From positions 1-64,000 of the forward strand of contig JAFLCC010000012.1 of assembly GCA_017302835.1 (NCBI GenBank): a stretch of 64,000 nucleotides of DNA, written 5' to 3'. Shown here piece after piece: positions 1 to 64,000 of the stretch; within the stretch, counting starts at the first letter, position 1, and the number at the start of each line of letters is the position of its first letter. The notes below the pieces were generated by a model. It saw only the letters and a program-made list of their open reading frames with translations. It was not told the DNA's origin and ran no database searches. The DNA comes from Deltaproteobacteria bacterium (GTDB lineage Bacteria; Bdellovibrionota; Bdellovibrionia; Bdellovibrionales; Bdellovibrionaceae). The translations under genes were made by a program, and so were the position numbers.

Positions 1-352
1 TGTTTATACTTTGGAATTAAATTGAAATCTGGACCTGTTAAAACTTAAAGTCTTACTTTAAGTAAAAGTTGAAATTATCTAAACCTAGTTTTCCACATAT
101 TTCCCACTAATTTTAGAAAGTTCCCACCCCGTTGTAAAACAAGAACTAACGATGATTATAAATTGAAGTGTGAATAAAAAAACTTTTTTCACCGTAAAGG
201 ACCATCGGAAAGTTTCTCTTCAAACTCAAGCTAAGTTTGTTTCAGAATGGGATTTTCTCATCATTATGAATAAAAATTTAACTCATTTATCAAAATGTGT
301 TTCAAAAAAACGAGTCAAAATGAGCATAAACCAAGAGTGTAACTTTGGGTGC
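1..352. other. Non-coding stretch with a perfect hairpin
   Basis: No convincing gene is seen here. Positions 43-50 and 56-63 form a perfect 8-bp inverted repeat (ACTTAAAG / CTTTAAGT) with a 5-nt loop. On the minus strand it is followed by TTTT, so it could be a weak terminator for the peroxiredoxin transcript that arrives from the right. The rest is AT-rich without clear signals. An open frame starting near 170 runs antisense into the peroxiredoxin gene and is not believed. Confidence 0.4.
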
Positions 353-1087
353 TTAGGCTTTAAACTTTATCTGATCAAGAATAAATTTAGCATGTCCAGC
401 CAAGGAGATCTTGCGAAACTCGCCGATAATTTTCTGATTCTCATCAAGAATAAAAGTGCTCCTTTCAATTCCCATATATTTTTTCCCATACATATTTTTT
501 TCTCGGATCACATCAAAAGCATCACATAACTTCCCATCCTCGTCAGCCAGCAGGTCAAAGGGAAAGTTGTACTTACATTTAAATTTCTCGTGGGAAGATA
601 CGGAGTCTTTTGAAACACCTAAAATAACTGTATTTTCTTTTTGAAAATCCTTATGAAGACGTGAAAACTCTTGCCCTTCAAGAGTGCAGCCAGGAGTGCT
701 ATCCTTGGGATAAAAATATAAGACTACTTTCTTCCCTTTAAGGCTTTCCAATGTGACTTCTTTATTTTCTGAATTTTTTAAAGCAAAAGAGGGACAAAGT
801 TTATTTAACAAAGTTCCCTGGGCAGGAACGACTGTCCTTACTGACTTGGTAGACTCATCTGGCTTTGATTTTTTCGAGGTTTTAACTACATCCGTAGCTA
901 TAGGTTTAACTACGGCTTTAGCTGTAGGCTTAGGCTTTGGTTTTGCGATAGCTTTTTGTTTCACTTCGTTTTTTTTAGCAGCTTTCGGTGTCTTTGCAGT
1001 TGTTTTTTCTATGGTTTTTTTAGCAGCATTTGGTGCTTTTGTAGATATTTTTTTAGCAGTTTTTTTTGCAGTTTTTTTCTTTGCCAT
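353..1087 (-). CDS. bcp: Bcp/PrxQ-type peroxiredoxin with histone H1-like N-terminal tail
   Basis: Thiol peroxidase that reduces H2O2 and organic hydroperoxides. Residues 92-244 form a normal PrxQ fold with the peroxidatic motif STPGCT (Cys134). The resolving Cys usually five residues later is absent. Cys171, 37 residues on, sits about where the alternative alpha-3 resolving Cys of Xanthomonas-type PrxQ lies. Residues 1-90 are unusual: a low-complexity Lys/Ala/Pro/Thr tail with repeated AKK and KTAKK units, as in histone H1 and bacterial H1-like proteins, with no signal peptide. The start is set by an AAGGAAA ribosome site 6 nt before ATG. The gene follows the upstream minus-strand gene by 15 bp and probably shares its transcript. 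The peroxidase assignment is secure; DNA binding by the tail is inference. Confidence 0.93.
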   Translation of the reverse strand: MAKKKTAKKTAKKISTKAPNAAKKTIEKTTAKTPKAAKKNEVKQKAIAKPKPKPTAKAVVKPIATDVVKTSKKSKPDESTKSVRTVVPAQGTLLNKLCPSFALKNSENKEVTLESLKGKKVVLYFYPKDSTPGCTLEGQEFSRLHKDFQKENTVILGVSKDSVSSHEKFKCKYNFPFDLLADEDGKLCDAFDVIREKNMYGKKYMGIERSTFILDENQKIIGEFRKISLAGHAKFILDQIKFKA

Positions 1088-1102
1088 GTGATTTCCTTTT
1101 TC

Positions 1103-2098
1103 TTACCTTGTGTAAGGTGTTTGATTATCCTGTTCCTTTAATTCAATCATATCTGGTTCAGATTGTTTAACTTTTTTTTCATCCTCTCTTGGAGAAATGG
1201 GCTCCCCTTCGCTGTTAACTTTTATAGGTAGTTCCGAACTGGAAGGATCCACACTGGGAGGAGCCACGCTATGTGGATTCGCCTGAATCGCCGGAGAAAT
1301 TGTTTGAGTCGCTTGAGGCTTTGTTTTATCTACCTCATCCGCATCTGGCCTGATTTTTGTTTCCTTAATGGTAATTTTACCACTCACCGGCACCGTGACT
1401 GAAAGTTTTGAATAGGGCAACAGGTTTTTCAAAACCTGCCCTTCAAGACTTATTGTTGGCTTGGCATCTTTATCGTAAACAAACTGAGACAACTCGATGA
1501 CCTCATCCTTTCTGGAAACTTTAAATGAGGAGCATTCCATCCTTTTTAAAAAAAACAAAGGCGTTATTGTCAAATCACAATCAATACGAGGTGCTACCAG
1601 AGAGGCACTCAGTCCGATGCTATCAGCATAGTTTTGCCCATAAAAAACGGTTTTAATTTGCAAGGGACCTAAGACACTCACCTGAGCTAACAAATCAGGA
1701 GTTCGGTATTTTTGACAGTACTCAAAAACTTGAAAATACTTTTCAAAAACTTTCAGTTCGTAGACGTCGCATTGGTGCCTACTTTTATCTTTTAATTTAA
1801 TTTTCTGGTATTGATTTTTAGCCCTTAAGACTTTTCCATAAAGTGTTTTGTTAAATAAGGGCCGATCTCCCGTGAGTAACCACACAATTTCTTTCTGAAC
1901 GTCATCAGCCTCCTGAAAAACATAGGTCCATTTCTTATTCTCAAGAAGCTCTTTGGCCGTCATTATCTTAGAATCCAATTTTGCTGGCTTTGCTCTCTCA
2001 TCTATTTTAGTTGCCTTAGTTGCCAAAGAAAAAACACCCATTATTAGATAAATTAACAAATAAGAGATGGGAAGGTTCTTTTTTTTATAGACAAACAA
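1103..2098 (-). CDS. Exported protein of unknown function with acidic Pro/Ser-rich tail
   Basis: No family recognised. Starting at the TTG at 2098 gives a convincing signal peptide: a lysine cluster, then a hydrophobic run, then SLATKA. An in-frame GTG at 2107 is an alternative. An ATG at 2041 would cut the signal sequence, and one at 2179 would overlap the divergent fadD gene. The middle of the protein (roughly residues 60-230) is mixed alpha/beta with several cysteines. The last 90 residues are low-complexity (Pro, Ser, Glu, Lys, Gln), like a periplasmic linker or tail. It lies 15 bp upstream of the peroxiredoxin gene on the same strand, so the two are likely co-transcribed. Start choice is uncertain because no strong ribosome site is visible. 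Confidence 0.7.
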   Translation of the reverse strand: MFVYKKKNLPISYLLIYLIMGVFSLATKATKIDERAKPAKLDSKIMTAKELLENKKWTYVFQEADDVQKEIVWLLTGDRPLFNKTLYGKVLRAKNQYQKIKLKDKSRHQCDVYELKVFEKYFQVFEYCQKYRTPDLLAQVSVLGPLQIKTVFYGQNYADSIGLSASLVAPRIDCDLTITPLFFLKRMECSSFKVSRKDEVIELSQFVYDKDAKPTISLEGQVLKNLLPYSKLSVTVPVSGKITIKETKIRPDADEVDKTKPQATQTISPAIQANPHSVAPPSVDPSSSELPIKVNSEGEPISPREDEKKVKQSEPDMIELKEQDNQTPYTR

Positions 2099-2151
2099 CT
2101 CTAGCACTTTAAAATAGTACCAACAGAATTTGAATAAAAAAAGGAGTATTT

Positions 2152-3855
2152 GTGATAAGTACAACAAACAAGGATACAACCCTGCCTTCTTTGACTAATG
2201 ACCCATGGAGAAACCAATACCCCTCAGCCGTCCCAAAGCACATAAACCTTTCTCTGTATAAAAATATTCCCGAGGTCTTTGATGAAGCTGTTTCAAAATA
2301 CGCCCATAAAAAAGCCTTTAGTAATTTCTCCACTACTTTAACTTATTCTGATTTAGCTAAACATGTTAATCAGTTTGCCTCTTTTCTTCAACATGAACTT
2401 AAACTTAAAAAAGGAGATAGGATTGCGATTCAAATGCCGAACGTCTTGCAGTACCCCGTGGTCTTGTTTGCCTCTTTGAAAATAGGTCTTATTGTCGTCA
2501 ACACCAACCCGCTCTACACGGCCTACGAAATGAAACATCAATTTAAAGATTCCGGAGCCAAAGCCATCGTTATTTTAAAAAATTATGCTCATTTATTAGA
2601 GGAAATTATAAAAGACACTTCTATTGAAAGCGTTATCCTGACCGAAATTGGCGATATGCTTTCCTTTCCCAAAAATATCATTCTCAATTTTATCATTAAG
2701 TATATTAAAAAAATGGTGCCCTCCTACCACCTTCCTCAATCCTACGATTTTCTTCAAACCCTAGAGATTGGTGCCCTCAACGAAGTGACCCCTACAGATA
2801 TAAGCCAAGAAGATATTGCCTTTCTTCAATACACGGGGGGCACTACAGGTATTTCTAAAGGTGCGATGCTCACCCACAAGAACATGATTGCGAATATGCT
2901 TCAAATTGCCAATTGGATGCTACCAAAACTCAAAAAGGGGGAAGAAATCGCCCTCACCCCTCTACCGATGTATCATATCTTTTCCCTTACGGTGAATTGT
3001 CTTTCCTTTATGCGATATGGGGCAGAAAATGTTTTGATTACCAATCCTAAAGATATTCCCTCTTTTATAAAATTAATGCGCTCAAGTCACTTTACCCTTC
3101 TATCTGGAGTGAATACCCTGTTCAATGCACTTATGAACCATCCTGGTTTTGAAAAAATTAATTTCTCAAAGCTTAAAATTACTGTCGCAGGAGGAATGGC
3201 CTTACAAAATGCTGTTTGTGAAAAATGGCAACGCTTAACAAAATCAAAACTCGTTGAAGGCTACGGCCTGACGGAATCTTCACCCGTGGCCTGCTGCAAT
3301 CCCATTGACGGAACTGATAGAACCGGAACCATTGGTTTGCCTTTACCAGATACATGGATCAAACTTATTGACGAAGATGGAAATGAAGTTCGTGAAGCGG
3401 GAGAGGTCTGTATCAAGGGCCCTCAAGTTATGAAGGGCTATTGGCAAAGGCCCGATGAAACAGATAAAGTTCTGGACAATAATTTCTGGCTTAAAACGGG
3501 AGATATCGGAAGTTATGACGAAAAATATTTTATTAAAATTATCGATCGAAAAAAAGATATGATTTTAGTTTCTGGTTTTAATGTCTATCCCAACGAAGTC
3601 GAAGACGCCCTAGCCAGCCATCCTGGAATTCTTGAAGTGGCCGCCATTGGGGAACCCAGCGAAACTTCCGGAGAAGTAGTCAAAGTAGTTATTGTCAAAA
3701 AGGATCCAAATTTAACAGAGCAAGAAGTGATTGACCATGCTAAGACCAAACTAACTAATTACAAGATACCCAAAATCGTAGAATTTAGATCCGAATTGCC
3801 AAAAACCAATATCGGAAAAATTCTACGACGGGCATTGCGATCTAAAAAAGCCTAA
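2152..3855 (+). CDS. fadD: Long-chain fatty acid-CoA ligase
   Basis: Activates long-chain fatty acids to acyl-CoA using ATP, for beta-oxidation or lipid recycling. It is a full-length ANL-superfamily enzyme (567 aa). Visible motifs in order: the phosphate-binding loop YTGGTTGISKG near residues 226-236, the GYGLTESSP adenine/acyl motif near 370, KTGDIG near 448, and the hinge/C-terminal DRKKDMILVSGFNVYPNEVE near 464-483, ending with KTNIGKILRR containing the catalytic lysine. GTG start at 2152, fixed by AAGGAG at 2141-2146. Its end overlaps the convergent HiPIP gene by 4 bp. Typical FadD length; no missing residues noticed. Confidence 0.95.
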   Translation: MISTTNKDTTLPSLTNDPWRNQYPSAVPKHINLSLYKNIPEVFDEAVSKYAHKKAFSNFSTTLTYSDLAKHVNQFASFLQHELKLKKGDRIAIQMPNVLQYPVVLFASLKIGLIVVNTNPLYTAYEMKHQFKDSGAKAIVILKNYAHLLEEIIKDTSIESVILTEIGDMLSFPKNIILNFIIKYIKKMVPSYHLPQSYDFLQTLEIGALNEVTPTDISQEDIAFLQYTGGTTGISKGAMLTHKNMIANMLQIANWMLPKLKKGEEIALTPLPMYHIFSLTVNCLSFMRYGAENVLITNPKDIPSFIKLMRSSHFTLLSGVNTLFNALMNHPGFEKINFSKLKITVAGGMALQNAVCEKWQRLTKSKLVEGYGLTESSPVACCNPIDGTDRTGTIGLPLPDTWIKLIDEDGNEVREAGEVCIKGPQVMKGYWQRPDETDKVLDNNFWLKTGDIGSYDEKYFIKIIDRKKDMILVSGFNVYPNEVEDALASHPGILEVAAIGEPSETSGEVVKVVIVKKDPNLTEQEVIDHAKTKLTNYKIPKIVEFRSELPKTNIGKILRRALRSKKA

Positions 3856-4286
3856 GCTTTTTTAGCCCAAGAATTGCAAATTCCTTTGCCGGCAACTAAG
3901 GCCTTAGGAAATATAGTGCAAGTCCCAGCTGCTTCGTCTTTTCCATCGATCTTTTTATTCCCTACATTTTTGTAAAAGCTGCAGTTGTCACAGAAACGCT
4001 TTTCCCATGGCAAACCCTTGTCGGTTTTCTTATCAGTCTTGGTATCCTTTTCAGCATTTGCATGGCTGTGATGGTAAGCCATCGCTAGAGCCAAATCTTT
4101 TCCAGGAACAACTACTGGCCAATCAAGCTGACTTCCACCCGCCGCCGCCGCAGGAGCGTCGCCTCGTCTTTTTTCTTGTCCAAAAGCTGTATTCATCAAA
4201 GCAGGTCCAGCAATAAGACTCACCCCGGTAGCCTGGGCAAATAATTTTAAAAAACTTCGTCGTGAATTATTTTGTTTATTTTCCAT
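3852..4286 (-). CDS. hip: High-potential iron-sulfur protein, Tat-exported
   Basis: Small periplasmic electron carrier holding one 4Fe-4S cluster. The N-terminus has a twin-arginine motif (SRRSFLK, residues 8-14) followed by a hydrophobic stretch ending AFGQ, so it should be folded before export. The four cluster cysteines are visible: C99 and C102 (CDNC), C123 (GTCTIFP) and C137 (GKGICNSW), in the usual HiPIP order in the C-terminal 50 residues. A Lys/Asp/Thr-rich and His-containing linker lies between the signal and the cluster domain. HiPIPs pass electrons between membrane cytochrome complexes and terminal oxidases or reductases; the partner here is not apparent from the neighbours. It stands alone between two plus-strand genes. 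Confidence 0.92.
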   Translation of the reverse strand: MENKQNNSRRSFLKLFAQATGVSLIAGPALMNTAFGQEKRRGDAPAAAAGGSQLDWPVVVPGKDLALAMAYHHSHANAEKDTKTDKKTDKGLPWEKRFCDNCSFYKNVGNKKIDGKDEAAGTCTIFPKALVAGKGICNSWAKKA

Positions 4287-4402
4287 ACCTTGTCCTTTTT
4301 TTGTTGTTGTTTCATCGAGTATTCTCTTTCATTTTCAATTGGTTTTCAATAAGATTTTTACTTTTTCTTTACAACACTTTATTCTTCTGGCGAAATGGAA
4401 AG

Positions 4403-5131
4403 ATGACAAAAGCCGAAGACTATTGGAACCAATTTTATTCATTTAGCCGTCCTCAGAATGAACTCTTTATCGAATTTTTATCTGAAAAAGAAAATTCTTT
4501 TTTAAACTCACAACTCTATCGACTCAAAAAAGGAAAAGCCCTAGATTTAGGCATGGGAAAAGGAACAAACTCCCTTTTCCTGGCTGCTAACGATTTCGAA
4601 GTTACAGGAATTGATAGTTCAGAAGTTGCCATTCATAAAACCAAAACACTTTTTGAAAATGCAAACCTCCAAAGAAGCAAAAATCTTAAAGCCGAGTTCT
4701 TAAAAACAGATATGGAGTTACACTTATTTGGCATCTTACAATTCGATACGATTGTGATGAATTATTACAAGCCCCAGGTAAGTCGAGTTTATGATGAAAT
4801 TCAGCGCAGTTTAAAATATGGAGGAACCGTGCTTATCGAATCTTTTTTAATCGACGAAATGAACGAGATCCTTGGACCGGAGGATAGTTATAAGAACATG
4901 TTCTTCAAACCCAACGAAGTCTTAAAAGCCTTCAATTCTTTAAGGATTTTATTTTACAACGAAGGGCTCATTGATGGAAAACAACGCGTTCAATGTTTGG
5001 CGCAAAAACCTTACGACAAGGATATCGAAAAATATAATCTTTTTAATATGTCTCATTCTAAAGACAAAGGCGAAAACACGCCCCTGTCAGCACAACGAAA
5101 ACTCGCCGAATCCTTATTCAAAAAGAAATAA
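4403..5131 (+). CDS. SAM-dependent methyltransferase
   Basis: Class I methyltransferase with the SAM-binding glycine motif ALDLGMGKGTNSLFLA about residues 43-58, followed by the acidic strand-2 end VTGIDSS. Post-motif strands (FDTIVMNYY) and a C-terminal extension are present. The substrate cannot be read from the sequence. The frame extends upstream to 4262, but that would overlap the start of the divergent HiPIP gene and add an implausible Phe/Leu-rich leader, so the ATG at 4403, preceded by GGAAAG, is preferred (242 aa). A hairpin follows the stop codon. Confidence 0.85.
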   Translation: MTKAEDYWNQFYSFSRPQNELFIEFLSEKENSFLNSQLYRLKKGKALDLGMGKGTNSLFLAANDFEVTGIDSSEVAIHKTKTLFENANLQRSKNLKAEFLKTDMELHLFGILQFDTIVMNYYKPQVSRVYDEIQRSLKYGGTVLIESFLIDEMNEILGPEDSYKNMFFKPNEVLKAFNSLRILFYNEGLIDGKQRVQCLAQKPYDKDIEKYNLFNMSHSKDKGENTPLSAQRKLAESLFKKK

Positions 5132-5138
5132 ATAATGT

Positions 5139-5160
5139 CAGGGGTTGCACTTAACCCCTG
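5139..5160 (+). terminator. Perfect hairpin after the methyltransferase gene
   Basis: CAGGGGTT (5139-5146) pairs exactly with AACCCCTG (5153-5160) around a 6-nt loop, 8 nt after the methyltransferase stop. There is no T-run after it, so it is either a weak terminator or a processing or mRNA-stability structure between this gene and the next. Confidence 0.5.
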
Positions 5161-5175
5161 AAGAAATGTAGCCCT

Positions 5176-5505
5176 ATGAAAATAATTATTCATCAACACC
5201 TGCTTATGAATCAACAAAGCATTTCGATTTATCCAACAACGTCTTTTCTAAATTTCATCAAACAAAAAACAGGAAAATCTGAGATTCATCTCCATGCATC
5301 GAACGTGTACCTCTTTCAAATTCCACCCGAAGGCGAAACACAAATACTTAGTTCTGCTCAGATGAAATTTATCTTAAAAGAAGAATTTTCTCTCTATGAA
5401 GAACCCTTTGAATCTCCATTTGATTATTCCGAAAAGGATTTTCATTCTTTTTTCAAAATAGAATGGCATGGTGTAAATTATCATATTGATATTGACAATT
5501 TGTAG
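5176..5505 (+). CDS. Small protein of unknown function
   Basis: 109-aa soluble protein, no family recognised and no signal peptide or membrane segment. It is His- and Glu-rich with mixed alpha/beta character; the last third (EWHGVNYHIDIDNL) looks like a terminal strand pair. It lies between a hairpin and the DUF2817 peptidase gene in the same direction, 21 bp before the latter, so the pair may be co-transcribed. No clear ribosome site is visible. Kept as real because the frame is well filled and the codon use matches its neighbours. Confidence 0.6.
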   Translation: MKIIIHQHLLMNQQSISIYPTTSFLNFIKQKTGKSEIHLHASNVYLFQIPPEGETQILSSAQMKFILKEEFSLYEEPFESPFDYSEKDFHSFFKIEWHGVNYHIDIDNL

Positions 5506-5526
5506 CTCAGCTCACTCAATAGAGAA

Positions 5527-6756
5527 ATGAAATCTACTTTAATTTACTTCGGAAATCTTTTTTGTTTTATTAGCTTCTTTTCTATTCCCCCATCGATGGC
5601 GATCAACTCTCAGTCTTATTTTAAAAATACTTTTGATGAGGCTAAAAATGATTTCTTATCCCGAGCCACCGCTCTCACAAAAAACTCGGGTTACTCCTAT
5701 AACTCCACTCCAAAATCCAGCGAACTAAATCATCTTGTCTATCGTCATGCTAATGGAAAAGAATATCAAGTCTCCTATTTCTTCCTTCCAGCCAAATCTG
5801 AGGATGCCGGTATGGCTAAAAATCTCATCATCCTTCAATCTGGCACCCATGGAGTGGAAGGACACACCGGAAGTGGTGTGCAAAATTTTATAATTGATCT
5901 TTTACAAATGAAATCCCTTAAAAAAACAAATTTTTTATTTATCCATGGAATTAACCAATTCGGTTTTGAAACTAATCGAAGGGTCAATTTCAACAATGTC
6001 GATTTAAACCGTAACTTTATGCTTGAAAAATCTGTCTTTAACGAAGACAACCCTGGCTACACTCTAGTGGATGACTTCTTAAACCCAACGGAAATATTTG
6101 ATAGTGGTTTTCTTGCCAAACTCTATTTTTATTTCAATTCCCTAAAGTTAATTATCAACCACTCCAAAGACACCTTAAAAAGAGCTATCCTCAAAGGGCA
6201 ATCTCACTATTCCAAAGGGATCTACTATTCGGGAAAGGACTACCAACCAGAATTTTTTGCTTTGAATTCAATTTGGGATAAATTTGTTGCCCCCCATGAA
6301 CGGATTTTATTAATAGATATTCACACAGGATATGGAGAAAGAAACAAACTTCATCTTTTAGCTAACTCTTCTAAATCAAAAAATGCGGATCAATTAAAAA
6401 AGATTTTCCACCCCCTCCCGATTGATTTTGGTGATGATAAAGAATTTTATCAAGTCTCCGGAGACATGACGACGTACTTTCAAAAAAAATATGAATCCAA
6501 TAAAGATATTTACGCCTTGGCCTTTGAATTTGGAACTTTAGACTCACAGAAATTATTAGGCTCCCTTGATTCCCTGTACCGCATGATCTCTGAAAACAAA
6601 GGCTTTAATAATGGCTATCAAAATGAAAAAGATAAAAAATATATTCAAAATCTCTTTTCCGAGATGTTTTACCCAAAAGATTTCCAATGGCGGGACGAAG
6701 TCCTAAACCAAAGCAAATCCGCCATTGAAAACGCCATTCATTTTTTTGAACTCTAA
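5527..6756 (+). CDS. Exported DUF2817-type (M14-like) zinc carboxypeptidase
   Basis: Predicted metallopeptidase of the DUF2817 group, which is related to M14 carboxypeptidases. An N-terminal signal peptide (about 25 residues, ending SMA) sends it to the periplasm or outside. The zinc-site motif THGVEGHTG lies near residues 108-116 (His and Glu ligands), DLNRNF near 160 matches the substrate-binding Asn-Arg motif, a third His is in DIHTGYG near 264, and the catalytic Glu is probably in AFEFGTL near 333. This is the full set expected for an active M14 fold. The natural substrate is unknown; peptidoglycan peptides or prey peptides are possibilities. No operon partner is obvious except the small gene before it. 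Confidence 0.85.
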   Translation: MKSTLIYFGNLFCFISFFSIPPSMAINSQSYFKNTFDEAKNDFLSRATALTKNSGYSYNSTPKSSELNHLVYRHANGKEYQVSYFFLPAKSEDAGMAKNLIILQSGTHGVEGHTGSGVQNFIIDLLQMKSLKKTNFLFIHGINQFGFETNRRVNFNNVDLNRNFMLEKSVFNEDNPGYTLVDDFLNPTEIFDSGFLAKLYFYFNSLKLIINHSKDTLKRAILKGQSHYSKGIYYSGKDYQPEFFALNSIWDKFVAPHERILLIDIHTGYGERNKLHLLANSSKSKNADQLKKIFHPLPIDFGDDKEFYQVSGDMTTYFQKKYESNKDIYALAFEFGTLDSQKLLGSLDSLYRMISENKGFNNGYQNEKDKKYIQNLFSEMFYPKDFQWRDEVLNQSKSAIENAIHFFEL

Positions 6757-6885
6757 ACATTCAAAGTTCGGAACCCTTTTCTCATATATCCTTTCATCTA
6801 TGGGTAACTCAAATTGCAGTCTCATTTTTTCGTAAGTCAAAACGACGATTCACATCATTTTCATACATAAACATAAGGAGTCATT

Positions 6886-8058
6886 ATGAAAAAACACACT
6901 TGGATTCTGGCTATCGGAATTCATTCATTAGCTTTGGGATTAATTTTATTTCTCACCGGATGTCTGAAGATCACAGATAAAAATGATAAAACAGAAAGTC
7001 CTCCTCCCCCCGCACCGGTTGTTGAGACTCATTCCCCCGCCGAACCACCCGTGACCGCCGCCAGTATCCCTCCTCCAGCTCGACCCGCAAATGAAATTAA
7101 TAAAATCACACCTAAAAAAGAGCTTATCAATGAACCCTTACGAATGTGCGTCAGAAATACCCATTATGTGGGATTAAAAAAATGTGTGCGCGCAGGGAAA
7201 TGGGTCAAAGTGAGTCTTAGCGCTCAGGATGTGGATAATGACAGAACCGATGTCTTTACAGAACCTGGGGTTTCCGTTCTTAAAGAGAATGTGTACCCTG
7301 ACACCTTTCGTATTGAGCAAGGAATTCACCAAATTACGAACTACCCAGATCAATTCCGAACAAATGCACCCTATGGCGGAGAAGCACATATTTTTTTCGC
7401 AGTTCCAAATCAAATCGATTCTGAAATAAAATTTTCCTACTGGGGTCGAGATGATTCTTTTTCTGACAAAGTCTTTCTTTCTCAAGTGGCCCAACAACCC
7501 GTTCGTTATGTGAAAATACAACATTGGAATGACCGTAGAACATTTAAGAAACACGCGAGCCTCCAATTTAGTTTATTGGGCGACTATCAAGAAACAAACT
7601 ACCGCTACCAATGTTCTTGGATGGAGTCCGATAAGGGTTTAGATTTCACTCAAACTCTTACCAAAGAAGGACTGGCAAATCCAAAGGTTCCTGAATCCAT
7701 CATTTGGAGAAAGATCACCGAAAGATGCGAATCCTTGCCCAGCTTTTTCCCTGCCGAGAATATGAACTTACTTCCTTTCAGAGACGTTAGCCCTAATCAA
7801 TTATTTACAACTCATTCATTTAAAAATGATTCAAAAGCAAGAAAACGAATTTATTTAAAAAATAGCGAAAATTACGAAATAGAGGATACCCCTTTTGATT
7901 TAGCGAATCCCTTTAAAAAATACGAAATACACCTCAACGGTAGCACTCCCATATTTAAAAATTATCGCAATGAAGAAGTCACGCGTATAGAAGGTATCTA
8001 CGATGAAGACTTAAAGGACAAAGGCTTTAACCCACAAAAAGAGATTCTGTTGCCATGA
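6886..8058 (+). CDS. Lipoprotein of unknown function with proline-rich linker
   Basis: Signal peptide with lipobox LTGC (Cys26), then a Pro/Glu-rich linker to about residue 75, then a folded region to residue 390. No family recognised. Several cysteines and aromatic residues and motifs such as YWGRDDSFSDKVFLSQV suggest a beta-rich extracytoplasmic domain. The start is well fixed by AAGGAG 7 nt before ATG. The next gene starts inside its stop codon (ATGA overlap), so the two are translationally coupled and may form one surface complex. Confidence 0.75.
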   Translation: MKKHTWILAIGIHSLALGLILFLTGCLKITDKNDKTESPPPPAPVVETHSPAEPPVTAASIPPPARPANEINKITPKKELINEPLRMCVRNTHYVGLKKCVRAGKWVKVSLSAQDVDNDRTDVFTEPGVSVLKENVYPDTFRIEQGIHQITNYPDQFRTNAPYGGEAHIFFAVPNQIDSEIKFSYWGRDDSFSDKVFLSQVAQQPVRYVKIQHWNDRRTFKKHASLQFSLLGDYQETNYRYQCSWMESDKGLDFTQTLTKEGLANPKVPESIIWRKITERCESLPSFFPAENMNLLPFRDVSPNQLFTTHSFKNDSKARKRIYLKNSENYEIEDTPFDLANPFKKYEIHLNGSTPIFKNYRNEEVTRIEGIYDEDLKDKGFNPQKEILLP

Positions 8059-8297
8059 ATAAACTAAATTTAACAAGCGCCATTTATATCATCCTACTCC
8101 ATAATGAAATCAATCAGTGGCAAAACCTGAAAACAATACTGAATGAATTAAGAACAAAATTGATTTTGTTAGGCTATGAACTAAACCACATTTCCAATGA
8201 ATCCCTTTACGACTTGTTACTTACCGCCGTAGAAATGAAAAGTTATTTTAAAGTTAAAATGGTTCAATCAGATCTGTTGTTAGAATCAAAACCTTAA
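8055..8297 (+). CDS. Small protein coupled to the upstream lipoprotein
   Basis: 80-aa protein with no recognised family. Its ATG overlaps the stop codon of the lipoprotein gene by 4 bp, a strong sign of a real, co-translated gene. It is Leu/Asn-rich and probably all alpha-helical, without a clear signal peptide (the first 20 residues are only mildly hydrophobic). A long hairpin immediately after its stop closes the transcript. Confidence 0.6.
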   Translation: MNKLNLTSAIYIILLHNEINQWQNLKTILNELRTKLILLGYELNHISNESLYDLLLTAVEMKSYFKVKMVQSDLLLESKP

Positions 8298-8312
8298 AGA
8301 ATTTCCCTTAGC

Positions 8313-8353
8313 GGCCCATCTAGAAATAACTGCTTGTTCTTGCTAGAGGGGCC
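8313..8353. terminator. Bidirectional hairpin between convergent genes
   Basis: GGCCCATCTAG (8313-8323) pairs with CTAGAGGGGCC (8343-8353) with one mismatch, giving a stable stem with a 19-nt loop. It sits between the convergent ends of the 80-aa gene and the SNF2 helicase gene, where a shared terminator is expected. T-runs are poor, so its efficiency is uncertain. Confidence 0.55.
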
Positions 8354-8360
8354 CAAACCC

Positions 8361-11300
8361 TTAACTAAATAATTCAGTTAAATCAGCAAGGGAAAGCTCT
8401 TTGAGGATTCCCGCATCCGAACTTATCATTTGATTGGCAATATTCTTTTTTCGTTCTTGCAATTTAAGAATTTTTTCTTCTACAGTATTTTTAGCTATCA
8501 GTTTGTAAGCAAAAACCTTTTTGGTTTGTCCAATACGGTAACAACGATCGATGGCTTGAGATTCCGCTGCCGGATTCCACCAAGGGTCGATAATAAAAAC
8601 ATAATCAGCTGCCGTGAGATTCAAACCAACCCCACCCGCCTTTAAACTCAGTAAAAATAAGCTCACATCATTGTTGGTTTGAAAATTGTGAACGCGCTCT
8701 TCTCTGTCCTTCGTTTGTCCATCTAAATACTCAAATGAAATACTTTTTTCATGCAATTGCTGAGATAACAGCTTGAGTAACGAGGTAAAACTTGAAAAGA
8801 CTAAAGCTTTATGTCCTTCGTTAATAATAGTTTGTATTTGTTCAATTAATAAATCCAACTTTGAAGAAGAACTTATCACTTTTTTCTTATCGACTAAACC
8901 CATATGACAGCAAATTTGTCTTAACCGAAGTAAGGCCCCCAAAATTTCTATTTTGGTATGGTTCACTCCGCCCTCTTTAATCTTGGGATTTAATTTTTGC
9001 CAGTAGTAGCTTCTAATTTCATCGTACCTGACTCTTTCATCATCACTGAGCTCGCAATACAAGATTTGTTCTGTTTTTTGTGGGAGGTCCTTCAGAACTT
9101 GATCCTTGGTTCTTCTTAAAATAAATGGCGAAAGCGCTCGAGAAATTCGTTTTAAATCCTCATTCTCACTCACTCTCATAAACTTTTGTCCTAAAGAATC
9201 TGAAATCAAACCCGGCGTTACGACGGATAAAATGGAAATCAAATCTCCTACGGAATTTTCGATGGGTGTTCCTGTCAAAGCAAAACGTTTGGTCGCCTGA
9301 ACGAGCTTAGCACTTAGAGTTACCTGGGATTTTGGGTTCTTAATGTTTTGAGCTTCATCCAAAATAAAATTATAAAAGGGGATGTCTTTTAACATTTCAA
9401 TATCATTTCTTAGGGTATGATAAGTGGTCAAAAAAACATCGTATTTTTTCAAATTTTTTAAATCGTTCTTACGTTCCGGTCCAAAATAAGTGAGGACTTT
9501 TAATGAAGGTGTGAATTTTTCTATTTCATTTTTCCAATTAAAAACTAAGCTCTTTGGTGCAACGACCAGATTCAGTTGCGTTGACTGATGTCCTTGCGAA
9601 AGCACGGCCAACATTTGAATGGTTTTACCAAGCCCCATATCATCCGCTAAGATGCCACCTAATGAATTTTCACTCAAAATATGAAGCCAAGAAACGCCTT
9701 TTTTCTGATAGTCTCTGAGCTCACCTTTAAAATCTGAATTTAGTTTTACCGGTTTTAAAACGGATAACTGCTGAAGTATCTCCTCCATCTTGCTATCGGA
9801 TTGGATCGCAAACTCTTTATCAATATATGATTTTAGAAATAAAGTTTGAAGGCGGTTCAACCGAATACCATCTTTTTGAATGGCTCCCACTTCAAAATAA
9901 GGTCTTAATTTATTCAAAATCTCTTGAGTTAAAAAGGCATTTGACCCATCAGTCAGCTGAACCAAATTTGAATTATTTTTAAGAGCTTTAAGAATTTCAG
10001 GCCAATCAACCGTCTGATCACCGACTTTTAAATTAACCTTCAGATCCAACCAATCAACGTGATGATTGACCTTTATGTTGAGCTCCTTGGCTTTTTTAAG
10101 CTGACTTTTATTCAGAAATATTTGCCAATCCTGGGCATTTATTTTTTCAATAATTTCTGTCAACTGAGAATTAAAAAATCTAAATTCAGACTTAAAACCC
10201 GATTTCTTATTTGGGCTTATCGCGTAAAACTCGTTTAAAAAATGAGTTTCTTTTTCGTGATTTCGTTTAATTCTATTCTTCTGAACCAAATCCAAAATAT
10301 ACTCTTGGTAATTACCATCTACCTGATATTCATTGTACATAAATTGAATTTCTGCCAGCTGAGCTGTCGATTCCTCAGAAACATGAAGTATCACTTTGCA
10401 TTGGGGCTGAATATCGATCACATCATGAAACTTTAGTTCTGGTGGCAAATGAATATTGGGAGTGTTGGTATAGTTTAACCAGTAGGTATTTAAAAAATCA
10501 AAGGCCTCATCTTTGGAGATAATCATTGGTTTTAAACTCAAGGCTTCGAACCACATCCCATATTTCGGAGAATCAAAATAGGCCATAAAATCTTCAAAGA
10601 AAATATATCGATCTAAGTATCCTATGACTTCTTTTACGTCTCTGGTCTGATTTTTATCATTCTTAAGTGCTGCGGTTAATTTATAATCCTCTTTATCGAA
10701 TTCAAATAAATGAAGGTCCAAGTACCAAGTTTCATTCAGCAAAGGATAGGAAGCAATATCCGCAATTTGAAAATCGACATACATTCCTGTTTTGTTCTTT
10801 TTTAACCTGTAGAGCTGATCGATCTCGGCAATTCGAGAAAGGATGCTTTCATTCTGATCGGGATTAATTAGAAATTCATTAAAAACAGAGGCCTGGGATT
10901 TAGAAAAATAATTTTTTTCGACTCGCCCAATAAGATCCCAAAGAATTTCCTGTTCAGCACGGTTCTCATAAAAAGGTATTTTTTCTTGATTGAGATCGCT
11001 TTTTTTAAGTAAGCCGTACTCCCCATTGTATTTTCTTTCCTGAATTCTAAAATGCAGAACCAACTGTCGGTAACTTAAACTCGAAGGGATATCTAGGATG
11101 TAAAAGCCTTTTTTCAAAAACTCGTTCTGAGCCGTGCGAAACTCTGAAATTACCTTTTTACTTTGAAAGCTTTCCCTTGCTTTATCTAAAGATCTTTTCC
11201 AGTAGGGATCAAAGGAACTCTTACCCTGAGAGGTCTTAACTTCGGGAGCCATTTTTTCTTCTTGGGTTCTTTTGTACTGGAAGGAGTACTGAACTTTAGA

Positions 11301-11588
11301 AGTGAAGTCTTCTGTTTTTGTGTTTTTTTCTACAGCTAAAAGACTGGCCCAGATATGGGGGCAATTAAATCCTTGTTTAAATTGATTGCAGGTACATTCA
11401 TAATTTAAATTGTTTTTATCCGTATCAAAATGAAGAACCACATTGTACTTGTGAATCCCATACACCTCTGATCGGATATCCTGGGAATTAATTTCCGTTA
11501 GCTTAAATTGCTTTCGAATAAAAAAACTGTAGCCTTTAGATCTTACTGTGGGATCAAACTCTTTAACGACTAATTCAGATATCTTCAT
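8361..11588 (-). CDS. SWIM zinc-finger SNF2/Swi2-family helicase-like ATPase
   Basis: Large DNA translocase of the bacterial SNF2/RapA-like group. An N-terminal SWIM zinc finger is visible (CTC-x8-CPH; C65, C67, C76, H78). A long non-conserved middle follows, then the two-lobed SF2 ATPase: Walker A ADDMGLGKT near 646, DEAQ box ILDEAQN, LTGTPIENS, and the C-terminal lobe with GGVGLNLTAADYV and the arginine-finger motif QAIDRCYRIGQ. All key ATPase residues are present. Bacterial members are thought to remodel protein-DNA or RNA polymerase complexes; the exact role is not known. The frame opens with a TTG at 11624, but the ATG at 11588 gives the conserved-looking start MKISELVV and is preferred. 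Monocistronic. Confidence 0.92.
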   Translation of the reverse strand: MKISELVVKEFDPTVRSKGYSFFIRKQFKLTEINSQDIRSEVYGIHKYNVVLHFDTDKNNLNYECTCNQFKQGFNCPHIWASLLAVEKNTKTEDFTSKVQYSFQYKRTQEEKMAPEVKTSQGKSSFDPYWKRSLDKARESFQSKKVISEFRTAQNEFLKKGFYILDIPSSLSYRQLVLHFRIQERKYNGEYGLLKKSDLNQEKIPFYENRAEQEILWDLIGRVEKNYFSKSQASVFNEFLINPDQNESILSRIAEIDQLYRLKKNKTGMYVDFQIADIASYPLLNETWYLDLHLFEFDKEDYKLTAALKNDKNQTRDVKEVIGYLDRYIFFEDFMAYFDSPKYGMWFEALSLKPMIISKDEAFDFLNTYWLNYTNTPNIHLPPELKFHDVIDIQPQCKVILHVSEESTAQLAEIQFMYNEYQVDGNYQEYILDLVQKNRIKRNHEKETHFLNEFYAISPNKKSGFKSEFRFFNSQLTEIIEKINAQDWQIFLNKSQLKKAKELNIKVNHHVDWLDLKVNLKVGDQTVDWPEILKALKNNSNLVQLTDGSNAFLTQEILNKLRPYFEVGAIQKDGIRLNRLQTLFLKSYIDKEFAIQSDSKMEEILQQLSVLKPVKLNSDFKGELRDYQKKGVSWLHILSENSLGGILADDMGLGKTIQMLAVLSQGHQSTQLNLVVAPKSLVFNWKNEIEKFTPSLKVLTYFGPERKNDLKNLKKYDVFLTTYHTLRNDIEMLKDIPFYNFILDEAQNIKNPKSQVTLSAKLVQATKRFALTGTPIENSVGDLISILSVVTPGLISDSLGQKFMRVSENEDLKRISRALSPFILRRTKDQVLKDLPQKTEQILYCELSDDERVRYDEIRSYYWQKLNPKIKEGGVNHTKIEILGALLRLRQICCHMGLVDKKKVISSSSKLDLLIEQIQTIINEGHKALVFSSFTSLLKLLSQQLHEKSISFEYLDGQTKDREERVHNFQTNNDVSLFLLSLKAGGVGLNLTAADYVFIIDPWWNPAAESQAIDRCYRIGQTKKVFAYKLIAKNTVEEKILKLQERKKNIANQMISSDAGILKELSLADLTELFS

Positions 11589-11787
11589 CCCTACTGGAAT
11601 ATATAAAAAGACCTTAATAATCAATTGTTTAATTTAAATTGGTTCTTTAGGGCAGAATTAAAAATAAAACTTGTTTGCCTGGTTTTTTTAAGCTATAAGG
11701 CCACGGCCCTTAAGACCGCCATTTAAGACCTTTGTCTAACTTACAAAAAAATATTTTGCTGTTTTCAATTTTATCTATCTAATAGAA

Positions 11788-11820
11788 AGATAAAGGTTCT
11801 AATCGTTAGATAAAGATTCT
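11788..11820 (+). promoter_or_regulatory. Two 13-bp direct repeats upstream of the RAM-domain gene
   Basis: AGATAAAGGTTCT (11788-11800) and AGATAAAGATTCT (11808-11820) differ at one base and are spaced exactly 20 bp apart, about two helical turns. They lie 49 bp before the RAM-domain start. This is the pattern of a tandem operator for a dimeric or oligomeric regulator; an Lrp-type protein acting on its own gene would fit. No further copies were noticed in the window. Confidence 0.4.
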
Positions 11821-11868
11821 CTTTATAGCCTGTTTTGAAAAAATAATAACTTACAAATGGAGGAAATG

Positions 11869-12141
11869 ATGTGGCAAGCACAAATTTGGGTTAAATGGAA
11901 CGAAAATGCACCTAAATCTAATGACTGGAGTTGGCTAAAGGATTGGAAGGAAGTTCATACCGCGTGGTCGGTAATGGGCGATTGGGATATGCTCTTAACG
12001 ATTGATGCTAAAACTCCTGAAGATGTTGAAAAATTTATTTGGACTAAATTACGGCAAAAAAATTGGGTCCAAAGCACGCACACGACTTTAGCCAATCAAG
12101 TTTGGAATAATCCTAACTGGAATTGGGAAAAAACCGCTTAA
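11869..12141 (+). CDS. Stand-alone Lrp/AsnC-type ligand-binding (RAM-like) domain
   Basis: About 90 residues, very rich in tryptophan. The section AWSVMGDWDMLLTIDAKTPEDVEKFI...STHTTLAN resembles the C-terminal ligand-sensing domain of Lrp/AsnC regulators (strand GDWDMLL, helix, strand STHT). There is no helix-turn-helix, so it would act as a stand-alone sensor or partner of a full regulator. Three ATGs are available; the one at 11869 is preferred because GGAGG at 11859-11863 lies 5 nt before it. Tandem 13-bp repeats lie upstream and a structured RNA candidate follows directly. Family assignment is by pattern only. Confidence 0.65.
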   Translation: MWQAQIWVKWNENAPKSNDWSWLKDWKEVHTAWSVMGDWDMLLTIDAKTPEDVEKFIWTKLRQKNWVQSTHTTLANQVWNNPNWNWEKTA

Positions 12142-12151
12142 GAAGACAGTC

Positions 12152-12246
12152 GGACTCAACTCGAAACCGCAGGAGGAAGGCGACTGTGGCTTAGCACAGC
12201 CAAGTCGCAGAACCCACACCAACGGGGACTAAGAGCTGAGTCTTAG
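12152..12246 (+). ncRNA. Structured RNA candidate between the RAM-domain gene and nrdJ
   Basis: The 121 bp between two convergent genes can fold extensively. An outer stem joins 12152-12162 with 12233-12243 (GACTCA/TGAGTC and CTC/GAG around one mismatch). An inner hairpin joins 12180-12185 with 12203-12208 (GCGACT/AGTCGC) and 12187-12191 with 12198-12202, leaving one bulged G. A CCC/GGG pairing may lie between. Positions 12229-12234 and 12241-12246 (CTAAGA/TCTTAG) form a second hairpin that excludes the outer stem, so two folds compete, as in switches and attenuators. GC content is above the surroundings. It does not match a class I c-di-GMP, cobalamin, tmRNA, 6S or RNase P core as I know them. 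The strand is not determined. Confidence 0.45.
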
Positions 12247-12262
12247 ATGTACCCCCTATGTC

Positions 12263-14395
12263 TTAACCACAAGATAGACTGGTTCCACAGTTTTTGCACA
12301 GATAGCAGCCACTAAGCAATTCAGTTTGCTTACCACACTCGGGGCACACTGGTGATAGCGACAAGGGTTGGACGACTTTACTTTTGTCACGATAAACCGC
12401 AATCGATTTCAACCCTAATTTCCATGCCTTAAAATAAACCTCAGAAAGTTCGACTTTTGTTGCCTGGCTATTTAAATTAACTGTTTTAGAAATAGCACCA
12501 CTGATAAAAGGTTGCACACTGCTCAGCATTTTTAAATGGGCCATGGCAGGCAAACAGTTGTTTCCTAGGGCCGTTTGAAAAACTTTATAGTGACTCTCTG
12601 ATTTTAAAAAATTACTTTTTAGTTCGCCATTTTCCATTACTTGTTGTTGAATCCTATTTCTTTCCCATTCCTCATAGCCAAGTGTTTTTAAGGCTTCTAA
12701 AAAAGAACGACTTATAAATCTAAGTTCTTTTTTCAGAGAGACCACTTTTTTAAAACGAATAAAGGAAAACTCGGGTTCAATCCCTGTCGTCTCGCAATCC
12801 ATTAAAAAAGCAATCGTTCCTGTTGGTGCTATCACCGACGCTTGTGCATTGCGAAGACCATATTTTTTGGCATTGGCAATAACTCGCGCCCATATTTCAC
12901 CAGATTCCTTCAATAAGCATGACAGAGACTTTTCTTGATCTATTTTTTCGAGACTTCTCTGGTGCTTTTTTAAAACTTCCAAAAAAGACTTTTTATTTTT
13001 CTTAAATTCTTTGAAGGCTCCCTTTTTTTTTGCAAACAAGCTACTTTGCTCATAAGCATATCCTGTTAAAATTGATGAAATGCTTGCCGCCCAAGCTCTA
13101 GCTGAATCTGAATCATAGGGTAATCCCAATTTTAATAAAAAGGAACCCAGATTAGCAAAGCCAATCCCCAGAGGTCTAAAGTTTTTAGAATTGGCTTCTA
13201 ATCTTAGCGATGGATAACTTGAAAAATCGACAAGTAACTCTTGGGAAAAAAAAATGACTTTGATGGTGTGTAAAAAATCATGTATCAAAAATTCATTTTT
13301 ATCATTTAAAAATTTTAATAAATTAAGTGATGCCAGGTTACAACTAGAATCATTTAAAAACATAAATTCGGAACAGGGGTTTGAGGCTTTTATTTCTCCC
13401 GATTTTTTACAGGTATGCCATTTATTGATGGTATCATGAAACTGCAATCCTGGATCAGCACAATCATAGGCTGCATCCACGATTTTATTCCACAAATCAA
13501 GGGCCCGAATTTTTTTATAGATTTTACCATTCGTTCTATACTTGAGTGGCCAATAAAGATTCTTCGTCACAGATCTCATGAACCGATCCGTTACTCTTAC
13601 TGAATTGTTGGCGTTTTGCCCCTTCAAAGAAGAAGTCACCTCTCCTTCAAGACCGAGAGAAAAACCAGCTTTTTCTAAAACCCTGGCTTTTTTTTCTTCC
13701 TTACTTTTTAATTCAATAAAATCTTCAATTTCTGGATGGTCGGCATCCACAATCACCATTTTAGCAGCTCTTCTGGTAGTTCCTCCAGATTTGATGGCTC
13801 CAGCAGCACGGTCAAATACTTCTAAAAAAGAAAGCAATCCCGAGGACTTCCCCCCCTGGTCCAAATCTTCATACTTGCTTCTTAAGACAGAAAAATTACT
13901 CCCAGTTCCTGATCCAAATTTAAAAACTTTAGATTCTCGAGTTAGTAAATCATAAATCCCTTCTAAAGAATCCTCTAGACTTTGAATGAAACAGGCCGAG
14001 CTTTGAGGCTTTTCATAGATTCCTAAATTAAACCAGACCGGGCTATTAAAGGCCGCCCGTTGAGAATACAAGATATATTTAAGTTCATTCATGAAGGCAT
14101 TTGACTCAGATGTTGAGAGGTACTTTTGTTTAACAGCCTCCTTTTCAAGAGTGCCCGCCACCCGACTTATCAGCTGTTTTAATGATTTTTCCTTCTTGCT
14201 ATTTTTGAAATACTTACTGGCGGTAATATCAATGGCTAATTGGCTCCATTCTTCAGGAAATTCTAAATCTCCTTTTTTAAAGTAAGTTTCACCCTGATTA
14301 TTTTCAAGAAGGCACTTTCTTTTTTTCCACTTAAAAAAAAGTTCCGCTGTTTTATTTTTTGTAAAATAACTGTCAATAAAGAAATCCTGTGTCAT
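12263..14395 (-). CDS. nrdJ: Adenosylcobalamin-dependent (class II) ribonucleotide reductase
   Basis: Makes deoxyribonucleotides without oxygen, using a B12 radical. Visible features: AFNSPVWFN near residue 115, the active-site segment NPCSE near 339 with the radical-relay cysteine loop and SSCNLASLNL just after it, APTGTIAFLMDCETTGIEPEFS near 540, and a C-terminal zinc-ribbon/redox tail CPECG...CKNCG. About 710 aa, on the short side for NrdJ because there is no N-terminal ATP-cone domain. The ATG at 14395 is chosen; a GTG two codons upstream is also possible. Divergent from the cysteine desulfurase gene with only 77 bp between. A structured RNA candidate lies just past its 3' end. No NrdAB or NrdD is seen here. 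Confidence 0.95.
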   Translation of the reverse strand: MTQDFFIDSYFTKNKTAELFFKWKKRKCLLENNQGETYFKKGDLEFPEEWSQLAIDITASKYFKNSKKEKSLKQLISRVAGTLEKEAVKQKYLSTSESNAFMNELKYILYSQRAAFNSPVWFNLGIYEKPQSSACFIQSLEDSLEGIYDLLTRESKVFKFGSGTGSNFSVLRSKYEDLDQGGKSSGLLSFLEVFDRAAGAIKSGGTTRRAAKMVIVDADHPEIEDFIELKSKEEKKARVLEKAGFSLGLEGEVTSSLKGQNANNSVRVTDRFMRSVTKNLYWPLKYRTNGKIYKKIRALDLWNKIVDAAYDCADPGLQFHDTINKWHTCKKSGEIKASNPCSEFMFLNDSSCNLASLNLLKFLNDKNEFLIHDFLHTIKVIFFSQELLVDFSSYPSLRLEANSKNFRPLGIGFANLGSFLLKLGLPYDSDSARAWAASISSILTGYAYEQSSLFAKKKGAFKEFKKNKKSFLEVLKKHQRSLEKIDQEKSLSCLLKESGEIWARVIANAKKYGLRNAQASVIAPTGTIAFLMDCETTGIEPEFSFIRFKKVVSLKKELRFISRSFLEALKTLGYEEWERNRIQQQVMENGELKSNFLKSESHYKVFQTALGNNCLPAMAHLKMLSSVQPFISGAISKTVNLNSQATKVELSEVYFKAWKLGLKSIAVYRDKSKVVQPLSLSPVCPECGKQTELLSGCYLCKNCGTSLSCG

Positions 14396-14472
14396 AATCA
14401 CCCATTCTTTTTCTTTTAAATTCTAAGTTAAGCTTCTATAATGAACAAGCAAGAATAAAGGATACCTAACGT

Positions 14473-15612
14473 ATGATCTATTTGGATTACAATTCATCAA
14501 CCCCCGTTGACCCTGCCGTATTAAAGGAAATGACTCCCTATTTTATGGAGAACTTCGGAAACCCCTCTAGTCAGGGTCATACTTGGGGCTGGACCGCTGA
14601 GAATGCCGTTCAAAAATCCAGAAAACAAATTGCAAACTTGCTTCACTGCGATCCAAAAGAAATCTTTTTCACTTCAGGAGCTACGGAATCTAATAATTGG
14701 GTCCTATTTGGACTCTTTCATCAATTTCATAAATTGAATCAAAAGATTCATATCATTTCCTCGCCGATTGAACATAATTCTGTGGTCAACACTTTGAATT
14801 ACCTGAAACAGTTCGGAGTTGAAGTGGACTGGCTGACGCCCAACCGCTTTGGTCTCATCCATCCACAGGAAATTAAACAAAAAATAAAACCACATACTAA
14901 ATTAATTTCCTTAATGTGGGTCAACAATGAAATTGGATCCATAAATCCCATGGAGGAAATAGGAGACCTGGCAAAAGAACATCAAATTTATTTTCATACC
15001 GATGGCACCCAGGCTGTTGGAAAAATTAAAATTAATTTGCATCATGACAAGATAGATCTGTTATCTTTGTCAGGACACAAGATTTATGGCCCCAAAGGAA
15101 TTGGTGTTTTGTACAAACGGAAAAGCCTTCCCCATGTTCAGCTGGACCCTTTGCTTCTGGGGGGAGGGCAAGAGAATGGTGAACGATCAGGAACCTTAAA
15201 TGTTCCTGGCATTGTAGGCATTGGCCAGGCGTGCGCCCTCATCAATGAAAACCTAGAAGGAGAAATTCAACATCAGAGACAGCTATCAAAGCAGTTCTAT
15301 TCCCAAATTCAAAACCTCTATCCTGAAGTCCAACTTAATGGCCCACAAGACTTTGCACAAAGAAGCCCTATGAATTTATCTCTGACCTTCCCAGAGTATC
15401 TTGGAACGGATCTCAGTAGCCGGTTGGTGGGTCTGGGTGTTTCTTCAGGATCAGCATGTAGTACGGGAAAAATAGCGTCAAGTCATGTTTTAAAAGGCAT
15501 AGGTTTAAGCCCCATGGAAGCTGCCAGAACGCTGAGAATCAGCATCGGAAGGATGACAACGACCGAGGATTTGGCTCAAGCCATATCTATATTCAAAACA
15601 CTTAAAAGCTAA
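14473..15612 (+). CDS. Cysteine desulfurase (NifS/IscS family)
   Basis: PLP enzyme that takes sulfur from cysteine for Fe-S cluster or thio-modification. Start MIYLDYNSSTPVDP and FTSGATESNNW are typical of the family; the PLP lysine is in SGHKIYGPKG near residue 203, and the active persulfide Cys is in SSGSACSTG near 329. The glycine-rich GGGQENGERSGT motif is intact. 379 aa, normal length. An A-type Fe-S carrier gene follows in the same direction after about 100 bp, which supports a Fe-S assembly role. Whether it is the IscS, NifS or SufS-like paralogue cannot be settled here, so no symbol is given. Confidence 0.93.
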   Translation: MIYLDYNSSTPVDPAVLKEMTPYFMENFGNPSSQGHTWGWTAENAVQKSRKQIANLLHCDPKEIFFTSGATESNNWVLFGLFHQFHKLNQKIHIISSPIEHNSVVNTLNYLKQFGVEVDWLTPNRFGLIHPQEIKQKIKPHTKLISLMWVNNEIGSINPMEEIGDLAKEHQIYFHTDGTQAVGKIKINLHHDKIDLLSLSGHKIYGPKGIGVLYKRKSLPHVQLDPLLLGGGQENGERSGTLNVPGIVGIGQACALINENLEGEIQHQRQLSKQFYSQIQNLYPEVQLNGPQDFAQRSPMNLSLTFPEYLGTDLSSRLVGLGVSSGSACSTGKIASSHVLKGIGLSPMEAARTLRISIGRMTTTEDLAQAISIFKTLKS

Positions 15613-15712
15613 GCGTAACCCCCCTACATAAAAGTAAACTTTAAATAGATTTATGATGGAATGTATTATATACTAACGGAAGAGTATGTTTAAAAAGTCT
15701 TGTGAGGAGTTT

Positions 15713-16039
15713 ATGATTCAGATTACAGAAACAGCTGCAAAAAAAATTCAAAACTTAAAGTTAGAAGAGAATCAGCCAGAAAGTTCTTTACTGAGAGTTG
15801 AAGTTAAAAAAGGTGGTTGCTCTGGACTATCTTATAAAATGAATTTTGATTCTTCAGTTAAGCCTGATGATAAAACTTTTGAATCCTTCGGGGCCAAGGT
15901 CGTGGTAGATAAAGAGAGTTTCCTTTATCTTGTAGGCATGGTTATGGATTATTCAGGTGGACTCAATGGCAAGGGGTTTGTATTTAATAATCCAAATGCC
16001 ACAAAAAGTTGTGGATGCGGTTCAAGTTTTAATGTTTAA
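15713..16039 (+). CDS. A-type iron-sulfur carrier (IscA/ErpA/HesB family)
   Basis: Carries Fe-S clusters to target enzymes. The three cluster cysteines are present: GGCSGL in the first half and SCGCGSSF at the C-terminus, along with NPNATKSCGCG. Starting at 15713 (MIQITETAAKKI) gives the canonical N-terminus and has GAGGAG just upstream; an ATG at 15686 would add nine residues. Length about 108 aa, normal. It follows the cysteine desulfurase gene and is only 8 bp before moxR, so Fe-S assembly and the MoxR cluster may be on one transcript. Confidence 0.92.
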   Translation: MIQITETAAKKIQNLKLEENQPESSLLRVEVKKGGCSGLSYKMNFDSSVKPDDKTFESFGAKVVVDKESFLYLVGMVMDYSGGLNGKGFVFNNPNATKSCGCGSSFNV

Positions 16040-16047
16040 TAGATTTA

Positions 16048-16959
16048 ATGAAACCCATCGTTCAGTCTCTTATAGAAAAAGCTAGCACTGTCATCTATGA
16101 TAAATCAGAAGAAATTCTTTTGTGTTTAACCTGTATTCTTTCCGAAGGACATCTTCTAATTGAAGACGTCCCCGGAGTTGGAAAAACGACGCTGGTTCAT
16201 ACAATTGCCAAACTTTTAGATTTTCAATTTTCAAGAATTCAGTTTACTAATGATCTTTTGCCTTCTGATATTATCGGCAATGTGATTTTTGATCAGGAAA
16301 AAAAAGAATTTAAATTCTTCGAAGGACCTTTGTTTGCTAATCTGGTTCTTGCTGACGAATTAAATAGGGCGAATCCACGAACTCAGAGCGCCCTCTTACA
16401 AGCCATGGAAGAATTTCAAGTTTCCCAGGACAAAAAAACCTATAACTTACCCATTCCTTTTATTCTCATTGCCACTCAAAATCCAAAAACTCAGATTGGC
16501 ACTTTTCAGCTTCCAGAAAGTCAATTAGATCGTTTTTTAATGTCCCTAGAACTTAATTTTGCGGACAAAGAATCAGAATTAAAAATTTTCCAGGGAAAAG
16601 ATTCTCGGAAATATATTAAAGAGCTCACTCCGCTTTTGAAGAGCCAGGATCTTATTCTTCACCAACAAGAATGCCAGAAGGTCTATCTTTCTCCCCTAAT
16701 TGCAGAGTATATTTATAGTCTTGTGCATTTCACTCGAAATAATTCTCTTTATTCCCCCTTATCTACACGAGCTGGATTGGCATTAGCCAAAGCTTCCAAA
16801 TCCTATGCTTACATCCAAAATAGAGAATTTGTTTTGCCTGAAGACGTGCAAAAAATCGCCCCATCTGTTCTTGGTCACCGATTAGGTCTTAGCGAGGGAG
16901 TTAAACTTGGTAAAAAAATGGTTTCAGAAATTATCAGTCAAACTCAAATCCCGGTTTGA
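16048..16959 (+). CDS. MoxR-family AAA+ ATPase
   Basis: Chaperone-like ATPase. Walker A DVPGVGKTTL near residues 41-50, Walker B LVLADELNRA near 98, sensor-1 ATQNPK near 150, and the C-terminal lid with LSTRAGLALAKASKSYA. 303 aa is normal for the family. MoxR proteins work with DUF58/VWA proteins and transglutaminases in complex assembly or envelope stress. Here DUF58 overlaps its end by 53 bp and a TgpA-like protein follows, the classic arrangement. No separate VWA (BatA/BatB) genes are present. Confidence 0.93.
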   Translation: MKPIVQSLIEKASTVIYDKSEEILLCLTCILSEGHLLIEDVPGVGKTTLVHTIAKLLDFQFSRIQFTNDLLPSDIIGNVIFDQEKKEFKFFEGPLFANLVLADELNRANPRTQSALLQAMEEFQVSQDKKTYNLPIPFILIATQNPKTQIGTFQLPESQLDRFLMSLELNFADKESELKIFQGKDSRKYIKELTPLLKSQDLILHQQECQKVYLSPLIAEYIYSLVHFTRNNSLYSPLSTRAGLALAKASKSYAYIQNREFVLPEDVQKIAPSVLGHRLGLSEGVKLGKKMVSEIISQTQIPV

Positions 16960-17932
16960 AAATAAATTAAGAGAACAGAAAAAACCCTATATTGTCCCTT
17001 CCAAATTTGGTATCTATTTTGGTTCTGGGATACTTGTAATCATCTTGCTAGCTTTCACTTATGCCAACCAACTTCTTTATCTTATTGCTTTTTTTTATTC
17101 CAGTTTTTTGTTCATCGTTATGCATCTTACAAATAACAATATGAAACACCTCAAAATAGATTCTTTTTTTATTCCTTCTTTCTTTCGAGATCAGAAAGGG
17201 AAAATTTCTATAACTATAAAAAACGAACATTTAAAATACAATTCAAGATTTGTTTATCTTTCGATTCAACAGTTCAAAATAAAAAAAGAAATTTTACTCA
17301 TTAAGCCTATGGAAACAATTTCACTTTTTATTGATTTTGAGGCGGAACAAAGGGGCCTATTTCCTTACCCTCAAGTGAATTTAGGAACTACTTTTCCCTT
17401 TGGAATATTTTACAGCTGGAAAAGAATAGGTCGAAAATTAAATTATTTTGTTTATCCGTTTCGTGATGGCAATAAAGACTTACCCTACTCCGATTTCAAT
17501 GAATCAAAAGACCCAAGTATAATAAACAAAATTGCTGAATCATCTCTTGAAGGTGATTTTACCATGCATAAAGATTACACTCAACATGATAGCTTTAAAA
17601 GAATTGACTGGAAAGTTTTTGCAAGAAAGAACAAGCTGTATGTCAAAGTTTACGACAAGGAAAGTCGTCAAATTCTTTTCATCAATTTCGAAGAACATCT
17701 GCGTGATCTTGATCCCTCTTCCTTTGAAAAAAAGATCAGTCAACTTACAAAATGGATTTCCATTTCACTGAAAAATAGTATCCCTTGTTTTATTAAATTC
17801 ACACATAAGAATATAGAGCTCTTACAGACTCCTAAAGATTACGAAAATATATTTCAAGTATTGGCCTTAGAAAAACATGATTCCAAAATACATGGTTCTA
17901 GGAGAAAAGAAGCCGCACATGTCTCTCTCTAA
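16907..17932 (+). CDS. DUF58 domain protein, partner of MoxR
   Basis: Membrane-anchored DUF58 protein. Two hydrophobic segments lie at about residues 36-75 (FGIYFGSGILVIILLAF and LLYLIAFFYSSFLFIVM), then a cytoplasmic or periplasmic beta-rich region, then the DUF58 signature around residues 222-245 (KRIDWKVFARKNKLYVKVYD). The start inside moxR, with a 53-bp overlap, implies translational coupling; no better start is seen downstream that keeps the membrane segments. Operon order moxR-DUF58-transglutaminase is conserved in many bacteria and linked to envelope functions. Confidence 0.88.
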   Translation: MVKKWFQKLSVKLKSRFENKLREQKKPYIVPSKFGIYFGSGILVIILLAFTYANQLLYLIAFFYSSFLFIVMHLTNNNMKHLKIDSFFIPSFFRDQKGKISITIKNEHLKYNSRFVYLSIQQFKIKKEILLIKPMETISLFIDFEAEQRGLFPYPQVNLGTTFPFGIFYSWKRIGRKLNYFVYPFRDGNKDLPYSDFNESKDPSIINKIAESSLEGDFTMHKDYTQHDSFKRIDWKVFARKNKLYVKVYDKESRQILFINFEEHLRDLDPSSFEKKISQLTKWISISLKNSIPCFIKFTHKNIELLQTPKDYENIFQVLALEKHDSKIHGSRRKEAAHVSL

Positions 17933-19961
17933 AATTGTCGACTCTTACTCATGGCTTACCTTTTCTATCGCGCTGAGTTCTTTAGCCTTGGTTCCAGATA
18001 TTCCTGTTTGGATCACTGCCGCGTCCGCCTTTTTTTGGTGTTGGAAACTAATGATTTTTTCTTTTAAATTGGCGAGCCCTTCAAAAATAACTACGGGGTT
18101 CTTTTCTTTTCTTTTTTTCGTCTTGATCTATTTAGAATTTAAAACCTATCTGGGAAAAGAATCAGCAACGAGTTATATTGTTATTCTCGCCAGCTTAAAA
18201 CTTCTTGAATTCACTGAAGAAAAAGAAAAAGATTTCATTATCCTTCTGGGATTTTTCTTAACCTCAGCTAAATTTCTTTTTTCCTATGATCTTTTATTTT
18301 TGTTTATTTCCGTACCCATTTATATAATTCTTACTTTAAACCTCTTACCCAGCCGGTGGATCAAGGAAAATAAAATTCTAGCCGTAAAATATCTTTTTAA
18401 AATTTTTCTTCTCGCGGCCCCCTTAAGTTTGTTGTTGTTTTTTTTATTTCCAAGAATTACAAAAACTTTAACATCCATAAACATCAACTCCAAAGAGGGT
18501 GTCTCCGGTTTTTCTGATGCTATCTCTCCGGGTTCCATCTCGGAACTAAGCCTTAGCAATGAAATTGCTTTCAGGCTAGAGATCTATCACAACAAATACT
18601 TCACTAATAAAAATCTATATCTCAAGGGCCTCGTTTTAGAAAAGAACTCCTCATCCATGAACTGGGGAGTCCATAACAAACACTTCCAGCTAACCCCAGC
18701 AACTCCCGTTCTTGAAATGGATTATAAACTGATTTTAGAACCCTCACAGCAAATGAACCTATTTGCTCTCCCAAGCACGAATAGTCTGTTTTCTGAGGCT
18801 CATAAAGTCTATTATGATCATAATAAAATCTACCGTACCGACAGTATGATTGAAAAACGAATTTCTATTCGAGGATCTATTGGTGTCACCAATGATAAAG
18901 TCTCTGAAGAATCCAAGAACCTCAATCTAGAACTCTTGCCCGTCAAAAATGAAATAGAGCCGAGGAAGGATTTCTCTCAAAATCATGAAAAATTCAAAAA
19001 ATTAATAAGCGAGCTTAAATCCAAATCAAATAGCAGCAACGATATCAACTCTCATATTTTAAACTTTTTTAAAAATGGTGGATTTCAATATACTCTTTCT
19101 CCGGGAATCGACAAAAACCTATCCTTAGAAACTTTTTTATTCAAAACCAAAAAAGGGTACTGTGAGCACTTTGCTGCGGCCCATGCTGCCTTGTTAAGAC
19201 ACTCTGGAGTTCCCGCAAGAGTCGTGGTTGGTTACCAAGGTGGTGAGTATAATTCGCTTGGTGAATTTTGGACCATCCGACAAAAAGACGCCCATGCTTG
19301 GGTTGAGTATTTGAACGAATCTTTTTTTTGGGTCTTAACAGACCCCATCGGCATCATCGCACCCAACCGTATCGAGCTCGGCGGGCAACTCTTTTCAAGT
19401 TATATTTCTGATAATTTAACAGTTCAAGAAATTCAAAACAAAATGAATTCAAAGGATTTTATAAATAAAACTCTGATGTGGTTTGAGAATTTAAATTATC
19501 AATGGAATGCTTTTTTAATAGATTTTGACTTTGACAAACAGAAACTGCTTTTAAAAGAACTCAATTTAACAACAGGTTCGGCGATCTTACTTTTATTGTT
19601 TGTCTTGATTGGCTTATCTTTTATCAATAAAATTTTAGGCCGCTCTCCCTTACCAAAGCCCTACTCCTTTTTGTCTTTTAATAAAATTAATGAATGGGCC
19701 GAATCCTATCACTTAGGAAAACGAGATCAGGAGGGCCCTCTAGATTGGAAAGAAAGAATCTTAGAACATTTTAAAACTTCTTCTAACTCTTCTAGTTCTT
19801 CTAAAAAAATCGATCCATCACTTTTTTTTCAGTCTATTGATGAAATCTTCGACCTTTGGATTCAAATTTCTTATGCTTCCGCAGAAACTCCAGCTCATCT
19901 TAAATCCAAATACGTCACGCTTCTTAAAAAAATAAAATTGCTGAAAAAGAGAACACAGTGA
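17919..19961 (+). CDS. TgpA-like membrane transglutaminase
   Basis: Membrane protein with about six N-terminal transmembrane helices (to around residue 190), a large periplasmic transglutaminase-like domain, and one more transmembrane helix near residue 560 followed by a cytoplasmic tail. The catalytic triad is visible: Cys in GYCEHFAAAHAALLRHSGVPAR (Cys415), His in DAHAWVEYL, Asp in VLTDPIG. The domain order matches Pseudomonas TgpA. It overlaps DUF58 by 14 bp if translation starts at 17919; upstream ATGs at 17877 and 17892 are possible. Third gene of the MoxR cluster. Confidence 0.88.
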   Translation: MSLSKIVDSYSWLTFSIALSSLALVPDIPVWITAASAFFWCWKLMIFSFKLASPSKITTGFFSFLFFVLIYLEFKTYLGKESATSYIVILASLKLLEFTEEKEKDFIILLGFFLTSAKFLFSYDLLFLFISVPIYIILTLNLLPSRWIKENKILAVKYLFKIFLLAAPLSLLLFFLFPRITKTLTSININSKEGVSGFSDAISPGSISELSLSNEIAFRLEIYHNKYFTNKNLYLKGLVLEKNSSSMNWGVHNKHFQLTPATPVLEMDYKLILEPSQQMNLFALPSTNSLFSEAHKVYYDHNKIYRTDSMIEKRISIRGSIGVTNDKVSEESKNLNLELLPVKNEIEPRKDFSQNHEKFKKLISELKSKSNSSNDINSHILNFFKNGGFQYTLSPGIDKNLSLETFLFKTKKGYCEHFAAAHAALLRHSGVPARVVVGYQGGEYNSLGEFWTIRQKDAHAWVEYLNESFFWVLTDPIGIIAPNRIELGGQLFSSYISDNLTVQEIQNKMNSKDFINKTLMWFENLNYQWNAFLIDFDFDKQKLLLKELNLTTGSAILLLLFVLIGLSFINKILGRSPLPKPYSFLSFNKINEWAESYHLGKRDQEGPLDWKERILEHFKTSSNSSSSSKKIDPSLFFQSIDEIFDLWIQISYASAETPAHLKSKYVTLLKKIKLLKKRTQ

Positions 19962-19999
19962 GGGGCCATCCAGAAAATGGCTGACCACCAAGTGCATGG

Positions 20000-20242
20000 T
20001 CAAAAAGGTTCATTGCAAGAAAATTCAACTCTGGATTGAAAAGGCCGTCTCGTTTCCAATTCACATTTTTTAAAATAAAATTGTTTCTGCTGAAACTCTC
20101 GCACAGGCATTCCATTATCAATGGAAAATACATCTCCTAAATAGCCGGCAGGATGAGCTTTCGAAACCTCCTTTGGCTCTGTGGAACACCCGCAGGCCAT
20201 CAAACATCCTCCAAAAATTAAAGCATAGAAAAGCAATTTCAT
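20000..20242 (-). CDS. Small lipoprotein of unknown function
   Basis: 80-aa protein with a signal peptide and lipobox LMAC at residues 14-17. The mature part is short, has a further pair of cysteines (FKKCELE and FSCNEPF) that could form a disulfide, and matches no family I know. The start is well supported by AGGAG 5 nt before ATG on the minus strand. It is convergent with the transglutaminase gene and divergent from the large exported protein gene. Confidence 0.7.
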   Translation of the reverse strand: MKLLFYALIFGGCLMACGCSTEPKEVSKAHPAGYLGDVFSIDNGMPVREFQQKQFYFKKCELETRRPFQSRVEFSCNEPF

Positions 20243-20305
20243 AACACTCCTATCAAACCCCTATCACAAAATAGGTTACCAGTTGTCTAAAAATAATACA
20301 GTTAA

Positions 20306-20317
20306 GACTTATAAGTC
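20306..20317. promoter_or_regulatory. 12-bp perfect palindrome in a divergent promoter region
   Basis: GACTTATAAGTC is a perfect palindrome midway between the divergent lipoprotein gene and the 969-aa exported protein gene. Its position fits an operator acting on one or both. No regulator is known for it. Confidence 0.3.
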
Positions 20318-20426
20318 CTTTTAATTACTGAAGGACTTTGGCCTAAAGATTGTAACTCCTCTTCTTTAAGTTGAACCAATCAAGACCAAGGAACTGTTAA
20401 AAACAAATGTAGGGATAGGTATAGGA

Positions 20427-23336
20427 ATGAGAAATATTACTTTAGTGCATATTTTACTCTTATTTACTTTTTTAACATTTCTATTCAATCAAGAACAAGC
20501 TTTTGGACAAGGATATGGACAACAGAGTATTGAAAACTCCAAACCCTATTTGTTTACGGGCCCCTGCTCCTCGCAAGGCGCTTGGACTCAGGATGCCCTA
20601 ACTCAGACAAATCGATTAAGAGAAATTACGATCCAGCTCAGAGATGATCCAAATTGCAAGGCTCTTGGGGAATCTTTGGATCGCTCGTTTGTACAAATCC
20701 AAGGTGACTTAGATAATATGCACAAAGGCCTAAATGGCAACGACGTGAACGCCACTTACTTGAGAAAAGAAATCCAAGCGCTGAGAGAGGCGGACCTTAA
20801 TAATCCTAACTTGCAATCCATTATTTATTCCAATATGCTGACAAAATTATTTAAATTCGCTTTGATTAAATCGGGCACCAATGAATTTAATTCTGCAAAT
20901 CCTTCCCAGTTAACAGATCAACAACGTTCCGAGCTTATTTCAAGCTTTGGTGATAGAATGAATCGAGTTGCCAGTCGTGGATTTGCGATTTTTAATCAAG
21001 TGATCGATTCCTTGCCGGCAAATCAAGCTTGTCTTATGAAATCAAACGCTACAGGACAACTCCTTTCTGCCTCGGTGAGCATGCTTGGAGCCTTGGCCTC
21101 TTCGGGCGAAGATGCCCTTGGAAATCAAACAGCGACTTCCATTGCCAAACTTTCTTCGGTGATGAGGAGTTTAGATTTTGCTGGAGTTCTTAAAAAGCTC
21201 AATCAACAAGAGTTTATGGCTTCTATTCAATGCATTATGGAAACCACTTCGGATTCTTTTTGCTCGGCCAGAGACAGTCGAATTCTCTATACACAAATGA
21301 AAGAGCAACAAGGAATAAGAAAAGCAACTATTCAAGAACAAAAAAACTCACCCGTTCCGTCGCAAATAAAGTTTGAAAATCCTCTCTATGGCTTTTACGT
21401 TCTCACCCATTTCTCACCCCTTATTACGGATTGGCTCTTTCGAATCCAGATTGGTTCTAATCCAAAAGTCCAAGAGGATGGAGAGTACAAGATTAGAATC
21501 CTGCGAGACATGCAAGGTTTTCTTGAAACGACTGTAAGAATTCAGAGTGCCATCACAACCGCAATAGATGTTATCAAAGGCATTCCCGAATTAGAACCAA
21601 AAAAAACCTACGCTTTGGATCTTATTTTTAATATCACCGCGCTGTTATTGCCAGACAATGGGCCGATGGGCGGTGGCAATCGTGAAAATTTCTTTAGAAA
21701 GGCAGGCTCTCCAGTAGAAATCCCTTTTAGACTTATTGGAATGGATGTTCCAGAGCAAGTACGACTAGGTGGTGACATGCAGTCACCCAGAACTTGGTTT
21801 AATAATAATTATAAATCGATACCGCTTTTTAATAGTCCAGACCGTATACCGGATATTATTAATGCTAACTTGTCTGGCCTTATGGATTCGGCGAATTCAT
21901 TTGCAATCAATTATTATAATGAAAGATTTGTCGCTGACCCTATCGGTTTGGTTGGAGAATCCTATGTGGGGATGCCTTACAGCACTTTAAATGCTTTGCA
22001 AAATATAGATAAATACTTAGAAATTTTATCCAACAAATTAATGAATCAGCAGAATATCGAAAAATCTCTTCTTGGAATGATTGACGACACCAGGATGAGA
22101 TTAGGAAAGATATTTTATCGCTATAACGACTTAACTGATTTTGTAGAACAAAATAAAAATATCAGCGAAACCAATTTTACTCCAGAGATAGAACAAGCTT
22201 ATAAAATAACGTTTTTAAAAAAGAATGTTGATTTAATATCAGAAATTTATACCCAATTTAATATTCTTCAAGCTAAGTCAGGATTGTTAGCAAAACGATT
22301 GATAACACTGGTTCAATGGGATTTTCAAAATTATCTAAAAAATTCAATTAATGAAAGCACCGAAGCCAAAGATTTACTCTATAAAGAAATTGCCTATGCT
22401 TCAGGGAAAATGCTTTATGATCGATTACAACAAATGGCTGGCAGCAATCCCACCTTATTTAATCTGGATTTAGATAGCGCCCTAAGAATTTACAAAGAAA
22501 ATCTAGCGGCCCAGGAAATGCTTTTGTCTGGCTCCTTTATTAGCATCCTAGCTCAATTGAAACTTTCCGCCAACAAACCCTATTTTGATTCAAGAACAGT
22601 GACTCTGGATTCAGTGAAACGAGCCTGGAAAGATGGTTGGAAAAAGACCTACAATGATGATCGAGGCGCTGTAACCAGGTTCCTGAGCGGATTTTGGAAC
22701 TCACTAAAACTTCTTCCAAATCCACTGACGACAGAGCATGATTACAAGTACCCAGTTAATTTTAGCACGTTTCTGGGAATGAAAGATGATACGATTTACT
22801 CCGTTGATGATGAGTTTCATTCCGCTCGGAATTTATTCAATCGTATGTGTGTTCAAGGACTCACTTTTGTTAGTAGAGAGAATATGAGATCCGTGTATAA
22901 TTTATGCAAGAATGTCATTCTTAGGTCCCCCTTCGACATCAATGAAGTTCCAGGGGAGTTAAAGGGTTCCTACAATGATTACCTGTCTATCAATTTTGCA
23001 AAAAAATTATCTGAAGGCTACAAGGAGGATTACCGATTGAATCAGTCCAACAGAATCTGTGCTTTTCGGGACTATAATCGAAGAAATTTAGTTGTGAATC
23101 TAACAGTGAATCTAAATGCCGCCTCACGCCCAGAAAACAATTACTCAGCCAATGCCTCTGTCGACTATTCTAAATTCAAACCTGATCCTAAATTAGCTCC
23201 GGCAAATCCTCCAACTGGGGAAAAGCCTATTTATGCAGAAACAGTCTCTGGTCAAACACCAGATTCAAGGTCAGAAGCTCGAACTTCTGGTCAAACCGAA
23301 GGTAAGAAAGCAGAGGCAATTCCTGCAGAAGAATAA
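20427..23336 (+). CDS. Large exported protein of unknown function
   Basis: 969 aa with a clear signal peptide (residues 1-27, ending AFG). No family recognised. The body is mostly alpha-helical, with long amphipathic stretches (for example residues 540-640) and few cysteines; the last 70 residues are Pro/Ser/Glu-rich and disordered. No membrane helices after the signal. This is a typical predator-lineage exported protein of the kind that has no close homologues outside the group. It stands alone, 67 bp before the glycosyltransferase gene in the same direction, which gives weak evidence for a shared transcript. Confidence 0.8.
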   Translation: MRNITLVHILLLFTFLTFLFNQEQAFGQGYGQQSIENSKPYLFTGPCSSQGAWTQDALTQTNRLREITIQLRDDPNCKALGESLDRSFVQIQGDLDNMHKGLNGNDVNATYLRKEIQALREADLNNPNLQSIIYSNMLTKLFKFALIKSGTNEFNSANPSQLTDQQRSELISSFGDRMNRVASRGFAIFNQVIDSLPANQACLMKSNATGQLLSASVSMLGALASSGEDALGNQTATSIAKLSSVMRSLDFAGVLKKLNQQEFMASIQCIMETTSDSFCSARDSRILYTQMKEQQGIRKATIQEQKNSPVPSQIKFENPLYGFYVLTHFSPLITDWLFRIQIGSNPKVQEDGEYKIRILRDMQGFLETTVRIQSAITTAIDVIKGIPELEPKKTYALDLIFNITALLLPDNGPMGGGNRENFFRKAGSPVEIPFRLIGMDVPEQVRLGGDMQSPRTWFNNNYKSIPLFNSPDRIPDIINANLSGLMDSANSFAINYYNERFVADPIGLVGESYVGMPYSTLNALQNIDKYLEILSNKLMNQQNIEKSLLGMIDDTRMRLGKIFYRYNDLTDFVEQNKNISETNFTPEIEQAYKITFLKKNVDLISEIYTQFNILQAKSGLLAKRLITLVQWDFQNYLKNSINESTEAKDLLYKEIAYASGKMLYDRLQQMAGSNPTLFNLDLDSALRIYKENLAAQEMLLSGSFISILAQLKLSANKPYFDSRTVTLDSVKRAWKDGWKKTYNDDRGAVTRFLSGFWNSLKLLPNPLTTEHDYKYPVNFSTFLGMKDDTIYSVDDEFHSARNLFNRMCVQGLTFVSRENMRSVYNLCKNVILRSPFDINEVPGELKGSYNDYLSINFAKKLSEGYKEDYRLNQSNRICAFRDYNRRNLVVNLTVNLNAASRPENNYSANASVDYSKFKPDPKLAPANPPTGEKPIYAETVSGQTPDSRSEARTSGQTEGKKAEAIPAEE

Positions 23337-23403
23337 TCAAACTGATGATACAGTTCATAACAAAGTAGACAGTAGGAATTTATTTTGTTAGCTTCCTTGG
23401 CAA

Positions 23404-24969
23404 ATGTTTAGTTACTCTGTTTTATTTTGTATTATATTTATTTTTAGAATTATTTTCGCTCTCAACGTCAATCTTATTGATGATGAGGCTTATCATTGGT
23501 CATGGTCTAAAAATCAAATGCTTTCCTACTACGACCACCCTGGAATGATCTCTTGGCTCAACTGGTTATCTACTTCACTTTTGGGCGATACGATATTTGC
23601 GATACGACTTCCCTCTTTTATCTTTTACTCCTTGAGTTTAGTCATGCTTTGGAAATTGGCTAAGGAATTATTCGACGAGAAAGTCGCTTTTTTTGTTTGT
23701 ATGCTGATGCTTTGGACTCCCTTCTGGGGATTTGGTGGCTATGTCAATTCACCCGAACCTGTTTTTATTTTTTTCTGGCTTTTAGGGGCCTGGGTTTTTT
23801 GGCAATCCATCCGACCCGATGAAAAAAAATGGTCCTTAAAAAAAACTTGGATTCTTCTGGGGTTGATCATGGGTTTGGGACTGAATTCTAAATTTATTAT
23901 GGCCATGTTGGCCTTTGGATTTGGAGCCTTCCTATTGTTTTCTAAGAACCATAGAAAGCATTTGCTTTCAAAATGGCCATGGCTGGGATTTTTACTTGCA
24001 ACGCTTATTTGTATTCCCATCTTTCTTTGGAATATCGAGTTCGACTGGCCAGGCTTTAAATATCAATTTCACGGAAGACATACCGGAGAGGCCCTTTCCT
24101 TGGCTCGGTGGCTCACTTGGTTTTCTACTCAATTTTTATTTTACACTCCACCTGTTTACCTACTGATGTTGGTTTCCCTCATTTATTCATTTTTTCATTT
24201 AAAAGATCTACGTATTCGTTTTTTATTTTTTCTAGCTCTTCCTAGTTACCTGGTGTTCTACACGCAGCCACTCTTTGCTGATTACAAACCCCATTGGTCT
24301 GGCCCTGCCTCCTTTTTTGTCTGCATTCTCGCGGCTCATCTTTATTATACTGGCTGGCTTTATACTGGTTGGCGCAGGAGTTTCAGTAAGTATAAATCCA
24401 GCGAGTTTAAAAAAGATAAATGGATTCTCAAACCTGTAAATAAAAAATGGAAACTCAGCTTTTTGGTGTTTCTAATTCCCTTAAATTTATTTATTTATAC
24501 TCCATTTGTTTACCCTATTTATCCCAAAATTTATAGAGCTCTGACGACCTCGCCGTGGAATCCACGCCATGATCTATCCAATGAGTTTTTTGGATGGGAA
24601 GAAGCTGGTCAATATTTTTTAAAACGTCAGAGAGAGCTCCATTCAGAAACAGGAGCCAAACCTTTTCTTTCTGCTATCAGATACGAAACAACGGCCCAAA
24701 GTATTTGGGGAACAAAGGAAAATGTTCTGATGCTTAATAAATTTGTCAGTCATTATACCGTGACTCAAAATAAATGGCACTTGCTTGAAAAATACACGGG
24801 ATCAAGCACTCTGATTCTTACGACTGATAAGTACCCAGATAATCCCATGGAGTTTGCTAAATTTGACTCTTGCACTTCTGAAGAATTTAAATTTTACCGA
24901 GTCGATGAGCACTCTCGAACTTTTTATTTTTGGTTTTGCAAAAATTTTCAAGGAATTAAATATAATTAG
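23404..24969 (+). CDS. GT39/ArnT-like membrane glycosyltransferase
   Basis: Integral membrane glycosyltransferase with 10-12 predicted helices. The first periplasmic loop carries LIDDEAYHWSWS near residues 22-33, the acidic catalytic motif of GT-C enzymes of the ArnT/PMT type, followed by LSYYDHPGMISW, which is typical of the family. The C-terminal third is a periplasmic domain. Such enzymes move a sugar from a polyprenyl-phosphate donor to lipid A, protein or another envelope glycan; the acceptor here is not known. A strong hairpin overlaps its stop codon. Confidence 0.87.
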   Translation: MFSYSVLFCIIFIFRIIFALNVNLIDDEAYHWSWSKNQMLSYYDHPGMISWLNWLSTSLLGDTIFAIRLPSFIFYSLSLVMLWKLAKELFDEKVAFFVCMLMLWTPFWGFGGYVNSPEPVFIFFWLLGAWVFWQSIRPDEKKWSLKKTWILLGLIMGLGLNSKFIMAMLAFGFGAFLLFSKNHRKHLLSKWPWLGFLLATLICIPIFLWNIEFDWPGFKYQFHGRHTGEALSLARWLTWFSTQFLFYTPPVYLLMLVSLIYSFFHLKDLRIRFLFFLALPSYLVFYTQPLFADYKPHWSGPASFFVCILAAHLYYTGWLYTGWRRSFSKYKSSEFKKDKWILKPVNKKWKLSFLVFLIPLNLFIYTPFVYPIYPKIYRALTTSPWNPRHDLSNEFFGWEEAGQYFLKRQRELHSETGAKPFLSAIRYETTAQSIWGTKENVLMLNKFVSHYTVTQNKWHLLEKYTGSSTLILTTDKYPDNPMEFAKFDSCTSEEFKFYRVDEHSRTFYFWFCKNFQGIKYN

Positions 24970-24986
24970 GGCCCTAAAGGCCCTAA
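24966..24986. terminator. Perfect 8-bp hairpin between convergent genes
   Basis: TTAGGGCC (24966-24973) pairs exactly with GGCCCTAA (24979-24986) around a 5-nt loop; the stem includes the glycosyltransferase stop codon. A T7 run follows at about 25001. It separates the glycosyltransferase from the convergent barrel gene and is a good candidate for a terminator. Confidence 0.6.
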
Positions 24987-25006
24987 GACTCGCCTTTGGA
25001 CTTTTT

Positions 25007-26356
25007 TTAGAGCGAGAACTTTGCGCCTATAAAAAAAGTGGCATTTTCAGAAAGCCGAAATTCACTATTTCTTTTTCCATCCGTAGCCGAAAGCTCGACA
25101 TAATAATTAAAAAAGTTATTCAACGGAGATTCCCAATTCAATTCGAAGGTTCCTGAGTTATCCAAAAAACTTTTTAAATATCGCAAAAATAAAGTTGCTT
25201 GTTTTTGCGACCCTAAATCTGGTAACCGGTAACTCAAGTAAAGATAATTTTGGGTATACAATTCCAATCCGGGCCTTAAGGCCAAAGAAAGATTATTCAG
25301 GTAGAACACTTGAGTTGGCCCCAATGATTTTCCTAAATTTTCTATTTCATTTTGATCATATCCAGCGGTATTCATTAAGTACTCAACGCGAAGGTCTCCC
25401 CTGGATTCCACACGAAATCCAATCACAGCTAAATGTTGGGCTTCTTTTCTTTTCAGTGGATTTTCTTGCAAACTAAATTGTCCAGGAATAATTTCTTTGG
25501 GGTAATAGGCAATGGACCCATCGCTTTGTTTAAAATCGGCATAGAATGAATACGCATCCTTGTAAAAGAAATTAAAGTACCCTCCCCAAAAATTCCTATT
25601 TCTTTCTTCAATCCCATAGGTGAGACCAAAATAAGTATTGGAGTCATTTTTACGCCGAGACTCCCATTTAATTAAAGTTTTCTTTTCAAAATTTTGATTG
25701 GCAATCCAGTAGGGTTCTCTGTTGCTTTCAGGTTCATGTATCAGAATCAAACTATGATTTCCAAAAAGAGTTAAGTTGGATCTTACTAGGACTTTACCCT
25801 TCGCACGATAGAACACTGATTTCTGATCATTTTCAAAATGAAAAAGAATATTGGAAGGACTTAACGACTCTGCAGGCCCCCATTGGAAGTTTTGAAGTCC
25901 CATTGTGAAAGCTAAAAAAGAGCTCGCATCATAATCTAAAAAGGCTTCGTTAACATCCCATTTTCCCTCACTCTTATTTATTTTTTTATCTGAAGTTTGG
26001 TAATAAACTTCTGAACTGGTGCCTAGAAATCTTGGTCTGAGAACAAATCTAAAATCATTTTTATAATTAAGTTTTAAATCTCCACGAATATCTGTTCTTG
26101 CCAGACCCCTTGGGGTGCTAAAAACTTGATTGTCTGGATTGACATCAGATTCGGCAACTTCACGAAGTAACAAGCCATTGATCCATTCCAGGGCCCAGCG
26201 AGAACTCCAGGGACTCCTCATTTCAGAGGGAGGTTTTTTAGGAAATCCTTTTTTAGGTGCTCCGACAGAGATTGTATGACTAAAACAAAAAACTAAAAAA
26301 ATGACGAGGTATTTGAAAAATCTTAATCGAGGCCATTTCAAACATGCTCTATGCAT
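25007..26356 (-). CDS. Predicted outer-membrane beta-barrel protein, last gene of an ABC operon
   Basis: 449 aa with an N-terminal signal sequence (hydrophobic residues about 13-32, then GAPKK). The rest alternates polar and aromatic residues in short strands with Asn/Asp-rich turns and ends ATFFIGAKFSL, the look of a 14-18-strand barrel. No specific porin family was recognised; Wzi-like or alginate-porin-like folds are possibilities. It starts 8 bp inside the end of the upstream permease gene, so it belongs to the ABC/LolA-like operon. This suggests the barrel is the outer-membrane component of that system. Confidence 0.75.
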   Translation of the reverse strand: MHRACLKWPRLRFFKYLVIFLVFCFSHTISVGAPKKGFPKKPPSEMRSPWSSRWALEWINGLLLREVAESDVNPDNQVFSTPRGLARTDIRGDLKLNYKNDFRFVLRPRFLGTSSEVYYQTSDKKINKSEGKWDVNEAFLDYDASSFLAFTMGLQNFQWGPAESLSPSNILFHFENDQKSVFYRAKGKVLVRSNLTLFGNHSLILIHEPESNREPYWIANQNFEKKTLIKWESRRKNDSNTYFGLTYGIEERNRNFWGGYFNFFYKDAYSFYADFKQSDGSIAYYPKEIIPGQFSLQENPLKRKEAQHLAVIGFRVESRGDLRVEYLMNTAGYDQNEIENLGKSLGPTQVFYLNNLSLALRPGLELYTQNYLYLSYRLPDLGSQKQATLFLRYLKSFLDNSGTFELNWESPLNNFFNYYVELSATDGKRNSEFRLSENATFFIGAKFSL

Positions 26357-27671
26357 GGGTTAAATTTTCTGCTACAGTTTTGGATAAGGTTTCTTTTACT
26401 ACAAAAAAACACCCCACTAAAGATAAAACTAAAATATAAAAAGAAACAACAATATAGTTAATGGGCTCTATCGCTAGAGACATCAAATTGGGCTCCACAA
26501 ACTGACCCGCCTTGTAAGAAATATTTAGGTTATTTATAAAGAGCGTGGCCGTCAGAGAAATAATTGCCCCCACAAAAGAACCAAATAAACTTAGCAAACC
26601 AACTTCGACATAGAAAATATTTCGAATTAAACTTTTCGTATAACCAAGACTTCTGAGTGTTCCAATTTCTTTGGTTCTTTCTTTAATACTTTTAAGAAGG
26701 GAATTCATGATGCTCAAAGAGACAATGAGCAAAACAATAATAATGACGAAAGTTTTGAAAATCTTCATCAACCCCATCGTTCTTTTATAAAAATCGCCAA
26801 TCTCCTCGTGGTCCTTCCAAGAAAGAATTCTCACCTCTGGGGGAAGCTCATCCTGGATTTGTTTAAACAATTTTTTATCGTTCTTTAGACTCTCACTAAA
26901 AAATGTTAAGTAACTAACTCCTTTGGTGTCATAAAGCTCCTGAGCCTTTACAAGGGATAACTGAATCGTTCTGGCATCTAACTCTATAAATCCACCATCG
27001 ATGATTCCTAAAATATTAAAATCAAGGGAATTAATTTGACTATTTACAGTCAGAACTGACAAGTTAAATTCATCGCCATTAAGACATTCGAATTCGTGAA
27101 TTTCTTTATCATAACCTTTTCTGGTAGCAATATGTTTTCTGATTTTGTCTTTTTTTTCACAATCAAAGTTTTTAGCTAAAGTCTGTCCCAACAAAACTTT
27201 ATCTGGCAATGGACTTTGATACAAGGACCTCCCAAATAAGGTGTCTTTTTCCCAATAAGGGAGGCGCAATCTTCGGCAATTCTCCACATCAAAACCGTTA
27301 CCAATAAACAAAAATTGTTGAGATTTTTTTTGAATCATTCCACTTATTCTTAGCACCGAACAAATAGGCCAATCCGCAGTGTGGTACTTGCTGATAATGT
27401 CCTTAATCATTTTCTGAGTGGGCTCTTGCAAATAAAACTTCCAGGGTTCTTTCTTAGCTGCCGAGCTTAAACTTAAATTATGCTCAATAATAAAATCACC
27501 GAACATGCTTTTATGTGAATGCGTCTCTTGTAAAAACAAATCGAGGTCCGCGATATAACCTTGAAATAACACTAAGGAAATGAAGGCCGAAGCCAAACTT
27601 AGCAAAGTGGATTTACTTTGCTTGGAATAATTCACTATATTTTTAAAAGCTAATTTAAATAGTATTTTCAT
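26349..27671 (-). CDS. ABC transporter permease, FtsX/LolC-MacB type (second permease)
   Basis: 440 aa with the FtsX-fold layout: one transmembrane helix at the N-terminus, a large periplasmic domain (about residues 45-300), then three helices at the C-terminus. The cytoplasmic coupling motif ERTKEIGTLRSLGYT near 335 is typical of LolC/E and MacB permeases. This family does not move substrates through the membrane but works on periplasmic or outer-leaflet substrates. It overlaps the LolA-like gene before it by 4 bp and the barrel gene after it by 8 bp. The periplasmic domain contains a Cys pair (FDCEKKD and FECLNGD). Confidence 0.88.
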   Translation of the reverse strand: MKILFKLAFKNIVNYSKQSKSTLLSLASAFISLVLFQGYIADLDLFLQETHSHKSMFGDFIIEHNLSLSSAAKKEPWKFYLQEPTQKMIKDIISKYHTADWPICSVLRISGMIQKKSQQFLFIGNGFDVENCRRLRLPYWEKDTLFGRSLYQSPLPDKVLLGQTLAKNFDCEKKDKIRKHIATRKGYDKEIHEFECLNGDEFNLSVLTVNSQINSLDFNILGIIDGGFIELDARTIQLSLVKAQELYDTKGVSYLTFFSESLKNDKKLFKQIQDELPPEVRILSWKDHEEIGDFYKRTMGLMKIFKTFVIIIVLLIVSLSIMNSLLKSIKERTKEIGTLRSLGYTKSLIRNIFYVEVGLLSLFGSFVGAIISLTATLFINNLNISYKAGQFVEPNLMSLAIEPINYIVVSFYILVLSLVGCFFVVKETLSKTVAENLTHA

Positions 27672-28396
27672 CGATTCAAATTATTAACATTAAAAATATT
27701 ATCAGAAATTTCATCAAGAATTGGTTTATCATAGGTGAGGATACTTTTATTTGCCAACCTGTTGGCATCCTGAATAAGCATTTCTGAAATAAAGGGAATT
27801 TTTTTACTTTTAACAAGAATAAAGTTATTATACTTAAAGCTGGCAATTTTAAATACCTTTCCACTTAAAGTAAGAAATTCAGCTTTTAATCCTAATTTAT
27901 CTTTTTCGCGAATCCAATATCTTATTTGATCATAGGTCATTGACTTATTCTTTGCTTTTAGAAGCAAAACCACAACGCTTTCATCTTGAATCATTTCCTT
28001 TTTTATCAAAGTGGGATTATAATCTTTAAAGTAATTGGTACTTGCTATATCCCCATTAGCTGCCTGACCAGATAGCCTTTCTCTGGCGGAAATAGAGACT
28101 GGTTTTTTGAGTGAAGGCTTAAAAAACCAAATAGTGCGATCATTAAATAAAAATGTTTCTCCTTTGAACCTTCCTGTGTCAGCGCTTTCAACATAGGCAT
28201 TGGAATCTTTAGCTTTTACTTTAAAATTTCGCTCTGTTTGAACTTCGTTTTCCCAAGATTTTATGTTGACCATCCATGTGATACCTTGACCGACGCCTCC
28301 CCTTGATCGATCTGAATCTTTTAGCAAGGTAAGAATATTCTCAGCTTGACTTATGGGACCAGAAAAACTGAGCAAAAAAATTAAAATCATTTTCAT
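27668..28396 (-). CDS. LolA-like outer membrane lipoprotein-sorting protein
   Basis: 242 aa with a signal peptide ending SQA. The mature part resembles the LolA/LolB-like fold group annotated as outer membrane lipoprotein-sorting proteins: half-open barrel strands such as TWMVNIKSWEN, GETFLFNDRTIWFFKPSLKKPVSI and VVLLLKAKNKSMTYDQIRYWI. Such proteins carry a hydrophobic cargo through the periplasm. It is encoded between the two FtsX-type permeases with 4-bp overlaps on both sides, so a role as the soluble carrier of this ABC system is likely. It is distinct from the housekeeping LolA, which is usually encoded elsewhere. Confidence 0.8.
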   Translation of the reverse strand: MKMILIFLLSFSGPISQAENILTLLKDSDRSRGGVGQGITWMVNIKSWENEVQTERNFKVKAKDSNAYVESADTGRFKGETFLFNDRTIWFFKPSLKKPVSISARERLSGQAANGDIASTNYFKDYNPTLIKKEMIQDESVVVLLLKAKNKSMTYDQIRYWIREKDKLGLKAEFLTLSGKVFKIASFKYNNFILVKSKKIPFISEMLIQDANRLANKSILTYDKPILDEISDNIFNVNNLNR

Positions 28397-29655
28397 TTAA
28401 AGACCCCCTGTTCATTTAACAGTTCAGCAATTTTAAAGTTCATTTTTTTCTTACACGAAAGATAAGAAGTTATAAACGTAATCAGTATAAGGGCCCCTGC
28501 GTGAATGATGGCAATTTTAAAACTTGTCACAATTGTAAAGTAGACATAACTCGAACTTCCCGCAGGCTCAAAAGGGATTTCTAAGCTGTTAATTATCTTG
28601 GAAACGATCAAATAACAAATACTTGAAACAACTATACTCCCTATAGTTAAAACCAAAACTTCAAGAGTGAACAGTCTTGAAATATGGGTGGTTGTAAATC
28701 CGATACTTCTTAACGTCCCAATTTCCTTCGTTCTTTCATTGATGCTCATCGTGAGGGTATTGATAATCGATAAAACAGAGGCCAAGGTAATCAACACATA
28801 AAAGAATATCCCTATGCTCATGACAAAAGACATGGTTCCCGTATAATAAAAACCAATCTCATCAGAGTCATAAGCAAAAATTTCATATTTCCCCTTAGGA
28901 AGTTCGCTTAATATGGTTTTTATTAAACTTTGGGTTTCATCCACATCATTTAAAAAAACCGCCAAATTATTTACTTTGTCGGTGGCCATTAACTCTTGCA
29001 GTTTCTCGAGGGACATCTTTGCGCTAATATCTTCGGAAAAAACCATTCCCGTTAAATGTTTTCCTGTTAACTCCTCGGTGATTCCATTGAAATAACCATC
29101 AAGGGTTTTACCCAAAATTTGAACTTCAATTTTTTCCTTAAGCGGAAATGTCTGCCCCAACATATTATATAAATTTGAAGTCAAGGATACCCCATCTGAA
29201 ACAGTTAATTGTGATTGCAGCGTGGGTATATTCTCTTTGAGTTCTTTATGATTTGCAATATAGGCCGAAAATCCTTTAGGGTAAGCCTGAATAAACAAAG
29301 GTAAATTTTTATCTCCCGAGGACAAGAGCGCAAATGAGGACAAAATCGGCGCAACGAATTCTATTTTATTTTGAAATTCATTTAAAGTTTTAGCAATTAA
29401 TTCTTGGTCCTGTTTGTTTAGCAAATATTTCTGAGGATCTCGATACAATTCTTTAACGGCTCCCTTTTTATAAATACTAAAATTCCCAAGATGATTTAAA
29501 TAAATAGTTTGGGATCGAATGGCCCTATCAACGGCCATGATATAACCTGATAGAACTAACATCCCGGTAAACCCAAAGACTAAAGCCAACCCTGTGGTCC
29601 AGCTTCTTCGTTTATTTCGATACAGATTTAAAAAGGACCATTTAAGAAAAATCAA
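28393..29655 (-). CDS. ABC transporter permease, FtsX/LolC-MacB type (first permease)
   Basis: 420 aa with the same layout as the second permease: N-terminal helix (TGLALVFGFTGMLVLSGYI), periplasmic domain, and three C-terminal helices. The coupling motif ERTKEIGTLRSIGFT near residue 300 is nearly identical to that of its sister, which points to an old duplication giving a LolC/LolE-like heterodimer. It overlaps the ATPase gene by 4 bp upstream and the LolA-like gene by 4 bp downstream. Confidence 0.88.
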   Translation of the reverse strand: MIFLKWSFLNLYRNKRRSWTTGLALVFGFTGMLVLSGYIMAVDRAIRSQTIYLNHLGNFSIYKKGAVKELYRDPQKYLLNKQDQELIAKTLNEFQNKIEFVAPILSSFALLSSGDKNLPLFIQAYPKGFSAYIANHKELKENIPTLQSQLTVSDGVSLTSNLYNMLGQTFPLKEKIEVQILGKTLDGYFNGITEELTGKHLTGMVFSEDISAKMSLEKLQELMATDKVNNLAVFLNDVDETQSLIKTILSELPKGKYEIFAYDSDEIGFYYTGTMSFVMSIGIFFYVLITLASVLSIINTLTMSINERTKEIGTLRSIGFTTTHISRLFTLEVLVLTIGSIVVSSICYLIVSKIINSLEIPFEPAGSSSYVYFTIVTSFKIAIIHAGALILITFITSYLSCKKKMNFKIAELLNEQGVFK

Positions 29656-30326
29656 ATTAGCTGCCCATCTTTAATATGAATGATTCTAGAAACTTTATTC
29701 ATTAATTTTTCGTCATGGGTGGAAAATAGAAAGGTAACTCCTTTCAATTTATTTAAATTGATCATCAAATCAATAACGCTCGCCGTGGTCACAGAGTCTA
29801 AATTAGCCGTAGGTTCATCAGCCAAGATGAAATCAGGATGATTTACCAAGGCCCTCGCAATGGCCACTCTTTGCCTTTGGCCGCCAGACAATTTATTTGG
29901 AGATGAATGGATGAAATCTATCAAGCCAACATCCATCAGGCATTTTTGAGCAGCCTCACGACGTTCCTTTTCTTTCATTTTCGTATTTAATAATAAGGGG
30001 ATTTCAACATTTTCCAAAACGGTCAACACGGGAATAAGATTAAAACTTTGAAAAATGAAGCCTATTTTCTCATTTCTTAGTTTGGCTTTCTGATCATCGT
30101 CTAGGTTGACAATGTTTTGATTTTGAAAAAGGATCTCTCCTTCATCTGGCTCATCAATAGTTCCAATCATATTAAGTAAAGTGCTTTTTCCAGATCCAGA
30201 GGCCCCTACGATCGCCGCGAATTCACCTTTTTTAATTATCAGATTAATATTCTTTAAGGCTTCAATAGAGGCATCACCTAAAAGGTATTTTTTAGAAACA
30301 TTTTTAAGTTCTATCAGCTTGTCCAT
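29652..30326 (-). CDS. ABC transporter ATPase, LolD/MacB type
   Basis: 224 aa with all nucleotide-binding motifs: Walker A GASGSGKST near residues 39-47, Q-loop FIFQSFNLIP, signature LSGGQRQRVAIARAL near 141, Walker B FILADEPTANLD, and the H-loop STHDEKL. Closest in pattern to LolD and the MacB ATPase. First gene of the five-gene operon (ATPase, permease, LolA-like, permease, barrel); every junction overlaps, so all five are translated from one mRNA. The promoter should lie in 30327-30434. Confidence 0.92.
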   Translation of the reverse strand: MDKLIELKNVSKKYLLGDASIEALKNINLIIKKGEFAAIVGASGSGKSTLLNMIGTIDEPDEGEILFQNQNIVNLDDDQKAKLRNEKIGFIFQSFNLIPVLTVLENVEIPLLLNTKMKEKERREAAQKCLMDVGLIDFIHSSPNKLSGGQRQRVAIARALVNHPDFILADEPTANLDSVTTASVIDLMINLNKLKGVTFLFSTHDEKLMNKVSRIIHIKDGQLI

Positions 30327-30434
30327 TTTTCAAATTATGTCTTTTAAATAATCCTTTGCCTAGCTCTTAAAACAACCCATCTAGTCATTAGGACCTGTGT
30401 AATAATAAAATAGACATTTTCCTTAGGCTTACCT

Positions 30435-31739
30435 TTAGGCTGCTTTTTTTATCACGTGATTTTCATCATCGAAATTTTGACTATGAATAGACAATTCAAG
30501 ATTTTTAATAAACTGAATCCAGGATCTTTGATTATTGATGAGCTTCCCAGAATAAATATTATTTTTTAAATCTCTTAAAATTCGAACTTCAATAAGATCT
30601 TTAATTGGCATGCCTCTTACAAATCGAACCAGGTAACTTTCATCGGGAGCCATTTTGCTGCTAGTTTTAATCATGATTCCTGTTCGCGAAAAATTTAAAA
30701 TATGCCCATGAATTAAATCTTTGAAATCTAAAGAATATCTTTGTCCCTCAGGAATATCTACTCTTAAAATCTCAATTTCATAATTAGACACGTACCTGAC
30801 CCCGTTTCTTGCTTTTTTAAGCTTCAAAATATCAGTTTCATTTCGATTAAAGAAATTTGGAAAAACTTCTTTGTAGGCATTTAATACCTCAAGCTTCTCT
30901 TTTTCGCCAAGGGACTCGATAATTTTTTCCTTTTCACGAAAAAACAATTCCAGACTATCTTTCTCAAAACCATAGTGGAAGGGAAGGTTAAATTTAAATT
31001 GTTCAAAGTTTCCTATTTTCTTAAGGTCCTGTTGTTTATAAAATTTAAATAGATTCTTTGAATCCTCTTTATAAGCATAGTGTTTAAAGAATAGACTTTC
31101 AAGCTCGCCTAAATTTACGTAAAGGAAGTAGGAAGGAGAGTTATTAACAAAACCATGGGCAATTTTTTTAGTTTTAAATCGATGAAAAAAAAATAGAGCC
31201 TGATAGTACGAGGCCACATTTGATCTGACCCCGATAATCCAATAATTAACTCCCGCATATTGTGTCGCGTAATGATACATGTACCGAGTTAATGAAAACA
31301 CCAGGGAGTGGGACCTTCTAAACTCCTTTTTTATAGCTAAGGCTGAAATCTCAGCAATTCTTTTCCCTCTTTTTCTAAAACTGGAAATGTCCACAGCCCC
31401 CTCTGAAGGAAGTCCTAACTGACTATCCAGCACATGGGTGACTGTCCCTATGACTTCTTCATTATAAACCGCAACGATAATAATACTTGTCGGTAAACAG
31501 TGGTATTTTGTAACTCGAAGTTCATGGTCCTTACTGTCCATAAGTCCATTTTCAAGATAGGACTCATAGAGTAACTTAAAGGCCTGATTGATTTCATTTT
31601 TATTACTTGCAACCCTGATTTCTATGCCTTCGAGCTGAGATTCATCAATAGAAATGGAATTTCTAATAATTCCACTTTTTATTTTTTCTGGTAGTAATTG
31701 AAAAAGTTTCCAACTTAGTTTTCTTGGCGAAAATCTCAT
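30435..31739 (-). CDS. Acyltransferase (GNAT/FeeM-like) fused to a PilZ domain
   Basis: 434 aa, cytoplasmic. Residues about 40-230 look like a GNAT-fold acyltransferase of the N-acyl amino acid synthase (FeeM) / acyl-homoserine-lactone synthase type: EIRVASNKNEINQAFKLLYESY, VIGTVTHVLDS, EISALAIKKEFRRS. The C-terminal 110 residues carry a PilZ-like domain: RNGVR (RxxxR, c-di-GMP phosphate binding) near 312 and NFSRTG (variant of D/NxSxxG) near 350. This suggests an acyltransferase controlled by c-di-GMP. The first residue of the second motif is Asn, as in some functional PilZ proteins. Single gene; product and acyl donor unknown. Confidence 0.72.
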   Translation of the reverse strand: MRFSPRKLSWKLFQLLPEKIKSGIIRNSISIDESQLEGIEIRVASNKNEINQAFKLLYESYLENGLMDSKDHELRVTKYHCLPTSIIIVAVYNEEVIGTVTHVLDSQLGLPSEGAVDISSFRKRGKRIAEISALAIKKEFRRSHSLVFSLTRYMYHYATQYAGVNYWIIGVRSNVASYYQALFFFHRFKTKKIAHGFVNNSPSYFLYVNLGELESLFFKHYAYKEDSKNLFKFYKQQDLKKIGNFEQFKFNLPFHYGFEKDSLELFFREKEKIIESLGEKEKLEVLNAYKEVFPNFFNRNETDILKLKKARNGVRYVSNYEIEILRVDIPEGQRYSLDFKDLIHGHILNFSRTGIMIKTSSKMAPDESYLVRFVRGMPIKDLIEVRILRDLKNNIYSGKLINNQRSWIQFIKNLELSIHSQNFDDENHVIKKAA

Positions 31740-31851
31740 ACATCGATATCGGCAAAACTAGACCTGCCCTTTAGTCTGTTTTAAAGAACATCTTGATAAA
31801 TTATTTTGTTATCTCCATGTCTAAAAAGGCCTGTCTGCAAAATAGACAAAT

Positions 31852-32328
31852 TCACATAAACTCAATCTTCTCGATGTAAAAAACTTCTTCATTTCCCTTA
31901 GGCTTTTTCAAGATGACCTCATCGCCCACTTTTTTACCTAACAAACTCATGGCCAAGGGAGATTTCCATGATATTCTTCCCGCCTTCACATCGAACTCGT
32001 CTTCGCCAACGATTTGATAATGATAGAACTTACCGTCTTCATCACTATAGGTAACCGTTGCTCCAAAAACAATTTTATCGGAGGTTATCTTTTTGGGGTC
32101 CACCACTTCTGAGCTGTCCAAGCGATCACCCAAAAACTTTAATCTTTTGTCAATTTCTCGGAGTCTCTTCTTTCCATAAAGGTAATCGGCGTTTTCAGAA
32201 CGATCGCCGTTACTAGCTGCCCACGAAACTGTTTCTACCACCTTGGGTCTTTCCTTTTGAAATAGCTCTAAATACTCTGCTTTTAAAAGCGAAAAACCCT
32301 GGGGAGTGATATAGTTTTTAGCACTCAT
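31852..32328 (-). CDS. greB: Transcription elongation factor GreB
   Basis: 158 aa. Rescues backtracked RNA polymerase by stimulating transcript cleavage. The N-terminal coiled coil carries NGDRSENADYLYGKKRLREIDKRLKFL, where the acidic tip residues and the YxYGKKRLREID pattern point to GreB rather than GreA. The C-terminal FKBP-like domain ends GNEEVFYIEKIEFM. It starts 6 bp after the stop of the nitronate monooxygenase-like gene, so both are probably on one transcript. Confidence 0.92.
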   Translation of the reverse strand: MSAKNYITPQGFSLLKAEYLELFQKERPKVVETVSWAASNGDRSENADYLYGKKRLREIDKRLKFLGDRLDSSEVVDPKKITSDKIVFGATVTYSDEDGKFYHYQIVGEDEFDVKAGRISWKSPLAMSLLGKKVGDEVILKKPKGNEEVFYIEKIEFM

Positions 32329-32334
32329 TTTTAA

Positions 32335-33546
32335 TTAAATAGTTTGAAAATTTAATTCAGCCAGTCCATTCATGCTAAAATTAAAACCGGCCTTGATCAA
32401 AGGACTAGGATCCTGCGGACGCACCTCAGAATGATTTGAATCTAATAAATGGCTATCTAGTTTTTTCCCTTGAAGTTCGTACATAAGTTCCTTCACTGAC
32501 ATGATTCTATCGATCAGATAGGCCTTGCTGCCAACCGTGTAAAGTTCCTTTTCATTCACATTTAATTCAATTGAGGCCAGCAGCCCATTACAAATACAAA
32601 AGGTTTTTTCATTTTCATATTTAGAAGGACAATTCCCTTTATTTAATAAATAACCTTTATCACACTTAGGAGCCCTGCCCCTCGTTAAAGCCTCTTGATA
32701 AAATGGTGATTGTTTCAAGACCCTAAACAACATCCCACAGGGAGATCCTGGCTTTGAAGCCAGCTCAATATCATCTTCGGTCGAAGTCACAAGCAGCTTC
32801 TTGTATTTCTCATTGGCTCCGGATTCATAGGTTGCTAGAAAACGAGTTCCCATTTGCACGCCGGCACAACCCATATCTAAATACATTTTTATGTCTTCAT
32901 GACTGTAAACTCCACCCGCTGCGATGACGGGCAAATTTCCCCATTTTTTAGCCACCGCAAAGACGTCTGTTAATAAATTTTCTAACTTATTCGAAGGATC
33001 CAACGCCTCTTCCACGTTTCTCCAGGCAATATGTCCACCAGCTAAAGGCCCCTCCACCACTACGGCATCAGGAAGACGGCCTGCTCGGCTCCACCTTTTA
33101 CAAATAATATCCAAAGCCCTGCCAGAAGAGACAATAGGAATTAACAAAACGTCTTTAGCTCGTGGGTGTTTTAAAGCAATTTCAGGCAGCTGAAGGGGCA
33201 ATCCCGCTCCGCTGATGATAGCATCCACTCCGCCATCCATGCTTCCATAAACAGAATCTTCATACTGATTGATAACCGCCACCATGATGTTCATGCCGAT
33301 GGCTCCACCTTTGCCAAGAAATTTAGCATCTCTGACATCTTGAGCTGCGGCCTCGCGAGCCTTCATTTTTCTGTTATGCCTCTTAGAAACAATTCGATCT
33401 AAACCAGCACTCGAAAGGACTCCCATCCCTCCTTCTAAAGCCACGGCGCCCGCAAGGGTGTAGCTTGACAATCCAATCCCCATACCACCTTGGATTATGG
33501 GCACATTCACTTCATAATTTTTAATTTTCATTGAGGGAAGAGTCAT
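32335..33546 (-). CDS. Nitronate monooxygenase / FabK-type flavoenzyme
   Basis: 403 aa FMN-dependent TIM-barrel protein. Visible: PIIQGGMGIGLSSYTLAGAVALEGGMGVLS at the N-terminus, VVEGPLAGGHIAW (the His of this motif is important in the nitronate monooxygenase family), VIAAGGVYSHEDI, and GCAGVQMGTRFLATYES, which binds the FMN phosphate. Members oxidise nitronates or, as FabK, reduce enoyl-ACP in fatty acid synthesis; sequence alone does not decide. A Cys-containing C-terminal extension (KGNCPSKYENEKTFCICNGLL) is somewhat unusual. AAGGA upstream supports the start at 33546. First gene before greB. Confidence 0.85.
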   Translation of the reverse strand: MTLPSMKIKNYEVNVPIIQGGMGIGLSSYTLAGAVALEGGMGVLSSAGLDRIVSKRHNRKMKAREAAAQDVRDAKFLGKGGAIGMNIMVAVINQYEDSVYGSMDGGVDAIISGAGLPLQLPEIALKHPRAKDVLLIPIVSSGRALDIICKRWSRAGRLPDAVVVEGPLAGGHIAWRNVEEALDPSNKLENLLTDVFAVAKKWGNLPVIAAGGVYSHEDIKMYLDMGCAGVQMGTRFLATYESGANEKYKKLLVTSTEDDIELASKPGSPCGMLFRVLKQSPFYQEALTRGRAPKCDKGYLLNKGNCPSKYENEKTFCICNGLLASIELNVNEKELYTVGSKAYLIDRIMSVKELMYELQGKKLDSHLLDSNHSEVRPQDPSPLIKAGFNFSMNGLAELNFQTI

Positions 33547-33831
33547 TCAACATCCTTTACTACTTTTAAACAGCATTTACTTTTACACAACATTTTCACA
33601 ACATTTCTGAAAGCACTTAATTTTAAGACAACAGGAACATGAAGATAGCCTTAATACTTTGGGCTGTAAAATCAAAAAAAAAGTAAGAATATTTTTCACA
33701 AAATTTTAGCTTATAATTATTGCAATGTGTCGACTTTGTTTGAACCTGGCCAGAGGTCCTAAGCCCTTATCTTTTTATTTCATTCAACCGAAGAAATCCC
33801 TGCGATCTTATAAATTGAATGGATTAATTAA

Positions 33832-35772
33832 ATGGGTTCTATGATTCGAAGACTATTTTGGGCATTTTTTCTTTCAGGAAGTTGTTTCCTAGCAACATTT
33901 TTATGGTTGCAAGCTCAAGAGAAAAGAACCACTGTTTCTGAAAAAGAGAGAATTGCCCAAGTAACGTATATCACTGAAGATGCCAGAAAAAAAATCCCAC
34001 AAAGCCTCCAATGGCTTCCTATTTCCAATGGGGATACCCTTTTCGATGGAGACTCTATCCGAACCTCTGATAAAAGTGAAGTGAAAATTAGCTTTACTGA
34101 CGGACGTTCTATCCTTGTAGATTCAGGGTCTACGATCGTCATCCAAAAAAATAAGGATGAAATTTCACTTGATTTAGTGGAAGGGTCTCTCTTTGTTGAT
34201 GCTAAAAAAGAAAATGTACCCACACGTGATTCTCTTGAAAACAAAGCAAAAACAAAAAATGAAATTGTTTTCAAATCTGAAAAGAACCGCTTTGTCCTGG
34301 ATGGATCTAAATCTATTTTGTCAAAAAGCAAAGGACAACAGGCCCAAGTGAATATCCTTGAAGGCCAGGGCAAATTCAACGACTCCTCTGGAAAAATGAA
34401 AGAACTAAATAAAGGCCAGTCCGTCACTCTCACAAATCAAGGCGCCCAAAACAATATTGAAATTAAAATATTATCTCCGAATTTAACAAAAGATTCGGAT
34501 CAAATGTCACAGATTTACTACATTAATCCTGAAGGAGATTCGACGGTTACTTTTAAATGGAGAGGTTTTCCCAAAAATCATGAGATCACATTGTTAACTG
34601 GAAAATCAAAAAAAGAACTGACGGAAACAGAGATCCTCCCTGCAAACACAGACCATGTAAATACACTCTTAAAATTAGGGACTCATTACTGGCAACTTGT
34701 TTCGAAAGACCCAAAAACAAAAACCAAGGTCCATTCTTCCAATGTTTATAAACTAGAAATTTTAAGCCGGTACCCAGCCATCCTGTTTGCTCCAGAAAAT
34801 AATAAACTCTTTGAAAATGAACTCATGCCTCTTTCTGTTCTTTTGCAATGGCAAAAACCAGAGTCTTCAAAAAGCGTTCATTTGGAACTAGGAACGCATT
34901 CCCAAATGCTTCCTCAATTTTTGATACTAAAAAATATCAATGTCAGTCAAACTCAGGAGTACACCGCCAAAGATCTTAAAGAAGGAGATTATTATTGGCG
35001 GTTATCGACAAAATATCCAGATTCAGATATTCCCTTTCAAACAAAAATTCAAAAATTTACTGTTAAAAAAACAATCAAGGAACCTCCCAAGCCCCCACCT
35101 CTCTTGTCTTGGATCAAAACTCCGGAAAAGCAATTTTACCTCAATCAACCCCATATTGAATTAAATTGGGAAACTCAATCCAGGAAAGAGGAAATCCTCT
35201 CATGGAATATTCAAGTTTTAGGCGCAGAAAACGAGAAAATCATCACGCAAAGAATTCCATCAACGGGAACTCAATTAAGCTCATTTAAATCCAACCTCAG
35301 CTCTCCAGGAAAGTTTTCAATATCTATTGAGGCTCTTGATAAAAATGGACTTGTATTGGGAACACTTCCCACGAGACAGATCGAAGTCAATGAATTCCCA
35401 TTGCCGAAGGCTCCCATTTTTAACAATGTAGATTATAAACGAAATACAAAAACAAATAAGGTGTTTTTTGAAAATGGAATTTTACAATTGAAATGGAATT
35501 TTCAAAGCCTCGTCAAAGAGTATGAGGTTGAATTAAATAGCTCTCTTGATTCGGAAAATCAAAAGCTCGTCCTTGATAAAAACTTACTTGATTACAAAGG
35601 GAAATCCGGTACCGGGCTCACTCCTGGACAATACCAAATAAAAATCACACCCATTGATCAACACAACCGCCGTGGGCCTTCCAGTGAAAGTTTCGATTTT
35701 GAAGTGCCTAAATTTACGACGATGTCCGCACCCAAACTGAAAAATTTAAACATTAAGCAAAATTCGGAGTGA
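33832..35772 (+). CDS. FecR-domain periplasmic protein, first gene of a cyclase operon
   Basis: 646 aa. One N-terminal membrane anchor or signal (residues about 4-28), a FecR-like domain at about 55-200 (ISNGDTLFDGDSIRTSDKSEVKISFTDGRSILVDSGSTI, with a glycine/aspartate-rich beta roll), then a long series of Ig/fibronectin-like beta repeats with Trp residues (TFKWRGFPKN, HYWQLVSK, YYWRLSTK, QLKWNFQS). FecR domains bind partners in the periplasm. Its last four bases overlap the next gene (GTGA), which itself has fibronectin-like repeats, and an adenylate cyclase gene closes the operon. The two proteins probably act together at the envelope. Start could also be the ATG at 33841. Confidence 0.82.
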   Translation: MGSMIRRLFWAFFLSGSCFLATFLWLQAQEKRTTVSEKERIAQVTYITEDARKKIPQSLQWLPISNGDTLFDGDSIRTSDKSEVKISFTDGRSILVDSGSTIVIQKNKDEISLDLVEGSLFVDAKKENVPTRDSLENKAKTKNEIVFKSEKNRFVLDGSKSILSKSKGQQAQVNILEGQGKFNDSSGKMKELNKGQSVTLTNQGAQNNIEIKILSPNLTKDSDQMSQIYYINPEGDSTVTFKWRGFPKNHEITLLTGKSKKELTETEILPANTDHVNTLLKLGTHYWQLVSKDPKTKTKVHSSNVYKLEILSRYPAILFAPENNKLFENELMPLSVLLQWQKPESSKSVHLELGTHSQMLPQFLILKNINVSQTQEYTAKDLKEGDYYWRLSTKYPDSDIPFQTKIQKFTVKKTIKEPPKPPPLLSWIKTPEKQFYLNQPHIELNWETQSRKEEILSWNIQVLGAENEKIITQRIPSTGTQLSSFKSNLSSPGKFSISIEALDKNGLVLGTLPTRQIEVNEFPLPKAPIFNNVDYKRNTKTNKVFFENGILQLKWNFQSLVKEYEVELNSSLDSENQKLVLDKNLLDYKGKSGTGLTPGQYQIKITPIDQHNRRGPSSESFDFEVPKFTTMSAPKLKNLNIKQNSE

Positions 35773-37460
35773 ATGTGACTCTCAGAATTTTCATTCTCCT
35801 CATATTATCCTCATTGATAGCCAAGTCCGAAGGGGTTTATAAAAAAACCATATCTTTTGAATGGGACCCCGTTCCTGGTGCCGCGAAGTACGAAGTTAAA
35901 TTTATCAATTATAAAAATGGAGAACCCGTCATCACCTCTCAATTTACTGAATCCAATACTTATTACGGTTCTATTCCTCCAGGGAAATACAAAATGAGTT
36001 TACGTTCCCTTGACAACCGAAATGTTCCAGGTGTGTGGAGCGAAGAAGTCGAATTCCCTGTTCTTTTAGATAAAGTAAAAATAATTGAACCAAAGGAAGA
36101 TCACTTTGAGGCATCCAGCAATAATGAGGAATCTGAAACCGTCTCATTTTCTTGGGAGAATGTTTTAGGTGCTGATTTTTATCAACTCACCATCATCGAT
36201 AGTGATTCCAATCAAGTTCTTTTCAAGGAAGTAATTAATGCTTTAGAAACAAAAGTGAATCTTCCGATTGGCATCAATTACTTATGGAGCCTCACCGCTT
36301 TGGATAATTCTGGCCTTACTAGTGATAGCGAAACAACAGGAAATCTGATTCTCTATGGACAAAAGCTCAACAAACCAAAGATTGAAACACCAGAAAATCA
36401 ATTCGTCAGAGAACTTAAATGGCAAGACTCTCCGAACACCCTCAGTTATCAAGTTGAATTACAAAAATACAATCCCAAAAATAAAAAATGGGAATTCAAG
36501 GTTTTAGAAAAATCCTATCAAGGAAACAAAATTGTTTTTGATGATAAATGGCCTGGAGGACAATATAGAATCTTACTTAAAGCCAAAGGAAAGTACAGAC
36601 CCGATTCTGACAAAGCCGTGCTTCTTTTTTTAGTAAAGCACGGAGACAGATCCGAATCAGCAGAATATACCTATGTTCTGCGTAAATCTGTAGATCGTGT
36701 CAATGGATACTATGGAACGGCAAGTTGGTTCCTGAGTTTGGTTAACTATACTTCATCCTATAAAGGTTTAAATCCCAAATACAACGTTTTTGGAGGTACG
36801 GGACGACTAGGCTATGGCTGGTTTAAGGAAAACACTCCTGTCGGTTACTACGGCTACTGGGATATCAGCGGTTTTTTAAAAGATGAATCCTATCAACGAT
36901 CATTTATTTACCATTCCTTATCGGGGACCATTATTTATAGAAAAACCATCCGAAATGTCGATGAATTCAGAGTTAATTCAGGTTTATTCTATAAGGAAAT
37001 ACCACAGACAATGGCCGACCTTGATGAAATAACTACCTATTTTAAAAATAATAACCGGAGTATTAATGGGTTCAAAGGGACCAGCAATCAAATTGTTTCG
37101 ATGGTGGGTCCACAAATGGGAATGGAGTACTGGTTTTCCCTGACTCCCAAGCTAGGGTTTCAAGTAAATGCGCAGTGGTACTTTGCCACACAAGCTGTCA
37201 AGCTGCCGAAAAATGGAAAAGATTTTAAAGCCTCCATTTCAAATCAATATGGAATCATGGGCAGTTACAAAGTGAGTCAAAAATTTACTGGTTTATTAGG
37301 TTTAACCTACAAAAAGGATCAAGCCTTATACAAGGATGACTCTTCCTCCGAAGGAAAATTTCAGTTGAGCTCAGCCGATGCCCTTTATGATTCAAATACC
37401 GATGTTTCGACAAGTGTGAGTGGATTTTACCTTAGCCTCTTTGCGGAATATGCATTTTAA
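35769..37460 (+). CDS. Fibronectin-like repeats plus predicted outer-membrane barrel
   Basis: 563 aa. Signal peptide (LRIFILLILSSLIAKSEG), then about three fibronectin/Ig-like repeats to residue 300 (SFEWDPVPGAAKYEVKF, SFSWENVLGADFYQLTI, ELKWQDSPNTLSYQVEL), then an aromatic-rich strand pattern ending with SLFAEYAF, the terminal-Phe signature of outer-membrane barrels. GTG start overlapping the previous stop. The repeats resemble those of the FecR-domain protein upstream, so the two may pair across the periplasm. No named family recognised. Confidence 0.75.
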   Translation: MNVTLRIFILLILSSLIAKSEGVYKKTISFEWDPVPGAAKYEVKFINYKNGEPVITSQFTESNTYYGSIPPGKYKMSLRSLDNRNVPGVWSEEVEFPVLLDKVKIIEPKEDHFEASSNNEESETVSFSWENVLGADFYQLTIIDSDSNQVLFKEVINALETKVNLPIGINYLWSLTALDNSGLTSDSETTGNLILYGQKLNKPKIETPENQFVRELKWQDSPNTLSYQVELQKYNPKNKKWEFKVLEKSYQGNKIVFDDKWPGGQYRILLKAKGKYRPDSDKAVLLFLVKHGDRSESAEYTYVLRKSVDRVNGYYGTASWFLSLVNYTSSYKGLNPKYNVFGGTGRLGYGWFKENTPVGYYGYWDISGFLKDESYQRSFIYHSLSGTIIYRKTIRNVDEFRVNSGLFYKEIPQTMADLDEITTYFKNNNRSINGFKGTSNQIVSMVGPQMGMEYWFSLTPKLGFQVNAQWYFATQAVKLPKNGKDFKASISNQYGIMGSYKVSQKFTGLLGLTYKKDQALYKDDSSSEGKFQLSSADALYDSNTDVSTSVSGFYLSLFAEYAF

Positions 37461-37469
37461 GGAGAAAAT

Positions 37470-39356
37470 ATGAAAATACCTATCTCGATAAAACTGATCA
37501 TTATCACGAGTCTTCTTCTTATTGGCGTCACCGTTCCCGTCTCCATAAAGACTTCAAGCATTACCAAAGAGAAACTCGTCGATGCTCAACAAGACAACAA
37601 TATAGAGTTGGCCAAAGGTAAATCGCGAGAAATTGATCATATTTTCTCTGGATTAAAAGATAAAATTTCCCTCAATGGCCGATTACTCTTGAGTTTAAAA
37701 GAAACTGAAGAAATGCTCTCAACACAAGCATCGAACGCGAACGCGATGCAAAACTATAATAACTTAAAAAGAGATATCGATAACAATTTTAACTTAGACA
37801 GCTTTATTTTAGGTATCGAAGCTTATAAATTCGAGAATTCCATGGCTACTAAATTAAATGCCAAATACAAAGCGAAAACAGAAGCCAACATGGTCTACAA
37901 TGAACAAGCGGTAAAGTATTTCAGAAAATATTATCCTATTTATTATACTAAGATCGTTGAAGGTAAAGGAAATATGATCTTGTTAAATAGTTCGATAAAA
38001 GGGTATGAACCTGTTTTAACCATTGGCTTACCCCTGATCAGGGACGCCGCCAATAAAATTACCCATGTTGTTATTGCAGATATTTCCCTTTCTGTTTTAC
38101 AAAAAACTGTTTCTGAAAACGGCACCACCAGTTCTTTTTTTATTACCGATGCCAATGGGATTACCTTGGCTGACGTAGATGAAACCAAAGTCATTAATAA
38201 AGTTAATATTTCAGATCAAGATATTGTCTCTTATGCTAAGGAAAGCATCATGGCTAATGGGATGAAATATATTAAAGACAAGAAAACGCGTAAAGCTTTT
38301 TATGCGGCATTTTCAAAAACATCTTTCGGCCCCATTGTCTTTGCTCAGCTAGATGAAAATGTGATCTTGGCAGTTATCGACGAACTCAATTTAAATATTA
38401 TTCGTATTGTTGGGTATTTTTTATCTGGAACTCTGTTTTTAATTTTTCTTTTTTCGATGTCTCTAACTCAGCCCCTCGAAAAATTAACAAGTCTAATCCG
38501 ACTGGTTTCCAAAGGAAACTTCAATGTCAAGGCGGCTCTGCAAATCAACTCATTTTTAAAAGACGAAGTCCGAGAGCTCGCCGTGGCTTTTGATCAAATG
38601 ACGGAAGGGTTAAAAGAAAGAGATAAGGTAAAAAATCTTTTCAATAAATTCCATGGCTCAAGCATCACTGAAGATTTAATGAAAAAAGATGTCAGTATAG
38701 GTGGACAGAGCAAAGAAGTGATTGTTTTTTTTAGCGATATCCGTGGCTTCACTGCCTTTTCTGAGAAGAAAAAACCTGAAGAAGTGGTTAAGATGCTTAA
38801 TGAATACTTCGCTGTGATGGTTAAAATTATCAACTCCCATGGTGGCATTGTTGATAAATTTATTGGCGATGCGATCATGGCCGTTTGGGGTGTTCCTAAA
38901 TCCTCAAACAAAGACGCTCACAATGCGGTAAAAGCTTGTCTTGAAATGCGCAAGGCCCTTGCCGAGCTCAATGATAAAAGGCTCGCACGAAGTGAGTCTC
39001 CCATTCAAATTGGAATGGGACTTCATTATGGATCTGCCATCTCTGGCACCATTGGCTCGGAAGAAAGAATGGAGTACACCATTATTGGAAACACGGTGAA
39101 TACGGGATCGCGAATTGAATCTTCCACAAAGGCGTTTGGCTCCGATTTACTTGTGAGTGATACCGTTATCGAAAAAGTTGGGAGCGATTTTCTAGCCGAG
39201 TATGCCGGTTCCGCTGAAGTCAAAGGTCGTTCTGAACCACTGAAGCTTCATAAGATCAGAGGATTTAAAAAACCAGATGGTGAGTATGAAGTTATTGTCA
39301 CCCCCTATTCAGATTATGAACCAGAAGCTGCAGATAAAGTTAAAATAGCGGCTTAA
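37470..39356 (+). CDS. Class III adenylate/guanylate cyclase with Cache sensor and HAMP
   Basis: 628 aa. N-terminal transmembrane helix, a periplasmic sensor (about residues 30-300, dCache-like: FFITDANGITLADVDETKVI), second helix near 307-330, a HAMP linker, and a class III cyclase domain from about 410. Catalytic residues visible: metal-binding Asp in FFSDIRGFT and in KFIGDAIMAVWG, substrate-selecting Lys in VDKF, Thr in EYTIIGN (the Lys/Thr pair fits ATP rather than GTP), and the Asn-Arg pair in NTVNTGSRIE. Expected to make cAMP in response to an envelope signal. AAGGAG precedes ATG. Third gene of the FecR/barrel/cyclase operon, 9 bp after the barrel gene. Confidence 0.9.
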   Translation: MKIPISIKLIIITSLLLIGVTVPVSIKTSSITKEKLVDAQQDNNIELAKGKSREIDHIFSGLKDKISLNGRLLLSLKETEEMLSTQASNANAMQNYNNLKRDIDNNFNLDSFILGIEAYKFENSMATKLNAKYKAKTEANMVYNEQAVKYFRKYYPIYYTKIVEGKGNMILLNSSIKGYEPVLTIGLPLIRDAANKITHVVIADISLSVLQKTVSENGTTSSFFITDANGITLADVDETKVINKVNISDQDIVSYAKESIMANGMKYIKDKKTRKAFYAAFSKTSFGPIVFAQLDENVILAVIDELNLNIIRIVGYFLSGTLFLIFLFSMSLTQPLEKLTSLIRLVSKGNFNVKAALQINSFLKDEVRELAVAFDQMTEGLKERDKVKNLFNKFHGSSITEDLMKKDVSIGGQSKEVIVFFSDIRGFTAFSEKKKPEEVVKMLNEYFAVMVKIINSHGGIVDKFIGDAIMAVWGVPKSSNKDAHNAVKACLEMRKALAELNDKRLARSESPIQIGMGLHYGSAISGTIGSEERMEYTIIGNTVNTGSRIESSTKAFGSDLLVSDTVIEKVGSDFLAEYAGSAEVKGRSEPLKLHKIRGFKKPDGEYEVIVTPYSDYEPEAADKVKIAA

Positions 39357-39389
39357 TTGAAAATGGTTCGAAGGTTCTATTGCTGTGGC

Positions 39390-39866
39390 TTATTTGTAGG
39401 CCTCGACCCTATCTCCTAGAATTTCAAAACTGGCGTCACCATACATAGATTTTTTGGTAACCATATTCAGCTCCCCATAGACCCAAATCGGCCCCATGGG
39501 AACTTCAGCACCATGACTGTTTCTCATTTTCACATAAACCATTTGGTTAGGTGGAGGCGCTGGAACGTGAATACAAGCTTGAGGAGTTGGCACTAATAAA
39601 AATTCTGTCACCATTTTAGAATTATCTTCCAAGGGAACCATAAATCCTGGAACTTTAACTTCTTTATGATTTAATTTTTCTAATTCGGCAGGAGATTTAC
39701 CCGTAATGTAATCCATTTCCCCCAGCAGGCGCCAATCAACTTCTGTTTCCTTTCCTGAGAGTTTCAAGGATTTACCTGTAGAGAAGACGTAAAAAAAAGC
39801 GCCTCCTAAAATAAAAAGAAAAAGACATCCAGCAATAAAATAAGGTCTATTTAATATCGACTTCAT
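39390..39866 (-). CDS. DUF3299 protein, membrane-anchored
   Basis: 158 aa. One N-terminal transmembrane helix or uncleaved signal (residues 9-30), then a domain matching the DUF3299 pattern: [43 protein letters not shown]. The Cys-Ile-His-Val-Pro stretch suggests metal binding; relatives are often next to metal-efflux or MacB-type genes. Function unknown. Its start is 54 bp from the divergent hisS start. Confidence 0.82.
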
Positions 39867-39920
39867 AAAGATTGGTTGATAATAATAGAAGAGTTCGTAT
39901 CAAGCAATAAGGATTTTTCT

Positions 39921-41192
39921 ATGCAAAAAGTTAGAGGCACTCAAGATTGGTTTGAAAAGGAAAGCTTTTATTTTCGCTCCATGGAGGAACAATTTTTTAA
40001 AAAAGCTCTTGCTTATGGCTTTGGTGAAATTAAAACGCCTCTGTTTGAACACTCTGAAGTTTTCCACCGCACTCTGGGCGAAAGCTCCGATGTGATTGCA
40101 AAGGAAACTTATACCTTTAATGACCGATCCAATGAGTCCCTGACTCTGAGACCCGAAGGAACGGCTGGGATTGCTCGTTCTTTTATTTCTGAAGGCTTAG
40201 CCCAAAAAATTCCACTTAAATTTTATTACTGCGGGCCCATGTTTCGTTATGAGCGACCACAAAAAGGAAGATTCAGACAGTTTCACCAAATGGGCATTGA
40301 AGTTTTAGGAATTGATTCGCCAAGCATGGATATTGAGTGTTTACAATTAGGATATGATTTACTCAAAATTATTGGTGTCGAACAAAAATGTGTTTTAAAA
40401 TTAAACACCCTTGGTGACCCAGAATCTCGAGCTGCTTATAAAGAAAAGTTGGTCTCGTACTACTCTCAGTTTAAACAGGATTTATCCAAAGACTCACAGA
40501 CTCGCTTAGTCAAGAATCCCTTGCGCATTCTAGACAGCAAAGATGAAAAGGATATTGAAATAAATCAAATGGCACCCAAACTCCTTGAATCTCTGAATGA
40601 AAGTTCAAAAAAATATTTTGATACCTTAATCTCCTTATTGGAAAAAGTAAACTTAGCTTACCAAATCGATAACAGCCTCGTTCGCGGGCTGGATTATTAT
40701 GGCCACACGGTTTTCGAGTTTGTCACTCAAGAGCTCGGAGCCCAAGGCACTGTCCTGGCCGGTGGTCGCTATGATGGACTTATCAGTTTGATGGGAGGAC
40801 CGAAAACCCCCGGCGTTGGATGGGCTGCGGGGGTGGAGCGACTCATTGATCTTGCTAACAAGGAACTTCTTTCAGAACAAAGAACTCTTATTTCCTTGAT
40901 AGCCGCCGACGAGACAGGAGAACCCGAGGTTCTTAAATTAGCTGCAAGAATCAGAAATTTTGCAACTCACACTTTTTCAACTCATATTAAACTAACGACT
41001 GAAATTATTTATGGTGGCAATGTAGGAAAGAAGATGAAAAAGGCAGCCAGTAAAAATTCTGATTTTGCCCTTGTTATTGGCAGCACTGAAATTGAAAATA
41101 AAATTTTATCGGTCAAGAATATGAAAACGGGAGAATCATTTCAAATACCCTTTGAATTGGACTCACTTATGAAAGTACTGGGTTCAAATTGA
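39921..41192 (+). CDS. hisS: Histidine-tRNA ligase
   Basis: Charges tRNA-His. 423 aa from ATG 39921 ([11 protein letters not shown] is the canonical start; the frame's upstream ATG at 39876 is less likely), preceded by AAGGA. Class II motifs are present: motif 1 region [13 protein letters not shown], motif 2 [23 protein letters not shown], the histidine-specific [23 protein letters not shown], and motif 3 [12 protein letters not shown]-terminal anticodon-binding domain follows. The next gene starts within its stop codon (TTGA overlap). Confidence 0.96.
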
Positions 41193-41854
41193 AATCACTT
41201 AGGGCGCGTTTGAAAAGTCTTAAATCTATTTTATTATCTCTATCATTGGCCTTGATTCTTTCATGCCAGACTTCACAACAAAAACAAGATCTCCCTGCTG
41301 TTTCCGCTCCGTCTTCTCCTCAACCTAAAGAATTTAAAATTCAACTCGATCAATCGATGCAATGGTTTCAAGCCGCCCGCAAAGGTGATGCTGGCACTCT
41401 ACAAAAACTTCACGGGGATTTAAATGTTCCTTGGGATTTTTCATCGAAGGTAGGGGTGACGGCCCTTATGATGGCCAGTCGATATGGAAAAAGGGAACTC
41501 ATTGAATTTCTCTTAAATCAAAACGTAAATGTTAATTTAGTAGACCTGTATGGATACAATGCTCTTTCTTACGCCGTTTTTGGTCCCCTCCCCTTATCTG
41601 AAAAGAAAACAATAGCCGCCTTCTTAATTGAAAAACAGGCCGATCCTTTTCAAGAAGATCACATTCAAACACGACCCGTTTTATTTTTAATTGAGAACGG
41701 TCTTCTAGATTTGCTTAGGAAAATAACTTGGAGCGTTCATGAAGACTGTGATCAGAAAAAAAGATTTTCAACAGATTTTTCTTTGATAAAACATGCTGCA
41801 AACAATGATCAACCTGAGGTTGCAGAGTTCTTCAAATCCATTCACTGCCCCTAG
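41189..41854 (+). CDS. Ankyrin-repeat lipoprotein
   Basis: 221 aa beginning with a TTG that overlaps the hisS stop. Signal peptide with lipobox LILSC (Cys26), a short Pro/Ser linker, then two to three ankyrin repeats (about residues 55-145: [23 protein letters not shown], then [19 protein letters not shown]). The final 60 residues are less regular but contain a Cys pair. Ankyrin repeats bind proteins; here on the periplasmic side of a membrane. Its link to hisS is probably only positional. Confidence 0.75.
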
Positions 41855-41904
41855 ATGAAATTCTGATAAATTTAATGTTATTAAGTAATAGGTAATCGTT
41901 CTCT

Positions 41905-44900
41905 CTACCATTCTATTCGGTTTAACATTCGTGGATGGGGTTGGTGGTTTCTAAGTTTTCCAGTGGGAGCGAAGGACTCGAAAGAATCTGCTAAAACCGT
42001 AACATGGTCATCCATTCGCTGAAGCCTTCCTGTAACTATTAAAAATCTTGAAGATCGAAATACTTGTTTAAAGCCATCATAAACAGCAGGTCTTGCAACT
42101 AAATCAATGGTTCCAAATTCGTCTTCCAGAGTGATAAAGCCAAAACCTTTTGCAGGTGGTGGTCTTTGATCAACCAACAAGATGCCAGCACACCTTAATA
42201 GGGAATTAGTTTTTATTTGTCGTATAAGTTTGGAGTTTGTTGGTGGTAAGATGGACACTTCAAGACGAAGCTGTTTCATTAAACTCCCTTTGAGGGAATA
42301 CCCAATAGTTCTATAGTCAATGATAGCTTCTTCAAGTTCTGTCATTTTATCAAAAAGCTCTTCGCTATCGATTCTTAAGTTTTCATCGAACAAAGATAAT
42401 TGAACTGAAGATGAGCCTTGGATTACTAAATTCTTAAAGGCCAGTGATTTCCAAAAAGAGTGTCTTCGATCAATGCCATAACATTCAAAGGTATTAGCCA
42501 TAGTGAGATTGTTCAAAACGGCTTTATCAAAGTTTGTTCGAGCAATAAAATCCTCAACAGATTGGAATGGCTTTTTTTTTCTTTCTAAAATCAACTCGTC
42601 AACGTCTTCTTTTCTCATTTTTCCAATATTTCTAAAACCCATCCGAACTGTTTTATGACCTTCCATGATGGCATCCCACTCGGACTTTAAAGGATGAACA
42701 GGTAAAACATTCACATCGCTATTTCGTTTAGCTTCATTAATAAGAAAATCAATTCGGTAAAACCCCATGGGTTGAGAATTAATAAGGGCACACAGGTATT
42801 CCGCAGGATAATGCGCCTTTAAATAGGCGGACTTAAATGCTAACGACCCATAGGAGGCGGCATGAGCTTCTGGAAATCCATAGCTAGCAAATCCTTGAGT
42901 TCTATTCATGATGTCAGTAGCTAATTTTTCACTGATTCCATTTGCAAGCATGGATTTAAATAATTTTTGCCCTTGGCTATTCACACTGGAGGCACTTCGC
43001 TCCTTACCAAGGGATCTTCTTAATTGATCGGCCTCGATGGAACTCCAATGGCAAACTTCCATGGCAATTTGCATGATTTGATCTGGGAACATGGCAACGC
43101 CGTGGGTTCTGCCAAGAATATGATCCATGGCGGAGTTTCCACTTTTAAAGGGAAATCCTTTTTTAGCTTGCAGTCTTCCGCGCAAATAAGACCTACTCAT
43201 GCCACCTTTACTCATACTTGGCCGAATGAGGGCGACTTGAATGGTCATTTCATAAGGAGTTGCCGGCTTTGTGTGGGGCAAGGAATTCATTTGCGCGCGG
43301 GATTCAATTTGAAAGCAACCTGCAGTTTCTGCTCTTTGAATGATTTGGTAGGTTCGGGCATCATTTATGGGAATATCCCGCCAATCCATTCCAATGAGAT
43401 TTGTAGCTTTGCGAATAGCTGTGAGAAAACCAATGGAAAGAATATCAATTTTCATCATGCCTAAGGTTTCAAGATCATGTTTATCCCATTGAACAATGGT
43501 TCTGCCATCCATTGCCGCTGGCTCTACGGGAACCGTTTCAACGAGAAGTTCATTGGTAATTACAAAACCTCCTGAGTGGGTTCCAATGTGTCTAGGGAAA
43601 TCGGCGATCTCTGAGGTGAGTGTTTCAACAAAGACACCACGATAAGCATATTGCTTGGCAAGCTCAGTGAAACGGGATCTGACAACATCAGCCTTAAGCG
43701 TTCCTACTTCGACGCCAATGGCTTTGCAGATTTCGCGAAAAGCTCCGGCAGATTTATAGGTATGAACGGCGGCAACCATTCCCGCTCGATCCCGGCCATA
43801 ACGAGCATAAATTCCTTGAATGACCTCCTCCCGACGTTCATGTTCAAAGTCGACATCAATATCTGGAGGATCTTTTCTGGCATCATTAGCAAATCTATCA
43901 AATAACAATTGAGCCGCCACGGGATCAACGGCAGTAATTCCCAAAGCATAGCATACAATAGAACTAGCTGCTGAACCCCGCCCCTGGAAAACAATTTTCT
44001 TCTCCTTAGCTTCTTTAAGAATATCGTGCATTGTTAAAAAATAATCTTCTTCCCCGCGTTTGGAAAAAAAATCGAGCTCCCTGCGAATTTGCTTGTCTAC
44101 TTCGGGCGAAAGAAGCCCCTTATATCTCTCCTTAGCACCTGCTAAAACGAGCTCCCGTAAATAAGACTTTGCCGTGTGTCCAGGTGGCACGGACTCCTTT
44201 GGATAGGTGTACTTTAGCTCTGACAATGAGAAAGTACAACTCTCTGCGATCAAAACCGTATTATGAATCGCTTGCGGCAAATCAGAGAACAGAAGTTCCA
44301 TTTGCATGGATGATTTTAAGTAGCGCTCATGATTGCCAAATAATTTAAACCCAGCAGTATCTAAAGTCACACTCTCACGAATACAGGTTAAACAATCCTG
44401 TAGGGGGCGCCTTTTATAGTCATGATAATGAACATCATTAGAGGCTACAATAGGAAACCCATATTGACTTGAAAGCTCCATGGCCTTAAGGGTTCTCTTT
44501 CGATCGAGACCATCCAGATACCTGCAAAGGGTAATAAAAACAGAACCAAAATTTTTCACAAAGAAATTAAAATGATTGGCTTCATCATTCTTTAAAAGAC
44601 AAACTAGGTCCTCCTCGCAAGAGCTCCGACGAATCAGAAACTCTAATTCATCAAGGCTTAAAAACCCTTCCCCTTTTGGTTTTCCTGCATGTGTCTGAGT
44701 AATGATTCTACATAAAATGCCCCAGCCTTTTCTGGTCTTAGCAAGAAAAGTAATTGGTGGATGATTTTCAATGGTGATTTCAGAACCACAAAGTAATTTG
44801 ATGTGAGGAGCTTTATCTCTAATAGTTTCAAAGGCCCTTGGAAGACCATACACACCATTGATGTCAGCAATTCCAATTGCCGGCATACCAAGCTCATATG

Positions 44901-44979
44901 CCTTTAGGATGTATTCACGGGCATCAGAAGCACCTCTAAGAAAAGAAAAATTTGATTTGGCATTCAGTTCGACGTACAT
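41905..44979 (-). CDS. dnaE2: Error-prone DNA polymerase III alpha subunit (ImuC/DnaE2)
   Basis: 1024 aa, the polymerase of the SOS mutasome. N-terminal PHP domain (VELNAKSNFSFLRGASD...), catalytic palm with the aspartates of PPDIDVDFEHERR near residue 375 and a further aspartate in the KIDILSIG stretch, helix-hairpin-helix, and a C-terminal OB fold (GFGFITLEDEFGTIDLVARP). The shorter length than replicative DnaE and the N-terminal motif place it in the DnaE2/ImuC group. Third gene of the imuA-imuB-dnaE2 operon; 2 bp after imuB. This polymerase carries out translesion synthesis and damage-induced mutation. Confidence 0.93.
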   Translation of the reverse strand: MYVELNAKSNFSFLRGASDAREYILKAYELGMPAIGIADINGVYGLPRAFETIRDKAPHIKLLCGSEITIENHPPITFLAKTRKGWGILCRIITQTHAGKPKGEGFLSLDELEFLIRRSSCEEDLVCLLKNDEANHFNFFVKNFGSVFITLCRYLDGLDRKRTLKAMELSSQYGFPIVASNDVHYHDYKRRPLQDCLTCIRESVTLDTAGFKLFGNHERYLKSSMQMELLFSDLPQAIHNTVLIAESCTFSLSELKYTYPKESVPPGHTAKSYLRELVLAGAKERYKGLLSPEVDKQIRRELDFFSKRGEEDYFLTMHDILKEAKEKKIVFQGRGSAASSIVCYALGITAVDPVAAQLLFDRFANDARKDPPDIDVDFEHERREEVIQGIYARYGRDRAGMVAAVHTYKSAGAFREICKAIGVEVGTLKADVVRSRFTELAKQYAYRGVFVETLTSEIADFPRHIGTHSGGFVITNELLVETVPVEPAAMDGRTIVQWDKHDLETLGMMKIDILSIGFLTAIRKATNLIGMDWRDIPINDARTYQIIQRAETAGCFQIESRAQMNSLPHTKPATPYEMTIQVALIRPSMSKGGMSRSYLRGRLQAKKGFPFKSGNSAMDHILGRTHGVAMFPDQIMQIAMEVCHWSSIEADQLRRSLGKERSASSVNSQGQKLFKSMLANGISEKLATDIMNRTQGFASYGFPEAHAASYGSLAFKSAYLKAHYPAEYLCALINSQPMGFYRIDFLINEAKRNSDVNVLPVHPLKSEWDAIMEGHKTVRMGFRNIGKMRKEDVDELILERKKKPFQSVEDFIARTNFDKAVLNNLTMANTFECYGIDRRHSFWKSLAFKNLVIQGSSSVQLSLFDENLRIDSEELFDKMTELEEAIIDYRTIGYSLKGSLMKQLRLEVSILPPTNSKLIRQIKTNSLLRCAGILLVDQRPPPAKGFGFITLEDEFGTIDLVARPAVYDGFKQVFRSSRFLIVTGRLQRMDDHVTVLADSFESFAPTGKLRNHQPHPRMLNRIEW

Positions 44980-44981
44980 AG

Positions 44982-46304
44982 TTAACCATAATATCCATGA
45001 AGAAAATATTCTCGAGCCGGAGTTTCAAAAACTGAAATTTTCTGATGGCCTTCAAGTTCCACATGGTAGTAGTACCGCTCAAAAATATCCTTTACTTCCA
45101 CATTTGGTTTTTCATACCAGCCCCCGGTGATGATTTCTACCTGATTGTCCCAATTTAAAATGCGATACTTTTTCTTTTTAATATGGACATATCCAGCAGT
45201 GACTTCAATTTTGATAGGATACCGACAAAGGAAGGTTGTGCGTTCTGGAATAACACCTGCAATTTTTGGAATACGGATAACCACCTCGTGAGGGTTATCG
45301 TATTTTTTTCTCCAAGATTTTTCAGGACGACGATCCTCTGTCAATACGGCTTGATAAATATTTTCTTTTCCTAAAAGTTCAATAAGCTGATTATGAATAG
45401 AATAAATTTCCTCCATTTTTTCTTCAACGTTATCAAAAATATTCTTCTGACCCTCATTGGTCGCAACAGTTCTTAAAACTTTGGATTCGATCATTTCAAT
45501 GGGCGATAGTATGGGGCGCCTTTCAAATTCTCGGGTTAAGCGCTCCTTTAAAATTCGCAACGTTCCTTTACTTGAGCTTTGCGGAGTATAAAAATCAAAC
45601 TCCAGAACTCTAACATTATGGGGATGAATCGAAATCTTTTCACAGGAAATCTGAACTTGTAACTTCATTAATTTCTTTCGCCTTGAAAAAAGGCGAGCAA
45701 ATATTTTGTCCAATTGAGATTTTAATTCAAAAAGAATCGGTTCAAGCTCACCATAAAATTCAAAGAAGGGAAACTCCTTTCTCTCTTGAATGGTTTCTTC
45801 TGGTCTCCACTGTGGCCAAGTAACAAGATCCAACTGCTGGGCGCGGTTGTGGCAATGGCGGCCAACAATTCCAAATCGTGATAACAGCTCACTGGCAGGG
45901 ATACGTTTAAATTGACCTAATGTTTTAATGCCCAAGTCTTGGAATGAGTTGATTAAATTTTGTACTGACTTTCTCAGTACGAAGTCGCGATCAAAAGGAT
46001 CTGCCAATTCCAGCAAGGCAATCAAGGGTAAATCATTAATGTTCTTTGTCTTAAACAGAGCCTTCAGTAAGGAGTCCGTAATATCGGTTCCTATACCTAG
46101 GTGGGCCCTGTAACCATTACGTTTAAGAAGAATTTCACTGCGAATTTTAAAACTTTCTTCTGAATAGATCCTGCTGCATTTTCCAATCTCAATGAAGATG
46201 GCTCTATTTCCCCTTAAGGCAATCTGTGGACTAAAGCGCAAAAAAAGTTCTGCTAACTTTGATACTGGCACATCTACATCAAACCAAAGACAAGCAACCT
46301 TCAT
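44982..46304 (-). CDS. imuB: ImuB, Y-family polymerase-like mutasome hub
   Basis: 440 aa resembling Y-family polymerases but without the catalytic acidic residues: the usual D...DE pairs are replaced (FIEIGKCSRIYSEESF where active enzymes have YxE/DE). This loss is characteristic of ImuB, which acts as an adaptor linking ImuA, DnaE2 and the beta clamp. A helix-hairpin-helix at GIKTLGQFKRIPASELLSRFG is visible, as is a C-terminal extension ending ETPAREYFLHGYYG. Second gene of the cassette; its stop is 2 bp before dnaE2. Confidence 0.88.
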   Translation of the reverse strand: MKVACLWFDVDVPVSKLAELFLRFSPQIALRGNRAIFIEIGKCSRIYSEESFKIRSEILLKRNGYRAHLGIGTDITDSLLKALFKTKNINDLPLIALLELADPFDRDFVLRKSVQNLINSFQDLGIKTLGQFKRIPASELLSRFGIVGRHCHNRAQQLDLVTWPQWRPEETIQERKEFPFFEFYGELEPILFELKSQLDKIFARLFSRRKKLMKLQVQISCEKISIHPHNVRVLEFDFYTPQSSSKGTLRILKERLTREFERRPILSPIEMIESKVLRTVATNEGQKNIFDNVEEKMEEIYSIHNQLIELLGKENIYQAVLTEDRRPEKSWRKKYDNPHEVVIRIPKIAGVIPERTTFLCRYPIKIEVTAGYVHIKKKKYRILNWDNQVEIITGGWYEKPNVEVKDIFERYYYHVELEGHQKISVFETPAREYFLHGYYG

Positions 46305-46326
46305 ACAGGCTTACCCCCTGGAACCT

Positions 46327-46863
46327 TCATAGACCAATTCCGTATTTTTGTTTTTGAACCCACAAATTAAAACCCTCTGGAGAAAAATTAATTTCCAATT
46401 GCAAAGCGATAGGCCAGGCTTGGGAAAAGTTTTGATTCCCCAGAAGAAACAAGGTGCTCTTGGATTTTTCAGCTAAAAATTGAAACCTTTGAAAAATTTT
46501 GATGTCACTAAATCCATTCGGTGCGACAACAAATGGATAATGCTGACACTCTAAAGCAAGACGTAATGGGATTTGTAAATCCCCAGAGGAATTAACAAAT
46601 TTAATCCTCTCAAGATTTACCCCACGCTGATAGATAGCCGTAGGGTTTGCTGCTGATTCGCGCTCACACCAAAAAATATATTGTTCAGTGTGCATCGCAA
46701 AAAATTTCAACAACCATTCAGTGCGTGCATTTCCAAGCAGTTCAGCTACAATACCCTTGGCGACTCCTGCTGAGAAATCAGGAGCGGCCCAGAACTCTTT
46801 ATCTGTTGAAATAACACTTCCGGTGATTTGTCGTAAGTTTTGTAAGAGCTCTGCTTTACCCAT
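46327..46863 (-). CDS. imuA: ImuA-like, RecA-fold mutasome protein
   Basis: 178 aa. Resembles ImuA/SulA-like proteins with a degenerate RecA-type fold: GIVAELLGNARTEWLLKFFA, QYIFWCERESAANP, LECQHYPFVVAP, KSTLFLLGNQ. No intact Walker A. The longer frame would start at 46899, but the ATG at 46863 has AAGGA at the right distance. Position first in the cassette supports the assignment more than the sequence does. A LexA-like site overlaps its ribosome site. Confidence 0.78.
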   Translation of the reverse strand: MGKAELLQNLRQITGSVISTDKEFWAAPDFSAGVAKGIVAELLGNARTEWLLKFFAMHTEQYIFWCERESAANPTAIYQRGVNLERIKFVNSSGDLQIPLRLALECQHYPFVVAPNGFSDIKIFQRFQFLAEKSKSTLFLLGNQNFSQAWPIALQLEINFSPEGFNLWVQKQKYGIGL

Positions 46864-46873
46864 GAAATTTTCC

Positions 46874-46884
46874 TTTCGCTGTAA
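46874..46884 (-). promoter_or_regulatory. Possible LexA-like box before imuA
   Basis: On the minus strand the sequence TTACAGCGAAA matches the Bdellovibrio LexA motif TTAC-N3-GTAA (from literature memory) with one mismatch. It lies 11-21 bp upstream of the imuA ATG. Position and operon fit SOS control; the single mismatch and short motif make it only a candidate. Confidence 0.35.
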
Positions 46885-47116
46885 AAAGGTCAATTCCATG
46901 AATAGGTGTAAATTATATGTAAGTCAATGAGTCTAACTTTTAAAATTTTCTAAGAAAGACTCTTGTGTTGTAGAAAGGTATGAGCAATTCCAATGACTTA
47001 CACAAGTTGAAACTGCGAGTAAAGGTAACCGACGCTAGGTCTAAATCTAGTTATCATTTGGCCATTTATTTAAATGAATAAACTGATACTGGCCAAAAAA
47101 AGTAGGGAGGTAGTAC

Positions 47117-48103
47117 ATGTGCTATTCAGCAATGGTGGAACAAGACGCAAAAAAACTAGCAAGAATGTTCAATGCAAAAGTTCAAACAGATTTTTATAGT
47201 GAACTTTTTGGTAGAAGACTAGAAGGTGAAAAACTCACCATCAACAAAGCTATGGAGATTCCCTTTCTAAAAAATGCAAGCTCCATGGAGGAAAAGGCGA
47301 TAGCTAGCAAAATCAGAAAGTGGCACGAAAATGAAATTAAACGGTTAAATGAAGAACTTGAAAAACAAGAAATCCGCTTAAAAAAAGCAGAAGAAACTCT
47401 CAAAGAAAAAGAAACTAAAAAAGCTTTTGAAGACAAACGAATTTCTACAAGCAAAATATCCAAATGCAAATTCGACATTGCAAGACACGAGACTGAAAAT
47501 TTAAAGTCTGAATCAGAATCCAGAATCTATCCTTTTAATTATATCTCTGTATTATGCTTAGATGATGGGGGAAATAAAGTCATCAGACCCATGCGATATC
47601 ACATGCGACCCCATAATGAAAATGAAAGCTTCGATGAAACCCACGGGGGCTGCTACAACGCAAGATTTGACAGCCTGACCAAAGTGAGATTTTGGAATGA
47701 TTCACTGCTAAAGCGCCGAGGATTAATGGTACTTAAAAAGTTTTATGAAAACGTCCCCATTGAAAAATATCCAAACCGCAAAAATCTCCCCGCCGAAATC
47801 CAAAATCAAAACAACATAGTCATTTGCTTTGAACCTAAGGGGATAGAAAATATGTTTATTCCTGTAATATGGGATTGCTGGGAAAAAAGTGGCCAACCAC
47901 AATTGTATTCAGCAGCACTGATAACAGACGAACCGGCTCCAGAGATAAGGGCAACGGGGCACGACCGTACTCCCATTTTCATAAAAGAAATAGCAGTGGA
48001 TAACTGGCTAAAGGCACAAGGGACGGCAAAAGAAATAAAGGACATTTTTTTGAGTGACAGAGAAAAACCATACTATGATCACGAAGTCATGGGAGCCGCT
48101 TAA
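47117..48103 (+). CDS. SRAP (HMCES/YedK-type) DNA-abasic-site crosslinking protein
   Basis: 328 aa, SOS-response-associated family. Cys2 directly after the start Met (MCYSAM) is the residue that bonds to abasic sites. The conserved NAR motif is in NARFDSLTKV near residue 181, and the His-Arg-x-Pro motif is GHDRTPIF near 280. Normal YedK has the Asn near residue 75, so this protein has about 100 extra residues between the first strand and NAR, including a Lys/Glu-rich coiled coil at about 70-115. The N-terminus MCY rather than MCGRF is unusual. GGAGG lies before ATG. Divergent from imuA across 250 bp, so the two likely share SOS control. Confidence 0.85.
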   Translation: MCYSAMVEQDAKKLARMFNAKVQTDFYSELFGRRLEGEKLTINKAMEIPFLKNASSMEEKAIASKIRKWHENEIKRLNEELEKQEIRLKKAEETLKEKETKKAFEDKRISTSKISKCKFDIARHETENLKSESESRIYPFNYISVLCLDDGGNKVIRPMRYHMRPHNENESFDETHGGCYNARFDSLTKVRFWNDSLLKRRGLMVLKKFYENVPIEKYPNRKNLPAEIQNQNNIVICFEPKGIENMFIPVIWDCWEKSGQPQLYSAALITDEPAPEIRATGHDRTPIFIKEIAVDNWLKAQGTAKEIKDIFLSDREKPYYDHEVMGAA

Positions 48104-48410
48104 ATCTAGAATTATGAAATGTTAACTTAGCCAATTTCTTCCAGGTGGAATCGATGACGTATCGACATTGGGATGCTTTACAATGTTAAATCTCAAGTTG
48201 CGACGAATTTCCTTGAGGCATTTAGGGGATTCCAAAAACGGGACATGACTAAATTTAAGGCAAACTGTCAAACAATTATTGACTTTCCGTGCTGATAAGG
48301 CGCCCAAAATTCCCTCATTTAGTATTCATTCGAAGCTAGTTTGGTCTGATTTTGGCATTTACCAATTCTTAATTCAGTACTTTTTTCTGAAATGGAAATG
48401 GAGGAATCAA
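48104..48410. other. Intergenic stretch before the YceI gene
   Basis: About 307 bp without a convincing gene. The minus strand has a 61-codon open frame (48122-48307) ending FNIVKHPNVDTSSIPPGRNW; it has no ribosome site and may be a remnant. The ribosome site GGAGGA for the YceI gene is at 48400-48405. Confidence 0.3.
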
Positions 48411-49052
48411 ATGCGTCTCATAATTGCTAGTATAAGTTTTGCCGCTTTAGGATCTGGTGTTTTAGCTTCCAAAAGTTTGGCGAGCAATTTTAAAATCGAT
48501 CCAACTCAAAGCAGAGTTGAGTGGAGCGGATCAAAAGCCACCGGTGCTATTCACCACGGCAATATTGCAATCAAAGAAGGACTCTTTGAGGTTAAAAACG
48601 AAAATATACTAGCTGGCTTGATAAAAGTTGATATGAATACCCTATCGAATGAAGATCTCAAAGAGAGCCCGAACTTACAAGATTCCCTGGTAAAGCATTT
48701 GAAGTCCGCAGATTTCTTCAAAGTTGCCGAGCATCCAGAATCTACCTTTGTTGTGTCCTCTGTGCAGAAGAAATCTGCAAATCAATATTTGTTTAAGGGT
48801 GATCTCACCATTGTGGGCGTGAAAAAGCCAGTGGAATTTTTGGCTCAAGTCAAAATGGAAAAGAATATTCTGAAAGGCGAAGCTACGCTGAAGTTGGACA
48901 GGACCAAATGGGGTCTAAAGTATGCCTCAGGAAAGCTCTTTGCACAACTTGGTGATAGACTTATCAAAGATGAAATGATTCTGAAGCTCAAATTAGTAGC
49001 CCAAAAAGATCAAGTGGAGAAACGTGTCGCTTCTAAGGATAAGATCAACTGA
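48411..49052 (+). CDS. YceI-family periplasmic protein
   Basis: 214 aa with a signal peptide (MRLIIASISFAALGSGVLASKSLA). The mature part is a YceI lipocalin-like barrel: FKIDPTQSRVEWSGSKATGAIHHGNI, LKSADFFKVAEHPESTFVVSSV, LTIVGVKKPVEF, LDRTKWGLKYASGK. YceI proteins bind isoprenoid-type lipids such as quinones. The frame runs further upstream (48279), but GGAGGA just before 48411 and the signal peptide fix the start. It points away from the TauE-persulfide module but may share its redox context. Confidence 0.9.
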   Translation: MRLIIASISFAALGSGVLASKSLASNFKIDPTQSRVEWSGSKATGAIHHGNIAIKEGLFEVKNENILAGLIKVDMNTLSNEDLKESPNLQDSLVKHLKSADFFKVAEHPESTFVVSSVQKKSANQYLFKGDLTIVGVKKPVEFLAQVKMEKNILKGEATLKLDRTKWGLKYASGKLFAQLGDRLIKDEMILKLKLVAQKDQVEKRVASKDKIN

Positions 49053-49129
49053 CCTTATAAACCTTTGGCTACCCAAATAAAAGAGAACTCGACAAATCCT
49101 AATTTGGGCTCGGAGAAATAAAATTTCAT

Positions 49130-49939
49130 TTACGTCATTTTAAATATTTGATCCAAAATCACAAACGAACCGATAGCCAAAACGAAATACCCGAACCCCC
49201 GCTTGAGCAACTTCTCGTTAACTCTCGAAGAATAAAATTGGCCAATGGCAATTCCAAAAATTCCTATGACTGCGATCTTCAAAAGTAAAGGCCAGTCGAA
49301 GTCTAGATTTCCGATGCTCATCGTAAAACCAAAAATAGAGTTTGCAGCGATGATGGCAAGTGAGGTCCCCACCGCCCTCTTCATTGGTAACTTCAATAGT
49401 AGGACTAGAGCTGGAATAATTAAAAATCCGCCTCCAGCTCCGACAAAACCAGTGGTGACACCGACTAAAAATCCCTGCCAAATTACTATAGTCAAACTAG
49501 CTTTACCGCTATTTGAAACTTCGGCAATAGGCTCAAGTGTCGCTTTCCCTGAACGGATCATAGCTCGGGACGCAAGCACCATGATAATGCCGAAAAATCC
49601 CATCAATAAGAGTGGCTTTGTGAGTGTAAACTCGCCCAGAAAAATTATATGATCTGGAATATAGGGCAAAATAAAATGTCTTGCTGTAAAAACACCTAGG
49701 AAGCTTGGAATTGCAAAACGTACTCCGGTTTTAAAATCAATCAACTTTTTTCGCGCATTCAAAATAGCACCAACAAAAGCCGTTGATCCGACAACAAAAA
49801 GTGATCCTGAGGTCGCAATAAGAGGGTCTTGTCCAAATAAGTAAACAAGAATTGGAACTGTAAGAATAGAACCACCACCTCCAATAAGGCCAAGGGAAAC
49901 TCCCATTACAATGGCGGCTAGATATCCTACAAATTCCAA
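49130..49939 (-). CDS. TauE/SafE-family sulfite/sulfur anion exporter
   Basis: 269 aa with about eight transmembrane helices. The first repeat carries GLIGGGGSILTVPILVYLFG and the second GFVGAGGGFLIIPALVLLLKLPMKRAVGTS, the twin glycine-rich signature of the TauE family. Expected to export sulfite or related sulfur oxyanions made by the neighbouring persulfide dioxygenase-rhodanese enzyme. Same strand and 125 bp after that gene, so probably the same operon. Confidence 0.88.
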   Translation of the reverse strand: MEFVGYLAAIVMGVSLGLIGGGGSILTVPILVYLFGQDPLIATSGSLFVVGSTAFVGAILNARKKLIDFKTGVRFAIPSFLGVFTARHFILPYIPDHIIFLGEFTLTKPLLLMGFFGIIMVLASRAMIRSGKATLEPIAEVSNSGKASLTIVIWQGFLVGVTTGFVGAGGGFLIIPALVLLLKLPMKRAVGTSLAIIAANSIFGFTMSIGNLDFDWPLLLKIAVIGIFGIAIGQFYSSRVNEKLLKRGFGYFVLAIGSFVILDQIFKMT

Positions 49940-50064
49940 GGCTACCTCTTTATACTGTATCGGCGATCAATGATCTGAAACAAGAGCCTACCAGAAATAA
50001 AATGCCACCTCGAAGCCCTATCTCGTAGCAAAGGTAACTGATACTGCAAACAAGAATTGCTCAT

Positions 50065-51108
50065 CTAAAGACCGTCCTTGTGTTCAACTGGAAGTTTGCA
50101 TTCATTCCAACTAAGCATTCCACCACCCAGATGAGATATCTTTTTAAAACCCAAATCAATTCCAAGTTTTGCAGCATCTTGCGAGCGTTGGCCCGACCGA
50201 CAGACAAACACTATTTCTTCTGACCGATTGTATCCTTCTAAAAACTGTTTCAATTTATCTCCCAAAGTAATTTGATGAGAATTTTCAATGTGACCTAGCT
50301 CGCCCACATATTCCTCTGGTCCACGCACATCAATAACTAAAGCTTGATCCCGTAGCGCGCTCAACTCTTGAGGAGTCAGTGTCTTAAAGTCGGTAGGTTT
50401 TTCATTTTTATCAGATGAGCCACAAGCCATATTTGCTGGAAGAGATTCTTTAATTTTTTTCGGCAAATCTAGTTTCAGATCTTTCATAATCTGCACAAAT
50501 TGCGGTTTCGTTTTGCCGCCCCCAACCCGCGGGTTGTGCTGAATTTCCATTTCAATCGTGGATGACGTAAACCCCTTGTAGTCATGTGCCGGATAGACCT
50601 TTGTATCTTTAGGAAGAGTGAATAGTTTTTTATGTACGCTATCAAAAAGATCTTCGGCTGAACCACTCTGAAAGTCAGTTCGACCTGTTCCCCTTATAAG
50701 GAGAACATCACCTGTAAAAACCATTCCTTCGCAGGAAAAACTCAGCGAAGCATCTGTGTGCCCCGGTGTTTCTAAAGTTTTAATCTTGAACGGCCCGAAG
50801 CTTAACTCATCTCCTTCACTTAGATTCAAATCGGCGCAAGCTACACTTGCTGTTTTAGGCACCGCTGTTTTTACTCCCGTTCTTCTTCTGATTTCGCCAG
50901 CACCAGTCACATGATCTGCATGAATGTGGGTATCAAGAACATAAACAAGCTTCAAACCCAGCTCAGCGACAAGCTTTAGGTCCCGATCTACAGTTTCAAT
51001 CACTGTATCAATTAAAATGGCTTCTTTTGAGACCGCATCCGCTAGCAGATAGGTGTAAGTCGAACTCTGCGTTTCGAAAAGTTGTTGAAATATTAAATTT
51101 TTATTCAT
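50065..51108 (-). CDS. Persulfide dioxygenase-rhodanese fusion (Blh/ETHE1-like)
   Basis: 347 aa. N-terminal metallo-beta-lactamase fold with HIHADH at residues 61-66 (iron ligands), GHTDASLSF and YPAHDYKG, as in ETHE1 persulfide dioxygenase; C-terminal rhodanese domain with the sulfur-carrying Cys303 in VCRSGQRS. Oxidises glutathione persulfide to sulfite and handles sulfane sulfur. This fusion is known as Blh in the BigR system. Divergent from an ArsR-family gene, with an AT-rich palindrome in between; TauE exporter gene downstream. Confidence 0.92.
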   Translation of the reverse strand: MNKNLIFQQLFETQSSTYTYLLADAVSKEAILIDTVIETVDRDLKLVAELGLKLVYVLDTHIHADHVTGAGEIRRRTGVKTAVPKTASVACADLNLSEGDELSFGPFKIKTLETPGHTDASLSFSCEGMVFTGDVLLIRGTGRTDFQSGSAEDLFDSVHKKLFTLPKDTKVYPAHDYKGFTSSTIEMEIQHNPRVGGGKTKPQFVQIMKDLKLDLPKKIKESLPANMACGSSDKNEKPTDFKTLTPQELSALRDQALVIDVRGPEEYVGELGHIENSHQITLGDKLKQFLEGYNRSEEIVFVCRSGQRSQDAAKLGIDLGFKKISHLGGGMLSWNECKLPVEHKDGL

Positions 51109-51159
51109 CTTTGACCTCTTAATCTTAAATAGACCTCTTCACTTTTAGCTTGGCCTCTT

Positions 51160-51186
51160 AATATAAGTATATTATAATACTATAAT
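51160..51186. promoter_or_regulatory. AT-rich palindromic operator between blh-like and ArsR genes
   Basis: AGTAT (51166-51170) and ATACT (51177-51181) are inverted around ATTATA, and the similarity extends outward imperfectly. It overlaps TATAAT-like promoter elements for both directions and directly abuts the ArsR start codon. BigR is known to bind an AT-rich palindrome in this position, so self-regulation and control of the persulfide operon are likely. Confidence 0.6.
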
Positions 51187-51507
51187 ATGAAAAGTCAAGT
51201 AAACCTTTCTGCGCTCGAAATGAAGAATATCCGCAACGAGGTTGCCGCAATATTGAAAGCCATTTCTCATCCTCAAAGACTTATGCTGCTCTGCCATCTG
51301 GCAGATGGAGAAAAAACTGTAGGCCAATTAGAAGAGCTTTGCGGCGGTTCTCAGTCTTCAATTTCTCAATTTTTGAAACTGATGAAACTTGAAGAAATGT
51401 TGACCTCTGAAAAGCGTGGACTCTATGTTTATTATAGCATTCATGACCCAAAAATAAAGAAGTTGATTTCTTCTCTCTATAAAATATTTTGCAATAAAAG
51501 AGGATAA
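51187..51507 (+). CDS. ArsR-family persulfide sensor (BigR/SqrR-type)
   Basis: 106 aa winged-helix repressor. The helix-turn-helix is TVGQLEELCGGSQSSISQFLKLMKLEEML and the wing is SEKRGLYVYYSI. Cys36 (LLCHLADG) and Cys102 (KIFCNKRG) are 66 residues apart, the same spacing as the sensing pair of SqrR and BigR, so it should sense persulfides by forming a disulfide or polysulfide bridge. A third Cys52 lies in the recognition region. The ATG directly follows a TATAAT, so either the mRNA is leaderless or translation starts at the in-frame ATG 51220, which would still keep both cysteines. Divergent from the persulfide dioxygenase gene. Confidence 0.88.
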   Translation: MKSQVNLSALEMKNIRNEVAAILKAISHPQRLMLLCHLADGEKTVGQLEELCGGSQSSISQFLKLMKLEEMLTSEKRGLYVYYSIHDPKIKKLISSLYKIFCNKRG

Positions 51508-51517
51508 CATCCTCTTT
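51497..51517 (+). terminator. Terminator of the ArsR gene
   Basis: AAAGAGGAT (51497-51505) and ATCCTCTTT (51509-51517) form a perfect 9-bp stem with a 3-nt loop, overlapping the stop codon, followed by a short T-rich stretch. Confidence 0.6.
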
Positions 51518-51616
51518 GTTGATGTGCCATCGGGCCATACGAAGCAGTAAATTTGAAGGTCTATGGCACCAGTACCAAAGTCGTGGGTCTTCCTCATGTT
51601 TATTCCTTGTGGGTAC

Positions 51617-51651
51617 AAAAAAAAAGCTACGGATTTTATTTCCGGAGCTTT
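51617..51651 (-). terminator. Rho-independent terminator on the minus strand
   Basis: On the minus strand a stem (AAAGCT-x-CGGA with TCCG-x-AGCTTT, positions 51623-51633 and 51641-51651) is followed by nine T residues. This is a textbook terminator for the exported protein gene ending at 51744. A second hairpin, GCCAGCC/GGCTGGC at 51699-51724, lies between. Confidence 0.72.
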
Positions 51652-51743
51652 CGGTCGGAGATTTAATTCATAAGGAAGTACTTAGCGTGTGAGTTTCCGC
51701 CAGCCATACTTTAAAACGGCTGGCTTGTAGCGAGTGTGGTAGA

Positions 51744-52262
51744 TTAGTCAGCTGCGTATCGGTAATACTGAATCTTGGCTGTTTTGTCCTTAGTGATATT
51801 TATATATCCTGCACTCTCCAAACTATCAGCAACACTTTCTGTCGTCACCAATTGGATAAGTTTCGTTTTAGCAGAATCGGACAGGCAATTGACGTAAATG
51901 TTGTGAAGCACTACTTTTCCATCAAGACCGGTTTTTTGCGAATTTATCAGCGTCGTTGTACAATAGCGTGCATCAGCTCCTTCTGAGCGATCATAAAATA
52001 AAATCATACCTTCATCGAGCTTTTTTTCCATCAATCCTTCTGCGATTGCCCATTTTTTTAATTGGGGATACGCGCCTTTACCCCAACCCAAAGGGCCTGT
52101 TATTCCATAAAATGTACTTGATGAACCATCGGAACAATTGACAGTGTATTCGCTGCTGCAAACAGGGGCAAAGCCGCAAACAAGGTGTTCGGAAGTGGTA
52201 CAAATGCGAGCCTGCACCAAACTGGTAAATAGAATAAAAGAAGAAATAATAGCTGATTTCAT
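51744..52262 (-). CDS. Exported cysteine-containing protein of unknown function
   Basis: 172 aa with a signal peptide ending VQA. The N-terminal mature part has four closely set cysteines (ICTTSEHLVCGFAPVCSSEYTVNC), likely two disulfides; further Cys at ARYCTTT and VNCLSDS. No family recognised. A clear terminator follows its stop. It stands alone between the persulfide regulator and an integral membrane protein gene. Confidence 0.72.
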   Translation of the reverse strand: MKSAIISSFILFTSLVQARICTTSEHLVCGFAPVCSSEYTVNCSDGSSSTFYGITGPLGWGKGAYPQLKKWAIAEGLMEKKLDEGMILFYDRSEGADARYCTTTLINSQKTGLDGKVVLHNIYVNCLSDSAKTKLIQLVTTESVADSLESAGYINITKDKTAKIQYYRYAAD

Positions 52263-52528
52263 TTGAAATCCTGATTAAAGTTTAGGACACGGCTTCGTTG
52301 CAAAAAAGATTGAAACCATGTTGTTAATTGGCAGAGACCTTAACGCTGATCTTGAAGTTTTTAAAGTGTATTTGTTTTGGTCAGTAAATAAGCTAGGATT
52401 ACATTTGTCAGAAAAAATGAAAGCTAAATTAAAGACTAGGGGCAGAAATTATTCTTTGAAACTAGGATAGAAATTGGCTTAATTCTTCCCATGCGCTATT
52501 AAAATTTAGCTGCAAAAAAAAGGAGACG

Positions 52529-53656
52529 ATGAAAGGACAAAGTTGGATACGCAGTGGCGCTTGGGACTCATTCTGGATCTTAAATGGGATTCCCATTGCT
52601 CTTATTTTTTTTATCTTTCAAAAATTTGACCTTGATGGAAAGGCTACCCTAGCCGCTGGATTTTTATTATGGGGAGGGCATCTTGTCTCCCCTGTGCTCG
52701 TCGCCTGGTCTCACTCGGAATTTAAAGCTCAAATGATTAAACACAAAATAAAATTTATTTGGATCCCTTTGCTTGCCATTATCGCATCTACTTTAATTGG
52801 CCTTCTGACCGGACTCAATTTGATGGGAATTCCTGCAGGTCCTGATTTCTTACCTCAAATAACTGCAACAAAAGATTATGTAAATGGTATGGTTCTATTA
52901 AGTATTTTTTATTTAACATGGAATACTTATCATTTTGCTTTTCAATATTTTGGCATCATGACTATTTATCGAATAAAGGATGGCGGATATAGTCCCATTC
53001 AAAGAAAATTTGATTTAATATTTTGCATTCTTAGTTATTTAATTATAATTCCTTTAAGTTGGTGGCTTGTTCATCATCGACTTGCTGGTCCTTATTTTCA
53101 TTATTTAAAATCACCGACGAATCTTACAAAAGAGTTCTTAAAATATACTTGTATCATAGTTTCTATCTTCATCACCGCTATCATGTTTTTTAGAGAAATA
53201 AAACGCACTCAAAGCTATTGTCTTCCTCGACTTATTTTAATCCCTACAATTGGTTTATTACCTCTATTGGTTTTCTGGATAGATCCAGCATTTGTGGCCA
53301 TTTACAATTTTTCCCATTGGCTCATTGCCATTGGAATAGCCGCACATACTATCTCCATTGATAAAAGTAAAATAAAAAAAACTAGTTGGCGAAAATCGTT
53401 TTTATTTTACGTTGTCTTGCTAATAGGAGTCTCAATAATGACTTTTGATCTTGCCATTGCGGGTGTCAAGTTAAGCCAACTAACCTATGATCTTATATCT
53501 TTTAACAATGTCCCCATTCTTCTTTCTGCTTTAGTAGGATTTCGATTTGGATTTGTGATGGTACATTTTATCTACGATAAAATCATTTACAAATTTAGCG
53601 ACCCTTCTGTTAGAAAAACTATTGGCGCCGATTTACTAACAACTCCAGATTTTTAA
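52529..53656 (+). CDS. Multi-pass membrane protein of unknown function
   Basis: 375 aa with about nine to ten hydrophobic helices. Motifs in the middle resemble a histidine-containing membrane enzyme or carrier: WNTYHFAFQYFGIMTIYR, WWLVHHRLAGPYFHY, and NFSHWLIAIGIAAHT. The His pattern could bind metal or haem, but no family is recognised. GGAG lies 6 nt before the ATG. The last intact large gene before the degraded region. Confidence 0.7.
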   Translation: MKGQSWIRSGAWDSFWILNGIPIALIFFIFQKFDLDGKATLAAGFLLWGGHLVSPVLVAWSHSEFKAQMIKHKIKFIWIPLLAIIASTLIGLLTGLNLMGIPAGPDFLPQITATKDYVNGMVLLSIFYLTWNTYHFAFQYFGIMTIYRIKDGGYSPIQRKFDLIFCILSYLIIIPLSWWLVHHRLAGPYFHYLKSPTNLTKEFLKYTCIIVSIFITAIMFFREIKRTQSYCLPRLILIPTIGLLPLLVFWIDPAFVAIYNFSHWLIAIGIAAHTISIDKSKIKKTSWRKSFLFYVVLLIGVSIMTFDLAIAGVKLSQLTYDLISFNNVPILLSALVGFRFGFVMVHFIYDKIIYKFSDPSVRKTIGADLLTTPDF

Positions 53657-53876
53657 AAAATAGGGTTCTAACTCATCTGTTCATTTAAACTGAACTCGAT
53701 AAAGGCTGTTCCCATTGTATAAGAAAGATCATTACCTAATATATCAATAGCTTTTTCCACAATGTCTTAGTGGCCATTGAAGCCTTTATGAGCGTAATGC
53801 TCTCTAGCCGAACCCAAAAAGAACTTGAAACAATGGATGCTGAAATTATTGTTTCTGTCATGGGACACGATGAAAC
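53657..53876. other. Intergenic stretch with short uncalled open frames
   Basis: No gene is called. A plus-strand open frame from 53740 to 53880 reads NSFFHNVLVAIEAF...GHDET but has no convincing start; a minus-strand frame in the first 100 bp reads EKAIDILGNDLSYTMG. Either may be a fragment of a lost gene. Confidence 0.3.
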
Positions 53877-54695
53877 CTAGGAAAACTTAGCCATGCGTGA
53901 TCGTAAACATTCCAAATAATCGAGTTCAAAATTAGTGAAACCGGCCATCTTTCTATAGGTATGACTTATTTTCTCGATTCTCTTGGGTATGCGAAAGCGA
54001 AAAGACTCTAAACGACTTGCAAAATCATTTTGCGGATCAATTTTTTCCTGTCTGCAAATCTCACGATACCAGCGTGAACCAAATGCGACATGTTCAATTT
54101 CTTCTTTTACTATTATTTTTGCAATAGCATGCAACGGTGATTCCAAAACAGCATTAAGTCGGCGTAAAAGTGTTTCGCCAGCATCCAGTCCGCTGCCCTC
54201 CAGGTAGCGATGCACAATTAATACCCGATCGAGCAATGAGTCGGTCCTATCTACTGCCGCCCAAAGCATCGTATGCGCAGGCCAGTCTCCCCAGCGAAAC
54301 CCTAGTTTCTCAATTCCATCTAAGCATAAAGTTAAATGGTAGCTTTCTGAACGGATGACGCCAACCAATTCGTCACGAAATCCCTGAGGGGCTTCTGGAA
54401 ATTCGTGCAAAGTTCTTAGCCCTAATTCCATAGCTTGCAATTCAATACTGGCAAGATCATGCAGTAGGCGGGCTTGACCTTCTTTAAAGGATAGGCCCAT
54501 TTTCGGAGGTAATAGCCCGGGCACCAGTATTGGAACATCGCGGGCCGGTGCCATTGGGAAATCTTTCATAGGGAAATGGAAAGCTAGTTCAATAGCACTT
54601 TCAATTTCCAAAATCTTTTGCCGAGCCGAGACGGTTGAAAAAACCATAGACCAGTATAAACCAGAAAGTTCATGCACGCGCAAGAAATAAGACAC
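53877..54695 (-). CDS. DUF455 (ferritin-like) family protein
   Basis: 272 aa, all-helical. Ferritin-like di-metal motifs are visible: LLHDLASIELQAMELGL near residue 84, RSESYHLTLCLDGIE near 124 and VKEEIEHVAFGSRWY near 200, each with Glu and His ligands of the ExxH type. DUF455 members are thought to be tRNA- or nucleotide-related di-iron proteins, but the reaction is not settled. GTG start. Base composition is visibly richer in G+C than the genes to its left, so recent transfer is possible. It sits at the left edge of the degraded region. Confidence 0.82.
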   Translation of the reverse strand: MSYFLRVHELSGLYWSMVFSTVSARQKILEIESAIELAFHFPMKDFPMAPARDVPILVPGLLPPKMGLSFKEGQARLLHDLASIELQAMELGLRTLHEFPEAPQGFRDELVGVIRSESYHLTLCLDGIEKLGFRWGDWPAHTMLWAAVDRTDSLLDRVLIVHRYLEGSGLDAGETLLRRLNAVLESPLHAIAKIIVKEEIEHVAFGSRWYREICRQEKIDPQNDFASRLESFRFRIPKRIEKISHTYRKMAGFTNFELDYLECLRSRMAKFS

Positions 54696-54755
54696 TTACA
54701 ATCATTGTTCCTTTTGCTGAGTGAACCTTCTGAAAACTAAAAACCTCGTTGAGTC

Positions 54756-54935
54756 ATGATCCCCATACCAAGCAAATACGAGGAAATTACAGATCATATT
54801 TTTGAACTTTGGAATTCCATGAATCGTCTTTGTTCAAAGAAAATGATTGCGGCTATACCGTTATGGCTTCCATTCTATAAAAGTATAACAGAGAGTGTAT
54901 TAAAGCTTTTAAAGAGCATTTCAGTATCAACTTAA
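54756..54935 (+). pseudogene. Integrase/transposase remnant
   Basis: A 59-codon frame containing KYEEITDHIFELWNSMNRLCSKKM and IPLWLPFYKS. This resembles the segment WexxDRlCgKRLkaalPllv near the N-terminus of IS481-like integrase-type transposases. No catalytic DDE region follows, so it is only a fragment. No ribosome site or terminal inverted repeats were found. Confidence 0.4.
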
Positions 54936-55861
54936 CCAATGGCTTTAGTCATCCCGATTGCTGTTTGTGGTATAGACAGCATCTCGATTCTTCGCAGATT
55001 CTCAAAAAACTTATAGACAGGTACCCGCTCTTCAAAACTCCTGGCGTTCGCGTTTTTATTCAAGATGAGATGTTCTGGACTGGAAATGGAACCGGAGATT
55101 TGGATTTGCAATTCTCAGAGACAAAGAAAGCAATCTCTCTGGTAAGGTCCGCTCTTCCCAAAGCCAAGATAGGAATTAATTTCACTCCTGCTTCCATCTT
55201 TTCTCTCCAAGCAAATACAACCCTGTATAACAAAGAGTTAGCCTACATTAAAAAAACTCTCGCAGTCCTCGACTGGATGGGTTTTGACCCCTACACCTTT
55301 GATATGAGTTCCAGTGGTGCCTCCTCCCTGGATAATCTTATCTCTATAACCGGAAATGCTGCAGACTTTGCACGGCAAGCCAACCCCGGAATTGAGAGAT
55401 GGCTTGTCCTTCAGGGCTTCGCCAATCCAAACTGGGACCGGATTGAATTTTCAAAATTTATCCTGAAGCAAATGGCCATAGCAAATGAAAAATATGAAGG
55501 CACTGTTATTTTTGGTTGGCAACTCCAGGGAATTGATCTACCAGACAGCTGGGCCGGAATGAAGTTTCCTTCTTGGTTGAAGACTATCTACTTTAATTTT
55601 GCCATCCAGAAACAAAGACAACCAAATTCTTCAAGCCAGACTTGCCAAGCAGGCCAACTCCATCGCGAGCACTGAACTGTCAGAAGAATTTGCGATAACA
55701 ACAAAAATGTAGTTCTTCGCCAGGCTCAAGAACCCGTCATGAGCCGAATGACCATCAGTGGGAATGCTGGATTCTCTCTCAATGTAACTAACTTAAATCT
55801 GATTGCAGATAACTCGGCCTATAAAATGACAAGTGGATTGGGTATTTGGTGTCACCCTTAG
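54936..55861 (+). pseudogene. Broken hydrolase-like gene (two frame changes)
   Basis: The main frame (to 55675; an internal ATG is at 54965) codes for an alpha/beta protein: LIDRYPLFKTPGVRVFIQDEMFW, VLDWMGFDPYTFDM, WLVLQGFANPNWDR, GTVIFGWQLQGIDLPDSW. The pattern fits a TIM-barrel glycoside hydrolase-like domain, though no family is named. Near 55612 the sensible reading moves to another frame (NQILQARLAKQANSIASTEL), and near 55690 to a third (NVVLRQAQEPVMSRMTISG), ending at 55861. The upstream part is also incomplete: the frame closes at a stop near 54873. An inactive gene, or several sequencing errors. Confidence 0.6.
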
Positions 55862-56141
55862 GCAGACTGGAGAAGTCATTGGACACGTTGGACTCAGTCC
55901 CCTCACCGATGGAGAAGTTGAAATTGGTTATGCTATAGGCGAAAGCCACCAAAAACGAAGTTTTGCCTCTCAATCTGCTGCAGCTGTAAGCATGTGGGCC
56001 ATGTTAAATTTAGATCTTCCGAAAATAAATGGAATAGTTGCGAGTGAGAACGTTGGTTCGGGTCGCGTTTTAGAAAAAGCCGGTTTTACTCTCGAGGCCG
56101 AACAAGATCATTACTATCTCGGCAAGGTTCGCCTCCGGTAG
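55833..56141 (+). pseudogene. N-terminally truncated GNAT acetyltransferase
   Basis: 102 codons matching the back two thirds of a RimJ/RimL-type GNAT: TGEVIGHVGLSPL, GEVEIGYAIGESHQKRSFASQSAAA (acetyl-CoA-binding stretch, with Ser-Phe in place of the usual Gly-Tyr), KINGIVASENVGSGRVLEKAGF. The first 60-70 residues are missing: a stop lies immediately upstream, and the broken hydrolase gene runs into it. Possibly expressed but unlikely to fold fully. Confidence 0.6.
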
Positions 56142-56454
56142 AATATTTTCATTTTCCAAAACCAAGAGCCTTTGAGGTAACAAGCGCTTTAGAACCACTT
56201 CTTCTTGCAATTTAAAAATCACAATCCGCTTGGTTTTTTGGGCCCGTGGCTTTTTCTTCTAAGTCAGTTGTTTTGGGCCCACCTTTTCAATACTTTCCTT
56301 TATGAACAGGTCAGGATCGAGAACCATTCTAGAATCGTCCACTTTCGATAATCAGTTGCTAATTTTGAGCAAAAAGTTCCGATCAGGCATAACGCTAGCC
56401 TAAAAATTTCATTTGCTTCTAGATCGCAAAACCTTTTTCAAGTAAATCTATATT
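56142..56454. other. Intergenic stretch without a recognisable gene
   Basis: 313 bp. Two GGGCCC palindromes about 42 bp apart and a minus-strand open stretch reading RAQKTKRIVIFKLQEEVVLKR are the only features seen; none is strong enough to call. Confidence 0.25.
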
Positions 56455-57054
56455 ATGGATGGACTAATTATTGAAGGTGTTGCTGGTACCGGCAAATCAA
56501 CAATCGTTTCAGGGTTACGTGATAGTAACTCATTTAAGCGACTCAAACCCTCATTTAAAATTATTTATGAAGAACTGACAACTGGAGAACTCGTTGCCGA
56601 GCTTCGTGATGAGCGACTATCAGATCAAGATCGTTATTCTAGATTGACTCAACTCATGCCGACCATTCAGACCCGACAAGCGTCTGGCGAATTTCTTGTT
56701 CTTGAGCGCTTCCACCCCACATTCTTCGCGTTGATGCCTAAATGTACTTTATTTGAAAGCTTCGACCAACAATTATTGAAATTGAATTTCGGTTTAGTCT
56801 TATTGGATTTTCCAAACAATAATTTTGGAGATAGATCTTTTTTTCGTCCTGAAATGGAAAATCAGAACTGGAGTAAGAATCTTATTGACTGGTATGGATC
56901 TCAGGAAGCGTCTATACTTGCGTTTATAGAGTCCCAAGAGAGACGAAGAAAATTTCTTGAGGTAACCAAACTAAAGAGCATTCTGATTGACACCAGTGAA
57001 CGAAACTGGGAAGCCTATATCAAATCCATTATCAAATTCGTTGCTGAACAATAA
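56455..57054 (+). CDS. P-loop nucleoside/nucleotide kinase-like protein
   Basis: 199 aa. Starts with the strand-loop MDGLIIEGVAGTGKSTIV, Walker A GVAGTGKST at residues 8-16. The later segment FLVLERFHPTFFALMP holds the ER-type motif seen in deoxynucleoside and thymidylate kinases (DRF-like), and FGLVLLDFPN follows the third strand. A lid region with several Arg is present (SQERRRKFLE). Substrate unknown; no phosphatase or resistance neighbour. The frame continues past its stop into a duplicated fragment of another gene. Confidence 0.7.
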   Translation: MDGLIIEGVAGTGKSTIVSGLRDSNSFKRLKPSFKIIYEELTTGELVAELRDERLSDQDRYSRLTQLMPTIQTRQASGEFLVLERFHPTFFALMPKCTLFESFDQQLLKLNFGLVLLDFPNNNFGDRSFFRPEMENQNWSKNLIDWYGSQEASILAFIESQERRRKFLEVTKLKSILIDTSERNWEAYIKSIIKFVAEQ

Positions 57055-57070
57055 CCCAGCTATGCCACCT

Positions 57071-57159
57071 ATCTAGTTCCTGAAAAAGAAATAATTCAAG
57101 ACCCTAATAGCGGATCAAGAATAATTCGAACTAGTGTTTGTATTTGCTTTAAAGTGAAA
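57071..57159 (+). repeat. 89-bp duplicate of part of the exported protein gene at 58151
   Basis: Matches 58893-58981 at 85 of 89 bases, counted by eye. In frame it reads VPEKEIIQDPNSGSRIIRT, exactly as in the intact copy, then diverges and stops. It begins 17 bp after the kinase stop codon and lies in the same frame. No flanking repeats were found. It may be the last trace of a second copy of that gene. The rest of the 57055-57396 gap holds nothing recognisable. Confidence 0.8.
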
Positions 57160-57396
57160 TCCCCGACCACGTAACTCTTGCATGGTAGTCAGTTAAGAAT
57201 CAGCAACTCTAGCTTTTAACTGCTGGATCTTTTTTCCGTCTCGATTCTTAGGACCTTTTGGCCCGATACTGAGACTACTGCTAAAAAAAATTGAATCGAT
57301 ATTTGAAAATTGTAAAGATAAGGATGGCTGATTATTTCAGGTCAGCCCTTGCCAATCAAACCAGGGGTTAGTGTGCGCCCGCTGAAACAAAGAATT

Positions 57397-57843
57397 TTAT
57401 TTCACGCCCTCATCAGGCTTCTCTTTAAAGATTTTATCATTTGATAACTTTTCTTTTATTGCTAGTCTTTCACAAATGACAAAGTCATCACAAGAATAAA
57501 CTATAGATCCCCCAATATGGCATTCATTTTTCGAAGAATAACAATCATTTCCAGGTTTTTTTCCATTACAGTTTTTGATTTCTTTATACTTTGGATTACA
57601 TTTTCTCAAAAAAGTTTCTTTTTTCTCTGAAACTTCATTCCTTTGTTTATCTTTACAAATAATGAAGTTTTCACAAGAATAAGCTATTGATCCACCTTTA
57701 TAACAATCGTTATCTGCTCTGTAACAAGAATGATGCTCATCGCAACCAGCTTTCTCTCCTGCAGCCTTTAAGTTAAGGCACGGATTAGCTATTGAATTGG
57801 ACGCAGTTAAGGATAGCAGTAAATAAAATAAATATTTAATCAT
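57397..57843 (-). CDS. Exported cysteine-rich protein with two internal repeats
   Basis: 148 aa, signal peptide ending SIA. The mature part has two copies of a ~20-residue cysteine motif: DNDCYKGGSIAYSCENFIIC (residues about 45-64) and KNECHIGGSIVYSCDDFVIC (about 108-127), each preceded by further cysteines. The repeats probably form small disulfide-bonded domains. No family recognised. A low-complexity Lys/Glu tail follows. Lies between the duplicated fragment and its full-length source gene, on the opposite strand. Confidence 0.7.
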   Translation of the reverse strand: MIKYLFYLLLSLTASNSIANPCLNLKAAGEKAGCDEHHSCYRADNDCYKGGSIAYSCENFIICKDKQRNEVSEKKETFLRKCNPKYKEIKNCNGKKPGNDCYSSKNECHIGGSIVYSCDDFVICERLAIKEKLSNDKIFKEKPDEGVK

Positions 57844-58132
57844 GAAATTTCCTTTATTATATTCTTATATAGAAAACTGATTTTTTCAATTGGCTGATTA
57901 GTCTAGATTCCATGATTCAAAACCAAATGAATATCGACGGCACGTGATTTCCTAAGATTGAGCTAATCTGGCCTTGAAGTCGGACTTGCTCTGCCAACAT
58001 AGCTGCCTTTGATTGTCTTAACGATACTAAGGGACTCTTGCGGTCAATCACTGGAGTTCATTTCTAGATGAAGTGCCAGTTCAGTTTTAGTCTCTAAATT
58101 TTGTATTAAAAGTATTCAGATTAATCGATAAG
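57844..58132. other. Intergenic stretch with a possible minus-strand remnant
   Basis: 289 bp with no convincing gene. A 44-codon minus-strand frame (57917-58051) reads DRKSPLVSLRQSKAAMLAEQ and onward and might be a fragment of a lost gene. No ribosome site or terminator is clear. Confidence 0.25.
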
Positions 58133-58150
58133 ATGAGCAAAAAGGTTAAA

Positions 58151-59194
58151 ATGAGACTGTGTTTAATACTATTAATTGGGTTTATATTTCCAGCTTCAAT
58201 CGCCTATGGGATCGATAAGCCAATCATATCAGTATCTGAAGCGCATAAAATAAGTAAATTAAATCAAGAAAAGTTAAATCTATGTGTTAATTTTATCAAG
58301 AAACTAAAAAAAGATTATTCAAATGGCCCCATCCTTATTCAAAGATTTTTTAAAATAAATCCTTTGCCTAAAGCTATCGAAGACACACTCACTTCTCTTC
58401 TTTGGCGTGACAATGGGGATTTTTATTTAGCGCTGGAAATAAGAAATCTTGATAAAGAAGTATTAAATCTTAAGAAATTGAATCCGAATTGCACTTATTT
58501 AGAAAACAATGATGAAAAATCTTTAGTTCTCGTAAATGATGACAAATATTTATTAAAGTCTTCCCAGAATAGAAAAAATAGATTCTGCGTTAAACAATCT
58601 GATTGCAGTGACGAAATACATTTTCTAAAAAACAACCAAATAGTGTTTAACAAAGCTTTTCAACAAGAACTGTCTTCTAATAAATCGAAAATAAAAATTA
58701 AACCTCGTTATGATCTTCCTCCCCCGCCTCCGATTTTTGATAGTTCAGAATATATTTTTTGCAAAAATAACCAGTGTGCTTACAGGGAGAAAACTATAAA
58801 AATTAGAACCCAACCAGCTCCAGTTGGATTTCTTCTGAGTGGTGAAGATAGTAAAATGGTTGAAGAAGTTATACCTGATCACAGTGAAGACGATCTAGTT
58901 CCTGAAAAAGAAATAATTCAAGATCCTAATAGCGGATCAAGAATAATTCGAACTAGTGTTTATTTTTGCTTTAAATTGAAAACAAAAATTAAAGATGCAA
59001 ATGATTTTTTGAAAAAATTTAATGCCCGCATTGCTTCAAGCATTAAAGGCAATAGCTGCGGAAGTCTAAGTATTCAGGACCCTCAGACTCTAGAAAATTA
59101 TTATAAAAAAATAGAAATTATGAAAAAAAATACTGTCATAGATATTATTTTACAGGACAGTATTCCAAGTACTGAGTTTGATCCCAACCTTTAG
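58151..59194 (+). CDS. Exported protein of unknown function, possibly cut by a stop codon
   Basis: 347 aa from ATG 58151 (an ATG 18 bp earlier is possible; AAGG lies 5 nt before 58151). Signal peptide MRLCLILLIGFIFPASIAYG. No family recognised; a Pro-rich linker (DLPPPPPIF) divides it into two parts and there are several cysteines (FCVKQSDCSDE, FCKNNQCAY). After the TAG at 59192 the same frame stays open for another 43 codons (to TAG 59324), reading IPMEVLKKAIELTSQSG and onward, so the gene may have lost its end by a point mutation. Part of it (58893-58981) is duplicated at 57071. Confidence 0.72.
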   Translation: MRLCLILLIGFIFPASIAYGIDKPIISVSEAHKISKLNQEKLNLCVNFIKKLKKDYSNGPILIQRFFKINPLPKAIEDTLTSLLWRDNGDFYLALEIRNLDKEVLNLKKLNPNCTYLENNDEKSLVLVNDDKYLLKSSQNRKNRFCVKQSDCSDEIHFLKNNQIVFNKAFQQELSSNKSKIKIKPRYDLPPPPPIFDSSEYIFCKNNQCAYREKTIKIRTQPAPVGFLLSGEDSKMVEEVIPDHSEDDLVPEKEIIQDPNSGSRIIRTSVYFCFKLKTKIKDANDFLKKFNARIASSIKGNSCGSLSIQDPQTLENYYKKIEIMKKNTVIDIILQDSIPSTEFDPNL

Positions 59195-59364
59195 AATGAT
59201 CTAAAACACCAGATTCCCATGGAGGTCTTAAAAAAAGCAATCGAATTGACCTCGCAAAGTGGATTGCAAAAAGAAAACTGCCCAATAGCAAGCATACCGG
59301 GAAAAGATCCCAAAATTTGTTTGTAGACCGAAAAGTTGAAGCTTGTAATGAATGTTCTTGTTTT

Positions 59365-59886
59365 CTACTTATTACACATCATCGTAGCACCCATTAAAAC
59401 TTTTCCAGATTGGATAGATGTGATGGTAAAACGCGTTCTTTGATTTTTGGCGCTTCGATAGAATTGGGCTTTAGCGTACTCCCAGCCGGGACTAATTCCA
59501 CCCGCAAATTGAAAACTGCCAGTAGTAGGATTTATTTTATAACCCTTCGTGTAGTCGTAGTCGGGGTATTTCAATTGATCACTGAAGATCTCTGAACCAG
59601 GAACCCATGCGCTGAATATCACGGCCGGATCAAATATATGTCTTACGCTCCAGGAAATCCCCCGAAAGGTGGCTTCAAATCCGGGAACAAATGAGCGAGT
59701 CATCGCATCGACGTTTCGCTTGTCCATGTCGAGCGTTAATACTTTTGGATTTTGAAATGTAACGCTTGTCGCTTTACAGACCATAAGAACTTGGTATTTA
59801 TCGCACACATCTCCGCACCCGCCACCCCCTGCCGAGGCTGGAATCGTAGTCGCTACTAAGCTGAGCAATATAATTAAAAACTTCAT
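59365..59886 (-). CDS. Exported protein of unknown function
   Basis: 173 aa. The frame is open to 60036, but AAGGAG 6 nt before the ATG at 59886 and a typical signal peptide (MKFLIILLSLVATTIPASA) fix the start. The mature N-terminus GGGGCGDVCDKYQVLMVC has three cysteines. Later segments such as GKVLMGATMMCNK suggest a beta sandwich with a disulfide. No family recognised. An isolated intact gene in the degraded region. Confidence 0.7.
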   Translation of the reverse strand: MKFLIILLSLVATTIPASAGGGGCGDVCDKYQVLMVCKATSVTFQNPKVLTLDMDKRNVDAMTRSFVPGFEATFRGISWSVRHIFDPAVIFSAWVPGSEIFSDQLKYPDYDYTKGYKINPTTGSFQFAGGISPGWEYAKAQFYRSAKNQRTRFTITSIQSGKVLMGATMMCNK

Positions 59887-60024
59887 AGAGAATCTCCTTC
59901 GTTTGTTGAAGTGAGTACTATCCTTCGAGGCTCCATAAGTTAAATTAAACGATTTAATGACACTATCTTTTTTTTTAATGCGACAAAGTGATACCAAGAT
60001 GGCAACTGAGCTTGCTGTGTTAAA

Positions 60025-60147
60025 ATGAGTGTTCAAAATCAGCTTAAAAACCCTTCATTGCATGGCTCAATTGGAAATTTAAGTCCAAAGATGTTTATAG
60101 AAAATTTAAATAATGGAGAATTTACACCTAGAGTCGTCGCCGTCTAG
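60025..60147 (+). pseudogene. C-terminal remnant of an IS3-type transposase
   Basis: A 40-codon frame reading LKNPSLHGSIGNLSPKMFIENL, which matches the end of IS3-family OrfB integrases (pattern RxHSxLGxxSPxxFE). Nothing of the DDE core is left upstream, and no inverted repeat is seen at the end. A dead insertion sequence trace. Confidence 0.5.
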
Positions 60148-60161
60148 GTGTCCACAATTAA

Positions 60162-60413
60162 GGGGTTGACGGGTTACTAAGCTTAAAGTCTGTCAACAGT
60201 CCTGATTACCTTGTGGGGGGCTATATCACCGGCATTTCGGATTCTGTACTAAATGGCGCAGCGCTGGGAATTTGGAATGTAATTGACGCTGTTGAATGTT
60301 GGAATTACTCAGAAAGCGAAGATAAGTATTTTGAATTCAATCTTGAAGAGTTTAGACGGTATATTGAGTCGCTTGGAGGAAATGTAAGATACCCGGCTCC
60401 CAGAAAATTATAA
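60162..60413 (+). pseudogene. 5'-truncated gene of unknown function
   Basis: An open frame without ATG. It reads SPDYLVGGYITGISDSVLNG and onward to NVRYPAPRKL. A GTG at 60213 could start a 66-aa protein, but no ribosome site precedes it. The stretch upstream of the GTG also reads as sensible protein, so the true start was probably lost. It lies 23 bp before the next exported-protein gene. Confidence 0.45.
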
Positions 60414-60436
60414 GTAATTATTAAACGGAGAACATT

Positions 60437-60783
60437 ATGAAATCGATTCTTTTTTGTGTAACTGTCCTATTAATGACATTAAATAGCTGGGCTGATGAAC
60501 AATCAGTCCCAATGCCTTCCGCTACAAACAGTAGTTCTCAGCGTATTGTTAGTTTTGAAATCCCTAAACAGTATCTGATTCAGCATGGTCTGAACTGACA
60601 GATACCATTGAAATTGAACGTGGTAAAATCAGATATTTGTCACAGTTTAAGAACCGATTTCGCTATACACCGAGTAAGCTAAAGAAGTTCAAGGTGCCTT
60701 CAAATATTTCAGTTGATGCTATTGTGTATGAAATGAATGAACAAAATCCAACAACCCTAAAAGAGATAAGCGCATCGAACTGA
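60437..60783 (+). pseudogene. Small exported-protein gene with a frameshift
   Basis: CGGAG stands 6 nt before ATG 60437 and a signal peptide follows (MKSILFCVTVLLMTLNSWA). The frame stops at 60598 after 53 codons, but from about 60580 another frame continues with sensible sequence (SELTDTIEIERGKIRYLSQF, KLKKFKVPSNISVDAI) to 60783. Restoring the frame would give about 115 aa. Either a broken gene or a sequencing error. No family recognised. Confidence 0.6.
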
Positions 60784-60790
60784 CAAATTC

Positions 60791-60818
60791 GGAAGCTTGC
60801 CTGGTCAGTTTAGCTTCC
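60791..60818 (+). terminator. Perfect 7-bp hairpin after the frameshifted gene
   Basis: GGAAGCT (60791-60797) pairs with AGCTTCC (60812-60818) around a 14-nt loop. There is no T-run directly after it. The rest of the gap to 61107 is AT-rich with nothing recognised. Confidence 0.4.
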
Positions 60819-61107
60819 AAGCTCATGACAACAATATCTGACCAAACCACTGCTTATTAAGCACTTAACAGTTATTCCTACTGAGCTTTTTTATTTTCCT
60901 AAAATCAATACAGAAATTATTTTGTCTTCAATTTGATAAAGAAAAATGCAATAAAAAAAGTCTTCGCATTTTTTGAATCTGCATTGAAATCTAAAATCAG
61001 GTAAGACATTCATTATTATTTCGATGAATAAATACTGGACCATACTATTGAAGTTTACTCTTATTTTGGCCATGACAGACTAACAAATTGGATTTAGCAT
61101 TCAGTTA

Positions 61108-61518
61108 ATGCTAAAAAAGATTTTCAATCGTTATTTATTCTACTTCATTTATTGCATTCTTATTTTTCCGAGTGTTATTTTAATTTTTAAAAATATCCAG
61201 CCAAAAAATGTGGCAGCCCTTTTTGCTGGTGGCGTATTTATTAGCTGCAGTTTATTAATTATTATTGGTGAATATTTTTGGGAGCGACCGCGCTGGGCTA
61301 GGTCGTTGAGCCTAGTGGCCGCATTGATTTTCTTAGGGGCTTTTTCACTGCCAATGATCGTCATGAGAGCGGTTTATTTTTCAACTGCTTTTGAAGAGCT
61401 AACCATTTTATTTATGTCGGCACCGGTTTTCCATAGGAATTCAAATTTTGCCTATATTGCCCTTATGATTTGCATTCTTATTAACTATTTTCAAAAGTTG
61501 TTTTCGCAAAAGCCTTAA
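61108..61518 (+). CDS. Small multi-pass membrane protein
   Basis: 136 aa with four predicted transmembrane helices (about residues 9-28, 34-54, 65-86 and 115-130) and basic loops (EYFWERPRWARS between helices 2 and 3). No family recognised. A possible small gene follows, and then a terminator at 61710, which together look like one short transcript. Confidence 0.6.
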   Translation: MLKKIFNRYLFYFIYCILIFPSVILIFKNIQPKNVAALFAGGVFISCSLLIIIGEYFWERPRWARSLSLVAALIFLGAFSLPMIVMRAVYFSTAFEELTILFMSAPVFHRNSNFAYIALMICILINYFQKLFSQKP

Positions 61519-61534
61519 TATTAAATCAGGTGGT

Positions 61535-61669
61535 GTGTTTCACACAGTCTTTTATAATAAGGAAAAACAACAGCCCAGTGTTGCAATATCAACGGAAAGA
61601 ATTTTAGAACTTCTTCCATTGGACGTTAGAAACGAACTCCTTATTTTGAATGTTGAATGTGAGAAGTAG
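61535..61669 (+). CDS. Possible small protein after the membrane protein gene
   Basis: A 44-aa frame starting with GTG at 61535, read FHTVFYNKEKQQPS then AISTERILELLPLDVRNELL. An AGGTGG sits just upstream, and a good terminator follows 40 bp after the stop. The sequence reads like real protein, but the frame extends upstream of the GTG, so it may instead be the tail of a broken gene. Confidence 0.3.
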   Translation: MFHTVFYNKEKQQPSVAISTERILELLPLDVRNELLILNVECEK

Positions 61670-61709
61670 CGCTGCTTAAAACCCCTTCATTTTTAATGAG
61701 ATGAAATTT

Positions 61710-61744
61710 AAATCCACTTAACCTTTCTGGTCAGTGGATTTTTT
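61710..61744 (+). terminator. Rho-independent terminator
   Basis: AAATCCACT (61710-61718) pairs exactly with AGTGGATTT (61733-61741), 14-nt loop, followed by a T-run to 61744. Closes the transcript of the small membrane protein. The open frame that begins at 61734 starts inside this hairpin and is not believed. Confidence 0.75.
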
Positions 61745-61953
61745 GTTTTCGTCGCCCAAAGTTGATAACCCTATAAAGGCACACTTTGTCGAGCGCGCAC
61801 GGGAACATGGACCTTTTTGTCAGGGAACGCTACCTTCAAAAAATTTGAGAAGGCGCTTCAAAATCCTCAGGTCAAACATATTGCGATCAGCTGAAAACGA
61901 TTACTTTTTATTCGCCTTGATTAATTTAAAACAGAAAGCAAAAAAGACGCTTT

Positions 61954-62154
61954 TTGTTTACCAATGTAAATTCAAAATTGGCCTTTAACGTGCGGTCGTG
62001 GCTTTTGTTTTTGTCCGTGATTTTTTCTTATCCCGTTGCCGAGCTTTGGGGCCGAACATTGACAGGGAAACAATTTTTAGAAATGTGCGGAGCCTTTATT
62101 CTCATTGTTGGCGTGGATTTTTTAAGCGTGTGGATAAAGGCTTATCCCGAATAA
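61954..62154 (+). CDS. Possible small membrane protein
   Basis: 66-aa frame from TTG 61954, with two hydrophobic stretches (RSWLLFLSVIFSYPVAELW and FLEMCGAFILIVGVDFLSVW). No ribosome site and no family; it could be a remnant of a longer gene. Confidence 0.3.
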   Translation: MFTNVNSKLAFNVRSWLLFLSVIFSYPVAELWGRTLTGKQFLEMCGAFILIVGVDFLSVWIKAYPE

Positions 62155-62255
62155 AAGGAAATGGAACGAATTGAGCGGAAAGCATTTGGCCGCAGAAAAA
62201 GTCGTTAAGTCAATTCTTTGATTGTCGCCAATCATATTACTATAAGGAGGTGCTC

Positions 62256-62506
62256 ATGGAAAACATAGTCTTAAAACCTAATCTAATTAAATCCCACAGT
62301 TGCTGAAACTCTCTTCTGTTTGGAACCAGATCTTACCCGTTAATCAAGTTGTTGATAATGGGTTCAGAGACCTAATATCTGACAAAAGTATCCAAGCCCA
62401 GATAAAGATCCGTCAGTCAGTCGATGTAATATCATCTTGCAATGGAAGAATATTGATCAATCGCAAGCGTAACCATGATCTCTCACTTTCGTTTACTTTA
62501 CGATAA
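62256..62506 (+). pseudogene. Short gene with a strong ribosome site and a frame break
   Basis: AAGGAGGT (62244-62251) is a near-perfect ribosome site for ATG 62256, but the frame stops after 16 codons. One base over, from about 62290, a frame continues with sensible sequence (QLLKLSSVWNQILPVNQ, RDLISDKSIQAQIKI) to 62506. Restoring the frame would give about 83 aa. Function unknown. Its end overlaps the end of the convergent pbpC gene by 14 bp. Confidence 0.45.
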
Positions 62507-64000
62507 AATCGCAAACACTTTCCTTGTTGCCCTGTTTTGCAAGAAGTCTATGATTTCCTTTTTCAAGAGTCCACGTGTAATTAGGAACTAGCGTTTGTGA
62601 AATCAGTTTTCCATTTAGATTCCATTGAATAGGTAATCCGGGTTGCGCGCCTTCCAACTCAAATTCAAATACTTGTGAATCGGAAGGAATTCGGGGATCT
62701 ATGGCCATATGTAATCCTGACGTTGGCCGCACTAGCTTGAATTCTGATTTGTCGTGCTCGATGCGTATTGGACTTTTTTCAAGGGAACTTCCTGTAAAGT
62801 AGTCCGTATTTTGGTCACCGCTGCGGCCGGCAATGTCTCGTAATTGCAATTGCGGAGACAGATACAAAGGACGAGTTTCTTGATTTTCATTTAGCTTAGC
62901 CATAATTCCGCGAGCAAGCAGCATGGGCACAGTACTGCCAGTCATGCCTTCCGTAGTTTTATTAGATAAATTGCCCATCCAAATCCCAAGAACATATCGG
63001 TAGTTGTAGGCAAATGCCCAGGCGTCTCTATAATCTGTCGATGTCCCAGATTTTAGCGCCGTCTGAACAGGAAAACGCATGATGGAACTATCGCCAAATT
63101 CCAAGCGTCGCGCGTGCGTATCAGAAAGTATATTTCCAACTAATGAGGAAGATTCGGGACTTAATAGACGGCGATGTTCAGGTTTTTCATTGAACGTCAC
63201 ACGTAACGGTTGCCATACACCCATCCTGGCTAACATCGAATAGGCATTAATCATTTCCCATAAACTCACTTCACCATTTCCAAGCACAAGACCGTCTCCA
63301 TACTCACTTGTGGGGCGCGATAGACTTTCAAACTTCATCGAAGTTAAAAGATTCCGAAAATTTTCTAGTCCCACTTCGCGGACCAACTTTACCGCTGGAA
63401 CATTAAGCGAATTGGCCAAGGCTTCACGAAGACTAATCCAGCCGTAATAAGTTCGTGAATAGTTTTTAAAGGAATGTAAGCCCTGTCCAATTGGTGTGTC
63501 TGAGGGTGCGTCTTCAATTAACGAAGTGGCACTATGGCCACGCTCGAATGCTAGCCCATACAGAAACGGTTTCAATGCAGAACCTGGTTGTCGCGCGACG
63601 GTCACGGCATCATATGCCACAGCACTATTTGACTCGTTTTCTGCGACAACCCACGCTAAGACATCGCCGGTGATATGATCTGCCACAATTACGGCGGCAT
63701 TTTCTACCTCGTATTTTTTTCGAGCCATAATAAGTGATTGAGTTAATAACTTCTGGGTAAAATTTTGCAGCTCGGGATCTAACGTTGTTTCGTAAATAGA
63801 CTGAGGTTGATGGGCATAACGACTTTCCACAAAATGAATAAAATGTGCGGCCGAAACCGGTGCGTCGGTATGCTGCAAGGACCATGGAAGTTCGCGACAA
63901 CGCTGCAACTGCGATTCACTTATCGCTTTATTAACATTCATCCGTACAGCCAATGCCTCGATCATGGGATTTATGCGTTTCTCTGAATTCCTTAAATCCA
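62493..64000 (-). CDS. pbpC: Penicillin-binding protein 1C, C-terminal part (runs off the right edge)
   Basis: The frame stays open to the window edge, so the N-terminal glycosyltransferase domain lies outside. The transpeptidase motifs are present: SxxK in QPGSALKPFLYG, SxN in ANSLNVPAVKL, and the KTG-type motif ALKSGTSTDYRDAWAFAY. The C-terminal 100 residues form the extra domain typical of PbpC (IRIEHDKSEFKLVRPTSGLHMAIDPRIP...WNLNGKLI). Crosslinks peptidoglycan in the periplasm. PbpC is often next to a large alpha-2-macroglobulin gene, which would then lie to the right. Base composition is closer to that of DUF455 than to the left part of the window. Confidence 0.9.
   Translation of the reverse strand, partial: DLRNSEKRINPMIEALAVRMNVNKAISESQLQRCRELPWSLQHTDAPVSAAHFIHFVESRYAHQPQSIYETTLDPELQNFTQKLLTQSLIMARKKYEVENAAVIVADHITGDVLAWVVAENESNSAVAYDAVTVARQPGSALKPFLYGLAFERGHSATSLIEDAPSDTPIGQGLHSFKNYSRTYYGWISLREALANSLNVPAVKLVREVGLENFRNLLTSMKFESLSRPTSEYGDGLVLGNGEVSLWEMINAYSMLARMGVWQPLRVTFNEKPEHRRLLSPESSSLVGNILSDTHARRLEFGDSSIMRFPVQTALKSGTSTDYRDAWAFAYNYRYVLGIWMGNLSNKTTEGMTGSTVPMLLARGIMAKLNENQETRPLYLSPQLQLRDIAGRSGDQNTDYFTGSSLEKSPIRIEHDKSEFKLVRPTSGLHMAIDPRIPSDSQVFEFELEGAQPGLPIQWNLNGKLISQTLVPNYTWTLEKGNHRLLAKQGNKESVCDFIVK

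Follow-up and report, generated by a model that had tools for sequence, protein, structure and literature searches.

The window that we analyzed is a stretch of 64,000 nucleotides from a member of the Bdellovibrionaceae. On its minus strand lies a gene whose product combines an N-terminal domain of the FeeM-type N-acyl amino acid synthases (NAS) with a C-terminal PilZ domain, the two joined by a helical linker of about 70 residues (Table 1). The original prediction had placed this 434-codon open reading frame exactly and had read it as a fusion of PilZ to a GNAT resembling FeeM and acyl-homoserine-lactone (AHL) synthases. That two-domain reading held up in the Pfam FeeM match, the fold of a structural model, the PilZ motifs, and a profile match to the cellulose synthase subunit BcsA. 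Both folds are seen in the model, the catalytic and PilZ motifs are present in the sequence, and the linkage to neighboring genes is conserved. Downstream of the NAS-PilZ gene, after a gap of 108 bp, five genes for a Lol-like exporter follow on the same strand in the same direction. In a scan for promoters and terminators, promoter-like sites were not in excess over shuffled sequences.

Table 1. Features of the NAS-PilZ gene and the downstream Lol-like exporter genes (window coordinates)
Feature	Position	Strand	Basis
NAS-PilZ gene	30435..31739	-	434 aa + stop; Pfam, AlphaFold2 model, structural alignment
NAS (FeeM-like GNAT) domain, residues 37-236	31032..31631	-	Pfam FeeM residues 52-200; FeeM 2g0b over 34-222
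Codon of Glu130, putative catalytic Glu in IAEISAL	31350..31352	-	Present in 83/83 members
Helical linker, residues 237-305	30825..31031	-	Secondary structure of model; matches Nas354 linker 200-278
PilZ domain, residues 306-404	30528..30824	-	Barrel in two models; C-terminal profile to BcsA PilZ; Pfam matches of relatives
RxxxR motif, RNGVR, residues 311-315	30795..30809	-	Sequence; Arg315 invariant, Arg311 50/83
[DN]xSxxG motif, NFSRTG, residues 349-354	30678..30695	-	Sequence; Ser 78/83, Gly 77/83
Conserved C-terminal tail KKAA	30438..30449	-	Tail pattern in family
LolD-like ABC ATPase	29652..30326	-	ABC_tran 1.4e-37; best NCBIfam LolD TIGR02211
FtsX-type ABC permease A (LolC/E-like)	28393..29655	-	PF02687 3.7e-17
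LolA-like periplasmic carrier	27668..28396	-	PF17131 1.3e-28
FtsX-type ABC permease B (LolC/E-like)	26349..27671	-	PF02687 1e-17
Probable outer-membrane beta-barrel protein, last exporter gene	25007..26356	-	Position kept in loci L063 and L133

The N-terminal domain belongs to the FeeM family. Residues 52-200 matched Pfam FeeM with an E value of 2.5e-35 (122 bits; cut-off, 27), and a profile of 23 relatives retrieved FeeM (2g0b) from the PDB at E = 2e-11. An AlphaFold2 model of the full protein, for which the window protein was supplied together with 22 relatives, had a mean pLDDT of 85.6 and a pTM of 0.86. As the original prediction had anticipated, this model contains a GNAT fold, and its best structural match is FeeM (2g0b; Z = 21.3 for residues 34-222, with 178 residues aligned at 2.2 A). 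The next-best folds were the AHL synthases BjaI (Z = 17.4) and LasI (Z = 16.0), and it is conceivable on this basis that the enzyme is an AHL synthase of the LuxI/BjaI type. However, AHL synthases were only second in fold (Z of 16 to 17.4), FeeM was clearly ahead in sequence family, profile, and fold, and the catalytic glutamate in its AE[IV]SAL context is of the type found in NAS enzymes. We consider an AHL synthase very improbable and do not favor it. The glutamate in question, Glu130, is the counterpart of Glu95 in FeeM and Glu103 in the metagenomic enzyme Nas354, and it was invariant in all 83 nonredundant family members. By homology, the window protein very probably transfers an acyl group to an amino acid and would thus be an N-acyl amino acid synthase. 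The earlier reading that it makes N-acyl compounds has good support, both from membership in the FeeM family and from Nas354, which was tested experimentally (PMC4897644). As to which amino acid and which acyl group are used, and in which direction c-di-GMP would act, we can only infer.

FeeM shares the fold and family of residues 34-222 but has no PilZ domain, and to our knowledge a PilZ domain is also absent from NasY1 and NasY2, two FeeM-type enzymes used for comparison. The window protein alone scored 13.7 bits against Pfam PilZ, under the cut-off of 22.5, so the view across the family matters. Pfam PilZ matched 28 of 42 relatives (E up to 0.01; best, 1.9e-14) and 18 of 22 C-terminal fragments (E up to 0.1). 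A profile of the C-terminal region found the PilZ domain of BcsA, the cellulose synthase catalytic subunit, at E = 0.0013 with both motifs in register: RNGVR was paired with RRSHR of BcsA, and DxSxxG was likewise aligned. In the model of the full protein, as well as in a model of the C-terminal region alone, the C-terminal third folded into a barrel of six strands, after which came a helix, and the Foldseek matches of the model included the cellulose synthase PilZ domain 4i86 (TM of 0.69 by target length). The barrel is therefore predicted, with RxxxR and NxSxxG both where the original prediction had put them.

Conservation of the motif residues was uneven. Arg315 was invariant across the 83 members, followed by Ser351 (78/83), Gly354 (77/83), and Asp/Asn349 (73/83), with Arg311 in 50. 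This conservation, together with the models, rules out a chance match to the PilZ motifs. Judged by sequence identity, PilZ is the least conserved and apparently the fastest-evolving domain of these proteins. Among members, its median identity to the window protein was 15%; in the closest relative (locus L063; 57% identical overall), it was 35% identical, compared with 70% for the NAS domain. Despite that 35%, all five motif residues are common to the window protein and this relative.

The architecture has a precedent. Nas343 and Nas354, which were recovered from a slaughterhouse biofilm metagenome, are built as NAS, linker, and PilZ (PMC4897644). Nas354 yields N-acyltyrosine in Escherichia coli, and its E103A mutation abolishes the hemolytic and surface-active phenotypes (PMC4897644). 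We compared these proteins with the window protein through the published description and a primer. The E103A primer spells QIA[E]VSAL (PMC4897644), the same context around the catalytic glutamate as IAEISAL in the window protein, and the Nas354 layout (1-200, a linker of about 80 residues at 200-278, and 279-394) follows the order and spacing of the domains in Table 1. Regulation of Nas343 and Nas354 by PilZ and c-di-GMP was proposed by their authors in 2016 (PMC4897644). The headline idea of the original prediction, that c-di-GMP and lipid signaling would be newly linked, was thus already in print. NasP is reported to be a cAMP-activated N-acyl amino acid synthase (PMC4897644), which would place it, like the protein proposed here, under a cyclic nucleotide second messenger, with cAMP instead of c-di-GMP. 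Within the literature searched, mostly outside subscription journals, PMC4897644 alone joined N-acyl amino acid synthases with PilZ, and no paper joined N-acyl amino acids with LolA.

In the mechanism that we propose, c-di-GMP would be bound by the C-terminal PilZ domain via R311, R315, and N349-S351-G354, and the domain would alter enzyme activity through the helical linker. Binding by the window protein is reasonably probable, and for an allosteric effect on the enzyme we see the chances as about even. Gating by c-di-GMP is plausible in this protein because the full set of RxxxR and NxSxxG residues is kept; elsewhere in the window genome, GGDEF occurs at 4 places and PilZ at 13 further ones. 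The complete set is retained by only 39 of the 83 members, the window protein included, so PilZ may be structural in some of them. It is possible that the domain is degenerate, acting as a structural or protein-interaction module, and that the enzyme is constitutive and controlled by transcription (e.g., by AraC-family regulators) or by proteolysis. Consistent with this alternative, some part of the motif set is missing in 44 of 83 members, among them both paralogues in the window genome, which lack the first arginine. Two of only five AraC-family genes in the window genome adjoin NAS-PilZ paralogues, and Nas354 was active in E. coli without manipulation of c-di-GMP (PMC4897644). However, E. 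coli produces c-di-GMP, so activity there is no proof of independence; Arg315 is invariant in all 83 members, and the window protein has all five motif residues. We judge the degenerate-domain alternative somewhat unlikely. From the sequences, the window protein and some other members are likely to be under c-di-GMP control, which still others have probably lost.

The family also has a recurring C-terminal tail. The pattern [KR].?[AVIS]A ended 25 of 78 members compared with 6 of 651 neighbor proteins (P = 5e-21, with relatedness ignored). C-terminal AA degrons occur on ClpXP substrates, and by analogy the NAS-PilZ tail resembles such degrons. In the window protein, the KKAA tail ends a poorly conserved, low-confidence stretch. 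An adenylate/guanylate-cyclase-like protein encoded at 37470-39356 ends in KIAA, and its L063 orthologue ends in KIAS.

As metagenomic clones, Nas343 and Nas354 come without a biosynthetic operon and lie beside a peptidase-like open reading frame, in contrast to the Lol-like exporter genes at the window locus. What looks undescribed, given that the fusion itself is known, is this genomic context: a putative operon with a lipid exporter, accompanied in relatives by a ThiF gene of the oxazolone type. The window ATPase scored 247.6 bits against the LolD model TIGR02211, below the cut-off of 307.75, so we name the downstream genes Lol-like only. They share with LolCDE-LolA a LolD-like ATPase, FtsX permeases, and a LolA-like carrier. 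They differ in that their scores do not reach the cut-offs for LolD and LolC/E, in being linked to a lipid synthase, and in existing as a second copy, the same genome having another one on contig C26. The product of the last gene had no Pfam or NCBIfam match, and its barrel is predicted from sequence only.

The gene order recurs elsewhere. In L063, NAS, ATPase, permease, LolA-like carrier, permease, and outer-membrane protein follow in the same sequence, with a ThiF gene between NAS and ATPase. In L133, from another family, ThiF and methyltransferase genes precede the same series in a tight run of overlapping or nearly abutting genes. An opposed gene lies between NAS and ATPase in L126. In these neighborhoods, for which open reading frames were called mechanically in mostly draft assemblies, a LolA-like gene lay no more than five genes away in 10 of 67 loci. 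Across 60 genomes, 6 LolA-like genes were observed near NAS-PilZ genes, compared with 0.26 expected (counted by eye from two tables).

In a phylogeny of the LolA-like proteins, the window copy grouped with that of L063 (support of 97/100). NAS-linked copies did not form one clade, and the tree requires three to four changes of linkage, which fits repeated association and not one frozen operon. Because the exporter type is also found without an adjacent NAS gene in many genomes, its link to a NAS product as cargo is circumstantial and partial. The NAS-free copies and the tree rule out an exporter dedicated to NAS everywhere. For the window locus, we propose that an N-acyl amino acid would leave the inner membrane via the downstream Lol-like ABC system and that the LolA-like protein would carry it to the outer membrane or outside. 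We offer this export step tentatively.

Instead of a simple N-acyl amino acid, the final product could be an N-acyl oxazolone, cyclized by a ThiF protein encoded in trans, as in OxzAB, TyzACB, and TrzAS. In those systems, the N-acyltransferase is encoded with a ThiF-type cyclase, an arrangement shared by many of the window gene's relatives, and TrzS, which cyclizes and desaturates N-acyl tryptophan, belongs to a type for which tryptazolone synthesis has been proven (PMC12856293). PRK08223-type ThiF proteins scored over the cut-off in 14 of 60 related genomes, and each of these 14 was one of the 22 that have NAS-PilZ (hypergeometric P = 1.8e-8, with relatedness ignored). ThiF genes lay no more than five genes away in 22 of 67 loci, and by our own count about 15 of 27 were no more than roughly 2 kb from a NAS-PilZ gene. 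They adjoined it in L063 (directly after NAS), L133, L065, and others, and in L113 a NAS-PilZ-like gene begins 28 bp after a ThiF-oxidase fusion of the Rv1355c/TrzS family (653 bits; cut-off, 476). The window genome itself carries ThiF on contigs C3 and C17.

At the window locus, however, neither a ThiF-type cyclase nor a flavin oxidase is encoded adjacent to the gene or fused to it, and there is no ThiF or nitroreductase gene nearby. The absence of an adjacent ThiF and oxidase, in which the locus differs from OxzAB, TyzACB, and TrzAS, rules out its direct membership in an oxazolone pathway. The C3 ThiF gene adjoins another NAS paralogue, and none of the three nitroreductases in the window genome is linked. 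Moreover, producers of stieleriacine and related compounds have NAS and ThiF, yet oxazolones were not detected (PMC12479983). Because ThiF is missing from the window locus, we rank a simple N-acyl amino acid first and an oxazolone formed in trans, which we regard as unlikely, second. The stieleriacine clusters combine NAS, methyltransferase, and ThiF genes, like L063 and L133, and additionally contain a nitroreductase (PMC12479983). PilZ is mentioned in neither PMC12856293 nor PMC12479983, and the latter also does not mention an exporter.

The L113 genes are of separate interest. Positions 3428-7060 encode a 774-residue Rv1355c-family (TrzS) protein and then the NAS-PilZ-like protein, and together these genes look like a complete oxazolone cluster from a member of the Bdellovibrionota. 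The NAS-PilZ-like protein carries RFPFR followed by DIGTDG instead of DxSxxG. Its C-terminal part had no Pfam PilZ match, so the PilZ assignment rests on alignment.

NAS-PilZ genes were unevenly distributed. The window genome has three, and a match to the window protein was found in 22 of 60 related genomes, which makes the window gene accessory. On these grounds, the relevance to a predatory lifestyle that the original prediction had suggested is weak. Of 291 genomes sampled across the phylum, 98 had FeeM matches above the cut-off, and many of these matches lay in frames of 400 to 480 residues. Named relatives came from metagenome-assembled genomes of Bdellovibrionaceae, Pseudobdellovibrionaceae, and Bacteriovoracaceae, with a few filed as Azoarcus; in one filed as Legionella, the open frame is too short for PilZ. 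The profile used to search contigs was built from seven sequences.

Several further loci stood out. Plasmid pBdHAGR2 of Bdellovibrio sp. HAGR004 (AP029178.1; L187) encodes a NAS protein with the degenerate PilZ motif NVARKG, adjoining glycosyltransferase and dTDP-glucose dehydratase genes. On a mobilizable plasmid of Methylorubrum populi (NZ_AP014813.1; L188, 3953-8504), a FeeM-family gene stands in one series with genes for a methyltransferase, an FAD oxidoreductase, and a tryptophan 7-halogenase, a possible cluster for a halogenated N-acyl amino acid. Tandem NAS-PilZ genes in L079 (1304-3815) and 10 FeeM matches in a single genome (G299) are local expansions of the family.

Our best explanation, which we favor by a modest degree, is that the window gene encodes an N-acyl amino acid synthase under PilZ control and that its product would pass to the envelope by the Lol-like exporter. 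A more ambitious version would have c-di-GMP switch the synthesis of N-acyl amino acids or oxazolones, the second Lol-like exporter, dedicated to this lipid, insert it into the outer membrane or release it, and linked AraC-family regulators read it, as a Bdellovibrionota analogue of LuxI/LuxR; we think this quite improbable. An AraC-family gene was nearby in 11 of 67 loci, a linkage that allows a synthase-receptor pair. Such regulators adjoin NAS-PilZ or lie one gene from it in L065 (11456-12295), L066 (8736-9551), and L063 (8233-9033).

In the literature searched, the 2016 proposal that a second messenger controls these enzymes was apparently not followed up. Here, NAS-PilZ proteins emerge as a large, multicopy family in the Bdellovibrionota, and their gene neighborhoods suggest both a destination for the product, by way of a Lol-like exporter, and a fate, as oxazolones made by ThiF cyclases. 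This context gives testable predictions that tie c-di-GMP to envelope lipids, and it suggests that Lol-type machinery may be recruitable for lipids besides lipoproteins.
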